The notes beneath the pieces were generated by a model. It made no database searches, was not told the origin of the DNA, and saw only the letters and a list, made by a program, of their open reading frames with translations. 64,000 nt of DNA from the NCBI GenBank assembly GCA_028706255.1, contig JAQWBS010000002.1, positions 186,001 through 250,000 of the forward strand, in the 5' to 3' direction. The position numbers and the translations under genes were made by a program. This DNA is from Alphaproteobacteria bacterium (GTDB lineage Bacteria > Pseudomonadota > Alphaproteobacteria > RF32 > CAG-239). Of the stretch, positions 1-64,000 are shown one piece after another; position 1 is the first letter of the stretch, and each line of letters begins with the position of its first letter.

Positions 1-1
1 A

Positions 2-151
2 CGTTTGGTTTTAGGGGCAATTATTGGCGACAATCAAGTTGTTAAATCTGGCTTGAAATCTGGTGACAGTGTCATTATTCAAGGGATTCAGAAAGTTGCA
101 AATGGTGCAAAAGTTGATGCTAATGAAGTTGAATTAAATAAAGGGAAATAA
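2..151 (+). CDS. RND efflux periplasmic adaptor (membrane fusion protein), C-terminal fragment
   Basis: Only the last 49 codons lie in the window; the gene begins upstream. The frame ends in TAA at 149-151, two bases before the ATG of the AcrB-like pump. The visible protein contains [20 protein letters not shown], the usual C-terminal beta-strand region of AcrA/HlyD-type adaptors (compare the family pattern GdrVivdGlqkvrpGa). Such adaptors bridge the inner-membrane pump and an outer-membrane channel in the periplasm. The tight spacing to the pump gene supports one operon. Family assignment rests on this short tail plus context. Confidence 0.8.
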
Positions 152-153
152 GC

Positions 154-3100
154 ATGTTTTCAAAGTTTTTTATTGATAGACCTCGTTTTGCAATTGTTAT
201 TGCCTTGGTCATGACTTTGGCGGGGGCAATTTCAATGACCTCCATGCCTATTGCTCTTTATCCAACCATTACCCCTCCTGAGGTTGTGGTTTCTGCGGTT
301 TACCCTGGGGCAAGTTCTGAAGTAATTTCTAAAACTGTGGCTATTCCAATTGAAGAACAAGTCAACGGTGTGGAAAATATGCTTTATATGTCTTCCTCTT
401 CTGATAACTCTGGTCAATATCAATTAACCGTTACCTTTGCTGTGGGCACTGACCCTGATATGGCACAAGTTAAGGTTCAAAACCGTGTGCAACAAGCCAT
501 TTCTTCTTTGCCTAGCGAAGTACAAAGACAAGGGGTGAGCGTTGTTCGTAAATCTTCCGACACCCTCGGCTTTTTAACTGCAACTTCTCCAAATAATACG
601 CATGATAATTTGTTCATTATGAACTATGTTGAAAACAACATTAAAAATGAACTTGCTCGTGTTGACGGAGTTGGTGGTGTGAATGTGTTTGCTTCCAACT
701 TAAGTATGCGTGTGTGGCTTGATGCTGACAAAATTACGGGTATGAATTTGACGGTTGCTGATATCACCAGTGCCATTTCAAGTCAAAATTTCCAACCTTC
801 AATGGGTAAAGTTGGCGGTCTTCCTGATGACAAAAAACAACAGATTGTTTATTCAATTCAAACTCAGGGTCGTATCAACTCCGTTGAAGATTTTGAAAAT
901 ATCATTATTAGAACTGACGAAAATGGTGGTATTTTAAAATTGAAAGACGTTGCAAAGGTTGATGTTGGACAAGAAACTTATTCAACATCCTCTTTCTTTG
1001 ATGGAAAGCCTGCAGTTGCTATGGGGGTTAGTTTGCTTTCTGGAGCAAATGCACTCGACACCATGGACGGTATCTATAAAGAAATTGACAGACTTTCAGA
1101 ATATTTCCCTGATGACCTCGTCATTAAAGTTGCTTATGACTCAACAAACTATATTAAGGCTTCCATTCATGAAGTTATCTTCACCATTGCCTTCACTTTC
1201 TTGCTCGTGGTTGGTGTGTGCTATATCTTCCTTCAAGACTGGCGTGCAACTTTAGTGCCTTCCTTGACGATTCCTGTGTCATTGATTGCAACTTTTGCCG
1301 TTTTAAGTGCCATGGGTTTCAGCATCAATATCTTAACCCTATTCGCCATGGTGCTGGCAATTGCTCTGGTGGTGGATGATGCGATTTTGGTGGTGGAAAG
1401 AGTTTTATTCTTGCTAGAAACTGAAAAAGATATGACGCCACGAAAAGCTAGTATTCTTGCCATGCAACAAATTACCAGTGCAATTGTGGCAACAACTGCG
1501 GTTTTGATGGCAATCTTCGTGCCAATTGCATTTATGGGTGGCATTACAGGAAAAATTTATCAGCAATTTGCTGTGACAATTGCAACTTCCATTTTCTTCT
1601 CAGGAATTAATGCCATTACGCTCTCTCCTGCCCTTTGTGCAACAATTTTGAAACCATTTCATGAAAAGACAACAGGTCCTTTGGCTTGGTTTAATAAAAT
1701 GTTGGCTGCCACAAGAAAAAGATATGTGGTCATCATTGCTATTCTCGCACGCCGTGTGAGTGTAATTGCTTTGATGATGGCATTATTGGTGGGGATGGTT
1801 GTTTTGCTTCTCAAATTTAATAGCTCAAGCTTTATTCCGCAAGAAGACCAAGGGGTTGTTTTCGTTGACTTTCAACTTCCTGAAGGGGCAACAAACAACA
1901 GAACAACGGCTCTTTTGCAAGAAGTTTTCCCGCTTATTAAAGAAGTTTCTGGCGTTGACCATGTGATGTTCATTAGTGGATATAGCTTCTTGAGTGGTTC
2001 AAGTGATAACGTGGCAATGGGTGTGACTATTTTGAAACCTTGGGATAAAAGAGATTCAAAAGCTGAACACTCAACAGCGATTGCAAATCAGCTTAAGGCT
2101 AAGCTTGCCTCCATTCCAAGTGCAACGATTAACGTTTTTGAACCGCCTGCAATTTCAGGGCTTGGTATGACAAGCGGAATTGACTTTAGACTTCAATCAA
2201 CCATGTCAAGTGACCCAATTCAGCTTGACGGAACGTTGCAAGATTTCTTGAGAAAGCTTAATGCTTCTCCTAAAATTATGTATGCCTTCTCGACCTACAC
2301 AGCAAAAACACCGAACTTGTTTGTGAATATTGATAGAAACAAGGCTGAAGTTTTGAACATTCCTGTTCTTAACATTTTCAACGTGTTCCAAAATTATCTT
2401 GGGTCGACTTACGTAAATGACGTCAACTTTGGAACTCAGGTAAACAAAGTTATTGTACAGTCTGAATGGGATTATCGTAAAGACACAGAAAGCATTTATG
2501 ACTTATATGTTCCAAGTTCAGTAGGAGAGAAAGTGCCGTTAGCGTCAATTATTGACATTAATAAAATCTTGGCACCTCGTACAGTAACAAGATACAACCA
2601 ATATCCAAGTGCGGGCATTAATGCTGTGCCAATGTTTGGCGTGAGTAGTGGTGATGCTATGGCAGAAATGGCGCAAATGGCGCATAAAGACCTTCCTGAA
2701 GGTTACACTTTCTCATGGTCAGGCATGACTTATCAAGAAGCTTCAACGCAAGGGGAAATTGGTGGGTTGATTTTACTTGCCCTTACCTTCGTTTATCTCT
2801 TCTTGGTGGCACAATATGAAAGCTGGACCATTCCATTCCCAGTATTGACTTCTGTTACTGTGGCAATGATTGGGGCATTGTTAGGATTGTTTGTTTATGA
2901 AATGCCTTTGAGTATCTATGCTCAACTTGGTTTGGTTCTCCTGATTGGTTTGGCAGCTAAGAACGCCATTTTGATTGTGGAATTTTCCAAGGAAGAAAGA
3001 GAAAAAGGCTTATCAATTGTGAAAGCGGCACTTAATGGAACGGCTGAAAGATATCGTGCCTTGTGGATGACTGCTTTGGTGTTCGTGCTTGGGGTGTTCC

Positions 3101-3333
3101 CTTTGATTATTGGAACAGGTGCTGGTGCAGAAAGCCGAAGAGCAATTGGCGTGACGGTGGTTTATGGTATGTTGGTTGCAACCCTCGTGGGTGTAGTCGT
3201 TATTCCATTATTCTACGTCTTGTTTGAAACCCTGCGTGAGAAGTTTTCAGGCACCCTTAACACTGAAAACCCTGACTTAACTGTTGCTCAAAAAGAACAA
3301 CAACAAGAGTTGGAAACAAGAGATAATATTTAG
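154..3333 (+). CDS. RND multidrug efflux transporter, AcrB-like inner-membrane pump
   Basis: A 1059-residue protein, full length for the HAE1 RND family (about 1030-1060). It exports drugs, detergents or other amphiphiles using the proton gradient, as a trimer in the inner membrane. It opens with the typical [20 protein letters not shown] signal-anchor helix. The proton-relay aspartate pair is in [12 protein letters not shown] (TM4) and the relay lysine in [17 protein letters not shown] (TM10). Two large periplasmic loops follow TM1 and TM7. The C-terminal tail after the last helix is hydrophilic and Gln/Glu-rich. It follows the adaptor gene by two bases; no outer-membrane channel gene follows, so one is presumably upstream or elsewhere. 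Substrate cannot be told from sequence. Confidence 0.95.
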
Positions 3334-3348
3334 TTAGCTCGTTTAAAC

Positions 3349-3382
3349 AAAAAAACTCCGCCAAAATTGGTGGAGTTTTTTT
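3349..3382. terminator. Bidirectional rho-independent terminator
   Basis: Inverted repeat around ACTCCGCC / GGTGGAGT, flanked by an A-run on the left and a T-run on the right. It lies between the convergent pump gene and the binding-protein-like gene and can serve both. Confidence 0.85.
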
Positions 3383-3403
3383 GTTATTTAAAAAGCTATT
3401 TAA

Positions 3404-4633
3404 TCATTCGTTTTGATAATAAATTCTGTTGTCATAAATTTCTGCAGCTTCAAGACTACTTTCAATAATTCTATCTTTTCCAACACTCACAACATCTCCT
3501 GTCGCAGATGAAAAATTTGAAATCTGAGATAAAGACTTTAATAAGACATCACTACGTGGTCTAATTTTTTTATCAGTGCTTTCAAACGCAACAACAAGCA
3601 TTTTTACAGCATCATATAAATTTGGAGCACAAACAGGCAATGGTAAAACGCTAGCTTTAATAAACTTCTCTCTAAAGAGATAATCTCCTCGAGAAGAAAG
3701 CACATAAAGCGCCCCATTCATTGTTGTTTTATTAATTTCTCTCATCATATCAATATCAGTATATCTAAAGCTCAAAGCTTTACTATTAAGTTTTGAGGTG
3801 AAAATTCCACCCTCTCTTTGCCCCATTAATACCAAAACAGCTTCTGGCGTTTTTTCTGATAACTCACCAATTTCTTTTGAAAAATTCAATTGTCCTTCTT
3901 CAATTTCAAAAACAGACTGAACCACAAAATTTCTTTTCAATGCTTGTTTTTTAACTTCTTTTGCCAAAGACTTATATGGTTCTTGTTTCACATTCACAAT
4001 TGAGAAAATTCTAATATTATTTCTTTCAAGATTATCTAAAAAAGAATCTGCCTGCTTATTATAGCTCGGAAAGTGATTAAATGAATGTGATTTCTTTTCC
4101 AGAAAATGTTCGTTCCACGCACAAGCTATGTGTGGCAGTTTGTTTTTTTCAGCAATCTTGGCAACAATTTCCGCATCTTCATAAACCGACAACAATGCAT
4201 CAACATCTTTCACATCAACCAGCGTATAAGTGCTCATAAAGGTCTTTTCTTTACCACTGTCTTCAATGATGATTTCATATTTGAATTTGGTGTTTTCTGG
4301 GATTTCATTATATGCCATATAAAGTGCTGAACGCAACGCATCTCCTGTGATTTCTTTTTCACCTGAAAGAGGCAGGCTCACGCCAATCTTAATAACCTGC
4401 TTTTCTTTCAAAGATTTTCCAATATCTGGCAAACTTTTCTCTTGCGCCAGTTTTTTCACTCTCTTGCGTCCCTCAGACTTTGTGATGTTTCCTTTTTTCC
4501 CAAGGGCGATTTGATTGGTTGGAATTGATTTATCATATTGGATGAAGCTCTCTGAATTAATCAAATATATAATGATTGATATGACAATGAGGGTCATCAT
4601 AAGAATGATGCGACTGGTGGTTTTGTTAATCAT
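3404..4633 (-). CDS. Membrane-anchored periplasmic binding-protein-like protein (type 1, LivJ/PBP-activator fold)
   Basis: About 409 residues. The ATG at 4633 is preferred over the in-frame TTG at 4645 because it has GGATAAAAAG just upstream. One N-terminal transmembrane helix (about residues 8-25) has no lipobox cysteine, so the rest is probably a tethered periplasmic domain. From about residue 85 the pattern IKIGVSLPLSGEKEITGDAL matches the first strand of type-1 periplasmic binding folds (Peripla_BP_6), followed by alternating strands and helices. There is no ABC permease or ATPase beside it, so it may act as a sensor or as an LpoA-like activator of penicillin-binding proteins rather than in uptake. 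Ligand unknown. It is monocistronic and convergent with the pump operon. Confidence 0.7.
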   Translation of the reverse strand: MINKTTSRIILMMTLIVISIIIYLINSESFIQYDKSIPTNQIALGKKGNITKSEGRKRVKKLAQEKSLPDIGKSLKEKQVIKIGVSLPLSGEKEITGDALRSALYMAYNEIPENTKFKYEIIIEDSGKEKTFMSTYTLVDVKDVDALLSVYEDAEIVAKIAEKNKLPHIACAWNEHFLEKKSHSFNHFPSYNKQADSFLDNLERNNIRIFSIVNVKQEPYKSLAKEVKKQALKRNFVVQSVFEIEEGQLNFSKEIGELSEKTPEAVLVLMGQREGGIFTSKLNSKALSFRYTDIDMMREINKTTMNGALYVLSSRGDYLFREKFIKASVLPLPVCAPNLYDAVKMLVVAFESTDKKIRPRSDVLLKSLSQISNFSSATGDVVSVGKDRIIESSLEAAEIYDNRIYYQNE

Positions 4634-4709
4634 CTTTTTATCCAAAAATTGACATTGATTGCATCATTATATGGTAACATATGTTAATAAATCTTTATTA
4701 ATAAAAAGC

Positions 4710-4738
4710 TTGCTTCAGCTTATATGATATGTTATACA
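4710..4738 (+). promoter_or_regulatory. Possible sigma-70 type promoter
   Basis: TTGCTT at 4710-4715 and TATACA at 4733-4738 with a 17-base spacer, upstream of the gene starting at 4781. The -10 is good and the -35 weak. Prediction by eye only. Confidence 0.35.
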
Positions 4739-4780
4739 ATCTTCATGAACTTATTATTTGTTTAATTAAAAAAATTATTT

Positions 4781-5119
4781 ATGAAAAAGAATGCAACAAC
4801 AATCCGCAAAAATCTTCTTATGTCTTTCTACAAGGAAAAATTGGTTAATGAAGAAATTGGACAGTACCTTTCAATCGCTGACCTTGAAGTAAAAATTATT
4901 GAGCTTTACAAGCGTCATAATGAAGGAAAAGGACTAGAGACAAACCGTGCTGCAATGAGATATTTGAAAAAATATCCCCTTACCGCTCTGACTTTAGGTA
5001 TTCTAGTAGGAAAATATCCTGAACTTGCCAAAGAATCATTCAACCATTTTGGAGCAGAATATACTGGTGAACACTATATCGGCTTCAGGAAAAGACTCGG
5101 ATTGAAGGAAATAGCGTAA
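4781..5119 (+). CDS. Hypothetical protein, 112 aa
   Basis: Small, mostly helical, basic protein with no signal peptide or membrane segment, so probably cytoplasmic. Not recognised. Visible features are a charged N-terminal helix (about residues 1-45), a segment KKYPLTALTLGILVGKYPEL (about 64-83) and an aromatic C-terminus. It is a single gene with a candidate promoter upstream and a strong hairpin just after its stop, which supports it being expressed. It faces lepA convergently. Confidence 0.6.
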   Translation: MKKNATTIRKNLLMSFYKEKLVNEEIGQYLSIADLEVKIIELYKRHNEGKGLETNRAAMRYLKKYPLTALTLGILVGKYPELAKESFNHFGAEYTGEHYIGFRKRLGLKEIA

Positions 5120-5133
5120 TAAATGCTAATCTT

Positions 5134-5167
5134 AAAAAAAGGACACTCATTTGAGGGTCCTTTTTCT
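5134..5167. terminator. Bidirectional rho-independent terminator
   Basis: GGACACTCA / TGAGGGTCC stem with one mismatch, with flanking A- and T-runs. It sits between the 112-residue gene and the convergent lepA. Confidence 0.85.
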
Positions 5168-5173
5168 TTATCC

Positions 5174-6979
5174 TTAATTATCGCCCAGACGCAGAGCTTC
5201 AATGAAGGCACTTTGCGGCACTTCAACTTTTCCAAATTGACGCATTCTCTTTTTACCTTTCTTTTGCTTATCCAAAAGCTTACGTTTTCTGGTGATGTCA
5301 CCGCCGTAACATTTTGCAGTCACATCTTTTCTCATTGCTGAAATTGTTTCACGAGCAATCACTTTGCCACCGATTGCTGCCTGAACCGGAATTTTGAACA
5401 AATGTCTTGGAATGAGGTCTTTTAGTCTTTCACAAATTTGACGTCCTCTAGCTTCAGCTTGCGTTTTATGACAAAGAAATGCTAAGGCATCAACTGGTTC
5501 TTCATTAATCAAAATTTGAACTTTAACCAAATCTGAAACCATATAGCCAGTAATTTCATAATCAAAGCTTGCATAACCACTGGTGATTGATTTTAATCTA
5601 TCGTAGAAATCAAAAACGATTTCATTAAGCGGAATGTTATAAACCACCATTGCACGATTACCAACATAAGTCAGTTCAACTTGTTCCCCTCGTCTTTCTG
5701 TGCAGAGTTTTAACACTGCTCCAAGATATGAATCTGGCACCATAATTGTTGCTTTCACCATCGGCTCTTCAATGGTATCAATGGATGAAGGGTCTGGCAT
5801 ATCCGCAGGATTATGTAGCACTATTTGAGTGCCGTTATTCAAGTTGATTTTATAAGCAACCGATGGAGCTGTGGTGATGAGGTCTAAGTCAAACTCTCTC
5901 TCAAGTCTTTCTTGGATAATTTCCATATGCAAAAGTCCCAAGAATCCACATCTAAATCCAAGCCCAAGTGCTGCTGAATTTTCATTTTGATATTCCACAC
6001 TTGCATCATTGAGTTTGAGTTTTGCTAAAGCATCTTTTAAGCTTTCATATTCACTACTATCCACTGGAAAGATAGAACAGAACACAACAGAAACCGATGG
6101 CTTAAAACCTGCCAAAACTTCAGTTGCAGGAAGCTTACTATCCGTAATTGTGTCCCCGATATGGCAATCTGAAACAGATTTAATGCTGGCAGAAATAAAG
6201 CCAACTTCCCCAGGGTAAAGGGCATCAACATATTGCATTTTCGGCGTGAAATAACCAAGGCTATCCACCAAGTAAGTTGCGCCATTAGACATCATTTTAA
6301 TTTGTTGTTTTTTACGAAGCACACCATCTTTAATTCGAACTAAGATAATCACGCCCAAATAAGTGTCATACCAACTATCAATCAACAAAGCCTTAAGGGG
6401 AGCATTTTCATCGCCTTGGGGGGCAGGAAGTTTTTTAACAATTTCTTCCAAAAGCAAATCAACCCCAAGACCTGTTTTGCCAGAAACAGAAACAGATTCA
6501 GAAGTGTCTAAACCAATCACATCTTCAATTTGCTCTTTAATTCTTTCCGGCTCGGCAGAAGGAAGGTCTACTTTGTTCAACACAGGGATAACTTCATTGT
6601 TTGCATCAAGTGCGAGATAAACGTTTGCCAAAGTTTGGGCTTCAACCCCTTGCGTGGCATCAACAACCAAAACAGCCCCTTCACAAGCTGACAAGCAGCG
6701 GCTGACTTCATAAGAAAAGTCAACGTGCCCTGGGGTGTCCATCAAGTTAAATTCATAAGTCTTGCCGTCTTTCGCCTTATAAGACAAACGAACAGCTTGT
6801 GCCTTAATGGTGATGCCTCTTTCTCTTTCAATATCCATGCTGTCGAGAATCTGCTCTTGCATTTCTCTTTTTTCCACACCGCCCGTCATTTCAATAATGC
6901 GATCAGACAAAGTGGACTTTCCATGGTCAATATGCGCAATAATCGAAAAATTTCTAATTAAACTTAAGTCATGTGCCAT
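5174..6979 (-). CDS. lepA: Elongation factor 4 (LepA), ribosome back-translocating GTPase
   Basis: 601 residues, the normal length. LepA binds the ribosome and affects translation elongation and initiation or 30S assembly. GTPase motifs are visible: G1 AHIDHGKST near residue 16, G3 DTPGHVDF near 82 and G4 NKVD near 136. The C-terminal LepA-specific domain is present, including the basic stretch [20 protein letters not shown] that contacts tRNA and rRNA. AAAGG lies about ten bases before the ATG. In many bacteria lepA is next to the signal peptidase gene lepB; here it stands alone, with a GNAT gene divergently upstream. Confidence 0.98.
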
Positions 6980-7190
6980 ATTTTTTTCTCTTTACCTTTG
7001 TATATTATCATTAAACTTGTGATATAGATAATTGATATTTAGTGATTTAGCAACAAAAATTCTCCGAAGAGGAAAATATCTTTCAATCTGTTCGCTCCTT
7101 AACATAACAAATTATATTGTACAATCTGATAAAATATGTTTTAATTGGAATATTGGGTGAATATATGTTTTTATGTAAAAGAGAGCAGAT

Positions 7191-7628
7191 ATGAAAAAAT
7201 TTTTAGACATTGACTTCAACTCTAGCCGTTATGACGAACTGGTTGAACTACGTTACAAGGTTTTACTTGAACCTTTGGGTTTGAAATTTTTAGATATGCA
7301 CCGTGAAAAAGAAGCTACTTATCTTCATGTGGGTTGTGTTGAAACCCTTGATGACAAGCTTATTGGTGGGCTTATTCTTGCACCTCTCAATGACAAAGAG
7401 ATTAGATTAATGCAAGTGGCAATTGACCATTGCCATCAAGGCGAAGGCATTGGCAAAGACCTCGTTAAATATGCTGAAAAAAGAGCAAAAGAAGCAAAAT
7501 ATTCAAAAATTATCATGCATGCGATGCTTTCCGTGGTCAATTTTTATGAAAGATTGGGCTATCACCAAGAAGGTGATGTCTTTGAAGAAAAAGGAATCAC
7601 TTTTGTGAGAATGGTCAAAGACCTTTAA
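7191..7628 (+). CDS. GNAT family N-acetyltransferase
   Basis: 145 residues, the size of a single-domain GNAT enzyme that moves an acetyl group from acetyl-CoA to an amine. The acetyl-CoA-binding motif A is seen as QVAIDHCHQGEGIGKDLVKY (Q/R-x-x-G-x-G/A type), followed by the beta-bulge strand KIIMHAMLSVVNFYERLGY, where the Tyr is the usual general-acid position. The substrate cannot be told. It is followed 20 bases later by a small charged protein gene, so the two may be co-transcribed. Confidence 0.85.
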   Translation: MKKFLDIDFNSSRYDELVELRYKVLLEPLGLKFLDMHREKEATYLHVGCVETLDDKLIGGLILAPLNDKEIRLMQVAIDHCHQGEGIGKDLVKYAEKRAKEAKYSKIIMHAMLSVVNFYERLGYHQEGDVFEEKGITFVRMVKDL

Positions 7629-7648
7629 TAACACTAGAGGAATGACAT

Positions 7649-8008
7649 ATGGACGAAGAAGATACTTTATATGAAAAAAGCGATGAATCTTATGAGCTTT
7701 ATGGAAAATATGATAATGCTCCCTCTTTTAAAAGAATGAAAATAAATACTCTCGAAAAAGAATTGCAAGAGCTAGAAACAAAAGCAAGTGAGGAAAACAA
7801 GCAAACACGCTTAGAAAAAATGAGAGATTTATATAGGCTCTACAAAGAGGAAGGCATGAAAAAAGAAGAAAATGCCATTGTGAAAAAAGGAAAAGCACTT
7901 GCTGGAATTCAAGAAGAGAAAAAACCTAAAAGAGCTTCTTCTAGAAAAAAAACTTTAACCTTTGAGCAAAGACAATATCTCGCAAAAATGGATCATCATT
8001 ATAAATAA
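7649..8008 (+). CDS. Hypothetical charged coiled-coil protein, 119 aa
   Basis: A highly charged, Lys/Glu-rich, cytoplasmic protein not recognised as any family. Residues about 28-75 form a heptad-like coiled coil (KRMKINTLEKELQELETKAS region) and the C-terminal third is strongly basic (KKPKRASSRKK). It starts with an acidic segment rich in Glu, Asp and Tyr. GAGG lies before the ATG. It probably forms a two-gene unit with the upstream acetyltransferase, ending at the hairpin at 8023-8057. Confidence 0.6.
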   Translation: MDEEDTLYEKSDESYELYGKYDNAPSFKRMKINTLEKELQELETKASEENKQTRLEKMRDLYRLYKEEGMKKEENAIVKKGKALAGIQEEKKPKRASSRKKTLTFEQRQYLAKMDHHYK

Positions 8009-8022
8009 CTCTGTACAAAATA

Positions 8023-8057
8023 AAAAAAGGAAGATAATTCAATTATTTTCCTTTTTG
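8023..8057 (+). terminator. Rho-independent terminator
   Basis: AAAAAGGAAGATAATT pairs with AATTATTTTCCTTTTT around a one-base centre (a minimal loop, so the inner pairs must open), followed by T-rich sequence. It ends the acetyltransferase/coiled-coil unit and separates it from dnaJ. Confidence 0.75.
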
Positions 8058-8081
8058 TTTTGCCCAAATTTCAAATTAACC

Positions 8082-8113
8082 CTTGATTTTATGCTCCAAA
8101 AACCATAAATATG
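8082..8113 (+). promoter_or_regulatory. Possible heat-shock (sigma-32) promoter of dnaJ
   Basis: CTTGATT at 8082-8088 and CATAAATATG at 8104-8113, about 18 bases after the CTTG. This resembles the alphaproteobacterial sigma-32 pattern CTTG-N17/18-CYTATNTNNG with two mismatches in the -10. It ends about 35 bases before the dnaJ start. Assigned by eye, helped by dnaJ being a classic heat-shock gene. Confidence 0.4.
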
Positions 8114-8148
8114 AAGGCAAGTTAACTTTGAGATGAGATTTAAAAAAA

Positions 8149-9300
8149 ATGAATAGTGAAATGGATTATTATCAAGCCTTAGAAGTGGATAGGAATGCTG
8201 ATGGAGAAACCCTCAAAAAGTCTTATCGCAAATTGGCAATGAAATATCATCCAGATAGAAACCCAAATGATAAAGAAGCTGAAGAAAAGTTTAAATATAT
8301 CAATGAAGCTTATGACGTTTTAAAAGACGAACAAAAGAAAGCTGCTTATGACCGCTATGGACATAATGCCTACAAGCAAAGTGGCGGTATGGGTGGTGGC
8401 AATCCGTTTGGTGGCGGTTTTGAGTTCAATTTTGGAACGGGTGGCTTTTCAGATATTTTTTCTGACATTTTTTCAGAATTTATGGGTGGGCAAGATAGAG
8501 GTAGAAGTCACGCTCATAAAGGAGATGATCTTCACCAAGCTGTTTCTATTTCTCTGGAAGAAGCATTTAGTGGTGTTGAAAAAGAAATTTCTCTCAATAA
8601 AACAAAACTTTGTGAAAAATGTCATGGTCATGGCACAAAAGATGGTAAAGAAGCTCCTGAATGTTCTTTTTGCCGAGGCACTGGAAAGGTTCGCGTTCAA
8701 AGAGGTTTCTTTATTATGGAAGATGCCTGCCCTCATTGTCATGGTAGTGGCAAGCTCATCAAAGAAACTTGCGACGAGTGTCGTGGTAAAGGCTTCACCA
8801 ATGTTAAGAAAACACTTAAAGTCAAAATCCCTGCTGGCATAGAAAAAGATTCTCGAATCAGAATTACTGGGGAAGGCAATGCTGGAAGCCGTGGCGGTGA
8901 AAATGGTGATTTTTATGTTTTTGTTGATGTTAAAAAGCACAAACTCTATGAAAGAGATGGTTCTAATCTCTTTATGGAAATGCCTGTATCGATGGCCCAT
9001 AGTGCCTTAGGAACAACAATCGACCTTCCAGGAATTGATGGTGAAAAAGTTGCAGTGACCGTGCCAAGTGGTTCTCAACATGGGGCACAACTTCGAATTA
9101 AAGGAAAAGGTATGCCTCACTTGAGAGCACAAAGCCGTGGCGACTTATATGTTATCCTAAAAGTGGAAGTTCCTAAAAAAATGACTGCTCGTCAGAAAGA
9201 GCTTTTGGAAGAATTCCAATCTATTAGCAATGAAAATACTCACCCACAGGAAAAAAGTTTTCTTGATAAAGTGAAAGATATTTTTGCTAAGGTTTCTTAA
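8149..9300 (+). CDS. dnaJ: Chaperone protein DnaJ (Hsp40)
   Basis: 383 residues, the normal size of a type I DnaJ. It stimulates the DnaK ATPase and delivers unfolded clients. The domains are in order: J domain about residues 5-72 with the HPD signature (YHPDRNPND), a Gly/Phe-rich linker about 76-120, four zinc-binding CxxCxGxG repeats about 150-215 (CEKCHGHG, CSFCRGTG, CPHCHGSG, CDECRGKG), then two C-terminal beta-sandwich domains. A second in-frame ATG at codon 5 could also be the start. dnaK is not in the window, unlike the common dnaK-dnaJ arrangement. A terminator follows at once. Confidence 0.98.
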   Translation: MNSEMDYYQALEVDRNADGETLKKSYRKLAMKYHPDRNPNDKEAEEKFKYINEAYDVLKDEQKKAAYDRYGHNAYKQSGGMGGGNPFGGGFEFNFGTGGFSDIFSDIFSEFMGGQDRGRSHAHKGDDLHQAVSISLEEAFSGVEKEISLNKTKLCEKCHGHGTKDGKEAPECSFCRGTGKVRVQRGFFIMEDACPHCHGSGKLIKETCDECRGKGFTNVKKTLKVKIPAGIEKDSRIRITGEGNAGSRGGENGDFYVFVDVKKHKLYERDGSNLFMEMPVSMAHSALGTTIDLPGIDGEKVAVTVPSGSQHGAQLRIKGKGMPHLRAQSRGDLYVILKVEVPKKMTARQKELLEEFQSISNENTHPQEKSFLDKVKDIFAKVS

Positions 9301-9324
9301 AAAAATATTTATTTAAAAACATAC

Positions 9325-9355
9325 AATCCCCCCTCTCCTTTTGGGGGGATTTTTG
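9325..9355 (+). terminator. Rho-independent terminator after dnaJ
   Basis: AATCCCCCC / GGGGGGATT stem with a loop of about nine bases, then a T-run. It is unusually GC-rich for this AT-rich region. Confidence 0.85.
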
Positions 9356-9461
9356 CAACAAAAATTTCATAATCTTTCTAGTAATTTTTTATTGAAAAAT
9401 ATAAAAAAGTTTTACGATAAATTGTATAATACTTTCTATACAAACTATAAGGAGTCGTGTT

Positions 9462-10505
9462 ATGAAGAAATCATATTTAACTGTTTTTGCTTGTTGCTTC
9501 TTTGTCTGTTTAAATATATTGCCTATTCACGACGCCGTTGCCGGCGTCTATTTTATTACCAAAACCACAGACAAAAATGATGGGGTCAGCAATAAACCTT
9601 GTCAAATGATGGGATATAAAGTAAAAGCTGAAGACTGTAAAAACGGCGAAGAAGCTTTTGAAAAATGCCCAAATGGAGATTATTACAAAGGCTGTGCTTG
9701 TAATACTTCTAAACTCCCTTATAACACTGCAAATTGTGCTGCACCTTTGGAACTCTCAGGAAATTCTTGTAATGATGAACAGTTTGAAAAATGTGAATGT
9801 AATGCCACAAAATATCCTTACACAACAGAAAACTGCAAGGGAAATAATGTTCCTGCTGGAAGTTTTTGTAAAGACTTAAATGATATCACCCATTATGAAA
9901 AATGTTCTTGCGCATCTTCATTTCCTTACACATCTTCAAATTGTTCTTCTCCAAAAATTTTAGGCGGAAACACTTGTCAAGACTCGTCCAATGTGACTTA
10001 TTACAAAACCTGTTCTTGCCCTTCAACTTATGTCACATGCAATTGTGGTGGCGAGGGAACTTCCTGCAATGACGGAACTCAGAAATATGCTTCTTGCAAA
10101 TCTTGCTGTACTGATACCTGCCCTTCAGGGGTTTTATCTTGTCCTATAGCTGGACAATATGGAAAATATGTTAGCCAAACGAGTTGTGGAAAAAGTTGCT
10201 ATCAATGCTATAACTACGTTGTTGAAGAATATTTGAGTGGTTACAATAGTAATCTTTGTTGTAATGAACCAAAAAAATGGGGAAGTAGCACACCTTGGGA
10301 TAGTTGTCATTATCTTACAGAACATAGAGGTACACAATTTACAACGATTGCACGTATTAGCTATAGAGGCACTGTAATAAGCACAAAAGAAGGAAGGCAG
10401 TATAGTGGAACAAGTAATGGTCCTTATGCTACGGAAAGTGAGTGTATTAGCAGTATGAAAAGCTTATGGTATCTTGATCGCTACATGGGATACTATTATG
10501 AATAA
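9462..10505 (+). CDS. Secreted cysteine-rich repeat protein, 347 aa
   Basis: Sec signal peptide at residues 1-27, with cleavage after AVA giving a mature GVYFITK start. The mature protein has about 32 cysteines. After an N-terminal module (PCQMMGY, then DC, then EKCP) come at least four repeats of about 33-36 residues with the pattern CxC-x4/6-(F/Y)PY-xxx-NC-x7-GxxC-x-(Y/F)xxC. The C-terminal 100 residues are different and Tyr/Ser-rich. Many disulfides are likely, so it is probably extracellular or on the outer surface. The gene at 17906 is a clear paralogue with the same signal-peptide start (MKKSY), the same GVYFITK mature end and the same SD context (AGGAG, then TCGTG before ATG). TATAAT at 9425-9430 may be its -10. 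No function is recognised. Confidence 0.8.
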   Translation: MKKSYLTVFACCFFVCLNILPIHDAVAGVYFITKTTDKNDGVSNKPCQMMGYKVKAEDCKNGEEAFEKCPNGDYYKGCACNTSKLPYNTANCAAPLELSGNSCNDEQFEKCECNATKYPYTTENCKGNNVPAGSFCKDLNDITHYEKCSCASSFPYTSSNCSSPKILGGNTCQDSSNVTYYKTCSCPSTYVTCNCGGEGTSCNDGTQKYASCKSCCTDTCPSGVLSCPIAGQYGKYVSQTSCGKSCYQCYNYVVEEYLSGYNSNLCCNEPKKWGSSTPWDSCHYLTEHRGTQFTTIARISYRGTVISTKEGRQYSGTSNGPYATESECISSMKSLWYLDRYMGYYYE

Positions 10506-10518
10506 TTAATTTTGTTAA

Positions 10519-10552
10519 TAAAAAAGCCCCTTCTTTTGGAGGGGCTTTTTTT
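10519..10552. terminator. Bidirectional rho-independent terminator
   Basis: AAAAGCCCCTTC / GGAGGGGCTTTT hairpin with flanking A- and T-runs, shared by the convergent cysteine-rich gene and the GH108-like gene. Confidence 0.85.
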
Positions 10553-12186
10553 TATGAATGTGTTTTTGATTTCTTAAACAGTTTTGCAAGGGTGAATGAT
10601 TTTTCTTCTTTTTGCTTCTGGATAATCTTCTCATAATGAGCAACGGAAATGGCTTGTGTTACCTCTTTGTCTACTTTAAAGCCATCAATATATCCTTCTG
10701 CCCGAGTAATAATTCCTGTAAATTCTTTTACACGTCCGTCTTTCATAAAAGCTAATCGTTCTTTGGCAAAGCTATCATAAAAAAGCTTAAGTTCCTTATC
10801 GTCACAGGAGTTGAGATAATTAACTTTTCCACTCCAAGATTTCGTCAGCTTTTTATCTGTTTTTTCATCTCGTTTTTTTTCAACAGAATCTAATGCTTTT
10901 TGCAAAAACTTTCTGAATGTTTTCGGTGTATGATTATAAGAAGCATCGAAAAGCATTTGTGATAAGCTCTCATTCTCAATGCGATGAGAATGGAACGACT
11001 CATAAAAATAGTCCATCACCAAAACAGCCTCTTTTTTCTTTAAATCTTTCACTTTTTTAGGAAGCTTACCATATTTCTCTGGAAACATATCTCTCAAGTT
11101 TTGCAACAAAGGTTCTGTCACGCCAAAATTTGTGGCTTGATCAATGACTGCAACTTTCTCACCATTTGCACGGAGTTTCTCTGCTTCTTTTTTAGTTGTT
11201 CCAAAGCCACCTTCTTTTTGGAACGTTTCGGTAATAATCCGTTCAAATCTGTCCTTACGATTAATTTCCAATTGAGCATTAAGCTTACTAAGGTCAAGCT
11301 TAGCGATATCTGGCTTAATATTTTCCAAGGCAATCTTTTTTGTTGCGGCAACTTTTTCTTGAGACTCAACCTTTCTGGACTGTTCTTGTGTTAGCTCTTT
11401 CTTTTTATTTAGCTTTTCTCTCACCTCAGCTTGTTTTTCACGATTAAGGTTTGCTTTTTCACTGGCTTCTTTTTTCTTTAGCTCTGCCGTAAAATCAGCT
11501 GTCTTTTCTTGCTTTTGCTGTTCAGGAACTTTGGTAACTGTGGTCACTTCGGCAATTTTTGGTTCAGGCATTTTTTCCTTGGCTTTATTTCCTCCAAAAG
11601 AAAGTGCTCCTAAAAGCGTTAAGCCTGCAGCGACGCCTAAAAGTTCTTTTCTTCTCTTAGCAAAAAAATCTAACCTTGTCTGTTCAATAATTTTTTGCTC
11701 TGCTTTTTCATCAACTTTTTGAACTGCCCCATTCAATTTTTGTTCAATTAAATTTTCTTCAATGATTTCATAAAGTTCCAAGGCATCCGCAATTGCCATA
11801 TCCACTTGCTCTTCATAAGAATAGTGACGATTTTTATAAGGAACAGGGATGTTGATTCCAGTAATGTTAACATATTGAGGGTTTTTGCCCTGACTGATAT
11901 ATTCTGCTTCAACCGACTTCACATAGGCTTCATCACAATCAAAGATGTCGTTAATGAAATTGTCAAAAGCACCATCAAGCGTTTTGCTATTTTTCACATA
12001 GCGACGAGGTAATAAAACAGAATCGTAAAACTGAGTTTTTTCATCATGTGGCATTTTCTCCAACATCATATCTGAATAGTGATATGAGCGTTCAGAAATG
12101 GCTTGGCAAAGCGTGTGAATTTTAACAGGGTTCTCTTTGTTTTGAGCATATTCACTAGCGAGATGTTCTTGGATATCAATATACAT
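10552..12186 (-). CDS. Membrane-anchored protein with GH108-like (putative muramidase) domain
   Basis: 544 residues in three parts. Residues 1-175 are soluble, acidic and unrecognised. One transmembrane helix lies at about 181-198 (LLGVAAGLTLLGALSFGG). A Lys/Glu-rich coiled coil covers about 230-300. Residues about 312-485 resemble the GH108 lysozyme-like family: an ETFQKEGGF segment with the expected catalytic Glu in EGG (325-327), NFGVTEPLL (353-361) matching the family's T-x-x-G-I-T element, LKKKEAVLVMDYFY (382-395), and a DASYNH...LQKAL segment. Topology would put this domain in the periplasm, acting on peptidoglycan. The GH108 call is by motif order only. Good SD (AAGGA). The next gene, divergently upstream, encodes an MliC-type lysozyme inhibitor. 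Confidence 0.6.
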   Translation of the reverse strand: MYIDIQEHLASEYAQNKENPVKIHTLCQAISERSYHYSDMMLEKMPHDEKTQFYDSVLLPRRYVKNSKTLDGAFDNFINDIFDCDEAYVKSVEAEYISQGKNPQYVNITGINIPVPYKNRHYSYEEQVDMAIADALELYEIIEENLIEQKLNGAVQKVDEKAEQKIIEQTRLDFFAKRRKELLGVAAGLTLLGALSFGGNKAKEKMPEPKIAEVTTVTKVPEQQKQEKTADFTAELKKKEASEKANLNREKQAEVREKLNKKKELTQEQSRKVESQEKVAATKKIALENIKPDIAKLDLSKLNAQLEINRKDRFERIITETFQKEGGFGTTKKEAEKLRANGEKVAVIDQATNFGVTEPLLQNLRDMFPEKYGKLPKKVKDLKKKEAVLVMDYFYESFHSHRIENESLSQMLFDASYNHTPKTFRKFLQKALDSVEKKRDEKTDKKLTKSWSGKVNYLNSCDDKELKLFYDSFAKERLAFMKDGRVKEFTGIITRAEGYIDGFKVDKEVTQAISVAHYEKIIQKQKEEKSFTLAKLFKKSKTHS

Positions 12187-12344
12187 AGGAAAGTCCTTAA
12201 AACATTACTTTTTCACATCATACATGATTTTGATTTTTTTGTCTATATTTTTATCCTAACTAAAGGTAGCTATTTATTGATATATTTTTAATATTTTTTA
12301 GATATAATCGCGACGATTGAATGAAAAATTTTATGGAAACGGAA

Positions 12345-12653
12345 ATGAAAAAGGCTCTGATATTTTTACTGTTTGGACTAGCTTCATGTGCTTCACACAG
12401 AGAACTAAAAACTGTTAAAAGTGTCGACTATTTTTGTGGCACACAATCTGTGACCCTTCATCTGGCTGAAAGGGAAGAAGCTCTTTTACAGCTTGATGGG
12501 CATGAATTTTTCTTAAAACAAACCATCTCTGCTTCTGGGGTAAGATATGCCGACAAATCAGAAGATGTTGTTTTCTGGGGCAAAGGGAACGAAGCCTCTT
12601 TAGAGATTGATAAGACAATTTATCCGAAATGTTTGGAAAAAGAAATTAATTGA
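12345..12653 (+). CDS. MliC-family lysozyme inhibitor lipoprotein
   Basis: 102 residues from the ATG at 12345, preferred to in-frame ATGs at 12321 and 12333 because GGAAACGGAA precedes it. The short signal peptide ends in a lipobox (LASC), so it is a lipoprotein. The mature part matches MliC/PliC: YFCGTQSVTLHL, SASGVRYAD, then VVFWGKGNEASLEID and a final Cys that would pair with the first. The SxSGxxY and K/G-rich loops are those that enter the active site of c-type lysozymes in this family. It probably protects the cell wall from host lysozyme, or modulates the neighbouring GH108-like enzyme. Divergent from that gene. Confidence 0.8.
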   Translation: MKKALIFLLFGLASCASHRELKTVKSVDYFCGTQSVTLHLAEREEALLQLDGHEFFLKQTISASGVRYADKSEDVVFWGKGNEASLEIDKTIYPKCLEKEIN

Positions 12654-12717
12654 CAAAAATTGAATTAAGATTATGGTTTACCTGAAAAATCATTATTAAT
12701 TCTTAATTTTTATAGGT

Positions 12718-13326
12718 ATGAAAAAGAATATTTTTTTCCTAATTTGTTGCTTAATGCTCATCATTTCGTGTAAGACAACTGAGAATAAAAATGCTCAGTC
12801 CGAGTTAAAAACAACTCCGACTGATGAAGTTAGTACAAATGTGCCTGTCGCTCTTTCTGACTCAGCCAAAGAAGCTGCAGAAATTACTGCTCAGATTGAG
12901 AAATATACCATTCCTAATCCTAGCGGCAAAGTTTTTACTGCTCAAGATTTTGAAAAAATTGAAAACATCAATTACGTTACTCCTCGAGAAAATGGCTTTT
13001 TCGCTGTTTGGTATAAAGGCGAAAAGGTTATTATTTATAATGAAAAAGGAGAAGTGGAACTGCTTCCACCGCTTTATTATGATAACTATTGCAAGCTTGT
13101 AAAAATTTACGGCGAGCTTTATATTCAGGTAAATGACGGCTTTGCTCAGAAAACTGAAAAAGTGACCTTTTATCGACACGGGAGAGAAGTGAAAGAAATA
13201 AATGGTAAGGCAATTGAACTGATTCCGAAATCCGAGATTAAAATTTTTTACGGCTTGACGGAAATTCCTGCCGACACCGAAGAGTATGCCCTAACTGAAT
13301 CTGAAATTTGGGCAGATCAGGATTAA
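12718..13326 (+). CDS. Putative lipoprotein, 202 aa
   Basis: Signal peptide with a lipobox ending at Cys18 (LIIS-C), so a lipoprotein is expected. The next 45 residues are Thr/Glu/Ala-rich and probably a flexible tether. From about residue 70 there is a small beta-rich domain (DFEKIENINYVTPRENGFFA, then strands containing YKGEKVIIYNEKGE). The family is not recognised. It lies 64 bases after the lysozyme-inhibitor gene on the same strand and ends at a hairpin terminator, so the two may form one transcript. Confidence 0.65.
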   Translation: MKKNIFFLICCLMLIISCKTTENKNAQSELKTTPTDEVSTNVPVALSDSAKEAAEITAQIEKYTIPNPSGKVFTAQDFEKIENINYVTPRENGFFAVWYKGEKVIIYNEKGEVELLPPLYYDNYCKLVKIYGELYIQVNDGFAQKTEKVTFYRHGREVKEINGKAIELIPKSEIKIFYGLTEIPADTEEYALTESEIWADQD

Positions 13327-13338
13327 AAAATTGAATCT

Positions 13339-13376
13339 TAAAAAAAACAGCTTTATTCACAGAAGCTGTTTTTTTT
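13339..13376 (+). terminator. Rho-independent terminator
   Basis: AAAACAGCTT / AAGCTGTTTT stem with a loop of about ten bases and a run of eight T. Confidence 0.8.
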
Positions 13377-13419
13377 ATTTTAAAGATTATATAAATAGAA
13401 ACCTTTTAGGAGAAGACAA

Positions 13420-13812
13420 ATGAAATTTTCTTTTTTGACCCTATTGTTTCTTTTTACTTTTTCCCTCATTGGAAAAGCAGATAATATTCAATGTGATGAC
13501 TATGGTGACTGTCTTGGTTATACAAATGATGGGCAGAAAATTATAATTCACACCGCAGATGGAGAAACAAGAGGCTATATTGGCGAACAAAAAGTTGATT
13601 TATATAAAGACAGCGAAGGCAACGTAACGGGTTATGTTGGAAATCAGCGGGTGAATGCAAACATCAACCAAGAAGGGGATATCACGGGTTTTGCCGGCAG
13701 TGATAATGTGAACATTCAAGCGGATGACTTAGGGCTTCTCCATGGACGCATTGGAAACAACGGCATCAATGCTTATGAAAGCGACAGCGGTGAAATTTCC
13801 ACAAGCTATTAA
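13420..13812 (+). CDS. Secreted 19-residue-repeat protein, 130 aa
   Basis: Signal peptide at residues 1-20 (FSLIGKA, then DNIQ). Residues 33-127 are five tandem repeats of exactly 19 residues with the pattern G-(Y/F/R)-x-G-x3-(V/I)-x7-G-x-(V/I/T)-x. Each begins with Gly-aromatic and ends with an acidic turn. Such a short regular period suggests a beta-solenoid or beta-roll. Two cysteines (25 and 31) precede the repeats. Good SD (TAGGAG). No family is recognised. The stop lies six bases from the stop of convergent pntB and no terminator lies between them. Confidence 0.7.
   Translation: MKFSFLTLLFLFTFSLIGKADNIQCDDYGDCLGYTNDGQKIIIHTADGETRGYIGEQKVDLYKDSEGNVTGYVGNQRVNANINQEGDITGFAGSDNVNIQADDLGLLHGRIGNNGINAYESDSGEISTSY
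13516..13800 (+). repeat. Five in-frame 57-bp coding repeats
   Basis: The five 19-codon units of the secreted repeat protein (codons 33-51, 52-70, 71-89, 90-108 and 109-127). They are conserved as protein pattern but diverged at DNA level, so this is an old duplication and not a recent slippage array. Confidence 0.7.
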
Positions 13813-13818
13813 CCTTTC

Positions 13819-15177
13819 TTATGCTTTTTCTAGAGCAGCAACAACTTGTTCAGTCACTTTCTTAGCATCACCATAGAGCATTGACGTATTTTCATGATAG
13901 AAAAGCGGATTATCAACTCCTGAGTAACCTGAATTTAATGAGCGTTTCACAAAGAAAACCGTTTTGGCTTTTTCAACATCTAAGACAGGCATTCCAAAGA
14001 TTGGCGAATTTGAGTCTGTTTTTGCAACAGGGTTGGTCACATCGTTCGCCCCAATCACATATGCCACATCGGCCGTTGAAAACTCACGATTTATTTCTTC
14101 TAGCTCAAAAACTTTTTCATAAGGAACATTTGCTTCTGCCAACAAAACATTCATATGCCCCGGCATTCTTCCCGCAACAGGGTGAATGGCAAACTTCACC
14201 TCAACGCCGTTTTTTTCCAAAAGTTTAGACAGGCTTTCAACAATGTGCTGTGCTTGAGAAACTGCCATCCCATACCCTGGAACAATAATCACTTTTGAAG
14301 CATTTTTCATAATGAAAGCAGCATCTTCGGGACTTCCTGTTTTAGCATATTTTTCTTCATCATCTTGTTGAGAGGTAACAGCTCTTTTTCCAAAGCCTCC
14401 GAGTAAAATATTTCTTAGGGAACGGTTCATTGCCTTGCTCATAATGTAAGATAAAATCAAACCACTTGCCCCAACCATTGACCCAACAATAATCAGTAAA
14501 ACATTGCTTAAAGAAAATCCCACAAAAACCAACGCCCAACCAGAATAAGAATTAAGCAGCGAAATCACCACTGGCATATCTGCACCACCAATTGGTGCAA
14601 CTGCGGTTATGCCAAAGACAAGTGCAATCCCAGCGAGAGCATAAAAATAGTTCATATTTTGTGTCTGATAAAAGGCAATTCCTAAAAACAACATCCCTAA
14701 AATCAAAGCCAAATTCACAGTTTTTTGCATAAAGAATCCTCTACGTTTGGCAAACCACAAGCCTTGAAGCTTTGAGAATGCAACAAGAGAGCCTGTGAAC
14801 GCAATCGCTCCAATCACAAGTCCCATAATCAATTCAAAATAAGCAATTGAACCGTTTCTAATTTCCGCTAGGGCAATGAGCACGGAAACCAAGCTTCCCG
14901 TACCATTCAAAAGCGCAATCATTTGCGGTAATGATGTCATTTTCACTTTTAACGCACTAAATATGCCAACAATTGCTCCCAAGAGAATTGCTAAAAAAAC
15001 CCAAAGATATTCATTCGTAACGGGAGAATATAGTGTGGCAGCAATAGCAATCATCGTTCCCATAAAGCCAAAAAAGTTTCCACGACGTGCCGTTTCGGGA
15101 GAAGCAAGTCCTCGAATGGAGAGAATGAAAAGTAATCCGGCAAATAAATAAGAAGCTGAAACAATAGATTCTGTCAT
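13819..15177 (-). CDS. pntB: NAD(P) transhydrogenase subunit beta
   Basis: 452 residues, normal length. With PntAA and PntAB it forms the inner-membrane enzyme that passes hydride from NADH to NADP+ driven by proton entry, supplying NADPH. Residues 1 to about 265 form the membrane domain with about eight or nine helices. The C-terminal dIII domain binds NADP(H): VIIVPGYGMAVSQAQ, the GANDVTNPVA loop and KRSLNSGYSGVDNPLF are all present. It is the last gene of the operon pntAA-pntAB-pntB, two bases after pntAB. Confidence 0.97.
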   Translation of the reverse strand: MTESIVSASYLFAGLLFILSIRGLASPETARRGNFFGFMGTMIAIAATLYSPVTNEYLWVFLAILLGAIVGIFSALKVKMTSLPQMIALLNGTGSLVSVLIALAEIRNGSIAYFELIMGLVIGAIAFTGSLVAFSKLQGLWFAKRRGFFMQKTVNLALILGMLFLGIAFYQTQNMNYFYALAGIALVFGITAVAPIGGADMPVVISLLNSYSGWALVFVGFSLSNVLLIIVGSMVGASGLILSYIMSKAMNRSLRNILLGGFGKRAVTSQQDDEEKYAKTGSPEDAAFIMKNASKVIIVPGYGMAVSQAQHIVESLSKLLEKNGVEVKFAIHPVAGRMPGHMNVLLAEANVPYEKVFELEEINREFSTADVAYVIGANDVTNPVAKTDSNSPIFGMPVLDVEKAKTVFFVKRSLNSGYSGVDNPLFYHENTSMLYGDAKKVTEQVVAALEKA

Positions 15178-15179
15178 GC

Positions 15180-15476
15180 TTATTCTCCCTTCTTCTTATT
15201 TTTTTTGAACATAACTAACATGCGATGTGTGACGGCAAAGCCTCCGAAAATATTAACTGAAGCCAAAAAAACAGCAACTAATCCCAATATTTTATTTTCA
15301 AAACTCATCTCAGTTCTGCCGGCGATAATCAATGCCCCAATAATGACCACGCCTGAAATGGCATTTGTCACACTCATCAATGGCGAATGGAGTGCTGGGG
15401 TCACCCCCCAAACTACAAAATAGCCAACAAAACAGGCCAACGTAAAAATGGTGAGTAGAGTCCAAATATCAATCAT
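15180..15476 (-). CDS. pntAB: NAD(P) transhydrogenase subunit alpha, membrane part
   Basis: 98 residues from the ATG at 15476 ([20 protein letters not shown]). This start overlaps the end of pntAA (ATGATTGA), pointing to translational coupling; upstream in-frame starts would lie inside pntAA. Three or four membrane helices match the dII part of the alpha subunit, with the conserved [19 protein letters not shown] segment. A separate pntAB gene is typical of alphaproteobacteria, whereas in E. coli it is fused into PntA. Confidence 0.95.
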
Positions 15477-16569
15477 TTTTTTCTCCTGTTTTGAAAAGAC
15501 ATGTTTTTTGAACAATTTCATCGTCAAAATTAAACTGAAATTTCTTGGTTGCTTTATCATACATCGGGCTTAGGAAATTGAACAGATTTCGAGCATAAAG
15601 TTTGCTTGCAGAAGCTGAAAGCTTTGAGGCTAACTGGCTATCCCCAATCACTTTAACACCTGAAATTTCGACTGTTCCACCATTCTTAGTTCCTTCAATG
15701 TTTCCACCGCTCTCTGCTGCCAAATCAATTGCAACACTGCCTTCAGGCATAAGCTTTAACATTTCTTTTGTCACCAAAAGAGGCGCTTTTTTATTCGGAA
15801 TGAGTGCTGTTGTAATTAAAACATCTGTTGTTTTAAGTTGTTCTTTCACTGCTTCATTTTGCTTGCGTTGATATGCTTCTGACGTTTCTTTAGCATATCC
15901 GCCAGAAGTTTCCAAATTTTCATCTGTTTTAACATCAACGAATCTGCCCCCAAGAGACTCAACTTGCTCTTTTACCTGAGGACGAACATCTGAAGCAAAG
16001 ACAATTCCACCTAATCTTTTTGCCGTTGCAACGGCTTGCAGACCTGCAACCCCTGCCCCAAGGATTAAAAATCGAACCGGCGCAACTGTGCCAGCAGCTG
16101 TCATCATTAAAGGAACGGCTTTATCCAATTCGGCAACGGCATCAATCACTGCCTTATAGCCAGCCAAATTGCTTTGTGAAGAAAGAATATCCATCGACTG
16201 GGCTCGGGAGATACGAGGCATTAAGTTCAAAGCAAAACAAGTTGTGTTTTTCGCTTGAAGTTGCGACATTTTGTCTGTGTCAAAAGCATAATCAAAATGT
16301 GCAAGAATGGTTGTGTTTGCTTCAATTCTTGAAAATTCCTCCTCAATAGGAGCCCAAATTTTCAAAAGAACATCTGTCCCTTGATAAGCATTTTCAACAA
16401 TTTTTACGCCAATTTTTGCAAAATCTTCATCTTTTATACCCGAAAGTTCTCCTGCTCCTTTTTCAACTTGTAGCTCAAACCCCATTGCCAGATATTTCTG
16501 AGCGGTTTCCAAGCTGAGAGCAATTCGTCTTTCTTGTGCTTTCACTTCTTTTGCAACTGAAATTATCAT
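15469..16569 (-). CDS. pntAA: NAD(P) transhydrogenase subunit alpha, NAD(H)-binding part
   Basis: 366 residues, the usual size of the soluble dI subunit. It binds NAD(H) and hands hydride to the NADP+ on PntB. The N-terminal alanine-dehydrogenase-like domain has [20 protein letters not shown], and the Rossmann fold has [19 protein letters not shown] followed by FASDVRP. First gene of the three-gene operon. The divergent neighbour is the chromate transporter pair. Confidence 0.97.
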
Positions 16570-16740
16570 TCCATCACCTACCTTTTTAATGGTCTTAATA
16601 TAATATCAATCTTCCCTGATAACAACAGATTTTTGGCATAATAAGAATAACTCCTAGTTTTATTGATTATTCATAATCTTAATTGCTTTTTCTCAAAACT
16701 GGGCTATATATAACTTTTAAAAGGATGAATAAAAGGATAA

Positions 16741-17295
16741 ATGATGAAACTTCTTGGACAAATTTTTTGGTCTTTTTTCAAAGTGACAATTTCCAGTTTT
16801 GGAGGCGGATATGTTTTGATTCCACTTCTTCAAGAGGAAATTGTAAAAAAAAGAGGTTGGATTAGTGATGAAGACCTCATCAACTATTATGCCCTTGGGC
16901 AATGCACCCCCGGGATTATCAGCATGAATGTTGCCATGTTCACAGGCTATAAAGTTAAAGGGAAGATTGGCTCTATGGTTGGTGCTTTGGCAGTGAGTTC
17001 ACCTTGTCTTGTTTTTATTTCTTTAGTTTGCTTTTTTCTTAAAGATTATATGGAAAACACTTATGTTCAACATGCCATTAATGGTGTGAAAGTTTTTATG
17101 GTTGCCTTAATTCTTCATACAATTATTGATTTATTCAAAAAATCTGTCAAAGGCAAGAGGGGATTGTGCATTTTTTTAATCTCCTGTCTAATGGCTTATC
17201 CACTTGAAATTGGAGTGGCATGGATTATTATTTCCTCCGCTTTTTTGGGATATGTCTTTCATTTTAAATCTCTTGTTGAGAGGTTTAAAAAATGA
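16741..17295 (+). CDS. Chromate transporter family protein, first half
   Basis: 184 residues with five or six membrane helices. It matches the N-terminal CHR domain: SSFGGGYVLIPLLQEEIVKK, then GWISDEDL and ALGQCTPGIISMNVAMFTGY. Long-chain ChrA has two such domains in one protein; here they are two adjacent genes, the known short-chain pair form. The family exports chromate or related anions, but the natural substrate here is unknown. AGGATAA precedes the ATG. Its end overlaps the next gene by four bases (ATGA), so both halves are made together. Confidence 0.88.
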   Translation: MMKLLGQIFWSFFKVTISSFGGGYVLIPLLQEEIVKKRGWISDEDLINYYALGQCTPGIISMNVAMFTGYKVKGKIGSMVGALAVSSPCLVFISLVCFFLKDYMENTYVQHAINGVKVFMVALILHTIIDLFKKSVKGKRGLCIFLISCLMAYPLEIGVAWIIISSAFLGYVFHFKSLVERFKK

Positions 17296-17813
17296 GCATT
17301 TATTTATTAATTTTTTTAGAATTTAGCAAAATTGGACTTCTCGCAGTTGGCGGGGGGCTTGTGACCATTCCATTCCTTTTGGACATCAGCGAAAGACTCG
17401 GTTGGTTTTCGGCTGAGCAATTGACAGAGATGATTGCTATCTCACAATCTATCCCCGGACCCATCGGAAATAATATCGCTATGTTTGCGGGCTTTGAAAC
17501 GGCTGGTTTTTTTGGGGGGCTTAGTGCCATTATCGGGCTAACTGTTCCTGCTTATCTTATTATTTCCTTTGTTTCAAAATATATTGAAAAATATTATAAT
17601 CATGAAATTGTTCAAGATTGTCTTTTCGGAATGAGAGCTGCTAGCGTGGCTTTGATTTTCACTGCAGGTGTAGAAATTGCTAAACTCACCATCACGAACA
17701 CCACATTAGCAATTATGTTCATTTCCTCCTTCATTTTCATTCATTTTGTAAAAACAAACATTTTTGTTTATATCATCGGCTCTGCTACACTAGGAATTCT
17801 CTTTAAAATGTAA
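17292..17813 (+). CDS. Chromate transporter family protein, second half
   Basis: 173 residues and homologous to the preceding gene: LAVGGGLVTIPFLLDISERL, GWFSAEQLTEM and SIPGPIGNNIAMFAG are the matching CHR-domain motifs. It is probably an inner-membrane partner forming a heterodimer with the first half. Start overlaps the previous stop (ATGA). No chromate-resistance regulator (ChrB or ChrF) is next to it. Confidence 0.88.
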   Translation: MSIYLLIFLEFSKIGLLAVGGGLVTIPFLLDISERLGWFSAEQLTEMIAISQSIPGPIGNNIAMFAGFETAGFFGGLSAIIGLTVPAYLIISFVSKYIEKYYNHEIVQDCLFGMRAASVALIFTAGVEIAKLTITNTTLAIMFISSFIFIHFVKTNIFVYIIGSATLGILFKM

Positions 17814-17905
17814 TTTCGCGACTCATTTCTTCTTGCAAAAAAAAAAAGAGGATTATCATTGGTTGTATAGGAAGATTTTTTCTTATAACTAGGAGGATTC
17901 GTGCC

Positions 17906-18604
17906 ATGAAGAAGTCATATTTCATCTTTTTGGGAGCTTTTTTGCTTTTTTGTTCAAGCTTCACGTTAACTTACAATGCCTTCGCTGGTGTTTATTTCAT
18001 TACTAAACCTCAAGAAAATGTTGTAGGAGTCAGCAATAAACCCTGCCAATTAATGGGTTATATTTATGACAGTTCAAATTGTGGAAATGGAAAATCACTC
18101 ATCCAAAAATGTCCAACTGGAAACACTTACAGATTCTGCAAATGCAACTTTTCTCTTTATCCATATACAATCTTAAACTGTACTTCAGAAGAAGGCAAAA
18201 AGCTTGGCGGAAATGTCTGTGAAAATATCTATTATGAAACCTGTAAATGTGATGATAAGTATCAATATGACCTCTCAAATTGTCTTCCCCCTAAAATTTT
18301 AAGAGGGGAATCTTGTGATGAAAAATATACTGAGTGCATTTGCCCATCTGAATATGACAAAATTTGCACAGGAAATCTCGTTGGGGTTGGAACAGCGTGT
18401 GATGGGAAATATCAAAGTTGCCAATGTGGACCAGAATTTATGGAATGTGAATATGGTGGAGCAACGGGGGCAGAATCATGTACAGATGATTATGGCACAA
18501 AATATTCTAGTTGCAAAGGCAAACCTCAAACTTGCCCAACAGGACAAGTTCCATTGCAAACTTGGTGGTGTAGCTTTATTAATTGCTCAAACCCTACAAA
18601 ATAA
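17906..18604 (+). CDS. Secreted cysteine-rich repeat protein, 232 aa (paralogue of the gene at 9462)
   Basis: Signal peptide at residues 1-27 (cleavage after AFA), then the mature start GVYFITK shared with the 347-residue protein. Next are the same N-terminal module (PCQLMGY, a following Cys, then QKCP) and two or three repeats with YPY and NC spacing similar to the paralogue. The C-terminus is shorter and ends without the paralogue's Tyr-rich tail. About 26 mature cysteines suggest a disulfide-rich exported protein. The 5' context is also alike: AGGAGG, then TTCGTG and ATGAAGAA(A/G)TCATAT. It lies 27 bases before the beta-helix-like gene, suggesting an operon. Confidence 0.78.
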   Translation: MKKSYFIFLGAFLLFCSSFTLTYNAFAGVYFITKPQENVVGVSNKPCQLMGYIYDSSNCGNGKSLIQKCPTGNTYRFCKCNFSLYPYTILNCTSEEGKKLGGNVCENIYYETCKCDDKYQYDLSNCLPPKILRGESCDEKYTECICPSEYDKICTGNLVGVGTACDGKYQSCQCGPEFMECEYGGATGAESCTDDYGTKYSSCKGKPQTCPTGQVPLQTWWCSFINCSNPTK

Positions 18605-18631
18605 TTACAACTTTTCTATGGAGTAAAACTG

Positions 18632-19708
18632 ATGTCAAATTATTTAAAATATTTTAGTATCTTATCTATCTCTCTATTTGCCCTAACAAAAACAGGGTTA
18701 GCAGCTGAGCAAACTTGTGTCACGACATTGACTTGCGAAGAACTTGGCTATACCAAAAAAGTGTCAGACTGTCTTGATGGAAGCGTTAAGTGTCCTCTAG
18801 ATATAAACAAGGTTTTTTGCCAAGGTTCCAGTGGGTTATTTTACAGTGTTAGCGGAACAAGTGGTGTGAGTCTTAAAATTACAGCTCTGAGAGATTTTTA
18901 TGGGGTTAAGCGAGGAGAAAAAGGAGGAACCATTAAATATGAAACGAATTTAGATCAAACAGGTGCTTGGATTACGGAGGGTGTTGGTGTTGGAGGTGAA
19001 GCGTATGTCTCTGGGCAAGCTAGAGTAGAAGTAGCAGAGCCATATGCAAGTGGTGGTGGGATCCAAATTTCTGAACAAGCAAGAATATATGGCAATGCAA
19101 AGATAAAAGTGACCTCAAACTACATGTATATTCAAGGCGAAAGCGAACTATATGATAATGCCACAGTTATTAATACAAATGTATATGGTGCAAAAATTTA
19201 TGGCAATGCCTATATCGAAGGTATATCAACAGCTTCCTCATTCTTATACTCAAATGTCTCTGTTTTTGGAGATAGCAAGCTCTATAATGTTAGTATGACT
19301 GAAGGTGGAAATGGTCAAGTAAAAATATATGGAAATAGTGATCTTAAAACCGTTTCTCTTCAAAAAGCTGCAGCAGACATTTATGACAGCTCTCTAGCGA
19401 ATTTACAGCTTGTCGGTTGTGGACCAATAAAGATACACAGCTCAACCATTGAAGTACCATCAGGTTCTCAAGTTGTTAGTAGAGTAAAATTTAATTTAAG
19501 TAGCAGTGGAAGCTGTTCTTCTGTTGAAAGAGAAATTAAAAATGCAACAATAAAAGTCCTTGGAAATAAGAGTGTAACTTTTAAGGAAACTGTTAAATCT
19601 ATCACAGGGAATATTACAATTGATACAACGAATACAGCAGCAGCATTAATTTATTTTTGTAAAGAGAGCTATGATTCCGGAACTTACACAGCAGGTGATT
19701 GCTACTAA
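18632..19708 (+). CDS. Secreted beta-helix-like protein with cysteine-rich N-terminal module, 358 aa
   Basis: Signal peptide at about residues 1-24. The next 45 residues have the same module as the two cysteine-rich proteins in simpler form: TCEELGY, then DC and KCP. Residues about 105-270 are Gly/Asn-rich with hexapeptide-like units such as ISEQARIYGNAKI, IQGESELYDNATV, AKIYGNAYIEG, VFGDSKLYNV and VKIYGNSDL. These predict a right- or left-handed beta-helix, as in surface or adhesin-like proteins. Probably exported with, and physically linked to, the preceding cysteine-rich protein. Family not known to me. Confidence 0.72.
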   Translation: MSNYLKYFSILSISLFALTKTGLAAEQTCVTTLTCEELGYTKKVSDCLDGSVKCPLDINKVFCQGSSGLFYSVSGTSGVSLKITALRDFYGVKRGEKGGTIKYETNLDQTGAWITEGVGVGGEAYVSGQARVEVAEPYASGGGIQISEQARIYGNAKIKVTSNYMYIQGESELYDNATVINTNVYGAKIYGNAYIEGISTASSFLYSNVSVFGDSKLYNVSMTEGGNGQVKIYGNSDLKTVSLQKAAADIYDSSLANLQLVGCGPIKIHSSTIEVPSGSQVVSRVKFNLSSSGSCSSVEREIKNATIKVLGNKSVTFKETVKSITGNITIDTTNTAAALIYFCKESYDSGTYTAGDCY

Positions 19709-19721
19709 AACTTATCCCTCT

Positions 19722-19752
19722 AAAAAAGCCTCGTTCAACGAGGCTTTTTTTA
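19722..19752. terminator. Bidirectional rho-independent terminator
   Basis: AAAAAAGCCTCGTT / AACGAGGCTTTTTT near-perfect hairpin between the beta-helix gene and the convergent gapR gene. Confidence 0.88.
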
Positions 19753-19758
19753 TTTTAA

Positions 19759-20001
19759 TTAGATTTCTAACGCTTTGCGATAAGTATCAAGCAAGAACTC
19801 TTGTTCATCTCTGTCTGCTGCATCCATCTTTCTAAGCTTCAAAATCATACGCATAATTTTAACATCAAAGCCTGCTGACTTTGCTTCAGCAAAAATATCT
19901 CTAATATCAGAACTCAACGCTTTCTTTTCTTCTTCGAGTCTTTCAACTCTTTCAATTAAAGATTTTAATCTATCTGTAGCAATTCCACCAACTTCACTCA
20001 T
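19759..20001 (-). CDS. gapR: GapR-family (DUF2312) nucleoid-associated protein
   Basis: 80 residues, normal length. GapR-type proteins are alphaproteobacterial DNA-binding proteins that encircle overtwisted AT-rich DNA and help topoisomerases during replication. Visible features are an N-terminal coiled coil (DRLKSLIERVERLEEEKKAL), then SDIRDIFAEAKSAGFDVKIM and the highly conserved ILKLRKMDAADRDEQE. A strong SD (AAGGAG) precedes the ATG. Divergent from pyk. It is one of the best taxonomic markers in the window. Confidence 0.9.
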   Translation of the reverse strand: MSEVGGIATDRLKSLIERVERLEEEKKALSSDIRDIFAEAKSAGFDVKIMRMILKLRKMDAADRDEQEFLLDTYRKALEI

Positions 20002-20170
20002 TTATTTTCTCCTTAAAATTTGTTACTACGAAAATATCAAAGCATTTTGTTTTTTACAAGAGCTAAATGGAAATATTTTTTTATAATATTATGTTTAAAA
20101 GAAATTTCTTTTTAATCTTTTGTTTGATATACTGCGGGCAATAATTTCGTTTTAGGTTAAGGATATAACA

Positions 20171-21595
20171 ATGGCAAAAAAAACACATACTAATATATTA
20201 GCAACAATAGGTCCATCATCTGGCACAAAAGAACTCTTAGAGAGCCTCTTAGATGCTGGCGTTGACGCTTTCCGAATGAACTTTAGTCACGGAACACATG
20301 CTGAACACAAAGAAAGATATCAAATTATCAGAAAGCTTGAAAAAGAGAAAGGAAAATATATTTCTATTCTTGCGGACATGCAAGGACCAAAGCTTCGTGT
20401 TGGTAAATTCAAAAATGACAAAGTTTTACTCAAAGAAGGTCAAGCTTTCACATTGGATATGAATCATGCCCTCGGCGATGAAACCCGTGTTTGTTTACCA
20501 CACAAAGAAATTTTTATGGCTTTGCGTGTTGGGGAAGAGCTTTTGGTCAATGACGGCAACATTGTATTGACTGTTGATGACTGTGACCAAAACCATGCCA
20601 AGACGATTGTCAAAGTCGGTGGATATATTTCTAGCCACAAGGGCGTCAATCTTCCAGATACACAACTCAACATTTCTGCTATCACTCCAAAAGATGAAGA
20701 AGATTTGAAATTTGCACTCAAACTTGGTGTTGATTGGATTGGTTTGTCTTTCGTTCAGTCTGGTCAAGATGTAATTGCCGCTAAGAAGCTTATTGACGGC
20801 AAGGCTTCAATCATTTCAAAAATTGAAAAACCTAGTGCGATTGAAGATTTAGATGCTATCGTTCAAAACTCTGATGCAATTATGATTGCTCGTGGTGACT
20901 TGGGCGTTGAATGTCCAATTCAGCAAGTTCCTATGTTGCAACGCAAAATTATCAACACTTGCCGTAAATATGGCAAACCTGTGATTGTTGCAACACAAAT
21001 GCTCGAATCGATGATTAATACACCAATGCCAACCCGTGCAGAAGTTTCAGATGTTGCAAATGCGGTTTATGAAGGCGTTGATGCAGTGATGCTTTCAGCT
21101 GAAACGGCAGCAGGAAAATATCCTGTTGAGGCAGTGCAAATGATGAAAAAAGTGATTTGTGAAGCAGAAAACGACCCGATGTATTATGCAAACATTGAAG
21201 CAACCCTTAAACGTCCAAGATGTGCTGAAATGGGAGAATCTATCACGTTCGCCGCGAGCGAAATCGCTAATGTTCTCAATAATGTTGCCGCAATTGTCAC
21301 TTATACAACTTCTGGCAAAACAACTTTGGCAACGGCACGTGAAAGACCTTTCCACCCAATTATTGCAATTACCCCTGAAGTTTCTGTTGCTAGAAAAATG
21401 GCACTTGTGTGGGGAACAACTTCTTTCGTCAATAAAGAGCCCTTCAAAAGTTTTGATAAAGTGCAAGCAACTGCCATTAAAATTGCCACAGAAAACAACT
21501 TGGCAAAATCTGGTGAGCATCTCATCGTCACAGCAGGCATTCCGTTTAACAAAGCTGGCATGACTAATATGTTACAGACAATTCTCGTGCCTTAG
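20171..21595 (+). CDS. pyk: Pyruvate kinase
   Basis: 474 residues, normal for bacterial type. It converts phosphoenolpyruvate and ADP to pyruvate and ATP, the last step of glycolysis. Motifs present: TNILATIGPSS at the N-terminus, FRMNFSHGTHAEH, the catalytic Lys in SIISKIEKPSAIED, and metal-site IMIARGDLGVE followed by ATQMLESM. The C-terminal allosteric domain is complete. TATACT at 20128-20133 may be the promoter -10. A strong hairpin follows the stop. Confidence 0.97.
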   Translation: MAKKTHTNILATIGPSSGTKELLESLLDAGVDAFRMNFSHGTHAEHKERYQIIRKLEKEKGKYISILADMQGPKLRVGKFKNDKVLLKEGQAFTLDMNHALGDETRVCLPHKEIFMALRVGEELLVNDGNIVLTVDDCDQNHAKTIVKVGGYISSHKGVNLPDTQLNISAITPKDEEDLKFALKLGVDWIGLSFVQSGQDVIAAKKLIDGKASIISKIEKPSAIEDLDAIVQNSDAIMIARGDLGVECPIQQVPMLQRKIINTCRKYGKPVIVATQMLESMINTPMPTRAEVSDVANAVYEGVDAVMLSAETAAGKYPVEAVQMMKKVICEAENDPMYYANIEATLKRPRCAEMGESITFAASEIANVLNNVAAIVTYTTSGKTTLATARERPFHPIIAITPEVSVARKMALVWGTTSFVNKEPFKSFDKVQATAIKIATENNLAKSGEHLIVTAGIPFNKAGMTNMLQTILVP

Positions 21596-21607
21596 GCAAA
21601 AATATCT

Positions 21608-21643
21608 AAAAAAAGAAGGAGGCTTTATGCTTCCTTCTTTTTT
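21608..21643 (+). terminator. Rho-independent terminator after pyk
   Basis: AAAAAAGAAGGAGGC pairs imperfectly with GCTTCCTTCTTTTTT around a short loop. Confidence 0.85.
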
Positions 21644-21664
21644 GACTTCCGAAATGGACACAAC

Positions 21665-21695
21665 AAAAAACCCGCTCAAATTAGGCGGGCTTTTT
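21665..21695. terminator. Terminator, mainly for rpmJ
   Basis: CCCGC / GCGGG stem with an A-run on the left and a T-run on the right. It follows the rpmJ stop on the minus strand and backs up the pyk terminator on the plus strand. Confidence 0.75.
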
Positions 21696-21724
21696 AGTTT
21701 TCTATAAGTTTTATGTTCAATCAA

Positions 21725-21850
21725 TTAACCTTGACGAGCTTTAAGCTTAGGGTTCTTTTTGTTGATAACATATACACGACCTTTACGGCGAATTACTTTG
21801 CAGTCTTTGTCGCGAACTTTTTTAGATTTCAATGAGCTGTAAACTTTCAT
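21725..21850 (-). CDS. rpmJ: 50S ribosomal protein L36
   Basis: 41 residues: starts [20 protein letters not shown] and continues [20 protein letters not shown] with a final Gly. This is the longer form of L36 found in alphaproteobacteria and as the YkgO-type paralogue. It keeps only one of the zinc-binding cysteines (Cys17), so it is the zinc-independent C-minus type. L36 binds 23S rRNA late in large-subunit assembly. It stands alone, not in the spc ribosomal operon, with its own promoter and terminator. AAAGGAAAGAG precedes the ATG. Confidence 0.95.
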
Positions 21851-21881
21851 TTCTCTTTCCTTTTTTAATCTTTGCTCGGAA

Positions 21882-21908
21882 ATTATGCTAATTATCTCTA
21901 TTTGTCAA
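21882..21908 (-). promoter_or_regulatory. Probable rpmJ promoter
   Basis: On the minus strand a perfect -35 TTGACA (21903-21908) and CATAAT (21882-21887) lie 15 bases apart; a TAATTT two bases on gives a 17-base spacer. Located about 32 bases before the rpmJ ATG. Confidence 0.5.
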
Positions 21909-21982
21909 CCCTAATTTTACTTTTATTTAGTAAAAATATCATAATCTTGAATTAAATCATAATTTATATAAGGCTGATTGAG

Positions 21983-22591
21983 ATGAAAAAAAGAATTTTA
22001 GCGCTAGGTTTTGTGAGTTTTTTGCTGAGTGGAGAGGCTTTTGCTCAAGCAACAACAACTTATATGGACGAAGTCAAAGCCTTGGGTGTGGTTGCCGGAC
22101 AAGGGCTTGCTTGTGGCTCATCAAAATATGACACTTTTGAAATGTTGGCTCGTGCAATTATGATTACAAAAGCCCCTTCAAATGCCATTCAAGAACAAGC
22201 GATGTATAAATATAATGATGAAAAAGCCAATGCTTATGTTTCTAAGCAATTCGATGGGTTTTATGGTTGTGACACAATTAACCAACGTTTTGATAATCAG
22301 GAAATTTTTCAAGCAACGCTTTACCGTGATGGCACTATCAAAATGCCAGACGGAAAGGTTTTAACCCCACGTCAGCCCTACGATGTGACGTTGGTTTATG
22401 CGAAAAATGAGGCTCAAAAAAATCAAGCCCAAGCCATTTATGATGGTAAGAAAGGTCAGCAAGCAAAGAACACTCAAATTTCTGTGGAAGGTTTGGACAC
22501 ACCAAAGACTGTTCAATCTGCTCCAAAAACGCAAACCGTTGAACCAGTTTATCAAGATAGTGTGGGAAGAATCAGCCGCAAAAAGCGTTAA
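21983..22591 (+). CDS. Secreted hypothetical protein, 202 aa
   Basis: Clear Sec signal peptide with cleavage after AFA (residue 24), so periplasmic or secreted. Two cysteines (in GLACGSSKYD and FYGCDTIN) probably form a disulfide. The first 130 residues are a compact alpha/beta region, including LYRDGTIKMPDGKVLTPRQP. The last 60 are Gln/Lys/Thr-rich and probably disordered, ending RKKR. Not recognised as a known family. Its stop codon shares TTAA with the stop of the convergent gene at 22588. Confidence 0.65.
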   Translation: MKKRILALGFVSFLLSGEAFAQATTTYMDEVKALGVVAGQGLACGSSKYDTFEMLARAIMITKAPSNAIQEQAMYKYNDEKANAYVSKQFDGFYGCDTINQRFDNQEIFQATLYRDGTIKMPDGKVLTPRQPYDVTLVYAKNEAQKNQAQAIYDGKKGQQAKNTQISVEGLDTPKTVQSAPKTQTVEPVYQDSVGRISRKKR

Positions 22592-23274
22592 TCGTTAAAA
22601 TGACCTCGTTGCTGTTGAAAATTCATAAAGCCTTCATAACTTCTTTGTTGGCTTTTCACATTCACAATTTCTGAAAGTTTTTGTTGATGCTCCTCTGAAA
22701 GAATAAACGTTATATTTATTCCCTCTCTATGTTTCATTTTCTCGTTGAAAGAGAAACTTGGGTTTTTTCTGCTTTCTAAACTTTCTAAAAAAGCATTAAT
22801 ATCTTGAGGTTTATAGTTATAAACGATGCCATTTAGCGCAAAAAACATTTTATCAAACGAATCTTGATCAACATTAATTTCTGAAACCTCAGGATTAAGT
22901 TCTTGAAGTTTCTGTAAGTCTTTGGCAATTTGTGTTTTTTTCAATGGAATTTTTTGTAAAATATGTACTTTTGTTGCAGCAAGCAAACTTCCCTCTTCCG
23001 CTTGTTCAAATTTTTTAATATTGCCGCGATTAACATTGAAATAAAATTTATATTTTTGATTGATATAGGCTTCATATTCAGCATTTGTCTGGTCTTTTGG
23101 AAAACGATATTGTTGAGAAAACTTATAGGAAGTGCGATGCCCTTTCTCTTGAAGTTGTCTATCTAATTTTTCTGCAGAAGAATCCCAATCTTTTTTTCCG
23201 TCCCAGCTATTAAAATATTCAATCATGGCGGCTTCACACTGTTTAATCTTTTGCAGAGAATGTACTTTTTCCAT
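22588..23274 (-). CDS. Hypothetical cytoplasmic protein, 228 aa
   Basis: No signal peptide or membrane helix. Charged, mixed alpha/beta composition with long Lys/Glu/Gln-rich helices; tail rich in Gln, Arg and Phe. Visible segments are YFNSWDGKKDWDSSAEKLDR near residue 20 and INITFILSEEHQQKLSEIV near 190. No family recognised. Divergent from ettA and convergent, with overlapping stop codons, with the secreted protein gene before it. No terminator is seen at its 3' end. Confidence 0.55.
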   Translation of the reverse strand: MEKVHSLQKIKQCEAAMIEYFNSWDGKKDWDSSAEKLDRQLQEKGHRTSYKFSQQYRFPKDQTNAEYEAYINQKYKFYFNVNRGNIKKFEQAEEGSLLAATKVHILQKIPLKKTQIAKDLQKLQELNPEVSEINVDQDSFDKMFFALNGIVYNYKPQDINAFLESLESRKNPSFSFNEKMKHREGINITFILSEEHQQKLSEIVNVKSQQRSYEGFMNFQQQRGHFND

Positions 23275-23331
23275 TTTTCAGTACCTTATTGCTGTTTTAA
23301 TTTTGTCTATTTTACAGAAAAAAAGAAAAGA

Positions 23332-23359
23332 TTGCAAGTTGATTTTTTTTCGTTATACT
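23332..23359 (+). promoter_or_regulatory. Probable ettA promoter
   Basis: TTGCAA (23332-23337) and TATACT (23354-23359) with a 16-base spacer, about 49 bases before the ettA ATG. Confidence 0.5.
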
Positions 23360-23407
23360 CCGAAACAGTTTGATTTTTATTGTTTTTATCAGGAGTTTTA
23401 AGAGAAA

Positions 23408-25087
23408 ATGGCTTCATATCAATATATATATGTTATGCAAAATTTGAGCAAATCTTTCCCAGGAGGAAAAGAACTTTTCAAAGGAATTACGCTTTCCTTC
23501 TTCCCTGGTGCAAAGATTGGTGTGCTTGGTGCAAATGGTGCAGGTAAGTCTACTTTGCTCAAAATTATGGCTGGTGTTGATAAAGAGTTTAATGGTGAAG
23601 CTTGGCCTGCAGATGGCGTAAAAATGGGTTATTTGGAGCAAGAGCCTCAGCTTGACCCAAGCAAAAATGTGATGGAAAACATTATGGACGGTTTAGGCGA
23701 AACCAGAGATTTACTCAAAAAATTTGAAGAAGTTTCCATGAAATTTGCCGAACCGATGACAGATGATGAGATGGACCTTCTTCTCAACGAACAAGCAGAA
23801 CTTCAAGAAAAAATAGATGCTTGCAATGGTTGGGATTTAGAAAGAACCATTCAAATTGCTATGGACGCTTTACGTTGCCCTGCTGCAGATTCAGACGTAA
23901 CAAAACTTTCTGGTGGTGAAAAAAGACGTGTGGCACTTTGCCGTTTGCTCTTGCAAAAACCTGATATGTTGCTTCTTGATGAACCAACAAACCACTTAGA
24001 TGCCGAATCTGTTGCTTGGCTTGAAAAATATCTCAAAGACTATGCTGGGACTGTGGTTATGGTAACGCACGATAGATATTTCTTGGATAATGTTACAGGT
24101 TGGATTTTGGAACTTGACCGTGGACAAGGCATTCCTTATGAAGGTAACTATTCCGCTTGGTTGGAACAAAAACAAAAAAGACTTGAACAAGAATCTCGTG
24201 AAGAAACACAACGTCAAAAGACTTTGTCAAATGAATTGGAATGGATTAGAAAAAATCCTAAAGGCCGTCAAGCAAAATCTAAGGCTCGTATTAATGCCTA
24301 TGATGAACTCTTACAGGCTTCCACAAAAGACCGTCTTGACCATGCCGTCATTAATATCCCAATGACGGAACGTTTGGGTGACCTTGTAATTGAAGCGAAA
24401 AACTTGACTAAAGGTTATGGAGATAGATTGCTCATTGATGACCTTTCTTTCAAAATTCCTAAGGGTGCAATTGTTGGAATTATTGGACCAAACGGTGCGG
24501 GTAAAACAACTTTGTTTAGAATGATTACTGGACAAGAAAAACCAGATTCAGGTGAAATTGTCATTGGTGACACTGTTGATTTGGGCTATGTCGACCAATC
24601 TCGCGATGCACTCAATGGTGACAAGAATGTTTGGGAAGAAATTTCTGATGGCTTAGACATTATCAAACTTGGCAAAAAGGAAATGGCTTCTCGTGCTTAT
24701 GTTGGACAATTCAACTTCCGTGGTGGCGACCAACAAAAGAAAGTTGGCAATCTCTCTGGTGGTGAAAGAAACCGTGTTCACTTGGCAAAAATGCTCAAAA
24801 AAGGTGCGAATGTTATCCTGCTTGACGAACCTACAAACGATTTAGACGTTGATACATTACGTTCGCTTGAAGAAGGCATTATGGAATATCCGGGTTGCGT
24901 TTTTGTGACATCCCACGACCGTTGGTTTTTGGATAGACTTGCAACGCATATTCTTGCTTATGAAGGGGATAGCCAAGTTGTTTGGTTTGAAGGAAACTTT
25001 GAAGAATATGAAAAAGACAAAATCCGTCGCCTTGGTGCAGATGCGGCTAATCCTCATCAAATTAAATATAAAAAACTTGAAAGATAG
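23408..25087 (+). CDS. ettA: Energy-dependent translational throttle protein EttA (ABC-F ATPase)
   Basis: 559 residues, normal for EttA. This soluble ABC-F protein binds the ribosomal E site and gates the first elongation step according to ATP/ADP ratio. Two ABC domains are visible: Walker [10 protein letters not shown] (near residue 42) and GPNGAGKTT (near 360); signatures LSGGEKRR and LSGGERNR; Walker [12 protein letters not shown] and [11 protein letters not shown]. The linker has the P-site tRNA-interacting region, with [20 protein letters not shown] matching the EttA type. Start fits family length. A hairpin terminator follows. Confidence 0.96.
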
Positions 25088-25090
25088 TTT

Positions 25091-25132
25091 CTTCAAAAAA
25101 GCTCTTGTTTCTGACGAGAGCTTTTTTGAAGA
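25091..25132 (+). terminator. Rho-independent terminator after ettA
   Basis: Long stem: CTTCAAAAAAGCTCTTG pairs with CGAGAGCTTTTTTGAAG with one mismatch, around a short loop. Confidence 0.85.
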
Positions 25133-25292
25133 AAGAAAAGATTTAAATAGATTTTCCTAATATATTGTTTTTATCTTTTTTTATGCTATACTTAAGTATT
25201 CAAAATATTATTATATTCAATTATTGGCTATGCCTTTTATTGTTTCAATAATACGTTTTTATTTAATAAATCATCACTAAAAAAATATAAAA

Positions 25293-25706
25293 ATGATAGA
25301 AATCAATGCATTTAAGGCAGAAATTAAAAATTTTATGTCTTTAGAGAACCCTTCAAATAAGGAAATAGGTAAGGCTTTTCATAATTTTTGTCTTTTAGCA
25401 AAACTAATCAGCGAAGATTTTAAAGGTTTTAACGGTGTTCCGTGGAAAGAAGAAGCAGAAGAATATAAAAAGGATTTGATTGAAAAACTTACAGCGGATT
25501 TTTATATGTTCCAAAATATTATGGTTTTTGCGGAAACTTATGAAGAAATCTATGAAGACAACCCATATCTTCTCAAGATGACTCAAGAAGGATTTAAAAT
25601 TCTCTCTGATGAATATGAGAAAGATATTAATGTGAAAGATGCCGAAGTTGTGGTTGAAAAGCCTGTCGCTAAGAAAGGTTTTTTTGCTCGTCTCTTTGGT
25701 AAATGA
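25293..25706 (+). CDS. Hypothetical protein, 137 aa
   Basis: Acidic, helical, with no signal peptide or membrane segment. Not recognised. The body (residues 1-115) is Glu/Lys/Phe-rich, and it ends in a short basic-aromatic tail after a Val/Glu linker (KKGFFARLFGK). Such an F-x-x-L-F-G-K amphipathic end occurs on small membrane-associating proteins, so peripheral membrane contact is possible. It is a single gene, followed by a strong hairpin shared with the convergent M50-like gene. Confidence 0.55.
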   Translation: MIEINAFKAEIKNFMSLENPSNKEIGKAFHNFCLLAKLISEDFKGFNGVPWKEEAEEYKKDLIEKLTADFYMFQNIMVFAETYEEIYEDNPYLLKMTQEGFKILSDEYEKDINVKDAEVVVEKPVAKKGFFARLFGK

Positions 25707-25710
25707 ACTA

Positions 25711-25753
25711 AAAAAAATACCTTTAACAATTATTGTTAAAGGTATTTTTTTAT
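25711..25753. terminator. Bidirectional rho-independent terminator
   Basis: Long perfect inverted repeat AATACCTTTAACAAT / ATTGTTAAAGGTATT with A- and T-runs on either side. Confidence 0.88.
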
Positions 25754-25761
25754 AATGTTTT

Positions 25762-26319
25762 CTAAATTGCTAAAATTACGAAACAAAGTAAACAAATATA
25801 TATCACAACACCGCTGAAAAATCTGCCGGCAACTTTGAAGTCTTGTCCTGAAGGAATCGCATTTTCAATGATGATTGTTTGCAACAAAATATAGAACACA
25901 TAATTTAGCGTGGAGGGGGTAATTTCCGGCAACCAATATCTATTTAACAGAAATGCAATCGGCAAGAGCAATAAAGGTGCCATCGCTGCTGGCAAAGCAT
26001 TATAAAACGTGATATTTCTAAAGCCAACGCTCCCCATAACATATTCTCCATTAAGATTCTTCTTCGGAAAAACGCTAAAATTACAAGGCTGAGCATTGAG
26101 AAAACCTCCAACAAAAAAATGCATTAATTCGTGTAAAAATGTTCCCGGGATATTCACTAAAGCGCTCATCCACATACTACTATAAGTGCTATATTTCAGG
26201 CGAACCAAAAACACAACCAAAAGAATCATCCAAAAACGATTATTAATTAAAACAGAAGCAAATTCTGGCGAATCGATATAATTTATAATTTTATAATAAA
26301 GCGACCATAAAATTTCCAT
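25762..26319 (-). CDS. M50-like zinc metallopeptidase membrane protein, 185 aa
   Basis: Polytopic membrane protein with about four to five helices. The second helix carries HELMH (residues 63-67), an HExxH zinc site inside a membrane segment, as in site-2-protease-like (M50) enzymes. A third ligand is not obvious: no NxxPxxPLDGG-type motif is seen, though IENAIPSGQDF late in the chain could supply an Asp. It begins one base after the stop of the TetR gene, so the two are co-transcribed and the regulator probably controls it. Substrate unknown; catalytic competence is uncertain. Confidence 0.65.
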   Translation of the reverse strand: MEILWSLYYKIINYIDSPEFASVLINNRFWMILLVVFLVRLKYSTYSSMWMSALVNIPGTFLHELMHFFVGGFLNAQPCNFSVFPKKNLNGEYVMGSVGFRNITFYNALPAAMAPLLLLPIAFLLNRYWLPEITPSTLNYVFYILLQTIIIENAIPSGQDFKVAGRFFSGVVIYICLLCFVILAI

Positions 26320-26320
26320 T

Positions 26321-26923
26321 TCACATTTCTCCGCTCAAAGCTTGAACCCCAGCCAAATAAGTGTTCAACAAAATTTGGCAAGAAGTATTTTTTTGTGCAA
26401 CATTTTGTTCTTGCAAATTATCACTCGTTAAAAAAGGACTCATAGAAAACAAAGCAAAGCTCAAAACTTTTTTCAAAAGCTTTTGTTCTCTCAACTTTAT
26501 TCCACCGCAAATTTGTGAAAAATCCGCAAAGAAAAGTTTGGAAAGTTTCACAATCTTTCTCATATATTCATCTGGCAAACACTCAGTTCTTTTTTTCAAA
26601 TGAAATTCGTAAAAAAGCGACCATAAATTGCCATTTTCATTCACAAACTCTACAAACTTTGTCAAATATTGATTGATATTATTATATGCGTTTTCTGTGA
26701 GTTTAATTTCTTGCAAATGTGCTTGAAGATTGTCCAAGGTGAGCATATTTTGAACAATGATGTAATTGTCCATATTGATAAACTGATTATAAATTGTGCC
26801 GACTGAACAACCTGAAGCCTCAGAGAGTTTTCTCGCTGTTAAAAACTCAGCACCTTTTTCAATCACCAAATGGCGACCACTTGTTACTAAAACGCTATAA
26901 ACATCATTTTTTATGTTGGTCAT
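26321..26923 (-). CDS. TetR-family transcriptional regulator
   Basis: 200 residues from the ATG at 26923 (a TTG lies two codons upstream). The N-terminal helix-turn-helix is typical of TetR: FLTARKLSEASGCSVGTIYN followed by QFINMDNYI (about residues 24-52). The C-terminal ligand-binding part is helical and unspecific. It precedes the M50-like membrane protein in a two-gene unit, and is divergent from a secreted protein gene with about 105 bases between. By family habit it would repress its own operon; the ligand is unknown. Confidence 0.85.
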   Translation of the reverse strand: MTNIKNDVYSVLVTSGRHLVIEKGAEFLTARKLSEASGCSVGTIYNQFINMDNYIIVQNMLTLDNLQAHLQEIKLTENAYNNINQYLTKFVEFVNENGNLWSLFYEFHLKKRTECLPDEYMRKIVKLSKLFFADFSQICGGIKLREQKLLKKVLSFALFSMSPFLTSDNLQEQNVAQKNTSCQILLNTYLAGVQALSGEM

Positions 26924-27028
26924 TTGCAAACTTTGTAATAAATTGTAAACTAAATTAACTTATATTTGAGATATACATGATAAATGAACAGTGTTCAATT
27001 TTTTTCTTAAACTTATAGAGTGAAAATT

Positions 27029-27856
27029 ATGAAAAATATACATTATCTTTTCTTTACTGCCTTAATCCTTGTGACCAAACCTGTTTTGGCACAAGAAAAC
27101 GACATTATGAAAAATTTGTTGATTTCTGAAGAAATCCAAGTGAAAGAAACCGCCACACAAGGCAAAAGTGATGCCGGAAAAATGCTTGATACTGCTCCGC
27201 AAAAAATCCAAATTGAAGGAGCAAGGACTATTCGCTGGCGACCAAAAACGCAAGAAGAAGATTTAATTAAATATGGAGAAGCTCCTTTTGGGCTGAATTG
27301 GGGCACAAGTCAGCAATATGTTCGCAACAATAACGGCGTGATTTTAACCGACATCAGCACCAAAGAAAATGTGCTTTCTTTTTCAGCGAATCTGCTACCA
27401 AAAAACATTGCGGATTTCGACAATTATATCCTCAACTTCGGCTATGAAAACAAACTCTGGCACATCATTGCTCACAGTCGTCCAAAAACCGACGATGCTT
27501 CCCTCACACTGGGCTTAAATGAATATGATAAATATGCCAAGCTCCTCAGCAGAAAATATAAAGATAAGACAGAGTTTTTCTCAGCAAAAACCAGTGTCGT
27601 TGAAGAAGTGAAAAAACAGCCGAACGGCAAAGAAGAAATCATCAAAACCGAAGTCAAAAGTGAAATTGGCGACCAAAATTTTAAAAAAGATATTCAAAGT
27701 GGAGACGTTTCGCTTTATAGTCTTTTTGAAGGTGGAGATGTTGGGGTTGCTTTAGCCCTTAATGTTGACAAAGACGGAAAAAGTTATATCACCATTGAAT
27801 ATAAAAGCATGAAACTCATCAAAGAACGTGAAGATAAAACGCTCGAAGCGATTTAA
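27029..27856 (+). CDS. Secreted hypothetical protein, 275 aa
   Basis: The ATG at 27029 is preferred to the in-frame GTG at 27020 because GAG lies correctly upstream and the signal peptide then starts MKNIHYLFF. Cleavage is after VLA (about residue 22), so periplasmic. The N-terminal third is a polar linker. The core from about residue 85 has FGLNWGTSQQYVRNNNGVIL, a pattern seen in small uncharacterised alpha/beta periplasmic proteins, then long Lys-rich strands. Family not recognised. It lies 25 bases upstream of mpl on the same strand and may be co-transcribed with the murein-recycling genes. Confidence 0.6.
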   Translation: MKNIHYLFFTALILVTKPVLAQENDIMKNLLISEEIQVKETATQGKSDAGKMLDTAPQKIQIEGARTIRWRPKTQEEDLIKYGEAPFGLNWGTSQQYVRNNNGVILTDISTKENVLSFSANLLPKNIADFDNYILNFGYENKLWHIIAHSRPKTDDASLTLGLNEYDKYAKLLSRKYKDKTEFFSAKTSVVEEVKKQPNGKEEIIKTEVKSEIGDQNFKKDIQSGDVSLYSLFEGGDVGVALALNVDKDGKSYITIEYKSMKLIKEREDKTLEAI

Positions 27857-27881
27857 TTTTTAACAAAAGGTATTCATTCAA

Positions 27882-29252
27882 ATGTCTAAAATATTTTTTT
27901 CAGGAATTGCTGGCAACGGCATGAACCCTTTAGCACAAATTATGCGTCTAAAGGGATATGAAGTTTTTGGCTCAGACGCTAACTTTGACACCCATGCCAA
28001 AGGCAACGAAAAAATCAAAGACTTTCTCGTTAACAAACTTGGGGTTAAAATTCTGCCACAAGATGGTTCTGGCATTTCAGCAGACATCAAAACGCTTTAT
28101 GTGACAACAGCCTCAACCGACAGCAATCCTGACATTAAAGCGGCTAAAGAAAAGAATATTCCAATTAAAACACGTCCTGATTTGCTCTCGCAAATTTTTG
28201 ATGACTATAAACATAACATTGCAGTTGGTGGCACGAGTGGCAAGACCACGACAACGGCAATGATTGGCTATGCTCTTGACGTGATGGGTAAAAAGCCATG
28301 TATGATTAGTGGCGGAATGCTCAAAAATTATGAAGACAAAAATCCAATGCCTTATATGATTTATAATGAAGGTGACATTTGTGTGATTGAAGCTGATGAA
28401 AGCAATGGCACGATTTTACAATATAAACCATATGTTTCCATTATTAATAATATCTCTGTCGACCACAAACCGATTGAAGAGATTATGGCAATTTTTGAAC
28501 AAGTGGCACAAAAGCCAACACATGGTCTGGTCTTAGGAAAAGACTGTGACTATTGTCGCAAACTTACCCCAAACAAAAAAGTCAAAACCGTTTGGTTCTC
28601 AACTAAAGATGAAACTGCAGATTTCTATGCTTCAAACATTAAAAATGTTGCTAATGGCACGGAATATGTCCTCAAAGGCAAAACATTTAAACTTAAACTT
28701 ATTGGTGAATTTAATGTTTCTAACGCCTTGTCAGCAATTGCGGCTTGCTCATTGCTCGGTATTGATGAATTTGAAACAGCAAAAGCCTTAGAAGGATTTG
28801 AAGGCACAAAGAGAAGACTTGAATTAATCGGCACGAAACACAATATTAATGTGATTAATGACTTTGCACATAACCCTGAAAAGATTTTGGCATCAACCAC
28901 CGCTTTGAAACAATATAAGGGTAGATTGCTAATTATGTTTCAAATTCACGGTCCAGACCCTGCCCGTCTTTATGGCATGCAAACAATGGAATCTTTCGCA
29001 AAAACCTTGGGCAAAGAAGATATGCTCTTTGTTCCAGAAGTTTTTTATAAGAAAGAAACAGATAATGTTTCAGGCAAAGCCATGGTGGAACATGCTCAAA
29101 AACTTGGCGTGAATGCCACTTACACTGAAACAAAAGAAAAAGCGAGAGAACTCATTTTGCAAAATGTGAAAGCTGGTGATAGAGTGATTATCATGGGAGC
29201 AAGAGACAATTCTTTAGAGGATTTATGTAAAAGCATATTGGAGGAAATTTAA
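27882..29252 (+). CDS. mpl: UDP-N-acetylmuramate:L-alanyl-gamma-D-glutamyl-meso-diaminopimelate ligase
   Basis: 456 residues, normal for Mpl. It joins recycled murein tripeptide directly to UDP-MurNAc in the cytoplasm, saving the de novo Mur ligase steps. Mur-ligase features are visible: N-terminal IFFSGIAGNGMNPLAQIM nucleotide-binding strand, the ATP loop VGGTSGKTTTTAMIG (about residue 112), the NNISVDH region and the C-terminal NDFAHNPEKI stretch typical of MurC/Mpl. It is followed two bases later by ldcA, which fits one recycling operon. Mpl rather than MurC because of length and Mpl-type motifs. Confidence 0.92.
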   Translation: MSKIFFSGIAGNGMNPLAQIMRLKGYEVFGSDANFDTHAKGNEKIKDFLVNKLGVKILPQDGSGISADIKTLYVTTASTDSNPDIKAAKEKNIPIKTRPDLLSQIFDDYKHNIAVGGTSGKTTTTAMIGYALDVMGKKPCMISGGMLKNYEDKNPMPYMIYNEGDICVIEADESNGTILQYKPYVSIINNISVDHKPIEEIMAIFEQVAQKPTHGLVLGKDCDYCRKLTPNKKVKTVWFSTKDETADFYASNIKNVANGTEYVLKGKTFKLKLIGEFNVSNALSAIAACSLLGIDEFETAKALEGFEGTKRRLELIGTKHNINVINDFAHNPEKILASTTALKQYKGRLLIMFQIHGPDPARLYGMQTMESFAKTLGKEDMLFVPEVFYKKETDNVSGKAMVEHAQKLGVNATYTETKEKARELILQNVKAGDRVIIMGARDNSLEDLCKSILEEI

Positions 29253-29254
29253 GC

Positions 29255-30142
29255 ATGGCAATTCTGCAAAAAGGCGATAAAGTTGGAATTATTTCACCCT
29301 CAAATGAGGTTTCGGCAAATTTAATTGAAAATGGCATAAAATATCTTATCGAACAAGGGTTTGTGCCGATTGCTGGAAAAAATATGTTCAAAACTTATCG
29401 CTGGATGGCAGGAACCCCACAAGAAAGAGCTGATGATATTAATGATTTCTATCGTGACCCGTCCATTAAAGCTATGTTTTGTGCCCGAGGTGGATTTGGT
29501 GCTCAAAAAATTTTAGATTTGGTTGATTATGACCTTGCTCGCAAAAATCCTAAACCAATCTTTGGATTTAGTGACAATAATGCTTTGCAACTAGCAATTT
29601 ATGCTCAAACAGGGCAAGTTGTCTACACTGGTTTCGATTTGCGCTATGACTTCCGTTTTGGCAATCTTGATAAGACTGAAGATAAATCTTTTCAAGACAC
29701 AATTAGCGAAGCCCCACAAAACATCAATTCTGGTGAAACTGTGATTGGCGGAACGGCTGAAGGCGTGCTGATTGGTGGGTGCTTGTCTTTATTCAGAAAT
29801 CTCTGTGGCACAAAGTATTTTCCAGACTTAACAAACAGTATTTTGCTCATTGAAGACGAAGAAGAAAAAACCTACAAAATTGACTTAATGCTTGATCAAC
29901 TTCAAAAATGTGAAAATTTTGATAAAGTTAGAGGCATTATCTTTGGACAATTTGCCAATTGCATCATTGCTGACCCTAAGCACGGAAGTGTCAATGAAGT
30001 GATTAAATATTTCTGTGAAGACCTTAAAATCCCAGTGATTAAAAACTTCAATTATGGTCACATTCTAAGCCGTTATATTCTGCCAATTGGGCAAAAAGTT
30101 GCTCTCAATGCTGATGCTTGTGAAGTGAAAATTAATTTCTAA
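29255..30142 (+). CDS. ldcA: LD-carboxypeptidase (murein tetrapeptide carboxypeptidase)
   Basis: 295 residues, peptidase family S66. It removes the terminal D-Ala from recycled murein tetrapeptides in the cytoplasm, giving the tripeptide that Mpl uses. The serine nucleophile is in IFGFSDNNALQLAI (about residue 108), the catalytic Glu is expected in LLIEDEEEKTYKID and the His in NFNYGHILSRYILPIG. CARGGFGAQKILD is also conserved. Strong SD GGAGG overlaps the end of mpl. Its last four bases overlap the 3' end of the convergent M50-like gene. Confidence 0.94.
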   Translation: MAILQKGDKVGIISPSNEVSANLIENGIKYLIEQGFVPIAGKNMFKTYRWMAGTPQERADDINDFYRDPSIKAMFCARGGFGAQKILDLVDYDLARKNPKPIFGFSDNNALQLAIYAQTGQVVYTGFDLRYDFRFGNLDKTEDKSFQDTISEAPQNINSGETVIGGTAEGVLIGGCLSLFRNLCGTKYFPDLTNSILLIEDEEEKTYKIDLMLDQLQKCENFDKVRGIIFGQFANCIIADPKHGSVNEVIKYFCEDLKIPVIKNFNYGHILSRYILPIGQKVALNADACEVKINF

Positions 30143-30831
30143 AACAACAATTTTGTCAGATAATTCCAGTTCGCGGCATTAAGCTTGCAGACAAGGTTAT
30201 AATAAACGCCAATCCCTTTCCAACCTAAGCTGTTGAAAGCGAGAATGCTACCGATTGCCCATAAATTTGCCCCAGGAAGAAACATAAAACAAAATTTATA
30301 TGAAACCTTAGGTAAATCCGTTTGTTTTTCATGAATTTGAGAAACAACCGTGTCAATATGGTAGCCCATAAAATAGCCCAAAAAACCATTGATAATTAAA
30401 GAAATTGAGTTACTCACCTCAAAAAAAGATTGATAAACCGTTGTCGCGATAGCATATCCGAAAGCCAAAAGCGGAAAAAAATATGGTGCAATAGTGATAA
30501 GCCAATTGCCTTCTCCTTCAAAAGCAATTTGACCACCAGAATTGTCTTCAGCCACTTTAATGTGCTTCACTTTGTGAAACGTGATGAGCGCAAAAAAAGC
30601 ATGTGTTAATTCATGTGCCGTAATCTGCATACTGGTTTTAATGGAAGAATCTGCCATGGTTCGAGAGATAAAAAAGATGAAGAATCCTCCTCCCATTGCC
30701 ACATATTTCCATGTTTTAAAATTGAAATAAAGCGGAGAAAATGTTTCCAATAAGGCAGGAATGGAAAGCAAGGAAATGATAGCCATCGGCCACTTAAAGA
30801 GTTCAATTATCTTGTCTAGTATATTACTCAT
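30139..30831 (-). CDS. M50-like zinc metallopeptidase membrane protein, 230 aa
   Basis: Polytopic protein with about five or six helices. HELTH at residues 73-77 gives an HExxH zinc motif at the start of a membrane segment. It is similar in plan to the 185-residue protein at 25762 but longer and diverged. A third metal ligand cannot be named, although an Asp follows in GYHIDTVVSQIHEK. Possible roles are intramembrane proteolysis or a degenerate relative. Convergent and slightly overlapping with ldcA, without a terminator between. Confidence 0.62.
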   Translation of the reverse strand: MSNILDKIIELFKWPMAIISLLSIPALLETFSPLYFNFKTWKYVAMGGGFFIFFISRTMADSSIKTSMQITAHELTHAFFALITFHKVKHIKVAEDNSGGQIAFEGEGNWLITIAPYFFPLLAFGYAIATTVYQSFFEVSNSISLIINGFLGYFMGYHIDTVVSQIHEKQTDLPKVSYKFCFMFLPGANLWAIGSILAFNSLGWKGIGVYYNLVCKLNAANWNYLTKLLF

Positions 30832-30978
30832 TATCTATTTTCACTTAATATGTATCATCAATAAAAAATTACTATACCAATTTTTTCTTAATTTCAAGAT
30901 TATGCTTGTCTTTTTACATTTTTGTTAATAGTATTTATTTTATATTTAGAATTACAACAATTAATGGGAGTTATCATT

Positions 30979-31275
30979 ATGAATGAAGAATATGAAAGTT
31001 TTGACTTTGTCGTCAATGATGAAGATGAAGTGATGTTGCTTTTATATGAACGTGAAGGAGCTCCTTATGAGGCTTTTCTTGAAGTTGACAAAGATGATAA
31101 TTCAGCGGTTTTGCAACGTAATGAAAATGATGTGATTTTACTTGAAGAAATTCCTGAAGACATCTTTGACAGTCTTGAAGAAGCTGACACAATTTTGGTT
31201 TGTGAACTCAGTCGTGAAGCTGACGAGGCCGACACAAAAATTATGCAAGCATATGAGGCTGAAGTTAGATTTTAG
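30979..31275 (+). CDS. Hypothetical acidic protein, 98 aa
   Basis: The ATG at 30979 has GGGAG eight bases upstream; the longer frame from 30922 adds a hydrophobic stretch with no SD and is unlikely. The product is very acidic (mainly Glu and Asp) with alternating beta-like segments (EVMLLLYEREGAPYEAFLEV) and no signal peptide. It is reminiscent of small DUF1292-like proteins (NDEDEVMLLLYE followed by an EDIFDSLEE end), but this is only a resemblance. A bidirectional terminator follows. Confidence 0.6.
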   Translation: MNEEYESFDFVVNDEDEVMLLLYEREGAPYEAFLEVDKDDNSAVLQRNENDVILLEEIPEDIFDSLEEADTILVCELSREADEADTKIMQAYEAEVRF

Positions 31276-31290
31276 GTTGCAATAACCCTT

Positions 31291-31323
31291 AAAAAAAGCC
31301 ACCTTTTAAAGGTGGCTTTTTTA
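31291..31323. terminator. Bidirectional rho-independent terminator
   Basis: AAAAAAAGCCACCTTT / AAAGGTGGCTTTTTT hairpin between the acidic protein gene and the convergent EAL-like gene. Confidence 0.88.
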
Positions 31324-31331
31324 TATCTTTT

Positions 31332-32552
31332 CTATCTTCTTCCTGAAAGAATTTTTTGAATATATCTACCTTGGAACAAATTAATTCCCAAAGACTTCCC
31401 TCCCTCAATGGCAGCAGGGTCATCAATGCGACTGATGATAATTTTTGAGCGTTCCACTTCATCAACATGTTCGTTGAAATATTTATCTTTTCTAATCACT
31501 TCCATAAAATCTGGGTGCCAAACAAACTTCATCAAGTCGCAGTCCATTTCTTTATAATTCACATATTTCAGCTTATCTAAGGTGATGCCGTCAATGCAGG
31601 TTTTATAGCCCTGATATTGCAAAAACGTTTGTGCTAAGATAAACGTTTTCACATCTGAGAGAATGTCTAAAATATTAAATTCAAATGTAATTGTTGACTT
31701 TGCAGTTGGTGAAAAATGTTCATCAAACATTAAAAAATCATCAGAAAGAATCGTTGAAACATTGATGTTAATGCTAAAATTGCTAATTAAATAAACGTCA
31801 TCATGCTTGCGAATCATATAAAGCATTCTTCTATCTAAAGATTCCGTCAGATTTTGAAAAAGCCATGTGTTGGAAGTTAAATCCACACCAGGAACAAGGG
31901 TGTCGGTTAAATCTTTAATAGAAATATAGACCTCATCAAAGAGAATCTTCGGCAACGAATCACCAATCATAATGCAAACAGATTGACGTCTGATTAAGTT
32001 TGAGAAATCTGTATTTGCCAAAACTTTTTGCATTTTTCCCAAGAGTGGTGGCGTGATTTCTTTGAGTTTATTTTTACTAAAATCAATATATTTTTCCATC
32101 CCAACATTGCTCAAAACGCGAGATGTTGCAGAGTTTTCTTTGAAAGAAATTTCTAAATTAGTTCTTATCAAACTTTTTAATTCTGCCATCCCTTGAGCTA
32201 AGTTGAAAAAGCTGACAAAACTTCCAGAAAGACCATTCTGTTCATCATAAACAACTAAGTCATCGTTGAACATATATTTAATTTTGATGAGTGCAGCTTT
32301 GATTTCATTTGCACTTTTTTTGTTGTAGATGACAATTGAATTATTGTTATTTAATAAGAAGATTGCACCCTCATCTTTACGGATTATTTTTTCAAAATTA
32401 TCAGCAACAACTTGTCTTAAACTCACTCGAGATTGTTTGATTCTATTGGAAAAAAAATAGATTGCATCAAACTCAGCATATCTTCCTGAAAGACTACTCA
32501 GAAAGTTAGAAATATGATTCTCATTGCAATTTTCCATCAAAATGCTAGCCAT
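31332..32552 (-). CDS. Degenerate EAL-domain protein (second of a tandem pair), 406 aa
   Basis: The C-terminal half (about residues 180-405) follows the EAL phosphodiesterase fold: FDEVYISIKDL where EAL would be, SININVST for the N-x-S element, ITFEFNILDI for the second Glu strand, a single Asp in CIDGITL instead of DDFG, DLMKFVW for the Lys strand and INLFQGRYI for the QG end. Several metal ligands are missing, so c-di-GMP hydrolysis is unlikely; it may bind c-di-GMP or a protein partner. Soluble and cytoplasmic. It begins eight bases after the stop of its paralogue, with SD AGAGGAAAAA overlapping that stop. Confidence 0.7.
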   Translation of the reverse strand: MASILMENCNENHISNFLSSLSGRYAEFDAIYFFSNRIKQSRVSLRQVVADNFEKIIRKDEGAIFLLNNNNSIVIYNKKSANEIKAALIKIKYMFNDDLVVYDEQNGLSGSFVSFFNLAQGMAELKSLIRTNLEISFKENSATSRVLSNVGMEKYIDFSKNKLKEITPPLLGKMQKVLANTDFSNLIRRQSVCIMIGDSLPKILFDEVYISIKDLTDTLVPGVDLTSNTWLFQNLTESLDRRMLYMIRKHDDVYLISNFSININVSTILSDDFLMFDEHFSPTAKSTITFEFNILDILSDVKTFILAQTFLQYQGYKTCIDGITLDKLKYVNYKEMDCDLMKFVWHPDFMEVIRKDKYFNEHVDEVERSKIIISRIDDPAAIEGGKSLGINLFQGRYIQKILSGRR

Positions 32553-32560
32553 TTTTTCCT

Positions 32561-33868
32561 CTATAAATAATCCTCAAAAACAATTTTACTTGAGCAACCT
32601 TCAAGATATAAATTTGATGTTTGTTTACGTAACCTCATACAATTTTCTTTGCTACATGCTCCACTATCGCAACATTTACCCATTAATTGATTAACTTCTA
32701 GGGTATCAAAATATGGCCCTTGAAAATTCTTAATACCATATTTCATGCCCCAATCTAACGACACTTTTGAAGCACATTTTGCTAAAATAATTTTATCTGT
32801 TCCAATGCGTTGAATGGCAGACTTAAGTTTAGAGTTACCTTGTTCATATTCTAGCAAAGGCTCCCAAAAAACTTTGATATAATCCATATCAAACTGATCA
32901 AAATTGAGCATTTCAATTGCAGATAATGGCACTTCATCAATCAGCACTTTATTGCCACCTCTTCTCAAGACATCTCTTGCTTCAAGATATAAATCAATAT
33001 TATTCAACACATCAATCAATTTAACTTCTACAATTATTTTTTGACGTGTTTTTAAAAAGCGTTTTGCAAAATCTACAAATTCTTTGGTAAAAACGGAATC
33101 TAAATTTAGATTCAAACTGATATAGCTTGGCCACTTGGTGATGTTTGAGGTGAAGAAAGAGGAAAGAATGCGACGATCAAGGAAAGTTGATAAATAAAGA
33201 AAAATCCACTTATTTTTCATTAAGTCAAAACGATCGCTTAGTTTAATATTTAAATCCTTAACAGCAAAAAAGAATTCTTGAAAAAGTGTTCTTAACCCTT
33301 TTTCTTCTGAATAGGAAAAACAGCTCTGCCTTCTGATAATTTCTGAGAGATTCATTCGTTCTAAACATTTAAAAACGACATCATAATTTTCAGCTTCAAG
33401 CCCCATTTTAGGCTTATTTTCAACAACATTAATTTCTGTATTAATATTAAAAATGGCATCGTCAACACAATTAATAAATTTTTCAAAATCATCTGGAAAA
33501 CGGTATATTTTGGCAAAATCTTCAAAGCTTTCTTTATGAATAAGCGGGTCGGAAGCAAAACCATGTCTTATTTTCTTAATTGCCTCATCGACCTGTTGCA
33601 AAACAATATTTTCACCAATAATAATGAAATCTCCATTTTGCAATTTAAAAAAAGAAGCCTTAGAGCTTGAGATGACACCATCAAAAAAATGGGCTAAAAC
33701 ATTGACGAATGAAGGGTGTCTATTTCTTGGCTTTAATCTTGAAACGGCAACATAAATGGCGGATAAATCTTCCATGACAGCACGATTACGCGAAATTCTA
33801 TCTAGCGTATCCATCAAATATTTTTCAGCCATAAAAGTTTGTTTTTTAAACATACCTTCCCCAAGCAT
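32561..33868 (-). CDS. Degenerate EAL-domain protein with C-terminal Cys cluster, 435 aa
   Basis: Paralogue of the next gene: LSEIIRRQSCFSY matches FSNLIRRQSVCIM, and LDRRIL matches LDRRML. EAL-like elements are degenerate: FQEFFFAVKDL, SLNLNLDSVF, IIVEVKLIDVL, LIDEVPL and NFQGPYF. Predicted non-catalytic. Unlike its paralogue it has a C-terminal extension with CCDSGACSKENC and a further Cys, possibly a zinc or metal site. Two starts are possible: the ATG at 33868, or the ATG at 33853 that follows GGGGAAGG. It lies 48 bases after the hybrid kinase, so it is probably part of the same signalling operon. Confidence 0.7.
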   Translation of the reverse strand: MLGEGMFKKQTFMAEKYLMDTLDRISRNRAVMEDLSAIYVAVSRLKPRNRHPSFVNVLAHFFDGVISSSKASFFKLQNGDFIIIGENIVLQQVDEAIKKIRHGFASDPLIHKESFEDFAKIYRFPDDFEKFINCVDDAIFNINTEINVVENKPKMGLEAENYDVVFKCLERMNLSEIIRRQSCFSYSEEKGLRTLFQEFFFAVKDLNIKLSDRFDLMKNKWIFLYLSTFLDRRILSSFFTSNITKWPSYISLNLNLDSVFTKEFVDFAKRFLKTRQKIIVEVKLIDVLNNIDLYLEARDVLRRGGNKVLIDEVPLSAIEMLNFDQFDMDYIKVFWEPLLEYEQGNSKLKSAIQRIGTDKIILAKCASKVSLDWGMKYGIKNFQGPYFDTLEVNQLMGKCCDSGACSKENCMRLRKQTSNLYLEGCSSKIVFEDYL

Positions 33869-33916
33869 TATTAAAAATAAAGCTTATAATCATTTATTCA
33901 TAATATAGCAAGGATA

Positions 33917-35551
33917 TTACTTTTTTGCTAATAAATTTAATATTTTATCAGAAATTTCATAAATATTATAGGGTTTACCGATGATGTCTAAGGTTTCATT
34001 TTTAGAAACAAGCGCTGTGATGTTTTTGTCTTTGCTATAACCTGTCACGAAGATGACTTTCATCTCTGGTCGTGTTTTTACAAATTCCTCATAAACATCA
34101 AGCCCACTTTTATCAGGCATAATCACATCTAGCATTGCTAAATCAACATCCTGATTTTCTTGGAAACAAGTAACGGCTTCAGCATAGCTCTTTGCGGTTA
34201 AAACTTGAGCCCCCATATGTTCAAGAATGTCTTTGAGAAGTCCAAGCAAGACAGGTTCATCATCAACGACCAAAACTTTGGCATCTGTTTTTTGTAAAAC
34301 TTTCATTTTTTCATCATCCTTTTCAACTATTGCATTCGTCATTGGAAAATATATTGAAAACTTTGTTCCTCTGTTTACAACACTTTCAATTTTAATTGTT
34401 CCCTTATGTTCCTTAACAATATTATATATTGCTAACATTCCAAGCCCTGTGCCTTCGTCTTTTGACTTGGTTGTGTAAAACGGTTGAAAGATGTGCTTCT
34501 GAACTTCTTTGCTCATTCCCGTTCCATTATCCTCAATCGAAAATTCGACATAATCTCCAGCTTTTGCTTTCAAGATTGTATTCCTCAATTCTTTAGAAGT
34601 GAGGTTGACATTTCTTGTGGTGATAAGAATTTTTCCATTTTCTTGAAGGGCATCTTTAGCATTTAGCCCCAAATTAATGACCATATTTTGAAATAATTCT
34701 TCATTGCCAAAAATTTGTGGTTTTTCAGCCAACAACTCAGTTTCTATCTGAATACTTTTATAGTTATTGATTGAATTTTTCAGAAGCTTCACACAGCTTT
34801 CTGTGACCAGATTTATATCTATCACTTTGAAAACACTGTCCCTGTTTTTGGTAAAAATGAGGAGTTCATTAGTCAAATATGCAGCACTTTTACAAGCTTT
34901 GGTAATAATTTCTGTATATTTTCTTACAGAACTTTCTTCTGGCAAATTATATTCAATCAACTCTGCTGACCCATTAATTCCTGCCAACAAGTTGTTAAAG
35001 TCATGCGCGACACGTCCAGAAAGCATTCCGACAAGTTCCAACTTCTGTCCGAGCGCATTTTTGTTCATAATTTCTTGCTGAGCTTTTTCAATGTTCTTAC
35101 GTTCCGTCACATCAATTACCATCAACAATTCGAAACTACTCTTCGCAAGCTTAATGTTAACTCTTTTAATATTTACATAGTGGCTTTTCTTGTTCTTTTT
35201 GTTGCGAATTCTTATGTCTTGCTCTGAATCAGTTCTTCCCAATTGCTTACGGGCAAGTTCTAGATTTTTCTTGTCAACATATTCCTTAAAATCTGTTCCG
35301 AGCAAATCTTCTTTGGTTTCTCCAACAAGCTTCACCAGTGCTTCATTCACATAAGTTATTTTGTTATTTTTCTGCATAAAAAGCGCAATCGGTGCTTTAT
35401 CTAATAAATCTTTATAATCTTCTTGCAGCATCTCAATATAGCGATTGTGACGTTTCAATGTATAGATATGAAGATATGCCAATAAGAGCGATAAAATAAG
35501 AATTGAACTAACAATAATGGCATAGCGATAATAAAACACCAGATTTTTCAA
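33917..35551 (-). CDS. Hybrid sensor histidine kinase (TM-PAS-HisKA-HATPase-REC)
   Basis: About 544 residues from a TTG at 35551 preceded by GTGAGGTTAGAA. A GTG at 35623 is also in frame, but it would overlap the upstream gene by over 110 bases. Order: one membrane helix (about 9-29), PAS domain (about 45-150), HisKA with RVAHDFNNLL (His about 183), HATPase with NLGLNAKDAL (N box), IEDNGTGM (G1) and GTGLGM (G2), then a receiver domain with LVVDDE and phospho-Asp in LAMLDVIMPD (about 475). The HDFNNLL form is common in hybrid kinases without a periplasmic sensor. It overlaps the 3' end of the receiver gene and is followed by the two EAL-like genes. Confidence 0.88.
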   Translation of the reverse strand: MKNLVFYYRYAIIVSSILILSLLLAYLHIYTLKRHNRYIEMLQEDYKDLLDKAPIALFMQKNNKITYVNEALVKLVGETKEDLLGTDFKEYVDKKNLELARKQLGRTDSEQDIRIRNKKNKKSHYVNIKRVNIKLAKSSFELLMVIDVTERKNIEKAQQEIMNKNALGQKLELVGMLSGRVAHDFNNLLAGINGSAELIEYNLPEESSVRKYTEIITKACKSAAYLTNELLIFTKNRDSVFKVIDINLVTESCVKLLKNSINNYKSIQIETELLAEKPQIFGNEELFQNMVINLGLNAKDALQENGKILITTRNVNLTSKELRNTILKAKAGDYVEFSIEDNGTGMSKEVQKHIFQPFYTTKSKDEGTGLGMLAIYNIVKEHKGTIKIESVVNRGTKFSIYFPMTNAIVEKDDEKMKVLQKTDAKVLVVDDEPVLLGLLKDILEHMGAQVLTAKSYAEAVTCFQENQDVDLAMLDVIMPDKSGLDVYEEFVKTRPEMKVIFVTGYSKDKNITALVSKNETLDIIGKPYNIYEISDKILNLLAKK

Positions 35552-35984
35552 TTCTAACCTCACGTGTGAATGGCAGAATGATGTGTTTATGCAAAATTTC
35601 GTGAGGGAGATAAACCCCTCCACTGATGACTAAATTAATTGCACTTTCAATAATCTTTGGGTCAGAACGTTTTGAAATATAGCCTTTTGCGCCAAGCTCA
35701 ATACTTTTCTTTACAGACTTAACCTCTTCAGAAGCCGACATTACAATTAATCTTGTTTGACTTTTCATCGCTTTAACAACTTTTTCCAAGCCTTCTTCCC
35801 AAGTCATATCTGGCATATCTAAATCAAGAATAAGAATGTCAATATTCTTTTCTTCTTCCAAAACTTTGATGGTTTGCAAAAAGTTATATGATTGAAAAAT
35901 TATGACATTCTTGTCAAATTGTTCCATGAAAATGGCTAGTCCGTCTCTAAATAGTGCATGATCGTCCGCTATAAGAATCTTCAT
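35508..35984 (-). CDS. NarL-type response regulator receiver, lacking the DNA-binding domain
   Basis: 158 residues from the ATG at 35984 (SD GAGGG); the longer frame from 36029 has no SD. The receiver domain is complete: acidic pair in LIADDHALFRDG, phospho-Asp54 in LILDLDMPDM, Ser in VMSASEE and the conserved Lys in GYISKRSDP. The following IESAINLVISGGVYLPHEIL is the helix and linker that in NarL/FixJ regulators lead into the LuxR helix-turn-helix. Here the protein ends about 28 residues later with no such domain, and the remaining codons overlap the kinase gene. It may be a single-domain relay protein or a deletion product. Confidence 0.8.
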   Translation of the reverse strand: MKILIADDHALFRDGLAIFMEQFDKNVIIFQSYNFLQTIKVLEEEKNIDILILDLDMPDMTWEEGLEKVVKAMKSQTRLIVMSASEEVKSVKKSIELGAKGYISKRSDPKIIESAINLVISGGVYLPHEILHKHIILPFTREVRIEKSGVLLSLCHYC

Positions 35985-36191
35985 TATGCCCTCGCCACAA
36001 CAATAAGTTGATATCAACACATCATACAATCAAAAAATTAAAAGTTTATTACTTTTTATTAGGCTTATATGAAAAACACTTCACAAGAAGTGTGCTGAAT
36101 ATTAAGAAATCTATTGTGTTATATAATTAGCGTTAGGACAAATACAATATTTTTTTGTTGAGAAAATATAATTTTTTATATTCTTTATCCC

Positions 36192-36650
36192 CTACATTTC
36201 AATCTCAATATACTCAATTCCGGCTTCGTCAAACATTTGTCTTGCATGAGGAAGTTTATCTCTCCACGTTGGAGAAGTAATATCTTCTCTCTTCTCAAGT
36301 TGGCGGGTAACGACGGTTTTGATGCCAGATTGAATAATGGCTCTGGCACAATCTGTGCATGGGGTGTGGGTCGCATAAAGGACGCAACCTTTTAAGGAAA
36401 CACCTGTCAAACAAGCATTATAGACGCAATTTCTTTCAGCATGTTCAAAAAAATCATATTTTGTTGGGCGTTCTTTACGCTCTTCAATGTCATCATTTAC
36501 CCCTCTCACCAAGCCATTATAACCGGTTGCTCTAATTTCTCGATCAGGGCCAACAACAATGGCTCCTGTTTTCGTTGAAGGGTCTTTCGACCAGCCTGAA
36601 ATTAAGATTGCCACTTCCATAAAGCGACGGTGCCATTTTTCTGAAAACAT
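36192..36650 (-). CDS. dCMP deaminase family protein (ComEB-like)
   Basis: 152 residues from the ATG at 36650; the longer frame to 36698 has no typical start. Zinc-dependent cytidine/deoxycytidylate deaminase fold: the zinc ligands and catalytic Glu are in FFEHAERNCVYNA (HAE) and HTPCTDCARAII (PCxxC). N-terminal SKDPSTKTGAIVVGPDREI is typical of the dCMP deaminase branch. It would turn dCMP to dUMP for dTTP synthesis. Divergent from eno, with 100 bases between. Confidence 0.88.
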   Translation of the reverse strand: MFSEKWHRRFMEVAILISGWSKDPSTKTGAIVVGPDREIRATGYNGLVRGVNDDIEERKERPTKYDFFEHAERNCVYNACLTGVSLKGCVLYATHTPCTDCARAIIQSGIKTVVTRQLEKREDITSPTWRDKLPHARQMFDEAGIEYIEIEM

Positions 36651-36729
36651 TGTGACTAACCCCCAAAAAAGAACTAATATTTCTTGACATTCTAGCAAAA
36701 ATGAGAGAGTTTACAAGGGAGTTTTTTAA

Positions 36730-38064
<1,335 letters not shown>

Positions 38065-38075
38065 TTCTGCAAGAT

Positions 38076-38108
38076 AAAAAAAAGGCTCTCAATTGAGAGC
38101 CTTTTTTA
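38076..38108. terminator. Bidirectional rho-independent terminator
   Basis: AAAAAGGCTCTCAATT / AATTGAGAGCCTTTTT perfect hairpin after eno, also positioned for the convergent small gene. Confidence 0.88.
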
Positions 38109-38124
38109 TTTTTTAATTCTCAAA

Positions 38125-38184
38125 TTATCTGCAAGCTTTACCTGCTTTTTTTGCTAAAGCTTCAACCGCACCTAATGCTTTTTT
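38125..38184 (-). other. A_AAA_AAG slippery site and -1 frame extension
   Basis: Minus-strand heptamer at 38178-38184 just before the zero-frame stop, then an open -1 frame to 38125. A perfect 8-bp inverted repeat AAGCTTTA / TAAAGCTT (38155-38162 with 38133-38140) lies about 15 bases downstream and could form a hairpin, although that spacer is longer than the usual 5-9 bases. Confidence 0.45.
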
Positions 38185-38375
38185 AGAAGCTTTTTATAAA
38201 CTTTAGGTGCTATATCTGTTGAAGAACTTCCAGAAAATTGATCTGCGAATCCTTTTGCCATATCCAATGAATCTGTTGCCAGTTCATTAAGCTCTTGCGC
38301 CCCTTCAGCAGCAACTTCCACAGTCTTAGCGACGGCTCTTCCAGAAAGCTTTAGAATATCTTTTCTGTTTACCAT
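38172..38375 (-). CDS. Small helical protein, 67 aa, probably frameshifted (83 aa with -1 shift)
   Basis: Starts at the ATG at 38375 (GGAATACTT before it). It is a cationic, amphipathic helical protein with no signal peptide (VAKTVEVAAEGAQELNELAT, phasin-like in texture but not assigned). The zero frame stops at TAG 38172-38174, directly after CTA AAA AAG CAT. The A_AAA_AAG there (38178-38184) is a classic -1 slippery heptamer, and the -1 frame continues coherently for 17 residues (ALGAVEALAKKAGKACR) to TAA at 38125-38127. Either programmed frameshifting, or loss of one A from a run of seven, would explain this. Confidence 0.6.
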   Translation of the reverse strand: MVNRKDILKLSGRAVAKTVEVAAEGAQELNELATDSLDMAKGFADQFSGSSSTDIAPKVYKKLLKKH

Positions 38376-38514
38376 AAGTATTCCTTTCAATTTGTTTACA
38401 CCTAAAATTTAGCATATTTTTTTGAATTAGACAATAGACAAAAAAAACATTAATTGATTTTAAAGTGCTTTATCTTATAGTGAGTTCATCAAAACATAAT
38501 GACGGACAGAACAG

Positions 38515-39780
38515 ATGAAAAAAGAAGCATTTACAGGCAAAAAGACATATCTTTGGGGAACAGGCACGGAAGGTCAAGCTATCCTCTCTTGGTGGAACAA
38601 AAACTTCCCTCAACAAACTTTGGGAATCATTGAAAACAATGCAATTCCTCAAGATGCAGAAATTATCATCAAATCTCCAGGGGTGAGTTCATACCTTCCA
38701 CAAGTTGTTGAAGCGAAGAACAATGGCATTCAATTTACTTCCATGATGAACATCTTTTTAGCGAATCTTAAAGTAGAGAATCGTCCAAAAATTATTGCAA
38801 TCACTGGAACGAAAGGTAAAAGCACCTCTGCTTCTATGATGGCTGAAATGCTAGAAAAAATGGGCTTCAAAGTTGGGCTTGGGGGAAACATTGGCATTAT
38901 TCCTTTAGATTTTCTTGAGCAAGAATTAGACTATATTGTTTTGGAACTTTCCAGCTTTCAAATTTATGACATCACCTATCCGCTTTTGGATTATGTGACA
39001 ATTACAAATATTTCACAAGCTCACACAGATTGGCATTTGACTTATGAAAATTATAAGAAAGATAAATTAGATATTATCAAATTGGCTAAGTATAAAATTC
39101 TCAATTATCATGATGATTATTTGCGTCAAGCCAAAGCAGACAACATCACTTATTATAATGATGAAAAAGGTTTCTGGGTAAAAGACGGAAAAATCTTTGA
39201 AGGCAAAGAAGAAATTGCCTTGCCAAAACTTAATGTTTTTGGCGACCATAATCTTTCAAACATTTGCGGACTTCTAACCATTCTGAAAATGCTTGGGCTA
39301 GACTATAAAAAAGCTGTGATGTTCTTGGCAGACTATCACCCTCTTGACCACCGTTTGCAAAAAATTCATGAGAAAAATGGCTTAATTTTCATCAATGATA
39401 GTATCGCAACCGTTGCTGATAGTGTGATTGCGGGGGTGAATGCGTTCAAAGAAGATGTTGCCTTAATTGTTGGCGGATATGACAATGGCCCAGACTATTT
39501 TGAACTTAATAAATTTATTGCCAATGAAAAACGAATCAAAATTGCTATTTGCCTTCCCGATACTGGCAGAATGTTGACCTCTGAAAAATGTGTGCAAGTC
39601 AACACAATGAGAGAAGCGGTTGAGTGTGCTGTGAGCTTTTTTAAAGAAGATAAAGGATTTTGCAATCAACCTTCCGATAAAATCATTTTGCTTTCACCAG
39701 CTGCTCCAAGCTTTAACATGTACAAGAACTATAAAGAACGTGGTGAAGATTTTGCCAAACTTGCAAAGGAATTATGTTAA
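38515..39780 (+). CDS. murD: UDP-N-acetylmuramoyl-L-alanine glutamate ligase (MurD family)
   Basis: 421 residues. It adds glutamate to UDP-MurNAc-L-Ala in the cytoplasm. ATP-binding loop IAITGTKGKSTSAS (about residue 94), substrate region VLELSSFQIYD, then TNISQAHTDWH where classic MurD has DHLDxH, and C-terminal GDHNLSN. The motif FINDSIATVADSVIAGVNAF differs from the classic NDSKATN and, with VALIVGGYDNGPDY, resembles the MurD2-like branch that in Xanthomonas adds L-Glu before epimerisation by MurL. D-Glu or L-Glu specificity is therefore open. Its end overlaps murE. Confidence 0.88.
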   Translation: MKKEAFTGKKTYLWGTGTEGQAILSWWNKNFPQQTLGIIENNAIPQDAEIIIKSPGVSSYLPQVVEAKNNGIQFTSMMNIFLANLKVENRPKIIAITGTKGKSTSASMMAEMLEKMGFKVGLGGNIGIIPLDFLEQELDYIVLELSSFQIYDITYPLLDYVTITNISQAHTDWHLTYENYKKDKLDIIKLAKYKILNYHDDYLRQAKADNITYYNDEKGFWVKDGKIFEGKEEIALPKLNVFGDHNLSNICGLLTILKMLGLDYKKAVMFLADYHPLDHRLQKIHEKNGLIFINDSIATVADSVIAGVNAFKEDVALIVGGYDNGPDYFELNKFIANEKRIKIAICLPDTGRMLTSEKCVQVNTMREAVECAVSFFKEDKGFCNQPSDKIILLSPAAPSFNMYKNYKERGEDFAKLAKELC

Positions 39781-41186
39781 TGAAGCTCTCTGATTTACTT
39801 GATGGCTTACCTGAGATTGATGTTTCAGGCATTGCCTTAGATTCAAGAAAAGTTCAAAAAGGTAACCTCTTTTTTGCCATCACGGGAAACTTGAAAAATG
39901 GAAGTGAGTTTATCCCTGATGCAATCAAAAATGGCGCTGTTGCCATTATTGGTGATGAAGATTTATCAGAGCTTTCCGTGCCATATTTCAAAGTTGAAGA
40001 AATTCGCAAAGTTGTGCCACTTATTGCCAGTCGTTTTTATCATCAAAAACCTAAATATGTTGTGGCAGTTACTGGTACAAACGGAAAAACTTCAATTGCC
40101 TCTTTTGTTGCTCAACTTTTTAAAAAACTAGGGCATAAGTCTGCAACAATCGGAACACTTGGCGTTGTTTCAGATGACTATAATTATGACTTTGGCACAA
40201 CTACGCCAGATGCAGTTGAGTTTCACAAATCTTTGCAAACATTGGCACAAAATGGGGTTGAAGCAGTTTGCTTCGAAGCCTCTAGCCACGGGCTTGACCA
40301 ACACCGCATTGATGACACAAAAATTCAGGCAGCTGGCTTTACCAATCTCACGCAAGACCATTTAGACTATCACAAAGATATGGAACACTACGCTCAAGCC
40401 AAAAAACTTTTGTTCACAAATATTCTCCCTAAAGACGGTATTGCTGTTTTAAATGCTGATGACGATTATTTCGAAACTTTTGCTGATTGTGACCACAAAG
40501 TTTGGAGCTATGGCTTCAAAGGAAAAGAAATTAAAATCACTGCAAATGATAAGCATGATGTTTCATTACAAGTTTTCGGAAAAGCTTACCACTTTCACAC
40601 AAATGTAGTTGGAGACTTTCAAATTATGAATATGCTTTGTGCGGCAGGCTTAGTTATTGCTTGTGGCTTTGAAGCAGAAAAAGTTATTCCCCTTTTGCCA
40701 GAACTTCTGCCACCTGAAGGTCGCTTAGACTTTGCAGGAGAACTCAAGAATGGGGCAAAAGTTTTTATAGACTATGCTCACACGCCTGATGCTTTGGAGA
40801 AAGCTATTCTTGCCTTACGCCCTTATACCGCAAACAAACTTTCTGTCGTCTTCGGATGTGGCGGAGACAGAGATAAAACAAAACGCCCTAAAATGGGTAA
40901 AATTGCCCAAGATTTAGCAGATGTTGTTTATGTGACAGATGACAACCCTCGCACAGAAAATGCAGAAATCATTCGCCAAGAAGTGATGGTGGGTTGCCCT
41001 CAGGCAAAAAATGTTGGGGATAGAAGTGTGGCAATTAAGATTGCTATTGAAAACTTAAAAAATGACGATATCTTACTCATCGCTGGCAAGGGGCATGAAG
41101 CCTATCAAATTATAGGAACGACCAAACACCACTTTAATGATAAAGAAGAAGCCGCTGCAGCAATTTTGAGGTTTAATCAACAATAG
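39774..41186 (+). CDS. murE: UDP-MurNAc-L-Ala-Glu:meso-diaminopimelate ligase
   Basis: 470 residues. It adds the third residue of the murein peptide. The ATP loop VVAVTGTNGKTSIASF, AVCFEASSHGLDQHR, the carbamylated-Lys region and FIDYAHTPDALEKAI are present. DDNPRTE (near residue 388) carries the DNPR motif that selects meso-diaminopimelate, so the wall should be the Gram-negative mDAP type. AAAGGA precedes the ATG at 39774; an ATG two codons on (39780) overlaps the murD stop as TAATG and is equally possible. murD-murE-marC appear to be one transcript. Confidence 0.96.
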   Translation: MLMKLSDLLDGLPEIDVSGIALDSRKVQKGNLFFAITGNLKNGSEFIPDAIKNGAVAIIGDEDLSELSVPYFKVEEIRKVVPLIASRFYHQKPKYVVAVTGTNGKTSIASFVAQLFKKLGHKSATIGTLGVVSDDYNYDFGTTTPDAVEFHKSLQTLAQNGVEAVCFEASSHGLDQHRIDDTKIQAAGFTNLTQDHLDYHKDMEHYAQAKKLLFTNILPKDGIAVLNADDDYFETFADCDHKVWSYGFKGKEIKITANDKHDVSLQVFGKAYHFHTNVVGDFQIMNMLCAAGLVIACGFEAEKVIPLLPELLPPEGRLDFAGELKNGAKVFIDYAHTPDALEKAILALRPYTANKLSVVFGCGGDRDKTKRPKMGKIAQDLADVVYVTDDNPRTENAEIIRQEVMVGCPQAKNVGDRSVAIKIAIENLKNDDILLIAGKGHEAYQIIGTTKHHFNDKEEAAAAILRFNQQ

Positions 41187-41194
41187 GGAAGAGA

Positions 41195-41797
41195 ATGTTA
41201 GCTAATTTTAATTTTCAAGAATTTGTCGGGGCTTTTTTTATTTTATTTGCAATCATGAATGTTCCGGGGACTGTTCCCGTTGTGCTTAATTTGCAGAAAA
41301 AACGCAATTTCATCAAACCTGCCAAAGCTGGTTTAGCAACCTTTATCATCTTTGTTGCCTTCTTCTATGGAGGAAATGCTTTCCTCAACCTCTTTGGCGT
41401 TGATATTTCATCCTTTGCTGTTGCAGGTTCAATTATCATCTTTATCATTGCTTTGAGTATGATTTTGGATATTGAAATTGGCAATTCAAACAATGAAGCC
41501 GTTGATAAAGATGCAACCATTGTGCCTGTGGTTTTTCCTTTAATTGCAGGTTCTGGCTCGCTCACAACATTGCTTTCCATTCGTGCACATTATGCAACAG
41601 AAAACATTCTCTTAGCCGTTTTGGCAAATAGTTTAGTGGTTTATATTATTCTAAAATCTGTAAGAAAAATTGAGAAAATCGCTGGGATAGTGGTGCTTTC
41701 GACCATTCAAAAAGTTTTTGGCATTATCTTGCTAACCATCGCCGTCAAGCTCTTTACAACAAACTTAGCAACGATGGTTCACAACTTACATTTATAA
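41195..41797 (+). CDS. marC: MarC family integral membrane protein
   Basis: 200 residues with six predicted helices, the normal MarC size. Conserved features are FFILFAIMNVPGTVPVVLNL near the N-terminus, GVDISSFAVAGSIIIFIIAL and VPVVFPLIAGSGSLTTLLS. The family was once linked to multiple antibiotic resistance, but its function is not established; some members (SnatA) move small amino acids. It begins eight bases after murE with SD AGGGAAGAG, so it is probably the last gene of the murDE transcript. Confidence 0.88.
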   Translation: MLANFNFQEFVGAFFILFAIMNVPGTVPVVLNLQKKRNFIKPAKAGLATFIIFVAFFYGGNAFLNLFGVDISSFAVAGSIIIFIIALSMILDIEIGNSNNEAVDKDATIVPVVFPLIAGSGSLTTLLSIRAHYATENILLAVLANSLVVYIILKSVRKIEKIAGIVVLSTIQKVFGIILLTIAVKLFTTNLATMVHNLHL

Positions 41798-41802
41798 AGT
41801 GG

Positions 41803-41952
41803 CTAAATTCTAGCCCCTTCATAACAGTCTGGAGATTCTTCGTCTTCGCAAACAATGCTCGTGTCATAAAGCTTTGTTCTATCTGATTCAAATTGACCTG
41901 CAACGCAACCGAACAAAGAAAAAACGAGTGACAGCAAAATATATTTTTTCAT
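41803..41952 (-). CDS. Small lipoprotein, 49 aa
   Basis: A short gene below common length cut-offs. The reading frame begins MKKYILLSLVFSLFGC, a full signal peptide with lipobox LFGC (Cys16), then a hydrophilic 33-residue mature part with two more cysteines (IVCEDEESPDCYEG) that could form a disulfide. It lies ten bases downstream of the membrane-protein gene at 41963 and is probably co-transcribed. It ends six bases from marC. Function unknown. Confidence 0.7.
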   Translation of the reverse strand: MKKYILLSLVFSLFGCVAGQFESDRTKLYDTSIVCEDEESPDCYEGARI

Positions 41953-41962
41953 AATTTAATTC

Positions 41963-42331
41963 CTATAAATTGGTGTAAAGACAAACAAAAACAATCAAGA
42001 ACATAGATGCTTTAGCAACAAAACTCAACCATACACTTTTATCATATGCCTTTGCACTTCTCCATGTGGCAAGTAAGATAATAAAGCTGTATAAAACGAG
42101 TGCCACCAGTGATGCAATATTGAAAACCGTGACAACAATGACACTATTATCAATCCGCAAAGGGTGAAAATATTTGGTATAAAAATCAACAATGCTCACA
42201 CTTCCCAACTTTGCAGAAAGCAACTTCCCAGAAATAACACTGATAACATTGACAATTGTTAATCCCAAAACACCAAACTTCCAGAAAGTTTCTCCAAGAC
42301 TCAACTTTCCTTCAATTAGTTTTTTTAACAT
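41963..42331 (-). CDS. Small inner-membrane protein, 122 aa
   Basis: The ATG at 42331 is preferred to the GTG three codons upstream, since AAGGTG sits seven bases before it. There are three predicted helices, at about residues 20-40, 66-92 and 100-120. The opening LKKLIEGKLSLGETFWKFGV is typical of a group of small proteobacterial membrane proteins of unknown role, in which this amphipathic start precedes the first helix. It precedes the 49-residue lipoprotein. Confidence 0.65.
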   Translation of the reverse strand: MLKKLIEGKLSLGETFWKFGVLGLTIVNVISVISGKLLSAKLGSVSIVDFYTKYFHPLRIDNSVIVVTVFNIASLVALVLYSFIILLATWRSAKAYDKSVWLSFVAKASMFLIVFVCLYTNL

Positions 42332-42410
42332 TTCAATCACCTTAATTTATTATATAGTCAGAATAAGTTTAGTTCTTTTCTCAAATTACACAAGAAAATT
42401 AAAGAATCGA

Positions 42411-43793
42411 TTAACAAGTAGCGACACTGACTGCCAATCCGCCTAGTGCTGTTTCTTTATATTTATTGTTCATATCACGTCCCGTTTCCATCATTGTTTT
42501 GATGATGGTGTCAAGGGGCACAAGTGCATGCTCACTGCTCTTCATACCCATTCTGGCGGAAGTCACTGCTTTAACAGCTCCCATGGCATTACGTTCAATG
42601 CAAGGAATTTGAACCAAACCAGCAACAGGGTCACAAGTTAAGCCCAAATTATGTTCCATCGCAATTTCTGCCGAAGCTTCAACTTGCAAAATGCTTCCCC
42701 CCATCGCTGCACAAAGCCCCGCCGCAGAGATTGAGCAAGCAACGCCCACTTCACCCTGACAACCAACTTCTGCACCAGAAATTGAGGCATTGCTTCGATA
42801 AAGGCTACAAATTCCTGAAGCGGTTAATAAAAATTTTAAAATACCATCTTCCAGAGAATAAGGCGATTTAGAAGCAGCAAAACGTTCAAAATATCTTAAA
42901 ACAGAAGGCATTATGCCTGCCGAACCCATTGTTGGGGCTGTCACAATTTGTCCACCAGCTGCATTTTCTTCCGCAACGGCGAATCCCCAAAGGCTGAGCC
43001 AATCTAAAATTAACAAAGGGTCATATTCATTGTTGCGAAATTTTTCTTCTAATCTTTGATATATCCCATTTGCTTTGCGTGGTAAATTTAACCCACCATT
43101 TAAAATTCCTGTTGCTTTCATGCCTCTATCAATTGCATTTTGCATAATCTCTCTAATTTTAAAGATGCCTTCTTTTACTTCAGATTCAGGTCTTAAGGCA
43201 CATTCATTTTCCCAGATAATTTCTGCAATCGACTTCTTTTGTGCTTCGCAAATTTTTTGAAGTTCAACAAAACTATTAAAATCGTGAGGAATTTTCAGAG
43301 GTTCTCTATCTACCCTTTTCGCAATAGCATCTTGACGCACGACCGTTCCACCACCAATGGAGAAATATGTTTCTGACAACAAAAGTTGCCCTTCTTTGCT
43401 ATAAGCCTCAAATTTCATTCCATTAGAATGTTCTGGCAAAAACACATCTTTTTTGAAAATGACGTTCTCATCTAAGTCAAAAGCAATTGGCTTTTCTTGA
43501 GCTAAGTGCAAAATTTTATCCAACTTCACTGCATTCACATAAGGAATTTCAGGATTAACTTTCTCTGCCTCAAGTCCCATTAATCCATAAACAATTGCCT
43601 TAACTGTTCCATGCCCAACGCCTGTCAATGCCAGAGAACCATAGATGGTGACATCAATTTTTGTTACCCGTTCAAAAAGCTCTTCCGTATGTAAATTATC
43701 AATAAATCTTTTGGCAGCACGCATCGGCCCAACTGTGTGCGAACTGGAAGGTCCAATCCCAATTGAGAAAATTTCAAAAAAGCTGTAATACAT
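42411..43793 (-). CDS. sdaA: L-serine ammonia-lyase (iron-sulfur dependent)
   Basis: 460 residues, single-chain type. It deaminates L-serine to pyruvate and ammonia using a 4Fe-4S cluster. The N-terminal beta domain has [18 protein letters not shown], and the alpha domain has [40 protein letters not shown] and [10 protein letters not shown], which carry the cluster cysteines. The final cysteine near the C-terminus (VSVATC, the last residue) corresponds to the tail that reaches the cluster in this family. It starts two bases after the peptidase gene, so it is in that operon. Confidence 0.96.
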
Positions 43794-43795
43794 GG

Positions 43796-45517
43796 CTAAA
43801 TATATGTCCTTATATCTTTATATGGCTTTAACCCTAATTCTTGAAGAAACTTTGCAATGCGGGCAGAATCTTTTCCCCATTTGCCGTTCTTTTCAATGAA
43901 ATCTGCAGCAACTTTTGGCGATTTAGAAAGCTGAACTTCAATCGTTTCTGCCAAAAATTGCTTCATCACTCTATCAAAAATTTCAAAATTAATGTGCAAT
44001 TTACCTTCTTCGTCAAAAGAAGTGACACCGTGTTCAAGCAGATAATTAAATTGCATCAAATCTGCAACACGATGTGGATGGTCAAACTTTGCTTCAGCTC
44101 GCATAAACAAGCGACCAACAACCCAAGAAGTGTAAATTTCTTTCAATGCTTTAGCATCAATAACCCCAGCTTTAACATATTCAGGCATAAAAGCGATAGA
44201 GATAACATCTGCTTTATGTTCTTCAATGATATGTTTATATTTTCCCAAAGCATTTTGATAAGCACTGTTTGGTCCAAATGAGTGTCCGTTTTCATGACCA
44301 ATCACAAATAAGTGGTCTGACAAATCTCCTTGGTCATAAAATGGGTGCAATTCTTTTGCAACCAACTTCTCTAAAATCTTAGCCGTTTTTTCGGTATCTT
44401 TTGACATTCTAACTTGGCGATGATAAGCATTTCGACGACCATTGCCCTGTTTGATTGAAAGCTTGTCATTGTTCGGCAAGTTTTGAGCCGTTGTAATTCC
44501 ACCACGACATTGTGCATAATCGCCTGTCAACGCAACCAAATCAACATCAACCATCGTTTGTTTTAAACCTTCGCCACCACAAACATTTTGTTCATATTTA
44601 TCTGCAAAAGGCATTAAACCGACCAATTCGCTCATATGGTCTTTAAATTCTAAAATCAGTTCCGTGCCTTTTTTGTTGATAATTCCAACCCGAACGCCGA
44701 GCATATCTTTTGACGTTGCTTCAATATGATGTTTTTCTAAAAGTTTTTTGATTGTTTCATTTTCAAAAATAGTCGTCGTCATTTCGTCATCATAATTTTC
44801 ACGTCCTAAAGTAAACTCTAAGTCTGTGTCTTGAAGTGTTGCCCATTTTGCATCTGCTTTTGCATCTAAGGGTTCATCTGCCACACGCAACGCTTTGGCT
44901 TGCAACACAAGGTATTCAGCAAAATCTTTATTGGTGACGACTTTCGCCGCTTTGTCTAATTCATCGGCCGCCGCAGAAAATTCTTTTGAAAAATATGCAA
45001 CATAATCAATTGCTTCAAGCTCTTTGTCTTTTCTTCTGACCATTGTTCTAGCACTGAGAATTTTCTTCAATGTTTCAATTTTATTTTGAGCAAACATTTC
45101 TAATAAAATTTTATGAAATTCTTCAACACTCATATCATGAGGATAGAAATTTCTTCCGGCATATCCTTTAATGCCTTTAAAAATTTCAATGTGTTCTTTA
45201 TCAATACCATTACTTCCTTCAACGCCATTCAAACTGTTGAAAAAAGCCAAAGTTTTTTTAGCATATTCACTGGTTTTTGCCGCCTCACTCAAAGCATTTT
45301 TTTGAGCATGGTTTAAATGATGATCTTGTTCCAAAGTCACGTCATTAAGGATTCTTGCTGCTTTTGTAAGATATTCTAAGGCTTTCTTATCCCCTTCAGG
45401 CAAAGCTTTATAACCTTCAAAATCTTTTGACACTAATTCAATTTTTGAGGTTTTATTTTGTAAAGCATCATCTAAAAAAGCTTCATTCAGTGCGATTTCA
45501 TGGCCATTAATTTTCAT
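43796..45517 (-). CDS. M49-like (dipeptidyl peptidase III-related) zinc peptidase
   Basis: 573 residues, cytoplasmic. The zinc site is HENGH at 408-412 and the third-ligand motif EEHKAD at 432-437 matches the EExRAE/D motif of dipeptidyl peptidase III. Classic M49 enzymes have HExxxH (HELLGH); this one has HExxH, which marks a divergent subgroup. Other family-like stretches include RNFYPHDMS and SWVVGRLFMRAEAKFDHPHR. It probably removes dipeptides from short peptides, but substrate is unproven. Overlaps the upstream MEMO-AMMECR1 gene by 11 bases and leads into sdaA, suggesting peptide and serine catabolism in one operon. Confidence 0.78.
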   Translation of the reverse strand: MKINGHEIALNEAFLDDALQNKTSKIELVSKDFEGYKALPEGDKKALEYLTKAARILNDVTLEQDHHLNHAQKNALSEAAKTSEYAKKTLAFFNSLNGVEGSNGIDKEHIEIFKGIKGYAGRNFYPHDMSVEEFHKILLEMFAQNKIETLKKILSARTMVRRKDKELEAIDYVAYFSKEFSAAADELDKAAKVVTNKDFAEYLVLQAKALRVADEPLDAKADAKWATLQDTDLEFTLGRENYDDEMTTTIFENETIKKLLEKHHIEATSKDMLGVRVGIINKKGTELILEFKDHMSELVGLMPFADKYEQNVCGGEGLKQTMVDVDLVALTGDYAQCRGGITTAQNLPNNDKLSIKQGNGRRNAYHRQVRMSKDTEKTAKILEKLVAKELHPFYDQGDLSDHLFVIGHENGHSFGPNSAYQNALGKYKHIIEEHKADVISIAFMPEYVKAGVIDAKALKEIYTSWVVGRLFMRAEAKFDHPHRVADLMQFNYLLEHGVTSFDEEGKLHINFEIFDRVMKQFLAETIEVQLSKSPKVAADFIEKNGKWGKDSARIAKFLQELGLKPYKDIRTYI

Positions 45518-47090
45518 TTTCTTTTATCTCCACAGTTTTAAAACGATAGACTTTAATGCGATTAGACCAATAGCTTGGACTCAAACCTGTTTTAAGCTTT
45601 AAGGCGTTCAGAAATTCTCTCTTCGTTTTGAATTCTCTCCAAACGCTCGGCAAAAACAACCCTTGCCTATCTCCCTCTCTGATAACAATTCCATCAATTC
45701 CTTGTTCAATCTTTTCTAACAAATCTTCTTCGTTTATATATCTTATTTGTTCCAAATTCGTTAAGAGAGAAACTGAAAGCGATAAATTATTTAACTCAGC
45801 AGAACTTACTTTTTCAAAACGTTCATCTTGCATTGCTGCTTGATAAGTCGATGCAGAAACATCTCTTGCAATCGCTTGATAAGGAATGATTGTGCCAACA
45901 CAGCCACGTAATTCATCTTTCTTATAAAGCGTTACAAAACTTGCCCCTTTATTAAACAAAGCATCAGAGTAATCTTTACGAGAAGGTGCATATTTTTCAT
46001 TTCTTAAAACGGCATCTTCCAAAGCAATTTTCGCAATAGAGAGCAATTCTCCTCGATAAAGCCCTGCAAAATTCACCAAAGACTGATATTCGGATTCAAG
46101 TGTTTTTTGAACGATTTCCACCTTAGGCTCACTAAAAGAAAAGCTCCAAGCTCCATAACCCACAACCTGATTTTTATCTCCAGTTACATCCCCTGAATTT
46201 TGCATTTCAATTGTTTGCGGATAAAGAGAATATTCCTTTGCCAAGAGCAGTGCCGCATTAATCCCTGTTGCGCCACAAGAAAGCTCATCAACGACTTGCG
46301 CTTCTTTATTCAGAACTAAATTATTCGTGAACCCATCTAAATCTTGGGCTTTTTCATAAGTATAATAATGTGAAAGATCTGCCGAAAAAATAATCACAGT
46401 GTCTTTTCGTTTCATATAATACTCAAGCCCTGAAGCCAATTCTTCAGGAGAAATTTCACCATAAACGACTGGAACGATTGTGAATGAGCTCAAAGCTTTT
46501 TGCAAAAAAGGAATCTGCACTTCAATGGAATGTTCTTTCTTATGAGCAGCATTAAACACTTTGAAATTTGATTCTTTTGCTAAATTGGCGACAGCTTTTT
46601 GATTAATTTTAACACGTCCAAATGGTGTTTTGAAACTATCATAACTGGGCAAGGCTGCGCCATAAAGGTTCACATAATGAGATGGACCAACGACAACAAC
46701 ACGTTTAATTTCTTTCTCAAATTTCTTTAAAACGCCATAAGCTTTGCCTGCAACTGCCCCTGAATATTTATATCCAGCATGAGGTACAATTAAAATTTTG
46801 GGCTGAATTTCCGCATTGTCATCAGTTCTTAAATAATGACGAATCGTTTCATCAAGCTTTGTGCGGTCGGAAGCGTAGAAAATTCCTGCAACAGCAGGTT
46901 CACGTGCATTTTCATTGTCTTTTTTTTCCACTTCAAAATTGTTGATATAAGTGTCATTTGAGCCCAGCATATCACTCAAAATGAAATAATTGAAACCTGC
47001 CAGAAAAATCAAGAATAAAGAAATAAGTGTATATTTAACAACTTTTTTTTCACCTGCAACTTCAGGTTCTTTCTTCTTCAATTTTGACAT
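45507..47090 (-). CDS. Membrane-anchored MEMO1-AMMECR1 fusion (AmmeMemoRadiSam proteins B and A)
   Basis: 527 residues. N-terminal basic stretch, then one helix at about 20-40 (LISLFLIFLAGFNYFILSD), so the rest is predicted outside the cytoplasm. MEMO domain at about 64-320: REPAVAGIFY, VPHAGYKYSGAVAGKAYG, VVVVGPSHY and FSADLSHYY with His/Asp/Cys ligand candidates. AMMECR1 domain at about 345-515: FVTLYKKDELRGCVGTI, and DRQGLFLPSVW near the end. The usual third partner, a radical-SAM protein, is not next door. Biochemical role unknown. First gene of the overlapping unit with the M49-like peptidase and sdaA. Confidence 0.88.
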   Translation of the reverse strand: MSKLKKKEPEVAGEKKVVKYTLISLFLIFLAGFNYFILSDMLGSNDTYINNFEVEKKDNENAREPAVAGIFYASDRTKLDETIRHYLRTDDNAEIQPKILIVPHAGYKYSGAVAGKAYGVLKKFEKEIKRVVVVGPSHYVNLYGAALPSYDSFKTPFGRVKINQKAVANLAKESNFKVFNAAHKKEHSIEVQIPFLQKALSSFTIVPVVYGEISPEELASGLEYYMKRKDTVIIFSADLSHYYTYEKAQDLDGFTNNLVLNKEAQVVDELSCGATGINAALLLAKEYSLYPQTIEMQNSGDVTGDKNQVVGYGAWSFSFSEPKVEIVQKTLESEYQSLVNFAGLYRGELLSIAKIALEDAVLRNEKYAPSRKDYSDALFNKGASFVTLYKKDELRGCVGTIIPYQAIARDVSASTYQAAMQDERFEKVSSAELNNLSLSVSLLTNLEQIRYINEEDLLEKIEQGIDGIVIREGDRQGLFLPSVWREFKTKREFLNALKLKTGLSPSYWSNRIKVYRFKTVEIKENEN

Positions 47091-47157
47091 CTCTCACTCC
47101 ATTTTTAATTAAAAGAATGAGCCAATTATAATAGATATATTTATTTTTTCTAGCGTT

Positions 47158-49284
47158 TTATTTAGATTTAGACCTAGCTGCTAACAACCCGCTCAGCACA
47201 GAAGAAATATCATTTGCCGTCCTTTTATTGACATAAGTTTTATTATGCTGACTGGAGAGCAACACATATGAAAAAGGCTTAAGTTGATAAGCAGAATCTT
47301 TTTCATATTCTTTTTTATCGGCAGAAACATCAGCGCTATCAAAAACGACATGCCATTTTTCTCCTGATGGGGGTTGAGGCAATTTATAATCAACAGAACT
47401 AAAATCTCCAGAAGTAAGCACCATAAAATCTGCCTCATCTCCACTTGCTTTGCCATTCATAACATATGCAAGGGTTCTAGCATGACCTACATTCCAATCA
47501 TGTCCTTCCATCTCCGTTCCGTCTGGACGCATCCACTCCACTTCTTTGCGACCATTTTCTTCACAAATCTTATCTGTGAATGTGTGCAAATTATTCAAAG
47601 CAGGATGTGTTTGTCGCAAAGCATTTAGACGGCGCACAAAAAGATATAATTCTTTTTCATCAGAACTGAGTTCATTCTTGTTCCACTTTTCCCAGTTGTG
47701 ATAAACCCCTTCATTATCAATGCAATAAGGATTATTATTGCCCTTTTGCGTTCTAGCAAGTTCATCTCCCCCATACGTGAGTGGAATTCCTTTAGAAAGA
47801 ATGTTAAACGCATGAACGGATTTCATTCTTGTCAAATGTTCTTTTTCATCGTGAGATTTATAATGGAAAGCATCTCGACTTCCGTCACGATTTTCTTCCC
47901 CATTTTCCCAATTATTTTTACCATATCTCAAAGCATCGGCAAGCGTGAAGCCATCATGTGTCATGGTTGTTCCAACTACGTTTGTTTCACCTGTCTGAAA
48001 ATTTATCATTTCAGAACCAGAAATCTGAGTAGCTAAAGCGCCATTCTTTCCACCAACAACACTATAAAATTCGCCAGCATTTTCTCTGCGTTCATCTGTC
48101 CAACATTTTGCTCTGGGCGCATAAGCTGCAAATTCATTTTTATAAATATTTCCTCTAGCGTCCCATGGCTCAAGATAAATGGAAACGCCCATATCCATTG
48201 CTCGATTAATGCCTTTAACAAACGTTCCCTCTGGTAAAAATTGTGCATATTGATTGGAAGCACAAACACCAGCTAAATCAAACCGAAGAGAATCTATTCC
48301 TGTTGCAACTGTCCAATCAATGAACTGATTAAAATATGCCTCGCCAGCAGGTGTTTCCAAGTTCAGGGTATTTCTACAACCTGTTCTATCAACAAACAGA
48401 CTTTTATCATAATCTTCCAAGTAATAAAAAGAGGGAGCATCAATCCCTTTGAAGGAGAGTGTATTTGCTGAATTGCCTTGTGCTTCATATTCCCCACTAT
48501 GATTAAACACAACGTCTAAACAAACTTTTATATCATTTTTGTGTAATTCATTAATTGTTGCTTTTAGGCTATTTAGATTCCCATATCTTGGGTTAATTGC
48601 CAAACCAACAGTATTATATCCCCAAGCATCAATTTTGCCTTCAAATGCTTTTAGTCTTCTGTCTGTGCAATTGATGAGCGACGGCAAAAACTCAATTTCA
48701 TTAAAGCCTAAATCTTGAAAATAAGCAATTATTTCAGGATTTCTAAAAGCTGCAAATTTTCCCCTTGATTCCTCGGGAATAGCCTTATCGATTTTTGAAA
48801 AGGATTTGATGTTTGTTTCATAAATGGACGTCTTCCCTTTATAAAAGGAAGGCTTTTTCTTTAAATATGGGAAAAGTTGAGCATCTTTTTCAGAATTATT
48901 TTCCACCACAACACTTTTAGGCATAATGGTAGCATTATCTTCGTGATGAGAGGTTTTAAGTCTATCATCTTGCCAAATTTCGTCAAAAGATTTTGAAATT
49001 TCATGAGCATAAGGGTCTATTAGGAGTTTATTTGCGTCAAAATAAAGCCCTCTTTCGGGAGCAAATTCGCCATGAGCTCGATATCCATATTTCTGACCAA
49101 TTTTTATAGATTCTACTGTCGCAGCCCAATAATTGTTCTCATCCTTTTTCATCTCTACTTGGATTTCTAATTTTTCATCTTCAGAGAATAGACAAAGTTG
49201 AATTCTTTTTGCCGTTTCAGAATATAGTCTAAAAGTAGTTCCTTCTTTTGAATAAGAACAACCCAATCTTGGTTTTTGTGCCAT
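47158..49284 (-). CDS. glgX: Glycogen debranching enzyme GlgX (isoamylase type)
   Basis: 708 residues, normal for GlgX/TreX. It hydrolyses alpha-1,6 branches of glycogen in the cytoplasm. Order: N-terminal CBM48 domain (LGCSYSKEGTTFRLYSETAK) and GH13 barrel with DVVFNHSGE, catalytic Asp in GIDSLRFDLAGV, acid Glu in IYLEPWDARG and MTHDGFTLADAL, then a C-terminal beta domain. No other glycogen genes lie nearby, so synthesis genes must be elsewhere if present. Same strand as the HAD and MEMO genes, with gaps of 55 and 67 bases. Confidence 0.94.
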   Translation of the reverse strand: MAQKPRLGCSYSKEGTTFRLYSETAKRIQLCLFSEDEKLEIQVEMKKDENNYWAATVESIKIGQKYGYRAHGEFAPERGLYFDANKLLIDPYAHEISKSFDEIWQDDRLKTSHHEDNATIMPKSVVVENNSEKDAQLFPYLKKKPSFYKGKTSIYETNIKSFSKIDKAIPEESRGKFAAFRNPEIIAYFQDLGFNEIEFLPSLINCTDRRLKAFEGKIDAWGYNTVGLAINPRYGNLNSLKATINELHKNDIKVCLDVVFNHSGEYEAQGNSANTLSFKGIDAPSFYYLEDYDKSLFVDRTGCRNTLNLETPAGEAYFNQFIDWTVATGIDSLRFDLAGVCASNQYAQFLPEGTFVKGINRAMDMGVSIYLEPWDARGNIYKNEFAAYAPRAKCWTDERRENAGEFYSVVGGKNGALATQISGSEMINFQTGETNVVGTTMTHDGFTLADALRYGKNNWENGEENRDGSRDAFHYKSHDEKEHLTRMKSVHAFNILSKGIPLTYGGDELARTQKGNNNPYCIDNEGVYHNWEKWNKNELSSDEKELYLFVRRLNALRQTHPALNNLHTFTDKICEENGRKEVEWMRPDGTEMEGHDWNVGHARTLAYVMNGKASGDEADFMVLTSGDFSSVDYKLPQPPSGEKWHVVFDSADVSADKKEYEKDSAYQLKPFSYVLLSSQHNKTYVNKRTANDISSVLSGLLAARSKSK

Positions 49285-49339
49285 TGCGCCCCACAGGTTT
49301 AAGATTATTCATTTTATGAAAGGAAGTATAACACCTTTT

Positions 49340-50008
49340 TTAGACAAAATCAAAAGGAAAAGCCTCTAAAAACGTTTCAAAAGAAGAAAAATGTAAGACA
49401 TCTTTTTTATCTATGTTTTCTCCCCAAATGGGCTTACCTACAAGAATTGGCAATGCATTTATGTTTAAGGCACATTCTAAGTCTTGATGTGTGTCACCTA
49501 CAACCCAAACCTTTTCAGAGCTGATTTCTTGCGGGGTTAGATATCCTGCCAATGTGTGCCAACCATGTTCAGGAAAAGGCTTGTCTCTTTTTGCCTCATG
49601 ACCACAAACAATTTTCTCAAAAACACCTTGAGGATAAAGCGAATTATATTCAAGTTCAAACAGGTTTCTATCTTTATTGGTCATAATCATCAGAGTGATA
49701 TTTTTTTCTTGTAGTTTTTTTAGAAGCTCATCAATTCCAACTGGCTTTCTGATGAATTGGCTCACGTTTTTTTCATATTCAATTTTATAATCGTCATAAG
49801 CCTGATTTGCCAAATTTTCTCCAAAAACATTAGGGAAATTATCTCTAAACGACAGATTTCTATCTCGCTTTAGGCGTGAACTTTCCCAGTTTGGCAAATT
49901 ATATTTAACTAAAACCTTCTCAACCGCATAAACAATTGCTTCTCTGGTCATCGCCAAAGTGCCATCCCAGTCAAACAAAACATATTGTAAGTCTTTCGTT
50001 GTTAGCAT
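49340..50008 (-). CDS. HAD-family phosphatase (phosphoglycolate phosphatase-like)
   Basis: 222 residues from the ATG at 50008, chosen because GGAGAAG lies six bases upstream; in-frame starts further up lack an SD. HAD motifs: I FDWDGTLAMTREA, II IMTNKDR, III Lys in KRDKPFPEHGW and IV VWVVGDTHQDLECA. There is an alpha-helical cap after motif I. The substrate is probably a small phosphorylated metabolite and cannot be fixed from sequence. It sits between glgX and a small hypothetical gene on the same strand. Confidence 0.88.
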   Translation of the reverse strand: MLTTKDLQYVLFDWDGTLAMTREAIVYAVEKVLVKYNLPNWESSRLKRDRNLSFRDNFPNVFGENLANQAYDDYKIEYEKNVSQFIRKPVGIDELLKKLQEKNITLMIMTNKDRNLFELEYNSLYPQGVFEKIVCGHEAKRDKPFPEHGWHTLAGYLTPQEISSEKVWVVGDTHQDLECALNINALPILVGKPIWGENIDKKDVLHFSSFETFLEAFPFDFV

Positions 50009-50039
50009 TATCTTCTCCATAAAAAATATTCTCAAAACC

Positions 50040-50450
50040 TTAAGTTTGAGAATATTTTACACCAGCTAATGGTTTAATAAAGTAAAGCATAGCAGATTTC
50101 AACAGCTTATCAAAGAAAGAGACCCTCGTTAAACGAGTTAAGCGAGAAATCTTTAAGGCAAAAACAAAAAACCTCAACTTCTTTCTTCTCCCCATATTCA
50201 AAATATTTACCCAACGGATATACATTCTGTTTTTTACCATTGAGGCAAACACTTGTTCACTACAAACCGAAGAACATCTTGAAATAATGATGTTTTTTTC
50301 TCTTATCATTGTGGCGACAAGATTTCTTTCTTCAGGAGTTAACAAGGAAATAGCAACAATTGTTGTCACGATACTATCTCCAAAGACATCAATTTGAGTT
50401 TTTACTTTATCGATAGCACAATAAAGTTTTTCTTTTTCTTCTTGTGACAT
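50040..50450 (-). CDS. Hypothetical basic protein, 136 aa
   Basis: The first half is an acidic-to-neutral helical region (residues 1-70) with three Cys in SRCSSVCSEQVF region. The second half is very basic and hydrophobic (MGRRKKLRFFVFALKISRL, then further Arg/Lys), which could be membrane- or nucleic-acid-associated. Family not recognised. It lies 31 bases upstream of the HAD gene on the same strand and may start that operon. The long intergenic region with palindromic repeats is upstream. Confidence 0.55.
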   Translation of the reverse strand: MSQEEKEKLYCAIDKVKTQIDVFGDSIVTTIVAISLLTPEERNLVATMIREKNIIISRCSSVCSEQVFASMVKNRMYIRWVNILNMGRRKKLRFFVFALKISRLTRLTRVSFFDKLLKSAMLYFIKPLAGVKYSQT

Positions 50451-50604
50451 AGTTTTTTGATTTAATAGTTTTACAATAATTTTAATATTTTTTTATATTA
50501 CAACCCTCTCTTTAGATGTCAATTATGAATAAAGTTATATTCTAGCTATTTATTTTTATTCATAATGGAATAATAACACTCCCTTATCATTTCTTACATT
50601 TCCT

Positions 50605-50835
50605 TATCGTCATTCCCATCACCTTATTGTCATTCCCGATTTCTCGGGAATCCATTAAAAAAAATACTTTTGTCATTCCCAACTTGATTGGGAATCCACC
50701 TTATGGATATTCGGGTCAAGCCCGAATATGACAAAGTCGCTGTACCATTGCGAGCGGAGCGTGGCAATCCAATCAAACAAGAAATTCATTATGGCAATAT
50801 CTCTCCGTTCGCTTCGCTCAGTCGAGATGACAAAG
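50605..50835. repeat. Cluster of palindromic intergenic repeats
   Basis: At least five imperfect palindromes in tandem. CATTCCCGATTTCTCGGGAA then TCC at 50631-50653. CATTCCCAAC / ATTGGGAATCC at 50674-50697. ATATTCGGG / CCCGAATAT at 50708-50730. CATTGCGAGCGGAGCGTGGC then AATCC at 50746-50770. CTCTCCGTTCGCTTCG then CAGTCGAGATGAC at about 50801-50832. Partial GTCATTCCC copies lie near 50609. They are GC-richer than the surroundings and resemble the GTCATTCCCG...CGGGAATCC class dispersed in many bacterial genomes, including Rickettsiales. Confidence 0.75.
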
Positions 50836-50941
50836 AGAGAGAGTTCAGTCGAGATAATATTAAAAGAGTTCAACGAAGATGACGAAGAGCAAAACCTTGT
50901 TTATTTTATTATTCCATTTCTCATTGAAAATCATTACAACA

Positions 50942-50977
50942 AGAAAAGGGATAAGTATTCACCTTATCCCTTTTCTA
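50942..50977 (-). terminator. Rho-independent terminator after serS
   Basis: AAAAGGGATAAG / CTTATCCCTTTT hairpin with a seven-base loop, 19 bases past the serS stop on the minus strand; T-run on the minus strand side (TTCTTG). Confidence 0.75.
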
Positions 50978-50995
50978 TTCCTTCAAATTAAAAGT

Positions 50996-52276
50996 TTATT
51001 TCTTGCCACCGATTGAAGCAACACCCATCATATATGGACGGAGTTTTTCAGGAATTTTCACTGAACCATCTGCTTGTTGGTGGTTTTCAATGAACGGCAC
51101 CAAAGCTCTTGGGGTTGCAATTCCTGTGTTATTTAAGGTATGGGCAAATTTCACTTTGCCATCGGCATTTTCACGATAGCGAAGATTTGTTCTTCTTGCT
51201 TGCCAATCTGTGATGTTTGAGCAACTATGTGTTTCTCTATAAACACCTTGGCTAGGCACCCATGCTTCCAAGTCATATTGACGATATTTTGGCGCACCCA
51301 TATCGCCAGTGCAGACTTCCAAAACTTGATATGGTAATTCTAAATCTTTCAAAACTTCTTCTGAAAGAGAAAGAAGTTTTTGATGCCATTTTTCGCTTTC
51401 TTCAATGTCATTTTTACAAATGACAAATTGTTCCGTTTTCATAAATTGGTGAACACGCACCAAGCCACGAGTGTCTTTTCCCGCAGCGCCGGCTTCTCTT
51501 CTGAAACAAGGTGAAAAACCGGCATAAAGCACTGGTAAATCGTTTTCCGTCAAAATTTCATCTGCGTGCAAAGAGTTCAAAACCAATTCAGCCGTTCCCG
51601 ACAAATAAAGTTCATCTGCCGGCAAATAATAAATTTCATCTTTTGCAAAAGGCAAGTAACCCATTCCAAAAAGAGGCTTTTCTTTAGAAATCGATGGTAC
51701 GGTAATCACATTAAACCCATTTTCACGAAGTTTGTCTAACACAAACATATGAATCGCCAATTCCAAACGAGAAAGCTCATTTTTAATTGCATAAGTGCGA
51801 GAGCCAGAAACCTTAGCAATACGTTCCATTTCGCTCCAATTGTTGAGTTCCATTAATTCAATATGGTCAAGCGGTTTGAAGTCAAATGTTCTTGGCGTGC
51901 CGACTTTTCTTCTGACCACATTTTCACTGTCGTCTTTGCCAACCGGTGCGTCATCGCTTGGAAGGTTAGGCATTCTCATCATAATATTGTCAAATTTTTC
52001 TTGAAGCACAACGAGACTTTCTTGTTCTTTTTTCAATTCTTCGCCAAGTTCTCTACTTTTTTCAATAATGCTTGGACGTTCTTCAGCTGAGGCTGTTTTA
52101 ATTGTGTTACTTAGTCTGTTTTTTTCTTCAGCAACCGCTTGCGACGATGTTTTAAGTTTATTTATTTCTAAGTGCAAAGCAATGAGTTCGGCAACACTAA
52201 TGCCCTTAAACCCTTTTTTTGCCAATCCTTTTTCAACCAATTCCTGATTTTCTACAATAAACTTAATATCTAGCAT
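50996..52276 (-). CDS. serS: Seryl-tRNA synthetase
   Basis: 426 residues, normal length. Class II synthetase that charges tRNA-Ser (and tRNA-Sec where present). The N-terminal coiled-coil arm spans about residues 28-100. Class II motif 1 is near residue 190, motif 2 is seen as SPCFRREAGAAGKDTRG and motif 3 as NNTGIATPRALVPFIEN. Starts MLDIKFIVENQELVEKGL, typical of SerRS. It is divergent from trpS with 92 bases between. Confidence 0.97.
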   Translation of the reverse strand: MLDIKFIVENQELVEKGLAKKGFKGISVAELIALHLEINKLKTSSQAVAEEKNRLSNTIKTASAEERPSIIEKSRELGEELKKEQESLVVLQEKFDNIMMRMPNLPSDDAPVGKDDSENVVRRKVGTPRTFDFKPLDHIELMELNNWSEMERIAKVSGSRTYAIKNELSRLELAIHMFVLDKLRENGFNVITVPSISKEKPLFGMGYLPFAKDEIYYLPADELYLSGTAELVLNSLHADEILTENDLPVLYAGFSPCFRREAGAAGKDTRGLVRVHQFMKTEQFVICKNDIEESEKWHQKLLSLSEEVLKDLELPYQVLEVCTGDMGAPKYRQYDLEAWVPSQGVYRETHSCSNITDWQARRTNLRYRENADGKVKFAHTLNNTGIATPRALVPFIENHQQADGSVKIPEKLRPYMMGVASIGGKK

Positions 52277-52368
52277 CTTTATAAACCTTATTTGTTGTTG
52301 ATTATAAACCTAAAACAGAGTATCAATTTTATAATTAAATACAATAGAAAAACTAAGGATTATCACAG

Positions 52369-53373
52369 ATGTTTAAAGGAAAAACCGTTTTAACAGGGGT
52401 CAAACCGACCGGAACACCTCACTTGGGAAATTATCTAGGGGCAATTAAGCCTGCAATTGCACTTGGCAACCAAGCAACGAATCATTTTATGTTCATTGCG
52501 GATTATCATGCGATTAATGCTGAGAAAGACCCTGTTGTGCTTAATCAAAAAATCAAAGAAGTGGCCTGTGTTTATTTGGCTTTCGGACTAGACCCAAACC
52601 ACACGGTTTTTTATCGTCAATCGGATGTGCCTGAAATTACGGAAATCACCACAATTCTCTATGCTTACACGCCAAAAGGTTTGATGAATAAATCTCATGC
52701 TTATAAAGCTTGTGTTGATAAGAACCGAGAAGCCGGAAAGCCTGATGATGACGGAATTAATATGGGGCTTTACACTTACCCAACCTTGATGGCAGCGGAT
52801 ATCTTAACTTTCAACACAGACATTGTTCCTGTTGGTCGCGACCAAATTCAGCATGTTGAAATCGCTCGTGACATTGCAGGCGCATTCAATGCCCATTACG
52901 GCGAAGAAGTTTTAAAACAACCAACATACTACATTGAAGAATCTGTTGCTGTTGTGCCAGGGGTTGATGGCAGAAAAATGAGTAAATCTTACAATAATGT
53001 CATTCCACTTTTTGCTGATGATAAAGAAATTAAAAAAGCTGTTTTTTCTGTGCCAACAGACTCTCGCCCAATTGAAGAGCCAAAAAATCCTGATGAAATT
53101 TTGGTCTATGAAATCTACAAATCAATTGCCACGCCTGAGCAACTCAAAGAAATGGCAGATGGGTTGCGTGGCGGAAAACTCGGCTATGGACACATTAAGA
53201 ACATGCTCCTTTCTGCTGTGCTTGACGAAGTTAAAGAAGCCAGAGAAAAATATAATTACTATATGGAAAACTATCACGAAGTTGAAGAAATGCTAAAAAA
53301 GGGTGCTGAAAAAGCCCGCCCAATTGCACAAGCAACGCTGAAAAGACTTAAAGATAAAGTTTTCGGAAGATAG
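52369..53373 (+). CDS. trpS: Tryptophanyl-tRNA synthetase
   Basis: 334 residues, normal bacterial size. Class I synthetase charging tRNA-Trp. The HIGH-type motif is PTGTPHLGNYLGAI (about residues 13-26) and the KMSKS motif is GRKMSKSYNNVI (about 203-214). Tryptophan-pocket and dimer regions are intact. A terminator follows the stop. Confidence 0.97.
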   Translation: MFKGKTVLTGVKPTGTPHLGNYLGAIKPAIALGNQATNHFMFIADYHAINAEKDPVVLNQKIKEVACVYLAFGLDPNHTVFYRQSDVPEITEITTILYAYTPKGLMNKSHAYKACVDKNREAGKPDDDGINMGLYTYPTLMAADILTFNTDIVPVGRDQIQHVEIARDIAGAFNAHYGEEVLKQPTYYIEESVAVVPGVDGRKMSKSYNNVIPLFADDKEIKKAVFSVPTDSRPIEEPKNPDEILVYEIYKSIATPEQLKEMADGLRGGKLGYGHIKNMLLSAVLDEVKEAREKYNYYMENYHEVEEMLKKGAEKARPIAQATLKRLKDKVFGR

Positions 53374-53394
53374 GCTCTATCTTGTTATTTCCAC

Positions 53395-53424
53395 AAAAAA
53401 AGGAGGGTTAACCCTCCTTTTTTT
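53395..53424. terminator. Bidirectional rho-independent terminator
   Basis: AAAAAAAGGAGGGTTAACCC then TCCTTTTTTT: a perfect palindromic stem between trpS and the convergent META-domain gene. Confidence 0.85.
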
Positions 53425-53824
53425 AATTTTTGCTAATTGGTCCCATATCTCTGAAATAGACATCATCTTTCTCTGTCGACAAAACAAGGAAGCCTTCTTC
53501 AATGCGATATTTTTTAACTGCTGGCAAGAATTTCAAAAATTCATATTCAATTTTCATCATCTCAGGATCTCCTGCCATCATGGTTGACATTGCAGGTCCA
53601 AAGGTGATGTTCTCACCATCAACTTTATAAACACCATTGTAATTGTTGATGATTTTTCCAAAGTATCTATCTTCAGAATCATCAAACGAAATTCTTAAAT
53701 CACTATCATTAAGTGCATTCACAACCTTATATTCGTGTCCTTTAAAAGCAGCTCCTTCAACTTTATCTTCTTTACAAGCAGAAACAGCAAAGAGCATAAG
53801 AAACACGGCCAAAATCTTTTTCAT
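53423..53824 (-). CDS. META-domain (HslJ-like) lipoprotein, 133 aa
   Basis: The ATG at 53824 follows AAGGAGAG; the longer frame to 53875 would run into pgpA. Signal peptide with lipobox ending at Cys17 (AVSAC). The mature part has the META (DUF306) pattern: GVYKVDGENITFGPAMSTMM, then GDPEMMKIEYEFLKFLPAV and a final LVLSTEKDDVYFRDMG strand. HslJ-type proteins are linked to heat and novobiocin tolerance, but their activity is unknown. Last gene of gpsA-pgpA-this. Confidence 0.8.
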   Translation of the reverse strand: MKKILAVFLMLFAVSACKEDKVEGAAFKGHEYKVVNALNDSDLRISFDDSEDRYFGKIINNYNGVYKVDGENITFGPAMSTMMAGDPEMMKIEYEFLKFLPAVKKYRIEEGFLVLSTEKDDVYFRDMGPISKN

Positions 53825-53835
53825 TTTTTCTCTCC

Positions 53836-54333
53836 TTAATATAGATATTTCACAACGAAATAACATATAATGCACAGCACAATGCTAGCATTAATACCGG
53901 CAATAACATCATCAAGCATCACACCCCAAGCATCATGCCTTTTATCAAAGTGCTTAACCAAACCCATTTTTTTTATATCAAAAAATCTAAACAACAGGAA
54001 CCCTAATGGATATATCCACCAATATGTCAAATTCAAGTGTAAATATGGTGTAACCAGTGAAAAAGTCAGAAGTTGTCCAACTGTTTCATCAATCACCACC
54101 TTTGCAGGGTCTTTGTCATTTGCTTCCTGAATAACAATATGTGTCGCCCAAACGCCAACAGCAAAAAAGAGAAGTGAAACAAACATAACCCCAGAAAAGG
54201 CCGTCCAATAGCACAACAAAATCGCCAAAGGCATCGTTGCCAAAGAACCTGCTGTTCCTGGTGCTTTTGGAGAAAGACCACTTCCAAACCACGTTGCAAT
54301 AATATTTGCTAATAATCTTTTATTTTTATCCAT
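53836..54333 (-). CDS. pgpA: Phosphatidylglycerophosphatase A
   Basis: 165 residues with about four membrane helices. It removes phosphate from phosphatidylglycerol phosphate to give phosphatidylglycerol. Diagnostic N-terminal GSGLSPKAPGTAGSLATMP and middle DPAKVVIDETVGQLLTF are both present, along with DDVIAGINASI near the end. It lies three bases downstream of gpsA, so glycerol-3-phosphate supply and phospholipid head-group processing are linked in one operon. Confidence 0.94.
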   Translation of the reverse strand: MDKNKRLLANIIATWFGSGLSPKAPGTAGSLATMPLAILLCYWTAFSGVMFVSLLFFAVGVWATHIVIQEANDKDPAKVVIDETVGQLLTFSLVTPYLHLNLTYWWIYPLGFLLFRFFDIKKMGLVKHFDKRHDAWGVMLDDVIAGINASIVLCIICYFVVKYLY

Positions 54334-54336
54334 TTT

Positions 54337-55302
54337 TTAAAACTCTTGCTTTAAATCACGCTGAAACATTCTTTTGATGGTTTCTTTAACGTTCTTTTTC
54401 TCATAAATCACTTCATAGAGCGCTTGAGAAATTGGCATATCAATCTTTTCTCTATCGGCAATTTCTTTAACTGCTTTCAGAGTATAAACCCCTTCTGCTA
54501 ATTTTTCAAACTTTTCTCCTTTAACAAAAAGTTCGCCAAACATTCTATTTTGACTATGTTTTGAGAAGAGTGTTGCTTCATAGTCTCCAAGATGTGCCAA
54601 ACCATAAACACTTTTAGCATTTCCGCCAAAATGTTCAATAAAGCGACCAACTTCAATTGGAGCTCGAGCCATCAAAGCTCCTTTCAAGCCATACCAATCC
54701 AAACCGTCAAGCATTCCTGCTGCCAGACCAATCACGTTCTTCATGGCTGCCCCAATCTGATTTCCTATCATATCAGAGCCATAGTAGAAACGAATTAAAT
54801 CACTTTGTAATAAATTGACAAGTTTTTCTGTTGTTTTAAGATTATAACTATCAATCACCGCACAAGAAGGTACGCCCTTAAGGTAATCTTGAACGTGTCC
54901 AGGACCTGCCAAAATTGCCACTTCAATTGCTTGTTTAATTTCTTCTGAAAAAATTTGTTCAATTGTTTTTGCTGTTCCTTCTTCCAAGCCTTTAATCGCC
55001 AACAAAAATGTTTTTCCCTGAAGATTATAGCCATTAAGCTGTTTTGCAAGAGAGCGAAGGTGTTGACAACCAATTGAAACAATGATGATATCTGACTTCA
55101 AAACATCGTTTAAGTCTGCCGTCAGGGTCATATTTTTCGTTAAAGAGAGATAGCCGTTTTTTCTGGTTTTTTGCATTTCAATAAATGTGGGAGAATCTTT
55201 CAGGTCGTAAAGAACAACTTCATCAAATTGGCAGTGATTTGCGGCATACCAGCCAAGAAAAGTTCCCCAACGTCCACAGCCAATAACAGAAATATTACTC
55301 AT
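54337..55302 (-). CDS. gpsA: NAD(P)+-dependent glycerol-3-phosphate dehydrogenase
   Basis: 321 residues, normal size. It reduces dihydroxyacetone phosphate to sn-glycerol 3-phosphate for phospholipid synthesis. Rossmann start ISVIGCGRWGTFLGWYAANH (GxGxxG type with Trp/Thr), catalytic Lys in QIGAAMKNVIGLAAGMLDGL and the RAPIEVGRFIEHFGG region are present. First gene of the gpsA-pgpA-lipoprotein operon. Confidence 0.93.
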   Translation of the reverse strand: MSNISVIGCGRWGTFLGWYAANHCQFDEVVLYDLKDSPTFIEMQKTRKNGYLSLTKNMTLTADLNDVLKSDIIIVSIGCQHLRSLAKQLNGYNLQGKTFLLAIKGLEEGTAKTIEQIFSEEIKQAIEVAILAGPGHVQDYLKGVPSCAVIDSYNLKTTEKLVNLLQSDLIRFYYGSDMIGNQIGAAMKNVIGLAAGMLDGLDWYGLKGALMARAPIEVGRFIEHFGGNAKSVYGLAHLGDYEATLFSKHSQNRMFGELFVKGEKFEKLAEGVYTLKAVKEIADREKIDMPISQALYEVIYEKKNVKETIKRMFQRDLKQEF

Positions 55303-55418
55303 AAAATTTGGTCCTAAAATTAATACATCATAAATTATTCAAATAATTTATATCAGTTTTAACAAGAAAGCAAACATCTTTACATAAAAACTAACAAAGG
55401 AAAAAGATTAGGAAAAGC

Positions 55419-55778
55419 TTAGATTGCAATTTTTTTGGTGTGCTGACGGGTAACAATTGCATTTATATAGTCAAAAGACTCGAATGTCTTATATGCCATA
55501 TCGAATCTCTCTGTTTCATGCTGATAAAAAACTTGGTGTGCAATTGTTTGAATTGACGTATCAATTTGTTTGAACGCCTGATTATAGTCATCATTATAAG
55601 TGTTTTTTGATTTTTTTCCGACAAGCGAATGGTATGCGGCAACAACTTTTGCTGTTTCATCTGCTGAGTTGTCGTAGCCTTTTTCTTCAAAATCACGCAT
55701 AATTTTAGCAATTGTTTGATAAAAACATTTGTTTGCAATTATGCTTGCTTGCGTTTTATTGCTACTATCAATTATCAC
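55419..55778 (-). CDS. Hypothetical protein, 119 aa
   Basis: Begins with GTG at 55778; AAAGGG lies about ten bases upstream and no early ATG exists in frame. Helical, polar, with no signal peptide or membrane helix. Ala/Lys/Tyr-rich, with TYNDDYNQAFKQIDTSIQTI near residue 60. No family recognised. It stands alone between gpsA and secF with its own hairpin downstream, which argues for a real gene. Confidence 0.5.
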   Translation of the reverse strand: MIIDSSNKTQASIIANKCFYQTIAKIMRDFEEKGYDNSADETAKVVAAYHSLVGKKSKNTYNDDYNQAFKQIDTSIQTIAHQVFYQHETERFDMAYKTFESFDYINAIVTRQHTKKIAI

Positions 55779-55897
55779 AGTATAAGACCCTTTTGCTGCT
55801 TACGAATGATGGCGCATAATATCACATCTTTTTAAAAAAATCAAGAACTAGATTATTTATATATTATACTATATTAATATTTACGTCATTTAAGCAA

Positions 55898-55928
55898 TAA
55901 AAAAGAGCCCTACACAGGCTCTTTTTTA
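55898..55928. terminator. Rho-independent terminator
   Basis: AAAAAAGAGCC / GGCTCTTTTTT hairpin. It lies upstream of the hypothetical gene at 55778 only on the plus strand; on the minus strand it is 17 bases after the secF stop and ends the yajC-secD-secF operon. Confidence 0.8.
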
Positions 55929-55944
55929 TTCATTTTATCCTTTT

Positions 55945-56877
55945 TTATCCAATTTTTTCAAAAGGATTCACTCTATCTTCATCAACTTTTCTCAAGTCAA
56001 AAACATTAAGAATCATAGCTGATGTAAAGATTGAAGAATATGTTCCAATAATCACGCAGAAAGTGATAACGAATGAGAACACATGCAATGCTTCACCACC
56101 CCAAATTAACAAGGCAATAGAAGCACCTAACGTACTAATTCCTGTAAGCAATGTTCTGGCAAGCATTTCATTGATACTGGTATTAATCAGTTCAAGCTGT
56201 AGCATTTTCTTATGCTTTTTCAAGTTTTCACGAATTCTATCATAAGTCACAACTTTATCATTGATGGAATAACCAATGAGCGTGAGGAGCGACGCAAGCG
56301 TTGTCAAGCTAAAGTCCATATCAAAGAAAGAGAGCAAGCCAGCAGCAACAAGTCCATCTTGAGCAAGCCCAAGCATTGTTCCAATTGCAAATTGCCATTC
56401 AAATCTTATCCAAACATAAGCAGAAAGAGCTAAAATAGCGATGATTGCTGCCACAGCACCTTTTACTTTAAGTTCATCCCCGACTTGTGGTCCAACTTGT
56501 TCAACTTTACGATATTCAACATCTTCACCAATCACTTCTTTAACTTGATTAACCGCAAGAAGAAGTTCTTTTTCATTCAACCCTTCAGCTTGTGCTCTAA
56601 TCATTAATTCGGTGCCTGTTTCGCCAATCGCTTGAAGCGTGACATCTTCCAACTGAGTTTGTGACAATTTATCTCTCAACACATTGAGATCAAAAACTTC
56701 TTCCCCTTTAATTTCAATTAAGACACCACCAGAGAAATCAATCCCATAATTAAATCCCTTAATTGCGATGCTTGCGATTGAAGCAAAAATCATAATTGCT
56801 GATAAAATATAAAATGCTTTTCTTTTTCCAACAAAGTCATAATTTGTTTCTTTTGTAATCCAACTAAAAAGTTTCAT
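55945..56877 (-). CDS. secF: Protein-export membrane protein SecF
   Basis: 310 residues, normal size. With SecD and YajC it forms the accessory complex that uses the proton gradient to help Sec translocation from the periplasmic side. Six membrane helices are expected; typical motifs are GFNYGIDFSGGVLIEI after the first helix, IGYSINDKVVTYDRIREN (the conserved D...R stretch in TM4-5) and TLLTGISTLGASIALLIWGG. Last gene of the operon, 19 bases after secD. Confidence 0.97.
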   Translation of the reverse strand: MKLFSWITKETNYDFVGKRKAFYILSAIMIFASIASIAIKGFNYGIDFSGGVLIEIKGEEVFDLNVLRDKLSQTQLEDVTLQAIGETGTELMIRAQAEGLNEKELLLAVNQVKEVIGEDVEYRKVEQVGPQVGDELKVKGAVAAIIAILALSAYVWIRFEWQFAIGTMLGLAQDGLVAAGLLSFFDMDFSLTTLASLLTLIGYSINDKVVTYDRIRENLKKHKKMLQLELINTSINEMLARTLLTGISTLGASIALLIWGGEALHVFSFVITFCVIIGTYSSIFTSAMILNVFDLRKVDEDRVNPFEKIG

Positions 56878-56896
56878 TTTTTCATATCCTTAAAAA

Positions 56897-58441
56897 TTAA
56901 ATTGGTAACTTGGTCGGCTTGCATTTCGCAATCCAAGTCGCAATAATTAATCTTGTAACCGTAACCGATGTGAAGACCGATGTGGCAATACCGATTGTTA
57001 ATGTGACGGCAAAGCCTTTAATCGGACCTGTTCCGAAGGAAAACAAAACAATTCCAGCAATCAAAGTTGTCAAGTTAGAGTCCACAATCGTTCTCCAAGC
57101 CTCATTAAAGCCAACTTCTGCCGCATCTTTTGTAGAGCGTCCATTTTTGACTTCTTCTCGCATACGTTCAAAAATCAAAACATTTGCATCCACCGCCATC
57201 GCAATGGTCAAAATGATACCGGCGATTCCAGGGAGTGTAAGCGTCGCACCAAAGAAGCCAAGAGAAGCAACGAGCAACATCAAGTTCATAAATAATGCAA
57301 TCGTTGTAAACAATCCAAACAGCCCATAAGCACTAATCATAAATGCAATAATAAAGATGAAACCCACAATTGAAGCGTAAACACCAGATTGAATTGAGTC
57401 AGCACCCAAGCCTGCACCCACTGTTCTTTCTTCCATAATTTCAAGAGGAGCTGGTAAAGCACCTGAACGAAGCATCATTGCCAATTCATTCGCTGATTGA
57501 ACAGTGAAGTTTCCACTGATTTGACCAGAGCCTTGAATTGCACTGTTAATGCTTGGAGCGGTGATAACTTCATTATCAATGATAACAGCTAATCTTTCAC
57601 CAATATTATTTTTGGTTACTTCACCAAATTTGCGACCACCCATTGTGTCGAACTTAAAGCTCACCACTGGTTCACCACCTTCGCCAAAGCTTGGTTGAGA
57701 ATCAACAAGATGCTCTCCTGTCACAGCAGCTTTTTTCTCCACAACATATTGAACCCCGTCACTGCCCTTCACTACACGAGAACCAGAGCTAATTTTTCCA
57801 CGACGAGCATCACTTGCTGAAGTACGACTATCTACCAAATGGAAAGAAAGTTTTGCTGTTTTTCCAAGCAATGTTTTAACATATTCAGGATTTTGAATCC
57901 CTGGTAATTGAACAACAATTCTGTCTGTTCCTTGTCTTTGAATGACAGGCTCTTTGGTACCAAGTTCATCAATACGCTTTCTAACAATCTCAATTGACTG
58001 ATTAACAATTTTAACTTTCAGCTCATTAATTGCAGGTTCAGAATATCTCACTTCAACGAAGTCATCTCCTGTTTCACTCACGACCAAACCATCTTCAATT
58101 TTTTTGAAAGCATTAACAGCTTTTGAACGAGAAGTTGCACTGTCAATTTTAACCTTAACAAAATCCTCGCCAGCATTTAACTGCTGATATCTAATTTTGT
58201 TTTCACGAAGTGTGGCACGCATAGAATCTTCAATTGAAGAAAATCTTTCTTTAACCACATCATCTGTTTTAACTTCCAAAAGAAGGTTTGACCCTCCTTG
58301 TAAGTCTAGACCCAAGTTCACAGGATGCCACCATGACGGCATATTCACTTTACCAGCAAAGAAGTTAGGTAAAGCATATAAGACACCAAAAACGCAGATA
58401 GCAAGGATCATATAGATTTTTGCTCTTGATAAATTATACAT
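56897..58441 (-). CDS. secD: Protein translocase subunit SecD
   Basis: 514 residues, normal length. Contains the first membrane helix, the large periplasmic P1 domain beginning PVNLGLDLQGGSNLLLEV, and the C-terminal five-helix bundle with IAMAVDANVLIFERMREEVK (the DANVLIFERxRE signature). QRQGTDRIVVQLPGIQNPE is also typical. Operon order yajC-secD-secF with spacings of 26 and 19 bases is the common bacterial arrangement. Confidence 0.97.
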   Translation of the reverse strand: MYNLSRAKIYMILAICVFGVLYALPNFFAGKVNMPSWWHPVNLGLDLQGGSNLLLEVKTDDVVKERFSSIEDSMRATLRENKIRYQQLNAGEDFVKVKIDSATSRSKAVNAFKKIEDGLVVSETGDDFVEVRYSEPAINELKVKIVNQSIEIVRKRIDELGTKEPVIQRQGTDRIVVQLPGIQNPEYVKTLLGKTAKLSFHLVDSRTSASDARRGKISSGSRVVKGSDGVQYVVEKKAAVTGEHLVDSQPSFGEGGEPVVSFKFDTMGGRKFGEVTKNNIGERLAVIIDNEVITAPSINSAIQGSGQISGNFTVQSANELAMMLRSGALPAPLEIMEERTVGAGLGADSIQSGVYASIVGFIFIIAFMISAYGLFGLFTTIALFMNLMLLVASLGFFGATLTLPGIAGIILTIAMAVDANVLIFERMREEVKNGRSTKDAAEVGFNEAWRTIVDSNLTTLIAGIVLFSFGTGPIKGFAVTLTIGIATSVFTSVTVTRLIIATWIAKCKPTKLPI

Positions 58442-58467
58442 TCTTCTGACCTTTTATTTTATTCTTA

Positions 58468-58821
58468 TTATTTTTTAGATTTTTTTGTCTTAGCAATAGA
58501 CTTTATTGGAGCAACTTCTGCAACAACTTCACGCACAGACATTCTATTCACAACAACTTCAACGCCTGAAGAGATTTCAACAGTAAGTTCCAAACCATTC
58601 ACTTTAAGAACTTTGGCATATATACCACCACCTGTGATGATTTTGTCACCAATTTTAATTGCTTCTAACATATTTGTATGTTCTTTCATCTTTTTTTGCT
58701 GTGGACGAATAAGCAACAAATAGAAAATCAAAAAAATCAGCCCCAGTTGGATAACTGTTGCCATAACACTTTGTGAATCGAGTGACCCTGCGGTATTAGC
58801 AAAAGCTTCGGTTATTAACAT
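58468..58821 (-). CDS. yajC: Preprotein translocase subunit YajC
   Basis: 117 residues. A small inner-membrane protein of the SecDF-YajC complex. Its single helix (MATVIQLGLIFLIFYLLLI, about 20-38) is followed by the conserved RPQQKKMKEH and a cytoplasmic beta domain with IKIGDKIITGGGIYAKVLKV. First gene of the secDF operon. Confidence 0.95.
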   Translation of the reverse strand: MLITEAFANTAGSLDSQSVMATVIQLGLIFLIFYLLLIRPQQKKMKEHTNMLEAIKIGDKIITGGGIYAKVLKVNGLELTVEISSGVEVVVNRMSVREVVAEVAPIKSIAKTKKSKK

Positions 58822-58918
58822 ATTTTTCTCCTAAATTTTATGTTCTTTGCAAAAGAATATACATCAATATTGTTCATAAACAACAATAAAAAGAAAAATA
58901 TCTAACACTTTTTAAATT

Positions 58919-59842
58919 TTACTTTAAATAATTCATCGGATTGACTGGTTTTTTGCCGATATGCACTTCAAAATGAAGTTGAGACGTACCTACTCCTCCA
59001 GTGCTTCCCACTGTTGAGATTTTTTGTCCTCGACGAATACTCTGCCCTTTACGAACAAAGATTTTGTCATTATGCGCATAAGCTGTGATAAAGCCATCAG
59101 GGTGCTTAATAAGAATTAAGTTTCCAAAACCTTTCAGCTCATTGCCCGCATAAACGACCGTTCCTTTATCTGCGGCTAAAATAGATGTTCCAGCGGGAGC
59201 TTTAATATTAATCCCGTCATTTTTCCGACCTTTACCAATCACACCATAATAAGAGATAATTGTACCTCGAACTGGCCAAGAGAATTTTTCTGCTCTTTTT
59301 TTCGTCACAGGCGTATAAGCCTGCTGTTGATATGCTCTTGTTTGACGAGAATAATTTCGTTGACTTGAACGATAAGTTCCTGTTGACGCCTTTTTTGTAG
59401 AGGACTTTGTTGCTGAACCAGACGACGAATAAGACGCGCTACTTACCGATGCTGGCAACACAAGTTTGTCACCAATCGCAAGTGCATATGGCGGACGCAA
59501 GTCGTTTAAGCGACTTAAAGAGGTGACGTCAACATCATATTTTCTGGAAATAGAATAAAGCGTGTCTCCCTTGCTGACAATGTGATAATTATTTGTCGGT
59601 AATTTTAAGGTTTGACCAATTCTCAGCGCATATGGCGGAGCAATATTGTTTAGTTCAATTAAATCTCTCAAAGGAATATCATAGCGGCGAGAAATACTAT
59701 ATAATGTATCTCCCTTAGAAACTCTTACACTGTCTGGATTGCCAAAGATTGGACCGCCAAAAAGATAACCGTTTTGTGAGGTCGTACAAGCCGACAAAAA
59801 CAGAACAGCTAATAAACATATGTTTCTTAACATTTTTTTCAT
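58919..59842 (-). CDS. NlpD/DipM-like lipoprotein with two LysM and a degenerate LytM (M23) domain
   Basis: 307 residues. Lipobox LSAC at Cys19 makes it a lipoprotein. Two LysM murein-binding modules at about 39-82 and 86-131 (VSKGDTLYSISRRYD and VSKGDTLYSISRKYD), a Ser/Thr/Gln-rich linker and a LytM domain at about 195-305 (YAGNELKGFGNLILIKHPDG, QLHFEVHIGKKPVNPMNYLK). The zinc ligands expected in HxGxD are replaced (KNDGINI), as in NlpD and EnvC. It should therefore not cut murein itself but activate amidases during cell separation. An alternative start three codons later is possible. Confidence 0.88.
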   Translation of the reverse strand: MKKMLRNICLLAVLFLSACTTSQNGYLFGGPIFGNPDSVRVSKGDTLYSISRRYDIPLRDLIELNNIAPPYALRIGQTLKLPTNNYHIVSKGDTLYSISRKYDVDVTSLSRLNDLRPPYALAIGDKLVLPASVSSASYSSSGSATKSSTKKASTGTYRSSQRNYSRQTRAYQQQAYTPVTKKRAEKFSWPVRGTIISYYGVIGKGRKNDGINIKAPAGTSILAADKGTVVYAGNELKGFGNLILIKHPDGFITAYAHNDKIFVRKGQSIRRGQKISTVGSTGGVGTSQLHFEVHIGKKPVNPMNYLK

Positions 59843-59972
59843 TCAATAACCGCCTATTCTCTCAAATTAGCCTAACTAGTTTAATATTTTACTAAACAGC
59901 ACAACATTATTATTTGATTTTTTTGTCAAATTATTATATATTTGCCCAGTAAAAACTTATTTGGGAAAAAGC

Positions 59973-61775
59973 ATGAAACATCTAGAATCATCGGCTTTAA
60001 GTGAAGAATCTAAGCTTTTAGCGACTTCAATCCTTTCACAAAAAGGCAATCCAAAAGAAATTTTAGAATCGAGATTTAGACAATTTTACGAAAAAGAGTT
60101 GCTTTTTTATGCTCGAGATTTTCTTACGCCTGAGGCTAATGAAGAAAACAGAGCTTTTAGTAAAATCATTAGCTTTCTCGCTCTTGCTGATCAAGACTTT
60201 GAAGATAAGCTCCCTATTGTTGCAGAAATTGGTGCGAAAAATAAATATCTAGCTCGAACAGCTTTCAATATTCTCTCCGATGATAAAGAAAAACTTAAAG
60301 CCCCTAATATCCTTGTCGCTTTGCTTGAAGCAAAACAAAATGGAAATTTAGACGAAGCCATCTTTTCTTCTTTAAGCCGTGAAGTTATCTCTAAGAATGG
60401 TGCAAATGGTGCCCTTTATGACATTGTTCAAGACACATTAGAAACAGATAAGGATAGAAGTTTACTTTCTTTACTTGCAAAAGACCCTAAAATTAACCCA
60501 GAAAGAATGATGGATTTATACAGTTTCAAAAGAGACACGAGTCTTAGTCATGAACAGGACTATCTTGATGAACTAGATAGCATCAGAAACGATGAGGAAT
60601 TTGATGATATTTTTACAAATGATGAAACCTTAAAACTAGCTTTCCACTTGGTAGACTTATATCGAAGAGATCCTGTTTTAAATAAAAAAGCAATCAAACT
60701 TTTGGGCTATCTTAATAAGGGAGATAAACTCAAGTCTGAATTAGAAAACATTATTGAAGGCTCAGAATATGACCCAGACATTGTTAATGTTTTTATGGAT
60801 AAATATAAAACCGATGAAGATACGCTTATCTCCCATGCCCATTTATTTATGAAAATTGCAGCTCAAAACCCTAAGTTCGCAGAAACCTATGTCAACTATA
60901 CTGCAGTAGGAATCAGAGGATCTGGTTCTGATGATAATATTCAAAACATTTTCTATGGTTATTATGGTGCAACAACCCCAGATGTTGTTTCCAAAGATGG
61001 CTTATTTGACGAGCGCTATCAATATTTGATGAAAACAGCGCTTTATGAAAGCAAGATGAATATTCATGAATTAGTCAAAGTTGCAGAAACTGTAACTGAC
61101 AATCTTTCTTCAGATCTTTACCTAAATTATGATAACGATGATGATTATGATGACGACGACGATGATGATGACGATGAAAGATTTTCTCAAAACAACACTG
61201 ATAACAACAATTATAGTGGAAATGCCGGTTCAGCAAGCGGTTACATTGATGAGGATATGCCTGAATTTGATAAAGAAAAAACCCAAATTTTCAATGACTT
61301 TCTTGAAATGGCTGTAAATAGCCCGCTTTTACAAAAAGATAAGAAGTTTCTTTCCAAATATATGTCACATCTCTATATTTTGAGTCGTGGTTCAGATTTG
61401 CCAAAAGAATCCATGCTTAAAATTGAACATCTTATCTCAGAAAATGCAGATAAAATGAGCATCACAGACTATATTCGTTTTAGCGTAGATAAGGCAATTA
61501 AATATGAAAAAGAATATGACAAAGAAAATGACATTAATGACTTTGTTACCCCTTATGAGGTTTATGATAAAATTCTCAATCTCACAAAAAACATCATTAA
61601 AAAAGCACCTTTAACAGATACAGAACAAAGAAAAATCGCCTTATCTTTAAAGAAACTCAATGCAAACAAAAACGACTTTGACATTGAAAAGCACGAAATG
61701 CTTCTTTCAAAACTTGAGAAGCCAAAAAATTCACCACTTGTAATTTATAAAACTCAAAATAAGAAATCGAGATAA
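59973..61775 (+). CDS. Large alpha-helical protein of unknown function with Asp-run, 600 aa (paralogue A)
   Basis: The ATG at 59973 is used, preceded by TTGGGAAAAAGC; an in-frame TTG lies four codons upstream. Cytoplasmic, almost entirely helical, with repeat-like helix pairs (HEAT/ARM texture, not assigned). The N-terminus is SSALSEESKLLATSILSQKG, then RFRQFYEKELLFYARDFL, both conserved in the next gene. Another shared block is YLMKTALYESKM near residue 354. At about 385-402 there is an acidic run (DDDYDDDDDDDDDE) not found in the paralogue. No family is recognised. It is separated by two bases from paralogue B. Confidence 0.65.
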   Translation: MKHLESSALSEESKLLATSILSQKGNPKEILESRFRQFYEKELLFYARDFLTPEANEENRAFSKIISFLALADQDFEDKLPIVAEIGAKNKYLARTAFNILSDDKEKLKAPNILVALLEAKQNGNLDEAIFSSLSREVISKNGANGALYDIVQDTLETDKDRSLLSLLAKDPKINPERMMDLYSFKRDTSLSHEQDYLDELDSIRNDEEFDDIFTNDETLKLAFHLVDLYRRDPVLNKKAIKLLGYLNKGDKLKSELENIIEGSEYDPDIVNVFMDKYKTDEDTLISHAHLFMKIAAQNPKFAETYVNYTAVGIRGSGSDDNIQNIFYGYYGATTPDVVSKDGLFDERYQYLMKTALYESKMNIHELVKVAETVTDNLSSDLYLNYDNDDDYDDDDDDDDDERFSQNNTDNNNYSGNAGSASGYIDEDMPEFDKEKTQIFNDFLEMAVNSPLLQKDKKFLSKYMSHLYILSRGSDLPKESMLKIEHLISENADKMSITDYIRFSVDKAIKYEKEYDKENDINDFVTPYEVYDKILNLTKNIIKKAPLTDTEQRKIALSLKKLNANKNDFDIEKHEMLLSKLEKPKNSPLVIYKTQNKKSR

Positions 61776-61777
61776 CC

Positions 61778-63556
61778 ATGTATTATAAAGATTCTTCAGC
61801 TCTAAGCCCTAATAGCAAACAAGCCATTGACGCTATTTTAGCAAAAGAGGGTAACATTCAAGATTTCTTTGATGATAGATTCAGCTCTTTTCACCAAAAA
61901 GAAATCCTTTTTTTCATCAGAGATTTTGTAGATTCTGATTCTAAAACAACGAAAGATTTTAATTTGGTGTTAAAAAATCTTTCTTTAACCTCTGATGTGC
62001 TTGCATCACAACCAAAAACATTATTGCAACTCATCACTCATAAACCAGCGTTTGCTGAAAGTTGTGTTGAAATTTTAAGAGATTCACAAAGCTTAGATGA
62101 TAAAACTTTGATAATTCCTCTTTTGGAGGCTGCTCAAAGCAAAAATCTTCCTGAAGAAGACTTTGCTCGCTTGAGTAATCAACTATTGGTTTCTTGTCAA
62201 AGTTCGGAAATCCTTTCTGAAGTACAGGAATATGCTCTTAGACATTCTTTTGATGAACAATCAAAGGCTTTCGTTCATTTCTATCTCAATGCCCACACAG
62301 GCAACTCACAAATCATTGATGAAACTCTGGACTTTATGTCTACCATTGAAAAGAATGTTAAGACTAGAAAAATTGGCAACCAAAAACTGCTCCATGAATT
62401 TCTTAGAGATAAAGAAGAAAATAAAAATCTTTTTGAAATTGATTTAAGCAATGAGGAAACAGAAGCTTGCATCCTTTTCTTGCAAAAAACAATTAAAGGA
62501 ACTGAAGAGCCTGAACAACAAACGCCAACAACTGTTCGCAACGTGGCTTTAGACTTAATTGCGTTAGGCGTAGATTTCCCTGAACTAAAGAATGAAATTG
62601 TTGAGATGCTTGAAAAGATGAAAAATCAAAAGCATTTTGTGACATGTGCACAAGATTTCATTGATATTTCCACGAGATATCCAGAATTCATCGTTCCTCT
62701 TTTGGCAAAACATAAGCAAGATGATTCTCTTGGTGCTTCTGCTCTTGCTAGCTTGCCAATTGTGGCACAATTTGATGAAACTTATAAACCAGATTTCTTT
62801 AACACAATGGCAAAATCTTTAAGAGATTCAAAGTTTTATCACGCCACCCGACAAATTTTTAACCACACTGGTCTCATTGAAGACGAGACAGGAAATAGAG
62901 TCTATGTTAATCTTTTTGACAAACATTTTGCTTATCTCATCAAGACGGCTCTATATGAAAGCAAAATGGCTCCCCATGAAGCTACTGCTTTGGCAGATGA
63001 TATCAGAATGAATATGGAGAACAAGCTTTCTCGCTTGCATAAAACAAATGACATTACCTCAAAAGAGTTAAAATCTTTTGGTAGATTTTTGCAAACCGTA
63101 GATAATAGCCCACTTATCAATCAAAACCTTGAGGTGAAAGACTTGTTTTTAGCCTCAACGCTTATTGCATCAGAAACCGTAAATCTTCCTGTGGAATTGC
63201 ATAAAAACATGAATAAATTTTTAGAAAGCCACGACATCAACAACGAATCTTTCATTAAAGCCCTCGTGAAAAAGACACGAAACTATGAAAAATTATATCA
63301 TCCAAAGATGAACAACTGTGAGCCAGCTAAGCTTTATGAAAAAATGTTCACATATATTGAAGGAATCCTTGAAAAGACTTCTTTTTCTGATGAAGAAAAA
63401 AAACGAATCACGGGTTCTCTTGACACTTTGACTGACACAAATGTCATCTTTAGTCGGAAAAAATTTCAAAAAATGCTAAACAGTCTTAACAAGACGTCAA
63501 CAGCTAATAATATTCCTCCTTATTCACCAAATTTCAAAAAAGGCAGAAGTCTTTGA
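61778..63556 (+). CDS. Large alpha-helical protein of unknown function, 592 aa (paralogue B)
   Basis: Tandem paralogue of the preceding gene. It shares the start (DSSALSPNSKQAIDAILAKE), RFSSFHQKEILFFIRDFV, YLIKTALYESKMAPHE and NSPLI(N/K) blocks in the same order, with low identity between. Also all-helical and cytoplasmic, with no membrane helix or signal peptide, ending in a basic tail (SPNFKKGRSL). Function unknown. The two genes are almost certainly co-transcribed. sufB follows after 101 bases but has its own regulatory palindrome. Confidence 0.65.
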   Translation: MYYKDSSALSPNSKQAIDAILAKEGNIQDFFDDRFSSFHQKEILFFIRDFVDSDSKTTKDFNLVLKNLSLTSDVLASQPKTLLQLITHKPAFAESCVEILRDSQSLDDKTLIIPLLEAAQSKNLPEEDFARLSNQLLVSCQSSEILSEVQEYALRHSFDEQSKAFVHFYLNAHTGNSQIIDETLDFMSTIEKNVKTRKIGNQKLLHEFLRDKEENKNLFEIDLSNEETEACILFLQKTIKGTEEPEQQTPTTVRNVALDLIALGVDFPELKNEIVEMLEKMKNQKHFVTCAQDFIDISTRYPEFIVPLLAKHKQDDSLGASALASLPIVAQFDETYKPDFFNTMAKSLRDSKFYHATRQIFNHTGLIEDETGNRVYVNLFDKHFAYLIKTALYESKMAPHEATALADDIRMNMENKLSRLHKTNDITSKELKSFGRFLQTVDNSPLINQNLEVKDLFLASTLIASETVNLPVELHKNMNKFLESHDINNESFIKALVKKTRNYEKLYHPKMNNCEPAKLYEKMFTYIEGILEKTSFSDEEKKRITGSLDTLTDTNVIFSRKKFQKMLNSLNKTSTANNIPPYSPNFKKGRSL

Positions 63557-63612
63557 TAAAATTGACTAGATTTTAAGCAAAAATGTCGCTATATATAATA
63601 GACAATAGAATT

Positions 63613-63627
63613 TGATAATTTTTATCA
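63613..63627 (+). promoter_or_regulatory. Fur-box-like palindrome upstream of sufB
   Basis: TGATAATTTTTATCA, a perfect 6-3-6 inverted repeat. It differs by one base from the 15-bp Fur consensus TGATAATNATTATCA. It lies 31 bases before the sufB ATG, where an operator would overlap the promoter. Confidence 0.5.
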
Positions 63628-63657
63628 TTAGTGAATATGCAAGGTTAAGAACGAAAA

Positions 63658-64000
63658 ATGAATAAGGTCATAACACCTGAAATTGAAGATTCCAGCGGCG
63701 ACAAATATAAATATGGCTTTTCAACCGAAATTGAAATGGAAACCGCTCCCAAAGGTCTTAATGAAGACATCATTCGTCTTATCTCAAACAAAAAAGAAGA
63801 ACCCGAGTGGCTTTTAGAGTTTCGCTTAAAAGCATTTCAACACTGGAAAACAATGAAAGAGCCAACTTGGGCAAAAGTTGATTATGATAAAATTGACTAT
63901 CAAGACCTTTATTACTATTCAGCGCCCAAGCAAAAAATTTCACCAAAAAGCTTGGACGAAGTCGACCCTGAAATTTTGAAAACTTATGAAAAACTTGGAA
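63658..64000 (+). CDS. sufB: Fe-S cluster assembly scaffold SufB, N-terminal part (runs off the window)
   Basis: 114 codons are visible. SufB forms the SufBCD scaffold on which Fe-S clusters are built under iron or oxidative stress. The N-terminus shows the family hallmarks: [53 protein letters not shown] and [20 protein letters not shown]. The rest, including the cluster-binding cysteine region, lies outside. The Fur-like palindrome upstream suggests iron control. Other suf genes probably follow. Confidence 0.93.

Follow-up and report, generated by a model that had tools for sequence, protein, structure and literature searches.

A dispersed family of signal-bearing, cysteine-rich repeat proteins with mosaic copies in an alphaproteobacterial genome

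From sequence comparison, the gene at position 9462 is one copy of a family of about 20 signal-bearing, very cysteine-rich proteins scattered through a small genome. We consider it moderately probable that the family forms a variable surface-display repertoire of binding proteins, likely adhesive, whose copies are shuffled by recombination and whose promoter A-tracts, by prediction, switch expression on or off. The window analyzed is a stretch of 64,000 nt from a draft assembly of 1.62 Mb, here called G000. Cysteine-rich repeat genes like 9462 are referred to as the A family and shorter related genes like 18632 as the B family; f1 denotes the taxonomic family of G000, and G001 is a genome of the same genus. 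Features of the window are listed in Table 1.

Table 1. Features of the two gene families in the window (window coordinates)
Feature	Position	Strand	Details
A-family gene 9462	9462..10505	+	Sec-type signal, GVYFITK start, CxxMGY...KCP module, tandem Cys repeats, own C-terminal part
Putative -10-like hexamer TATAAT	9425..9430	+	read from the sequence and the upstream alignment; the 9462 copy has no long A-tract
Conversion tract in 9462	9801..10052	+	252-bp stretch identical to paralogue G000:C3:49611, with diverged flanks; paralogue comparison
C-terminal part of the 9462 protein, past the family-shared repeat region	10098..10505	+	low model confidence
Putative promoter of 17906	17833..17859	+	TTGCAA, 15-nt spacer with most of the A-tract, TATCAT; hexamers inferred, conserved among paralogues
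Run of 11 A	17837..17847	+	no other A/T run in the window reaches 9, and no G/C run reaches 7
A-family gene 17906	17906..18604	+	232 aa, 24 Cys; sequence comparison
B-family gene 18632	18632..19708	+	signal, short Cys module, beta-solenoid-like C-terminal part; 27 bp behind 17906
B cysteine module	18734..18820	+	C-x2-LGY...C...KCP...C; profile comparison
Terminator-like hairpin behind the 17906-18632 pair	19722..19750	+	1 found vs 1.0 expected in shuffles, so weak alone

The 9462 ORF encodes 347 aa with 35 cysteines, 32 of which fall in the 320 residues past the Sec-type signal, and it matches itself with peaks at shifts of 36, 23, and 33 residues. The original prediction of a cysteine-rich mature chain built from repeats of about 33–36 residues behind such a signal is therefore real. 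Cysteine makes up 10.1% of this protein and 10.3% of the 17906 product, against a median of 0.97% over 59 non-overlapping window ORFs and a next highest value of 3.3%. The AlphaFold2 model of 9462 has high pLDDT across residues 51–210, with 10-residue block means of 87–95, and 20 of the 21 cysteines that 9462 has in residues 47–212 are the same in all 10 aligned copies.

Two diverged family members had been proposed nearby. One of them, 17906, is indeed a paralogue, 38% identical at E 1e-29; the other, 18632, is more than a diverged copy. It belongs to the second family and has only its short N-terminal module in common with the A family (E 1.4e-5 over 31 columns at 80% probability in a profile-profile comparison); its predicted structure is weak (pLDDT 52), and its fold matches all have E >1, several beta-solenoids being among them, and are not taken as proof. 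The reported likeness of 9462 and 17906 around their start codons also held up, as it belongs to a 5′ DNA block from about −112 to +150 that includes a promoter-like region, the ribosome site, the signal, and the first module. Most copies are far more alike there than elsewhere; those at C5:5.6k and C11:272k do not have the block in common at the DNA level.

A single protein query found 19 places in G000, which rules out a local family of three genes. The A profile gave 22 matches, counted as 15 in-contig loci and 4 matches at contig ends, and the B family has 7 genes. The earlier reading was thus right about the kind of family and too small in scope, having missed the roughly 20 copies, the poly-A block, the pairing of A and B genes, and the mosaics described below. 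Reading frames are open at 12 of the 15 in-contig A loci and broken at three (C8:100.6k, C8:48.7–49.3k, and C12:72.3k). The assembly itself breaks on the A family: the right ends of contigs C3, C7, and C12 and the left end of C5 lie just past the family upstream block, and contigs C3, C11, and C16 begin within A-family coding sequence. The last part of C7 and the first part of C11 have 110 identical bases in common and are probably one gene, which we left unjoined.

Searches of Pfam, NCBIfam, and PDB, by sequence and by fold, returned no match for the cysteine-repeat region, bearing out the view of a lineage-specific, secreted-type family without a named match; profile searches found homologues outside G000. 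A viral fold library yielded nothing significant (best E 0.092). Matches of the B module to hepsin and factor XI were dismissed at E 0.13–1.2. The open-licence literature, searched on the taxon and the family, held no paper on either family, an absence that is not proof, and PMC8144416 gave no hit for Alphaproteobacteria, cysteine, multiple targets, Lcl, DUF1566, or CAG.

Both families were confined to f1 in our surveys. The A profile matched 20 of 55 relatives, all in f1, and none of the 24 outside it; the B profile, built from G000 alone, also matched 20 of the 55, again all in f1. Against 385 genomes of the class, the B profile matched five, every one in f1, and in a survey of 152 f1 genomes, where a count of 40 per genome means at least 40, it matched 89 genomes from 14 of 16 genera. 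B-module matches reached at least 62 in G005 (from 112 of 117 candidates), 63 in G019, and 55 in G023; these are profile matches and not gene counts, as some genes contain two modules. G005 and G019 thus carry more than 60 B-module matches in genomes of 1.5–1.6 Mb, and in the loci fetched from them no B gene is preceded by an A gene. When proteins were searched with A-type sequences, 7 came back, 6 of them apparently from G000 itself; an alignment of the B module and Lcl_C brought back 505, with no name on any among the 120 matches listed.

In G000, five of the seven B genes stand directly behind an A gene, as 18632 does behind 17906; the sixth follows another B gene and the seventh neither. 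For the relatives, we counted B genes directly preceded by a gene with 8–14% cysteine in loci picked non-randomly from profile matches; the A profile matches some of these front genes and not all. Such a gene was present before 1/1 B genes in G002, 1/1 in G009, 2/2 in G026, 1/3 in G010, 3/5 in G011 (the remaining two begin 57 bp away from the end of a contig), 2/4 in G024 (the others are behind a B gene), and 2/3 in G030 (the other is behind a B gene). It was rare in G028 (1/8) and absent in G005 (0/8) and G019 (0/5). That the fetched B genes of these last three genomes mostly lack a preceding A gene makes an obligatory joint action of A and B less likely.

The C-terminal ends, here called tips, are of several kinds. 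Those of A-type proteins are solenoid-like, pectate-lyase-like (Pectate_lyase_5 in the L077 protein, 25.5 against a cut-off of 24.3), or Lcl_C below cut-off, and some A proteins have a B-like module at the end. Tips of B proteins are Lcl_C, phage Collar, or solenoid-like. Among relatives, Lcl_C scores over the Pfam cut-off of 34.9 at L123 (36.7) and L111 (42.8) and below it at L080, L082, L084, L085 (two ORFs), and L128; the window proteins 9462, 17906, and 18632 have no match to Lcl_C (PF07603). At locus L122 (G024:C20:77500-84500), an A gene is followed by three consecutive B genes with phage tail Collar tips, all three scoring over the cut-off of 24 (65.4, 56.6, and 34.2). Many tips, including that of 9462, matched no domain searched.

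Within G000, solenoid-like tips occur in both A and B genes, and of six that were aligned, all but 18632 end in a similar C...YGC stretch. The tips of 18632 and of the A genes C10 and C12:36601 have solenoid-type repeats in common with the YdcK family (PF18836, NF040481). The NCBIfam YdcK model matched 18632 with E 2.4e-8 (33.3 bits) and L017 with 36.6 bits, against a cut-off of 350; all scores are below cut-offs, and here the repeats stand behind a signal and a cysteine module. The relatives' B genes resemble Legionella Lcl, which has an Lcl_C/DUF1566 head, in placing a C-terminal Lcl_C behind another module. They differ in having a cysteine module where Lcl has a collagen-like N-terminus and in their many paralogues, and the window genes have other tips. 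According to PMC11162425, the Lcl head domain at the end of the stalk binds host glycosaminoglycans.

The A copies of G000 are mosaics. In successive 120-column windows, identity between 9462 and C3:49611 runs from 62–75% in the first two to 89–92% in the next two and 99–100% in the two after that, then falls to 88–91%, and the synonymous difference along the gene is 0.72, 0.48, 0.08, 0.00, 0.02, 0.20, 0.35, 0.65, and 0.75. The longest stretch of identity spans 168 of 439 polymorphic sites, a length that none of 300 permutations reached, and the tract lies inside contigs in both copies. The copy at the start of C11 equals 17906 over 40 codons (0/24 synonymous sites differ) and then the C11:23615 copy over 120 codons (1/72.7 differ), and thereafter it resembles neither. 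Two of the broken copies, C8:48.7k and C12:72.3k, are 97.4% alike over 539 bp and 82% at the 5′ end. Near-identical tracts free of synonymous change thus lie inside diverged paralogues, the signature of gene conversion between dispersed copies. Because the draft is broken inside the A family, mosaics at contig ends could be assembly errors.

A second feature of the copies is an A-tract in the 5′ block. At nine of the 15 in-contig A loci, the block contains CTTGC, a run of 11–14 A's, and ATTATCAT, all upstream of the ribosome site; the run is absent at 9462, C8:48.7k, C12:72.3k, C5:5.6k, C11:272k, and C7:17.4k. Runs of at least 11 A number 16 in G000, of which 13 are in the A-family promoter-like block (the nine in-contig loci plus four contig-end copies) and three elsewhere. 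Tract length varies from 11 to 14 between paralogues of one assembly, in otherwise near-identical blocks. At 17906, a promoter scan with 16–18 nt spacers listed nothing, the 15-nt spacer being outside its range, and the spacing may be 1–2 bases shorter than is usual for sigma-70. The six loci without a tract, 9462 among them, count against A-tract switching. In the 200 bp upstream of the four A genes of G001, no A run exceeds 7; switching would thus be particular to the species of G000 and not to the family.

PMC10502178 describes switching of the vlp genes of Mycoplasma hyorhinis through indels in a promoter A-tract, and the Vlp lipoproteins and those A proteins whose genes have a tract are alike as paralogous, presumably exported proteins with an A-tract in the promoter-like region. 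The differences are considerable: Vlp are lipoproteins with size-variable repeats, whereas the A proteins have a Sec-type signal and cysteine repeats, and in G000 the loci are dispersed, the tract is missing from six of the 15 in-contig loci, and switching is only predicted.

In two relatives, tips of these families are targets of diversity-generating retroelements (DGRs). RVT_1 matched in 8 of 14 f1 genomes searched, with no match in G000, G001, G009, G013, G019, and G030. As G000 has no match to the reverse transcriptase family searched, we would not expect variation by retroelements there, and a retroelement is ruled out as the source of variation in the window. In G026, three templates near the RT gene (element L178, G026:C14:27500-34500; templates near 3623–3742, 3890–4007, and 4158–4275) match 13 of 27 compared ORF 3′ ends, the targets being B and A tips, one of them in the A-type protein L085. 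With one match retained per query, that of highest adenine share, 219 of 306 mismatches were at template adenines (A content 0.31–0.36) and 20 at target adenines. Of the other query ORFs, 7 matched nothing and 7 matched other places; the latter served as controls and were unbiased, with 101 of 463 mismatches at adenines on the RT-locus side and 114 on the query side. The translated templates have Asn runs at the variable sites, WSSSENNNNN(N)AW..NNNN(N)KNNNN(N)RVR.

In G002, 14/15 and 11/13 mismatches were at template adenines. G011 gave only a 32-bp match at a contig start, with both mismatches at adenines and no full template; G010 has the RT motif and no template match among the 3′ ends tried; and 3′ ends from G005, which has one RT, and from G024 and G028 did not match their own RT loci. 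Nor was a full template matched in G023, for which no suitable 3′ end was available. The GxxxSQ motif is used as a criterion for DGR-type RTs. For three of four RT proteins, NCBIfam returned group II intron, retron, and defence RT matches, all below cut-off, and no DGR-type name. As in DGR target proteins with C-type-lectin-type tips, template and target differ adenine-specifically at 3′ ends in G026 and G002; unlike those systems, the element is not in the window's genome, a cysteine module stands in front, and three templates serve 13 ends in G026. Many targets per genome are not new in themselves, given that Thiohalocapsa PB-PSB1 has nine loci and 15 targets according to PMC10907252. This adenine-specific variation, seen in relatives only, is the strongest evidence that the tip may be the recognition end.

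We also looked at how such proteins could be folded and exported. DsbA was found in 30 of the 31 f1 genomes searched, the one without a match being 59% complete. DsbB and VKOR were found in none of the 31, by profile searches that could miss a divergent oxidase, and DsbB was present in 21 of 23 members of the class from other orders. The suggested co-occurrence with disulfide oxidases thus failed, DsbB and VKOR being absent although DsbA is present, and on these searches we reject an expansion tied to either oxidase. Visual inspection of the ORFs next to the two dsbA genes of G000 brought out no obvious oxidase candidate. With DsbB and VKOR missing, we deduce disulfide formation from the cysteine pattern and DsbA. 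As for export, a secretin had exactly one match over cut-off in each of nine f1 genomes searched; the locus in G000 (L166, G000:C11:430000-449000) includes prepilin-like ORFs (GRSMVEMLAVLAIVGILS), presumably belongs to a cluster of type IV pilus kind, and is a possible export route. A surface location of the A and B proteins is plausible from their sequences.

We propose that after Sec export and disulfide formation, the cysteine repeats would serve as a stalk presenting a ligand-binding tip at the outer membrane or beyond it, with A and B of one operon acting together. Slippage in the A-tract would alter promoter spacing and with it the subset of copies made, and gene conversion would shift repeat and tip blocks between copies, broken ones included. 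The likely benefit would be varied attachment, or escape from phages, rivals, or host recognition. Giardia variant surface proteins are also a cysteine-rich variable surface family; being eukaryotic and having different repeats, they resemble the A family as an idea only.

We weighed three other explanations. We think it unlikely that these are structural envelope or matrix proteins, with cysteine repeats cross-linked into a disulfide coat or filament, ordinary gene conversion, no switching, and the A-tract as an UP-type promoter booster. High cysteine content would suit a cross-linked layer, many copies have one upstream block and one repeat region in common, and A-tracts can raise promoter strength without slippage. 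The copies are most unlike one another in their C-terminal parts, and relatives carry unrelated tip domains, neither of which would be expected of coat subunits; both the 11–14 variation in tract length and the hypermutation aimed at the tip in two relatives argue against this view. The matrix role suggested in the original prediction found no support.

It seems less likely still that the proteins are periplasmic or secreted decoys or antigen sensors against microbes or phages rather than adhesins. Variable tips would suit the recognition of changing phage proteins, and PMC10907252 proposes retroelement targets elsewhere as antigen sensors in phage defence. Against this, the A and B proteins scanned contain no NTPase, effector, or defence domain over the Pfam cut-off, and, being signal-bearing, they are not cytoplasmic sensors. 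None of nine A or B proteins matched PADLOC-DB, which rules out a defence protein of that kind. The decay of a once useful family whose spread is now neutral, its conversion and broken copies being side effects of the repeats, is very improbable: it can point to the three broken frames, and it has to face the 12 open ones, the invariant cysteines, the persistence of B modules across f1, and a pN below pS in every 40-codon window of three diverged-copy comparisons (17906 vs C11:23615, 17906 vs C10, and 9462 vs C12:36601), the exception being one 9462/C3 window inside the conversion tract (pN 0.04, pS 0.02).

Returning to the variable-display reading, we tentatively extend it, with well under even confidence, to a lineage-wide disulfide-rich display scaffold that would be a bacterial counterpart of receptor repertoires. 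Signal, promoter, and cysteine rod would be fixed, unrelated heads would be swapped, and diversification would be species-specific: in some species, retroelements would hypermutate a dozen heads in trans, using three templates, and in the window's species gene conversion and A-tract switching would do the work. An unknown or small-molecule oxidant would recharge DsbA in place of DsbB or VKOR. One clostridial DsbA can be recycled by small-molecule oxidants, according to PMC12453122. If true, this would be an undescribed surface-protein family, its B module present in most genera of an uncultured taxon, in which three known routes (promoter slippage, gene conversion, and retroelements) diversify one scaffold in related species. 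It also raises the question of how DsbA stays oxidised without a recognised DsbB or VKOR in a taxon with up to 63 cysteine-module matches per genome.

Two neighbors of these genes in the window deserve mention. At 13420-13812 (+) lies a gene for a small protein that has a signal and, by eye, a repeating unit of about 22 residues, with no family match over cut-off. Convergent to 9462, at 10552-12186 (−), a gene encodes a 544-aa protein with a Glycosyl hydrolase 108-like domain (23.0 bits against a cut-off of 21.2).
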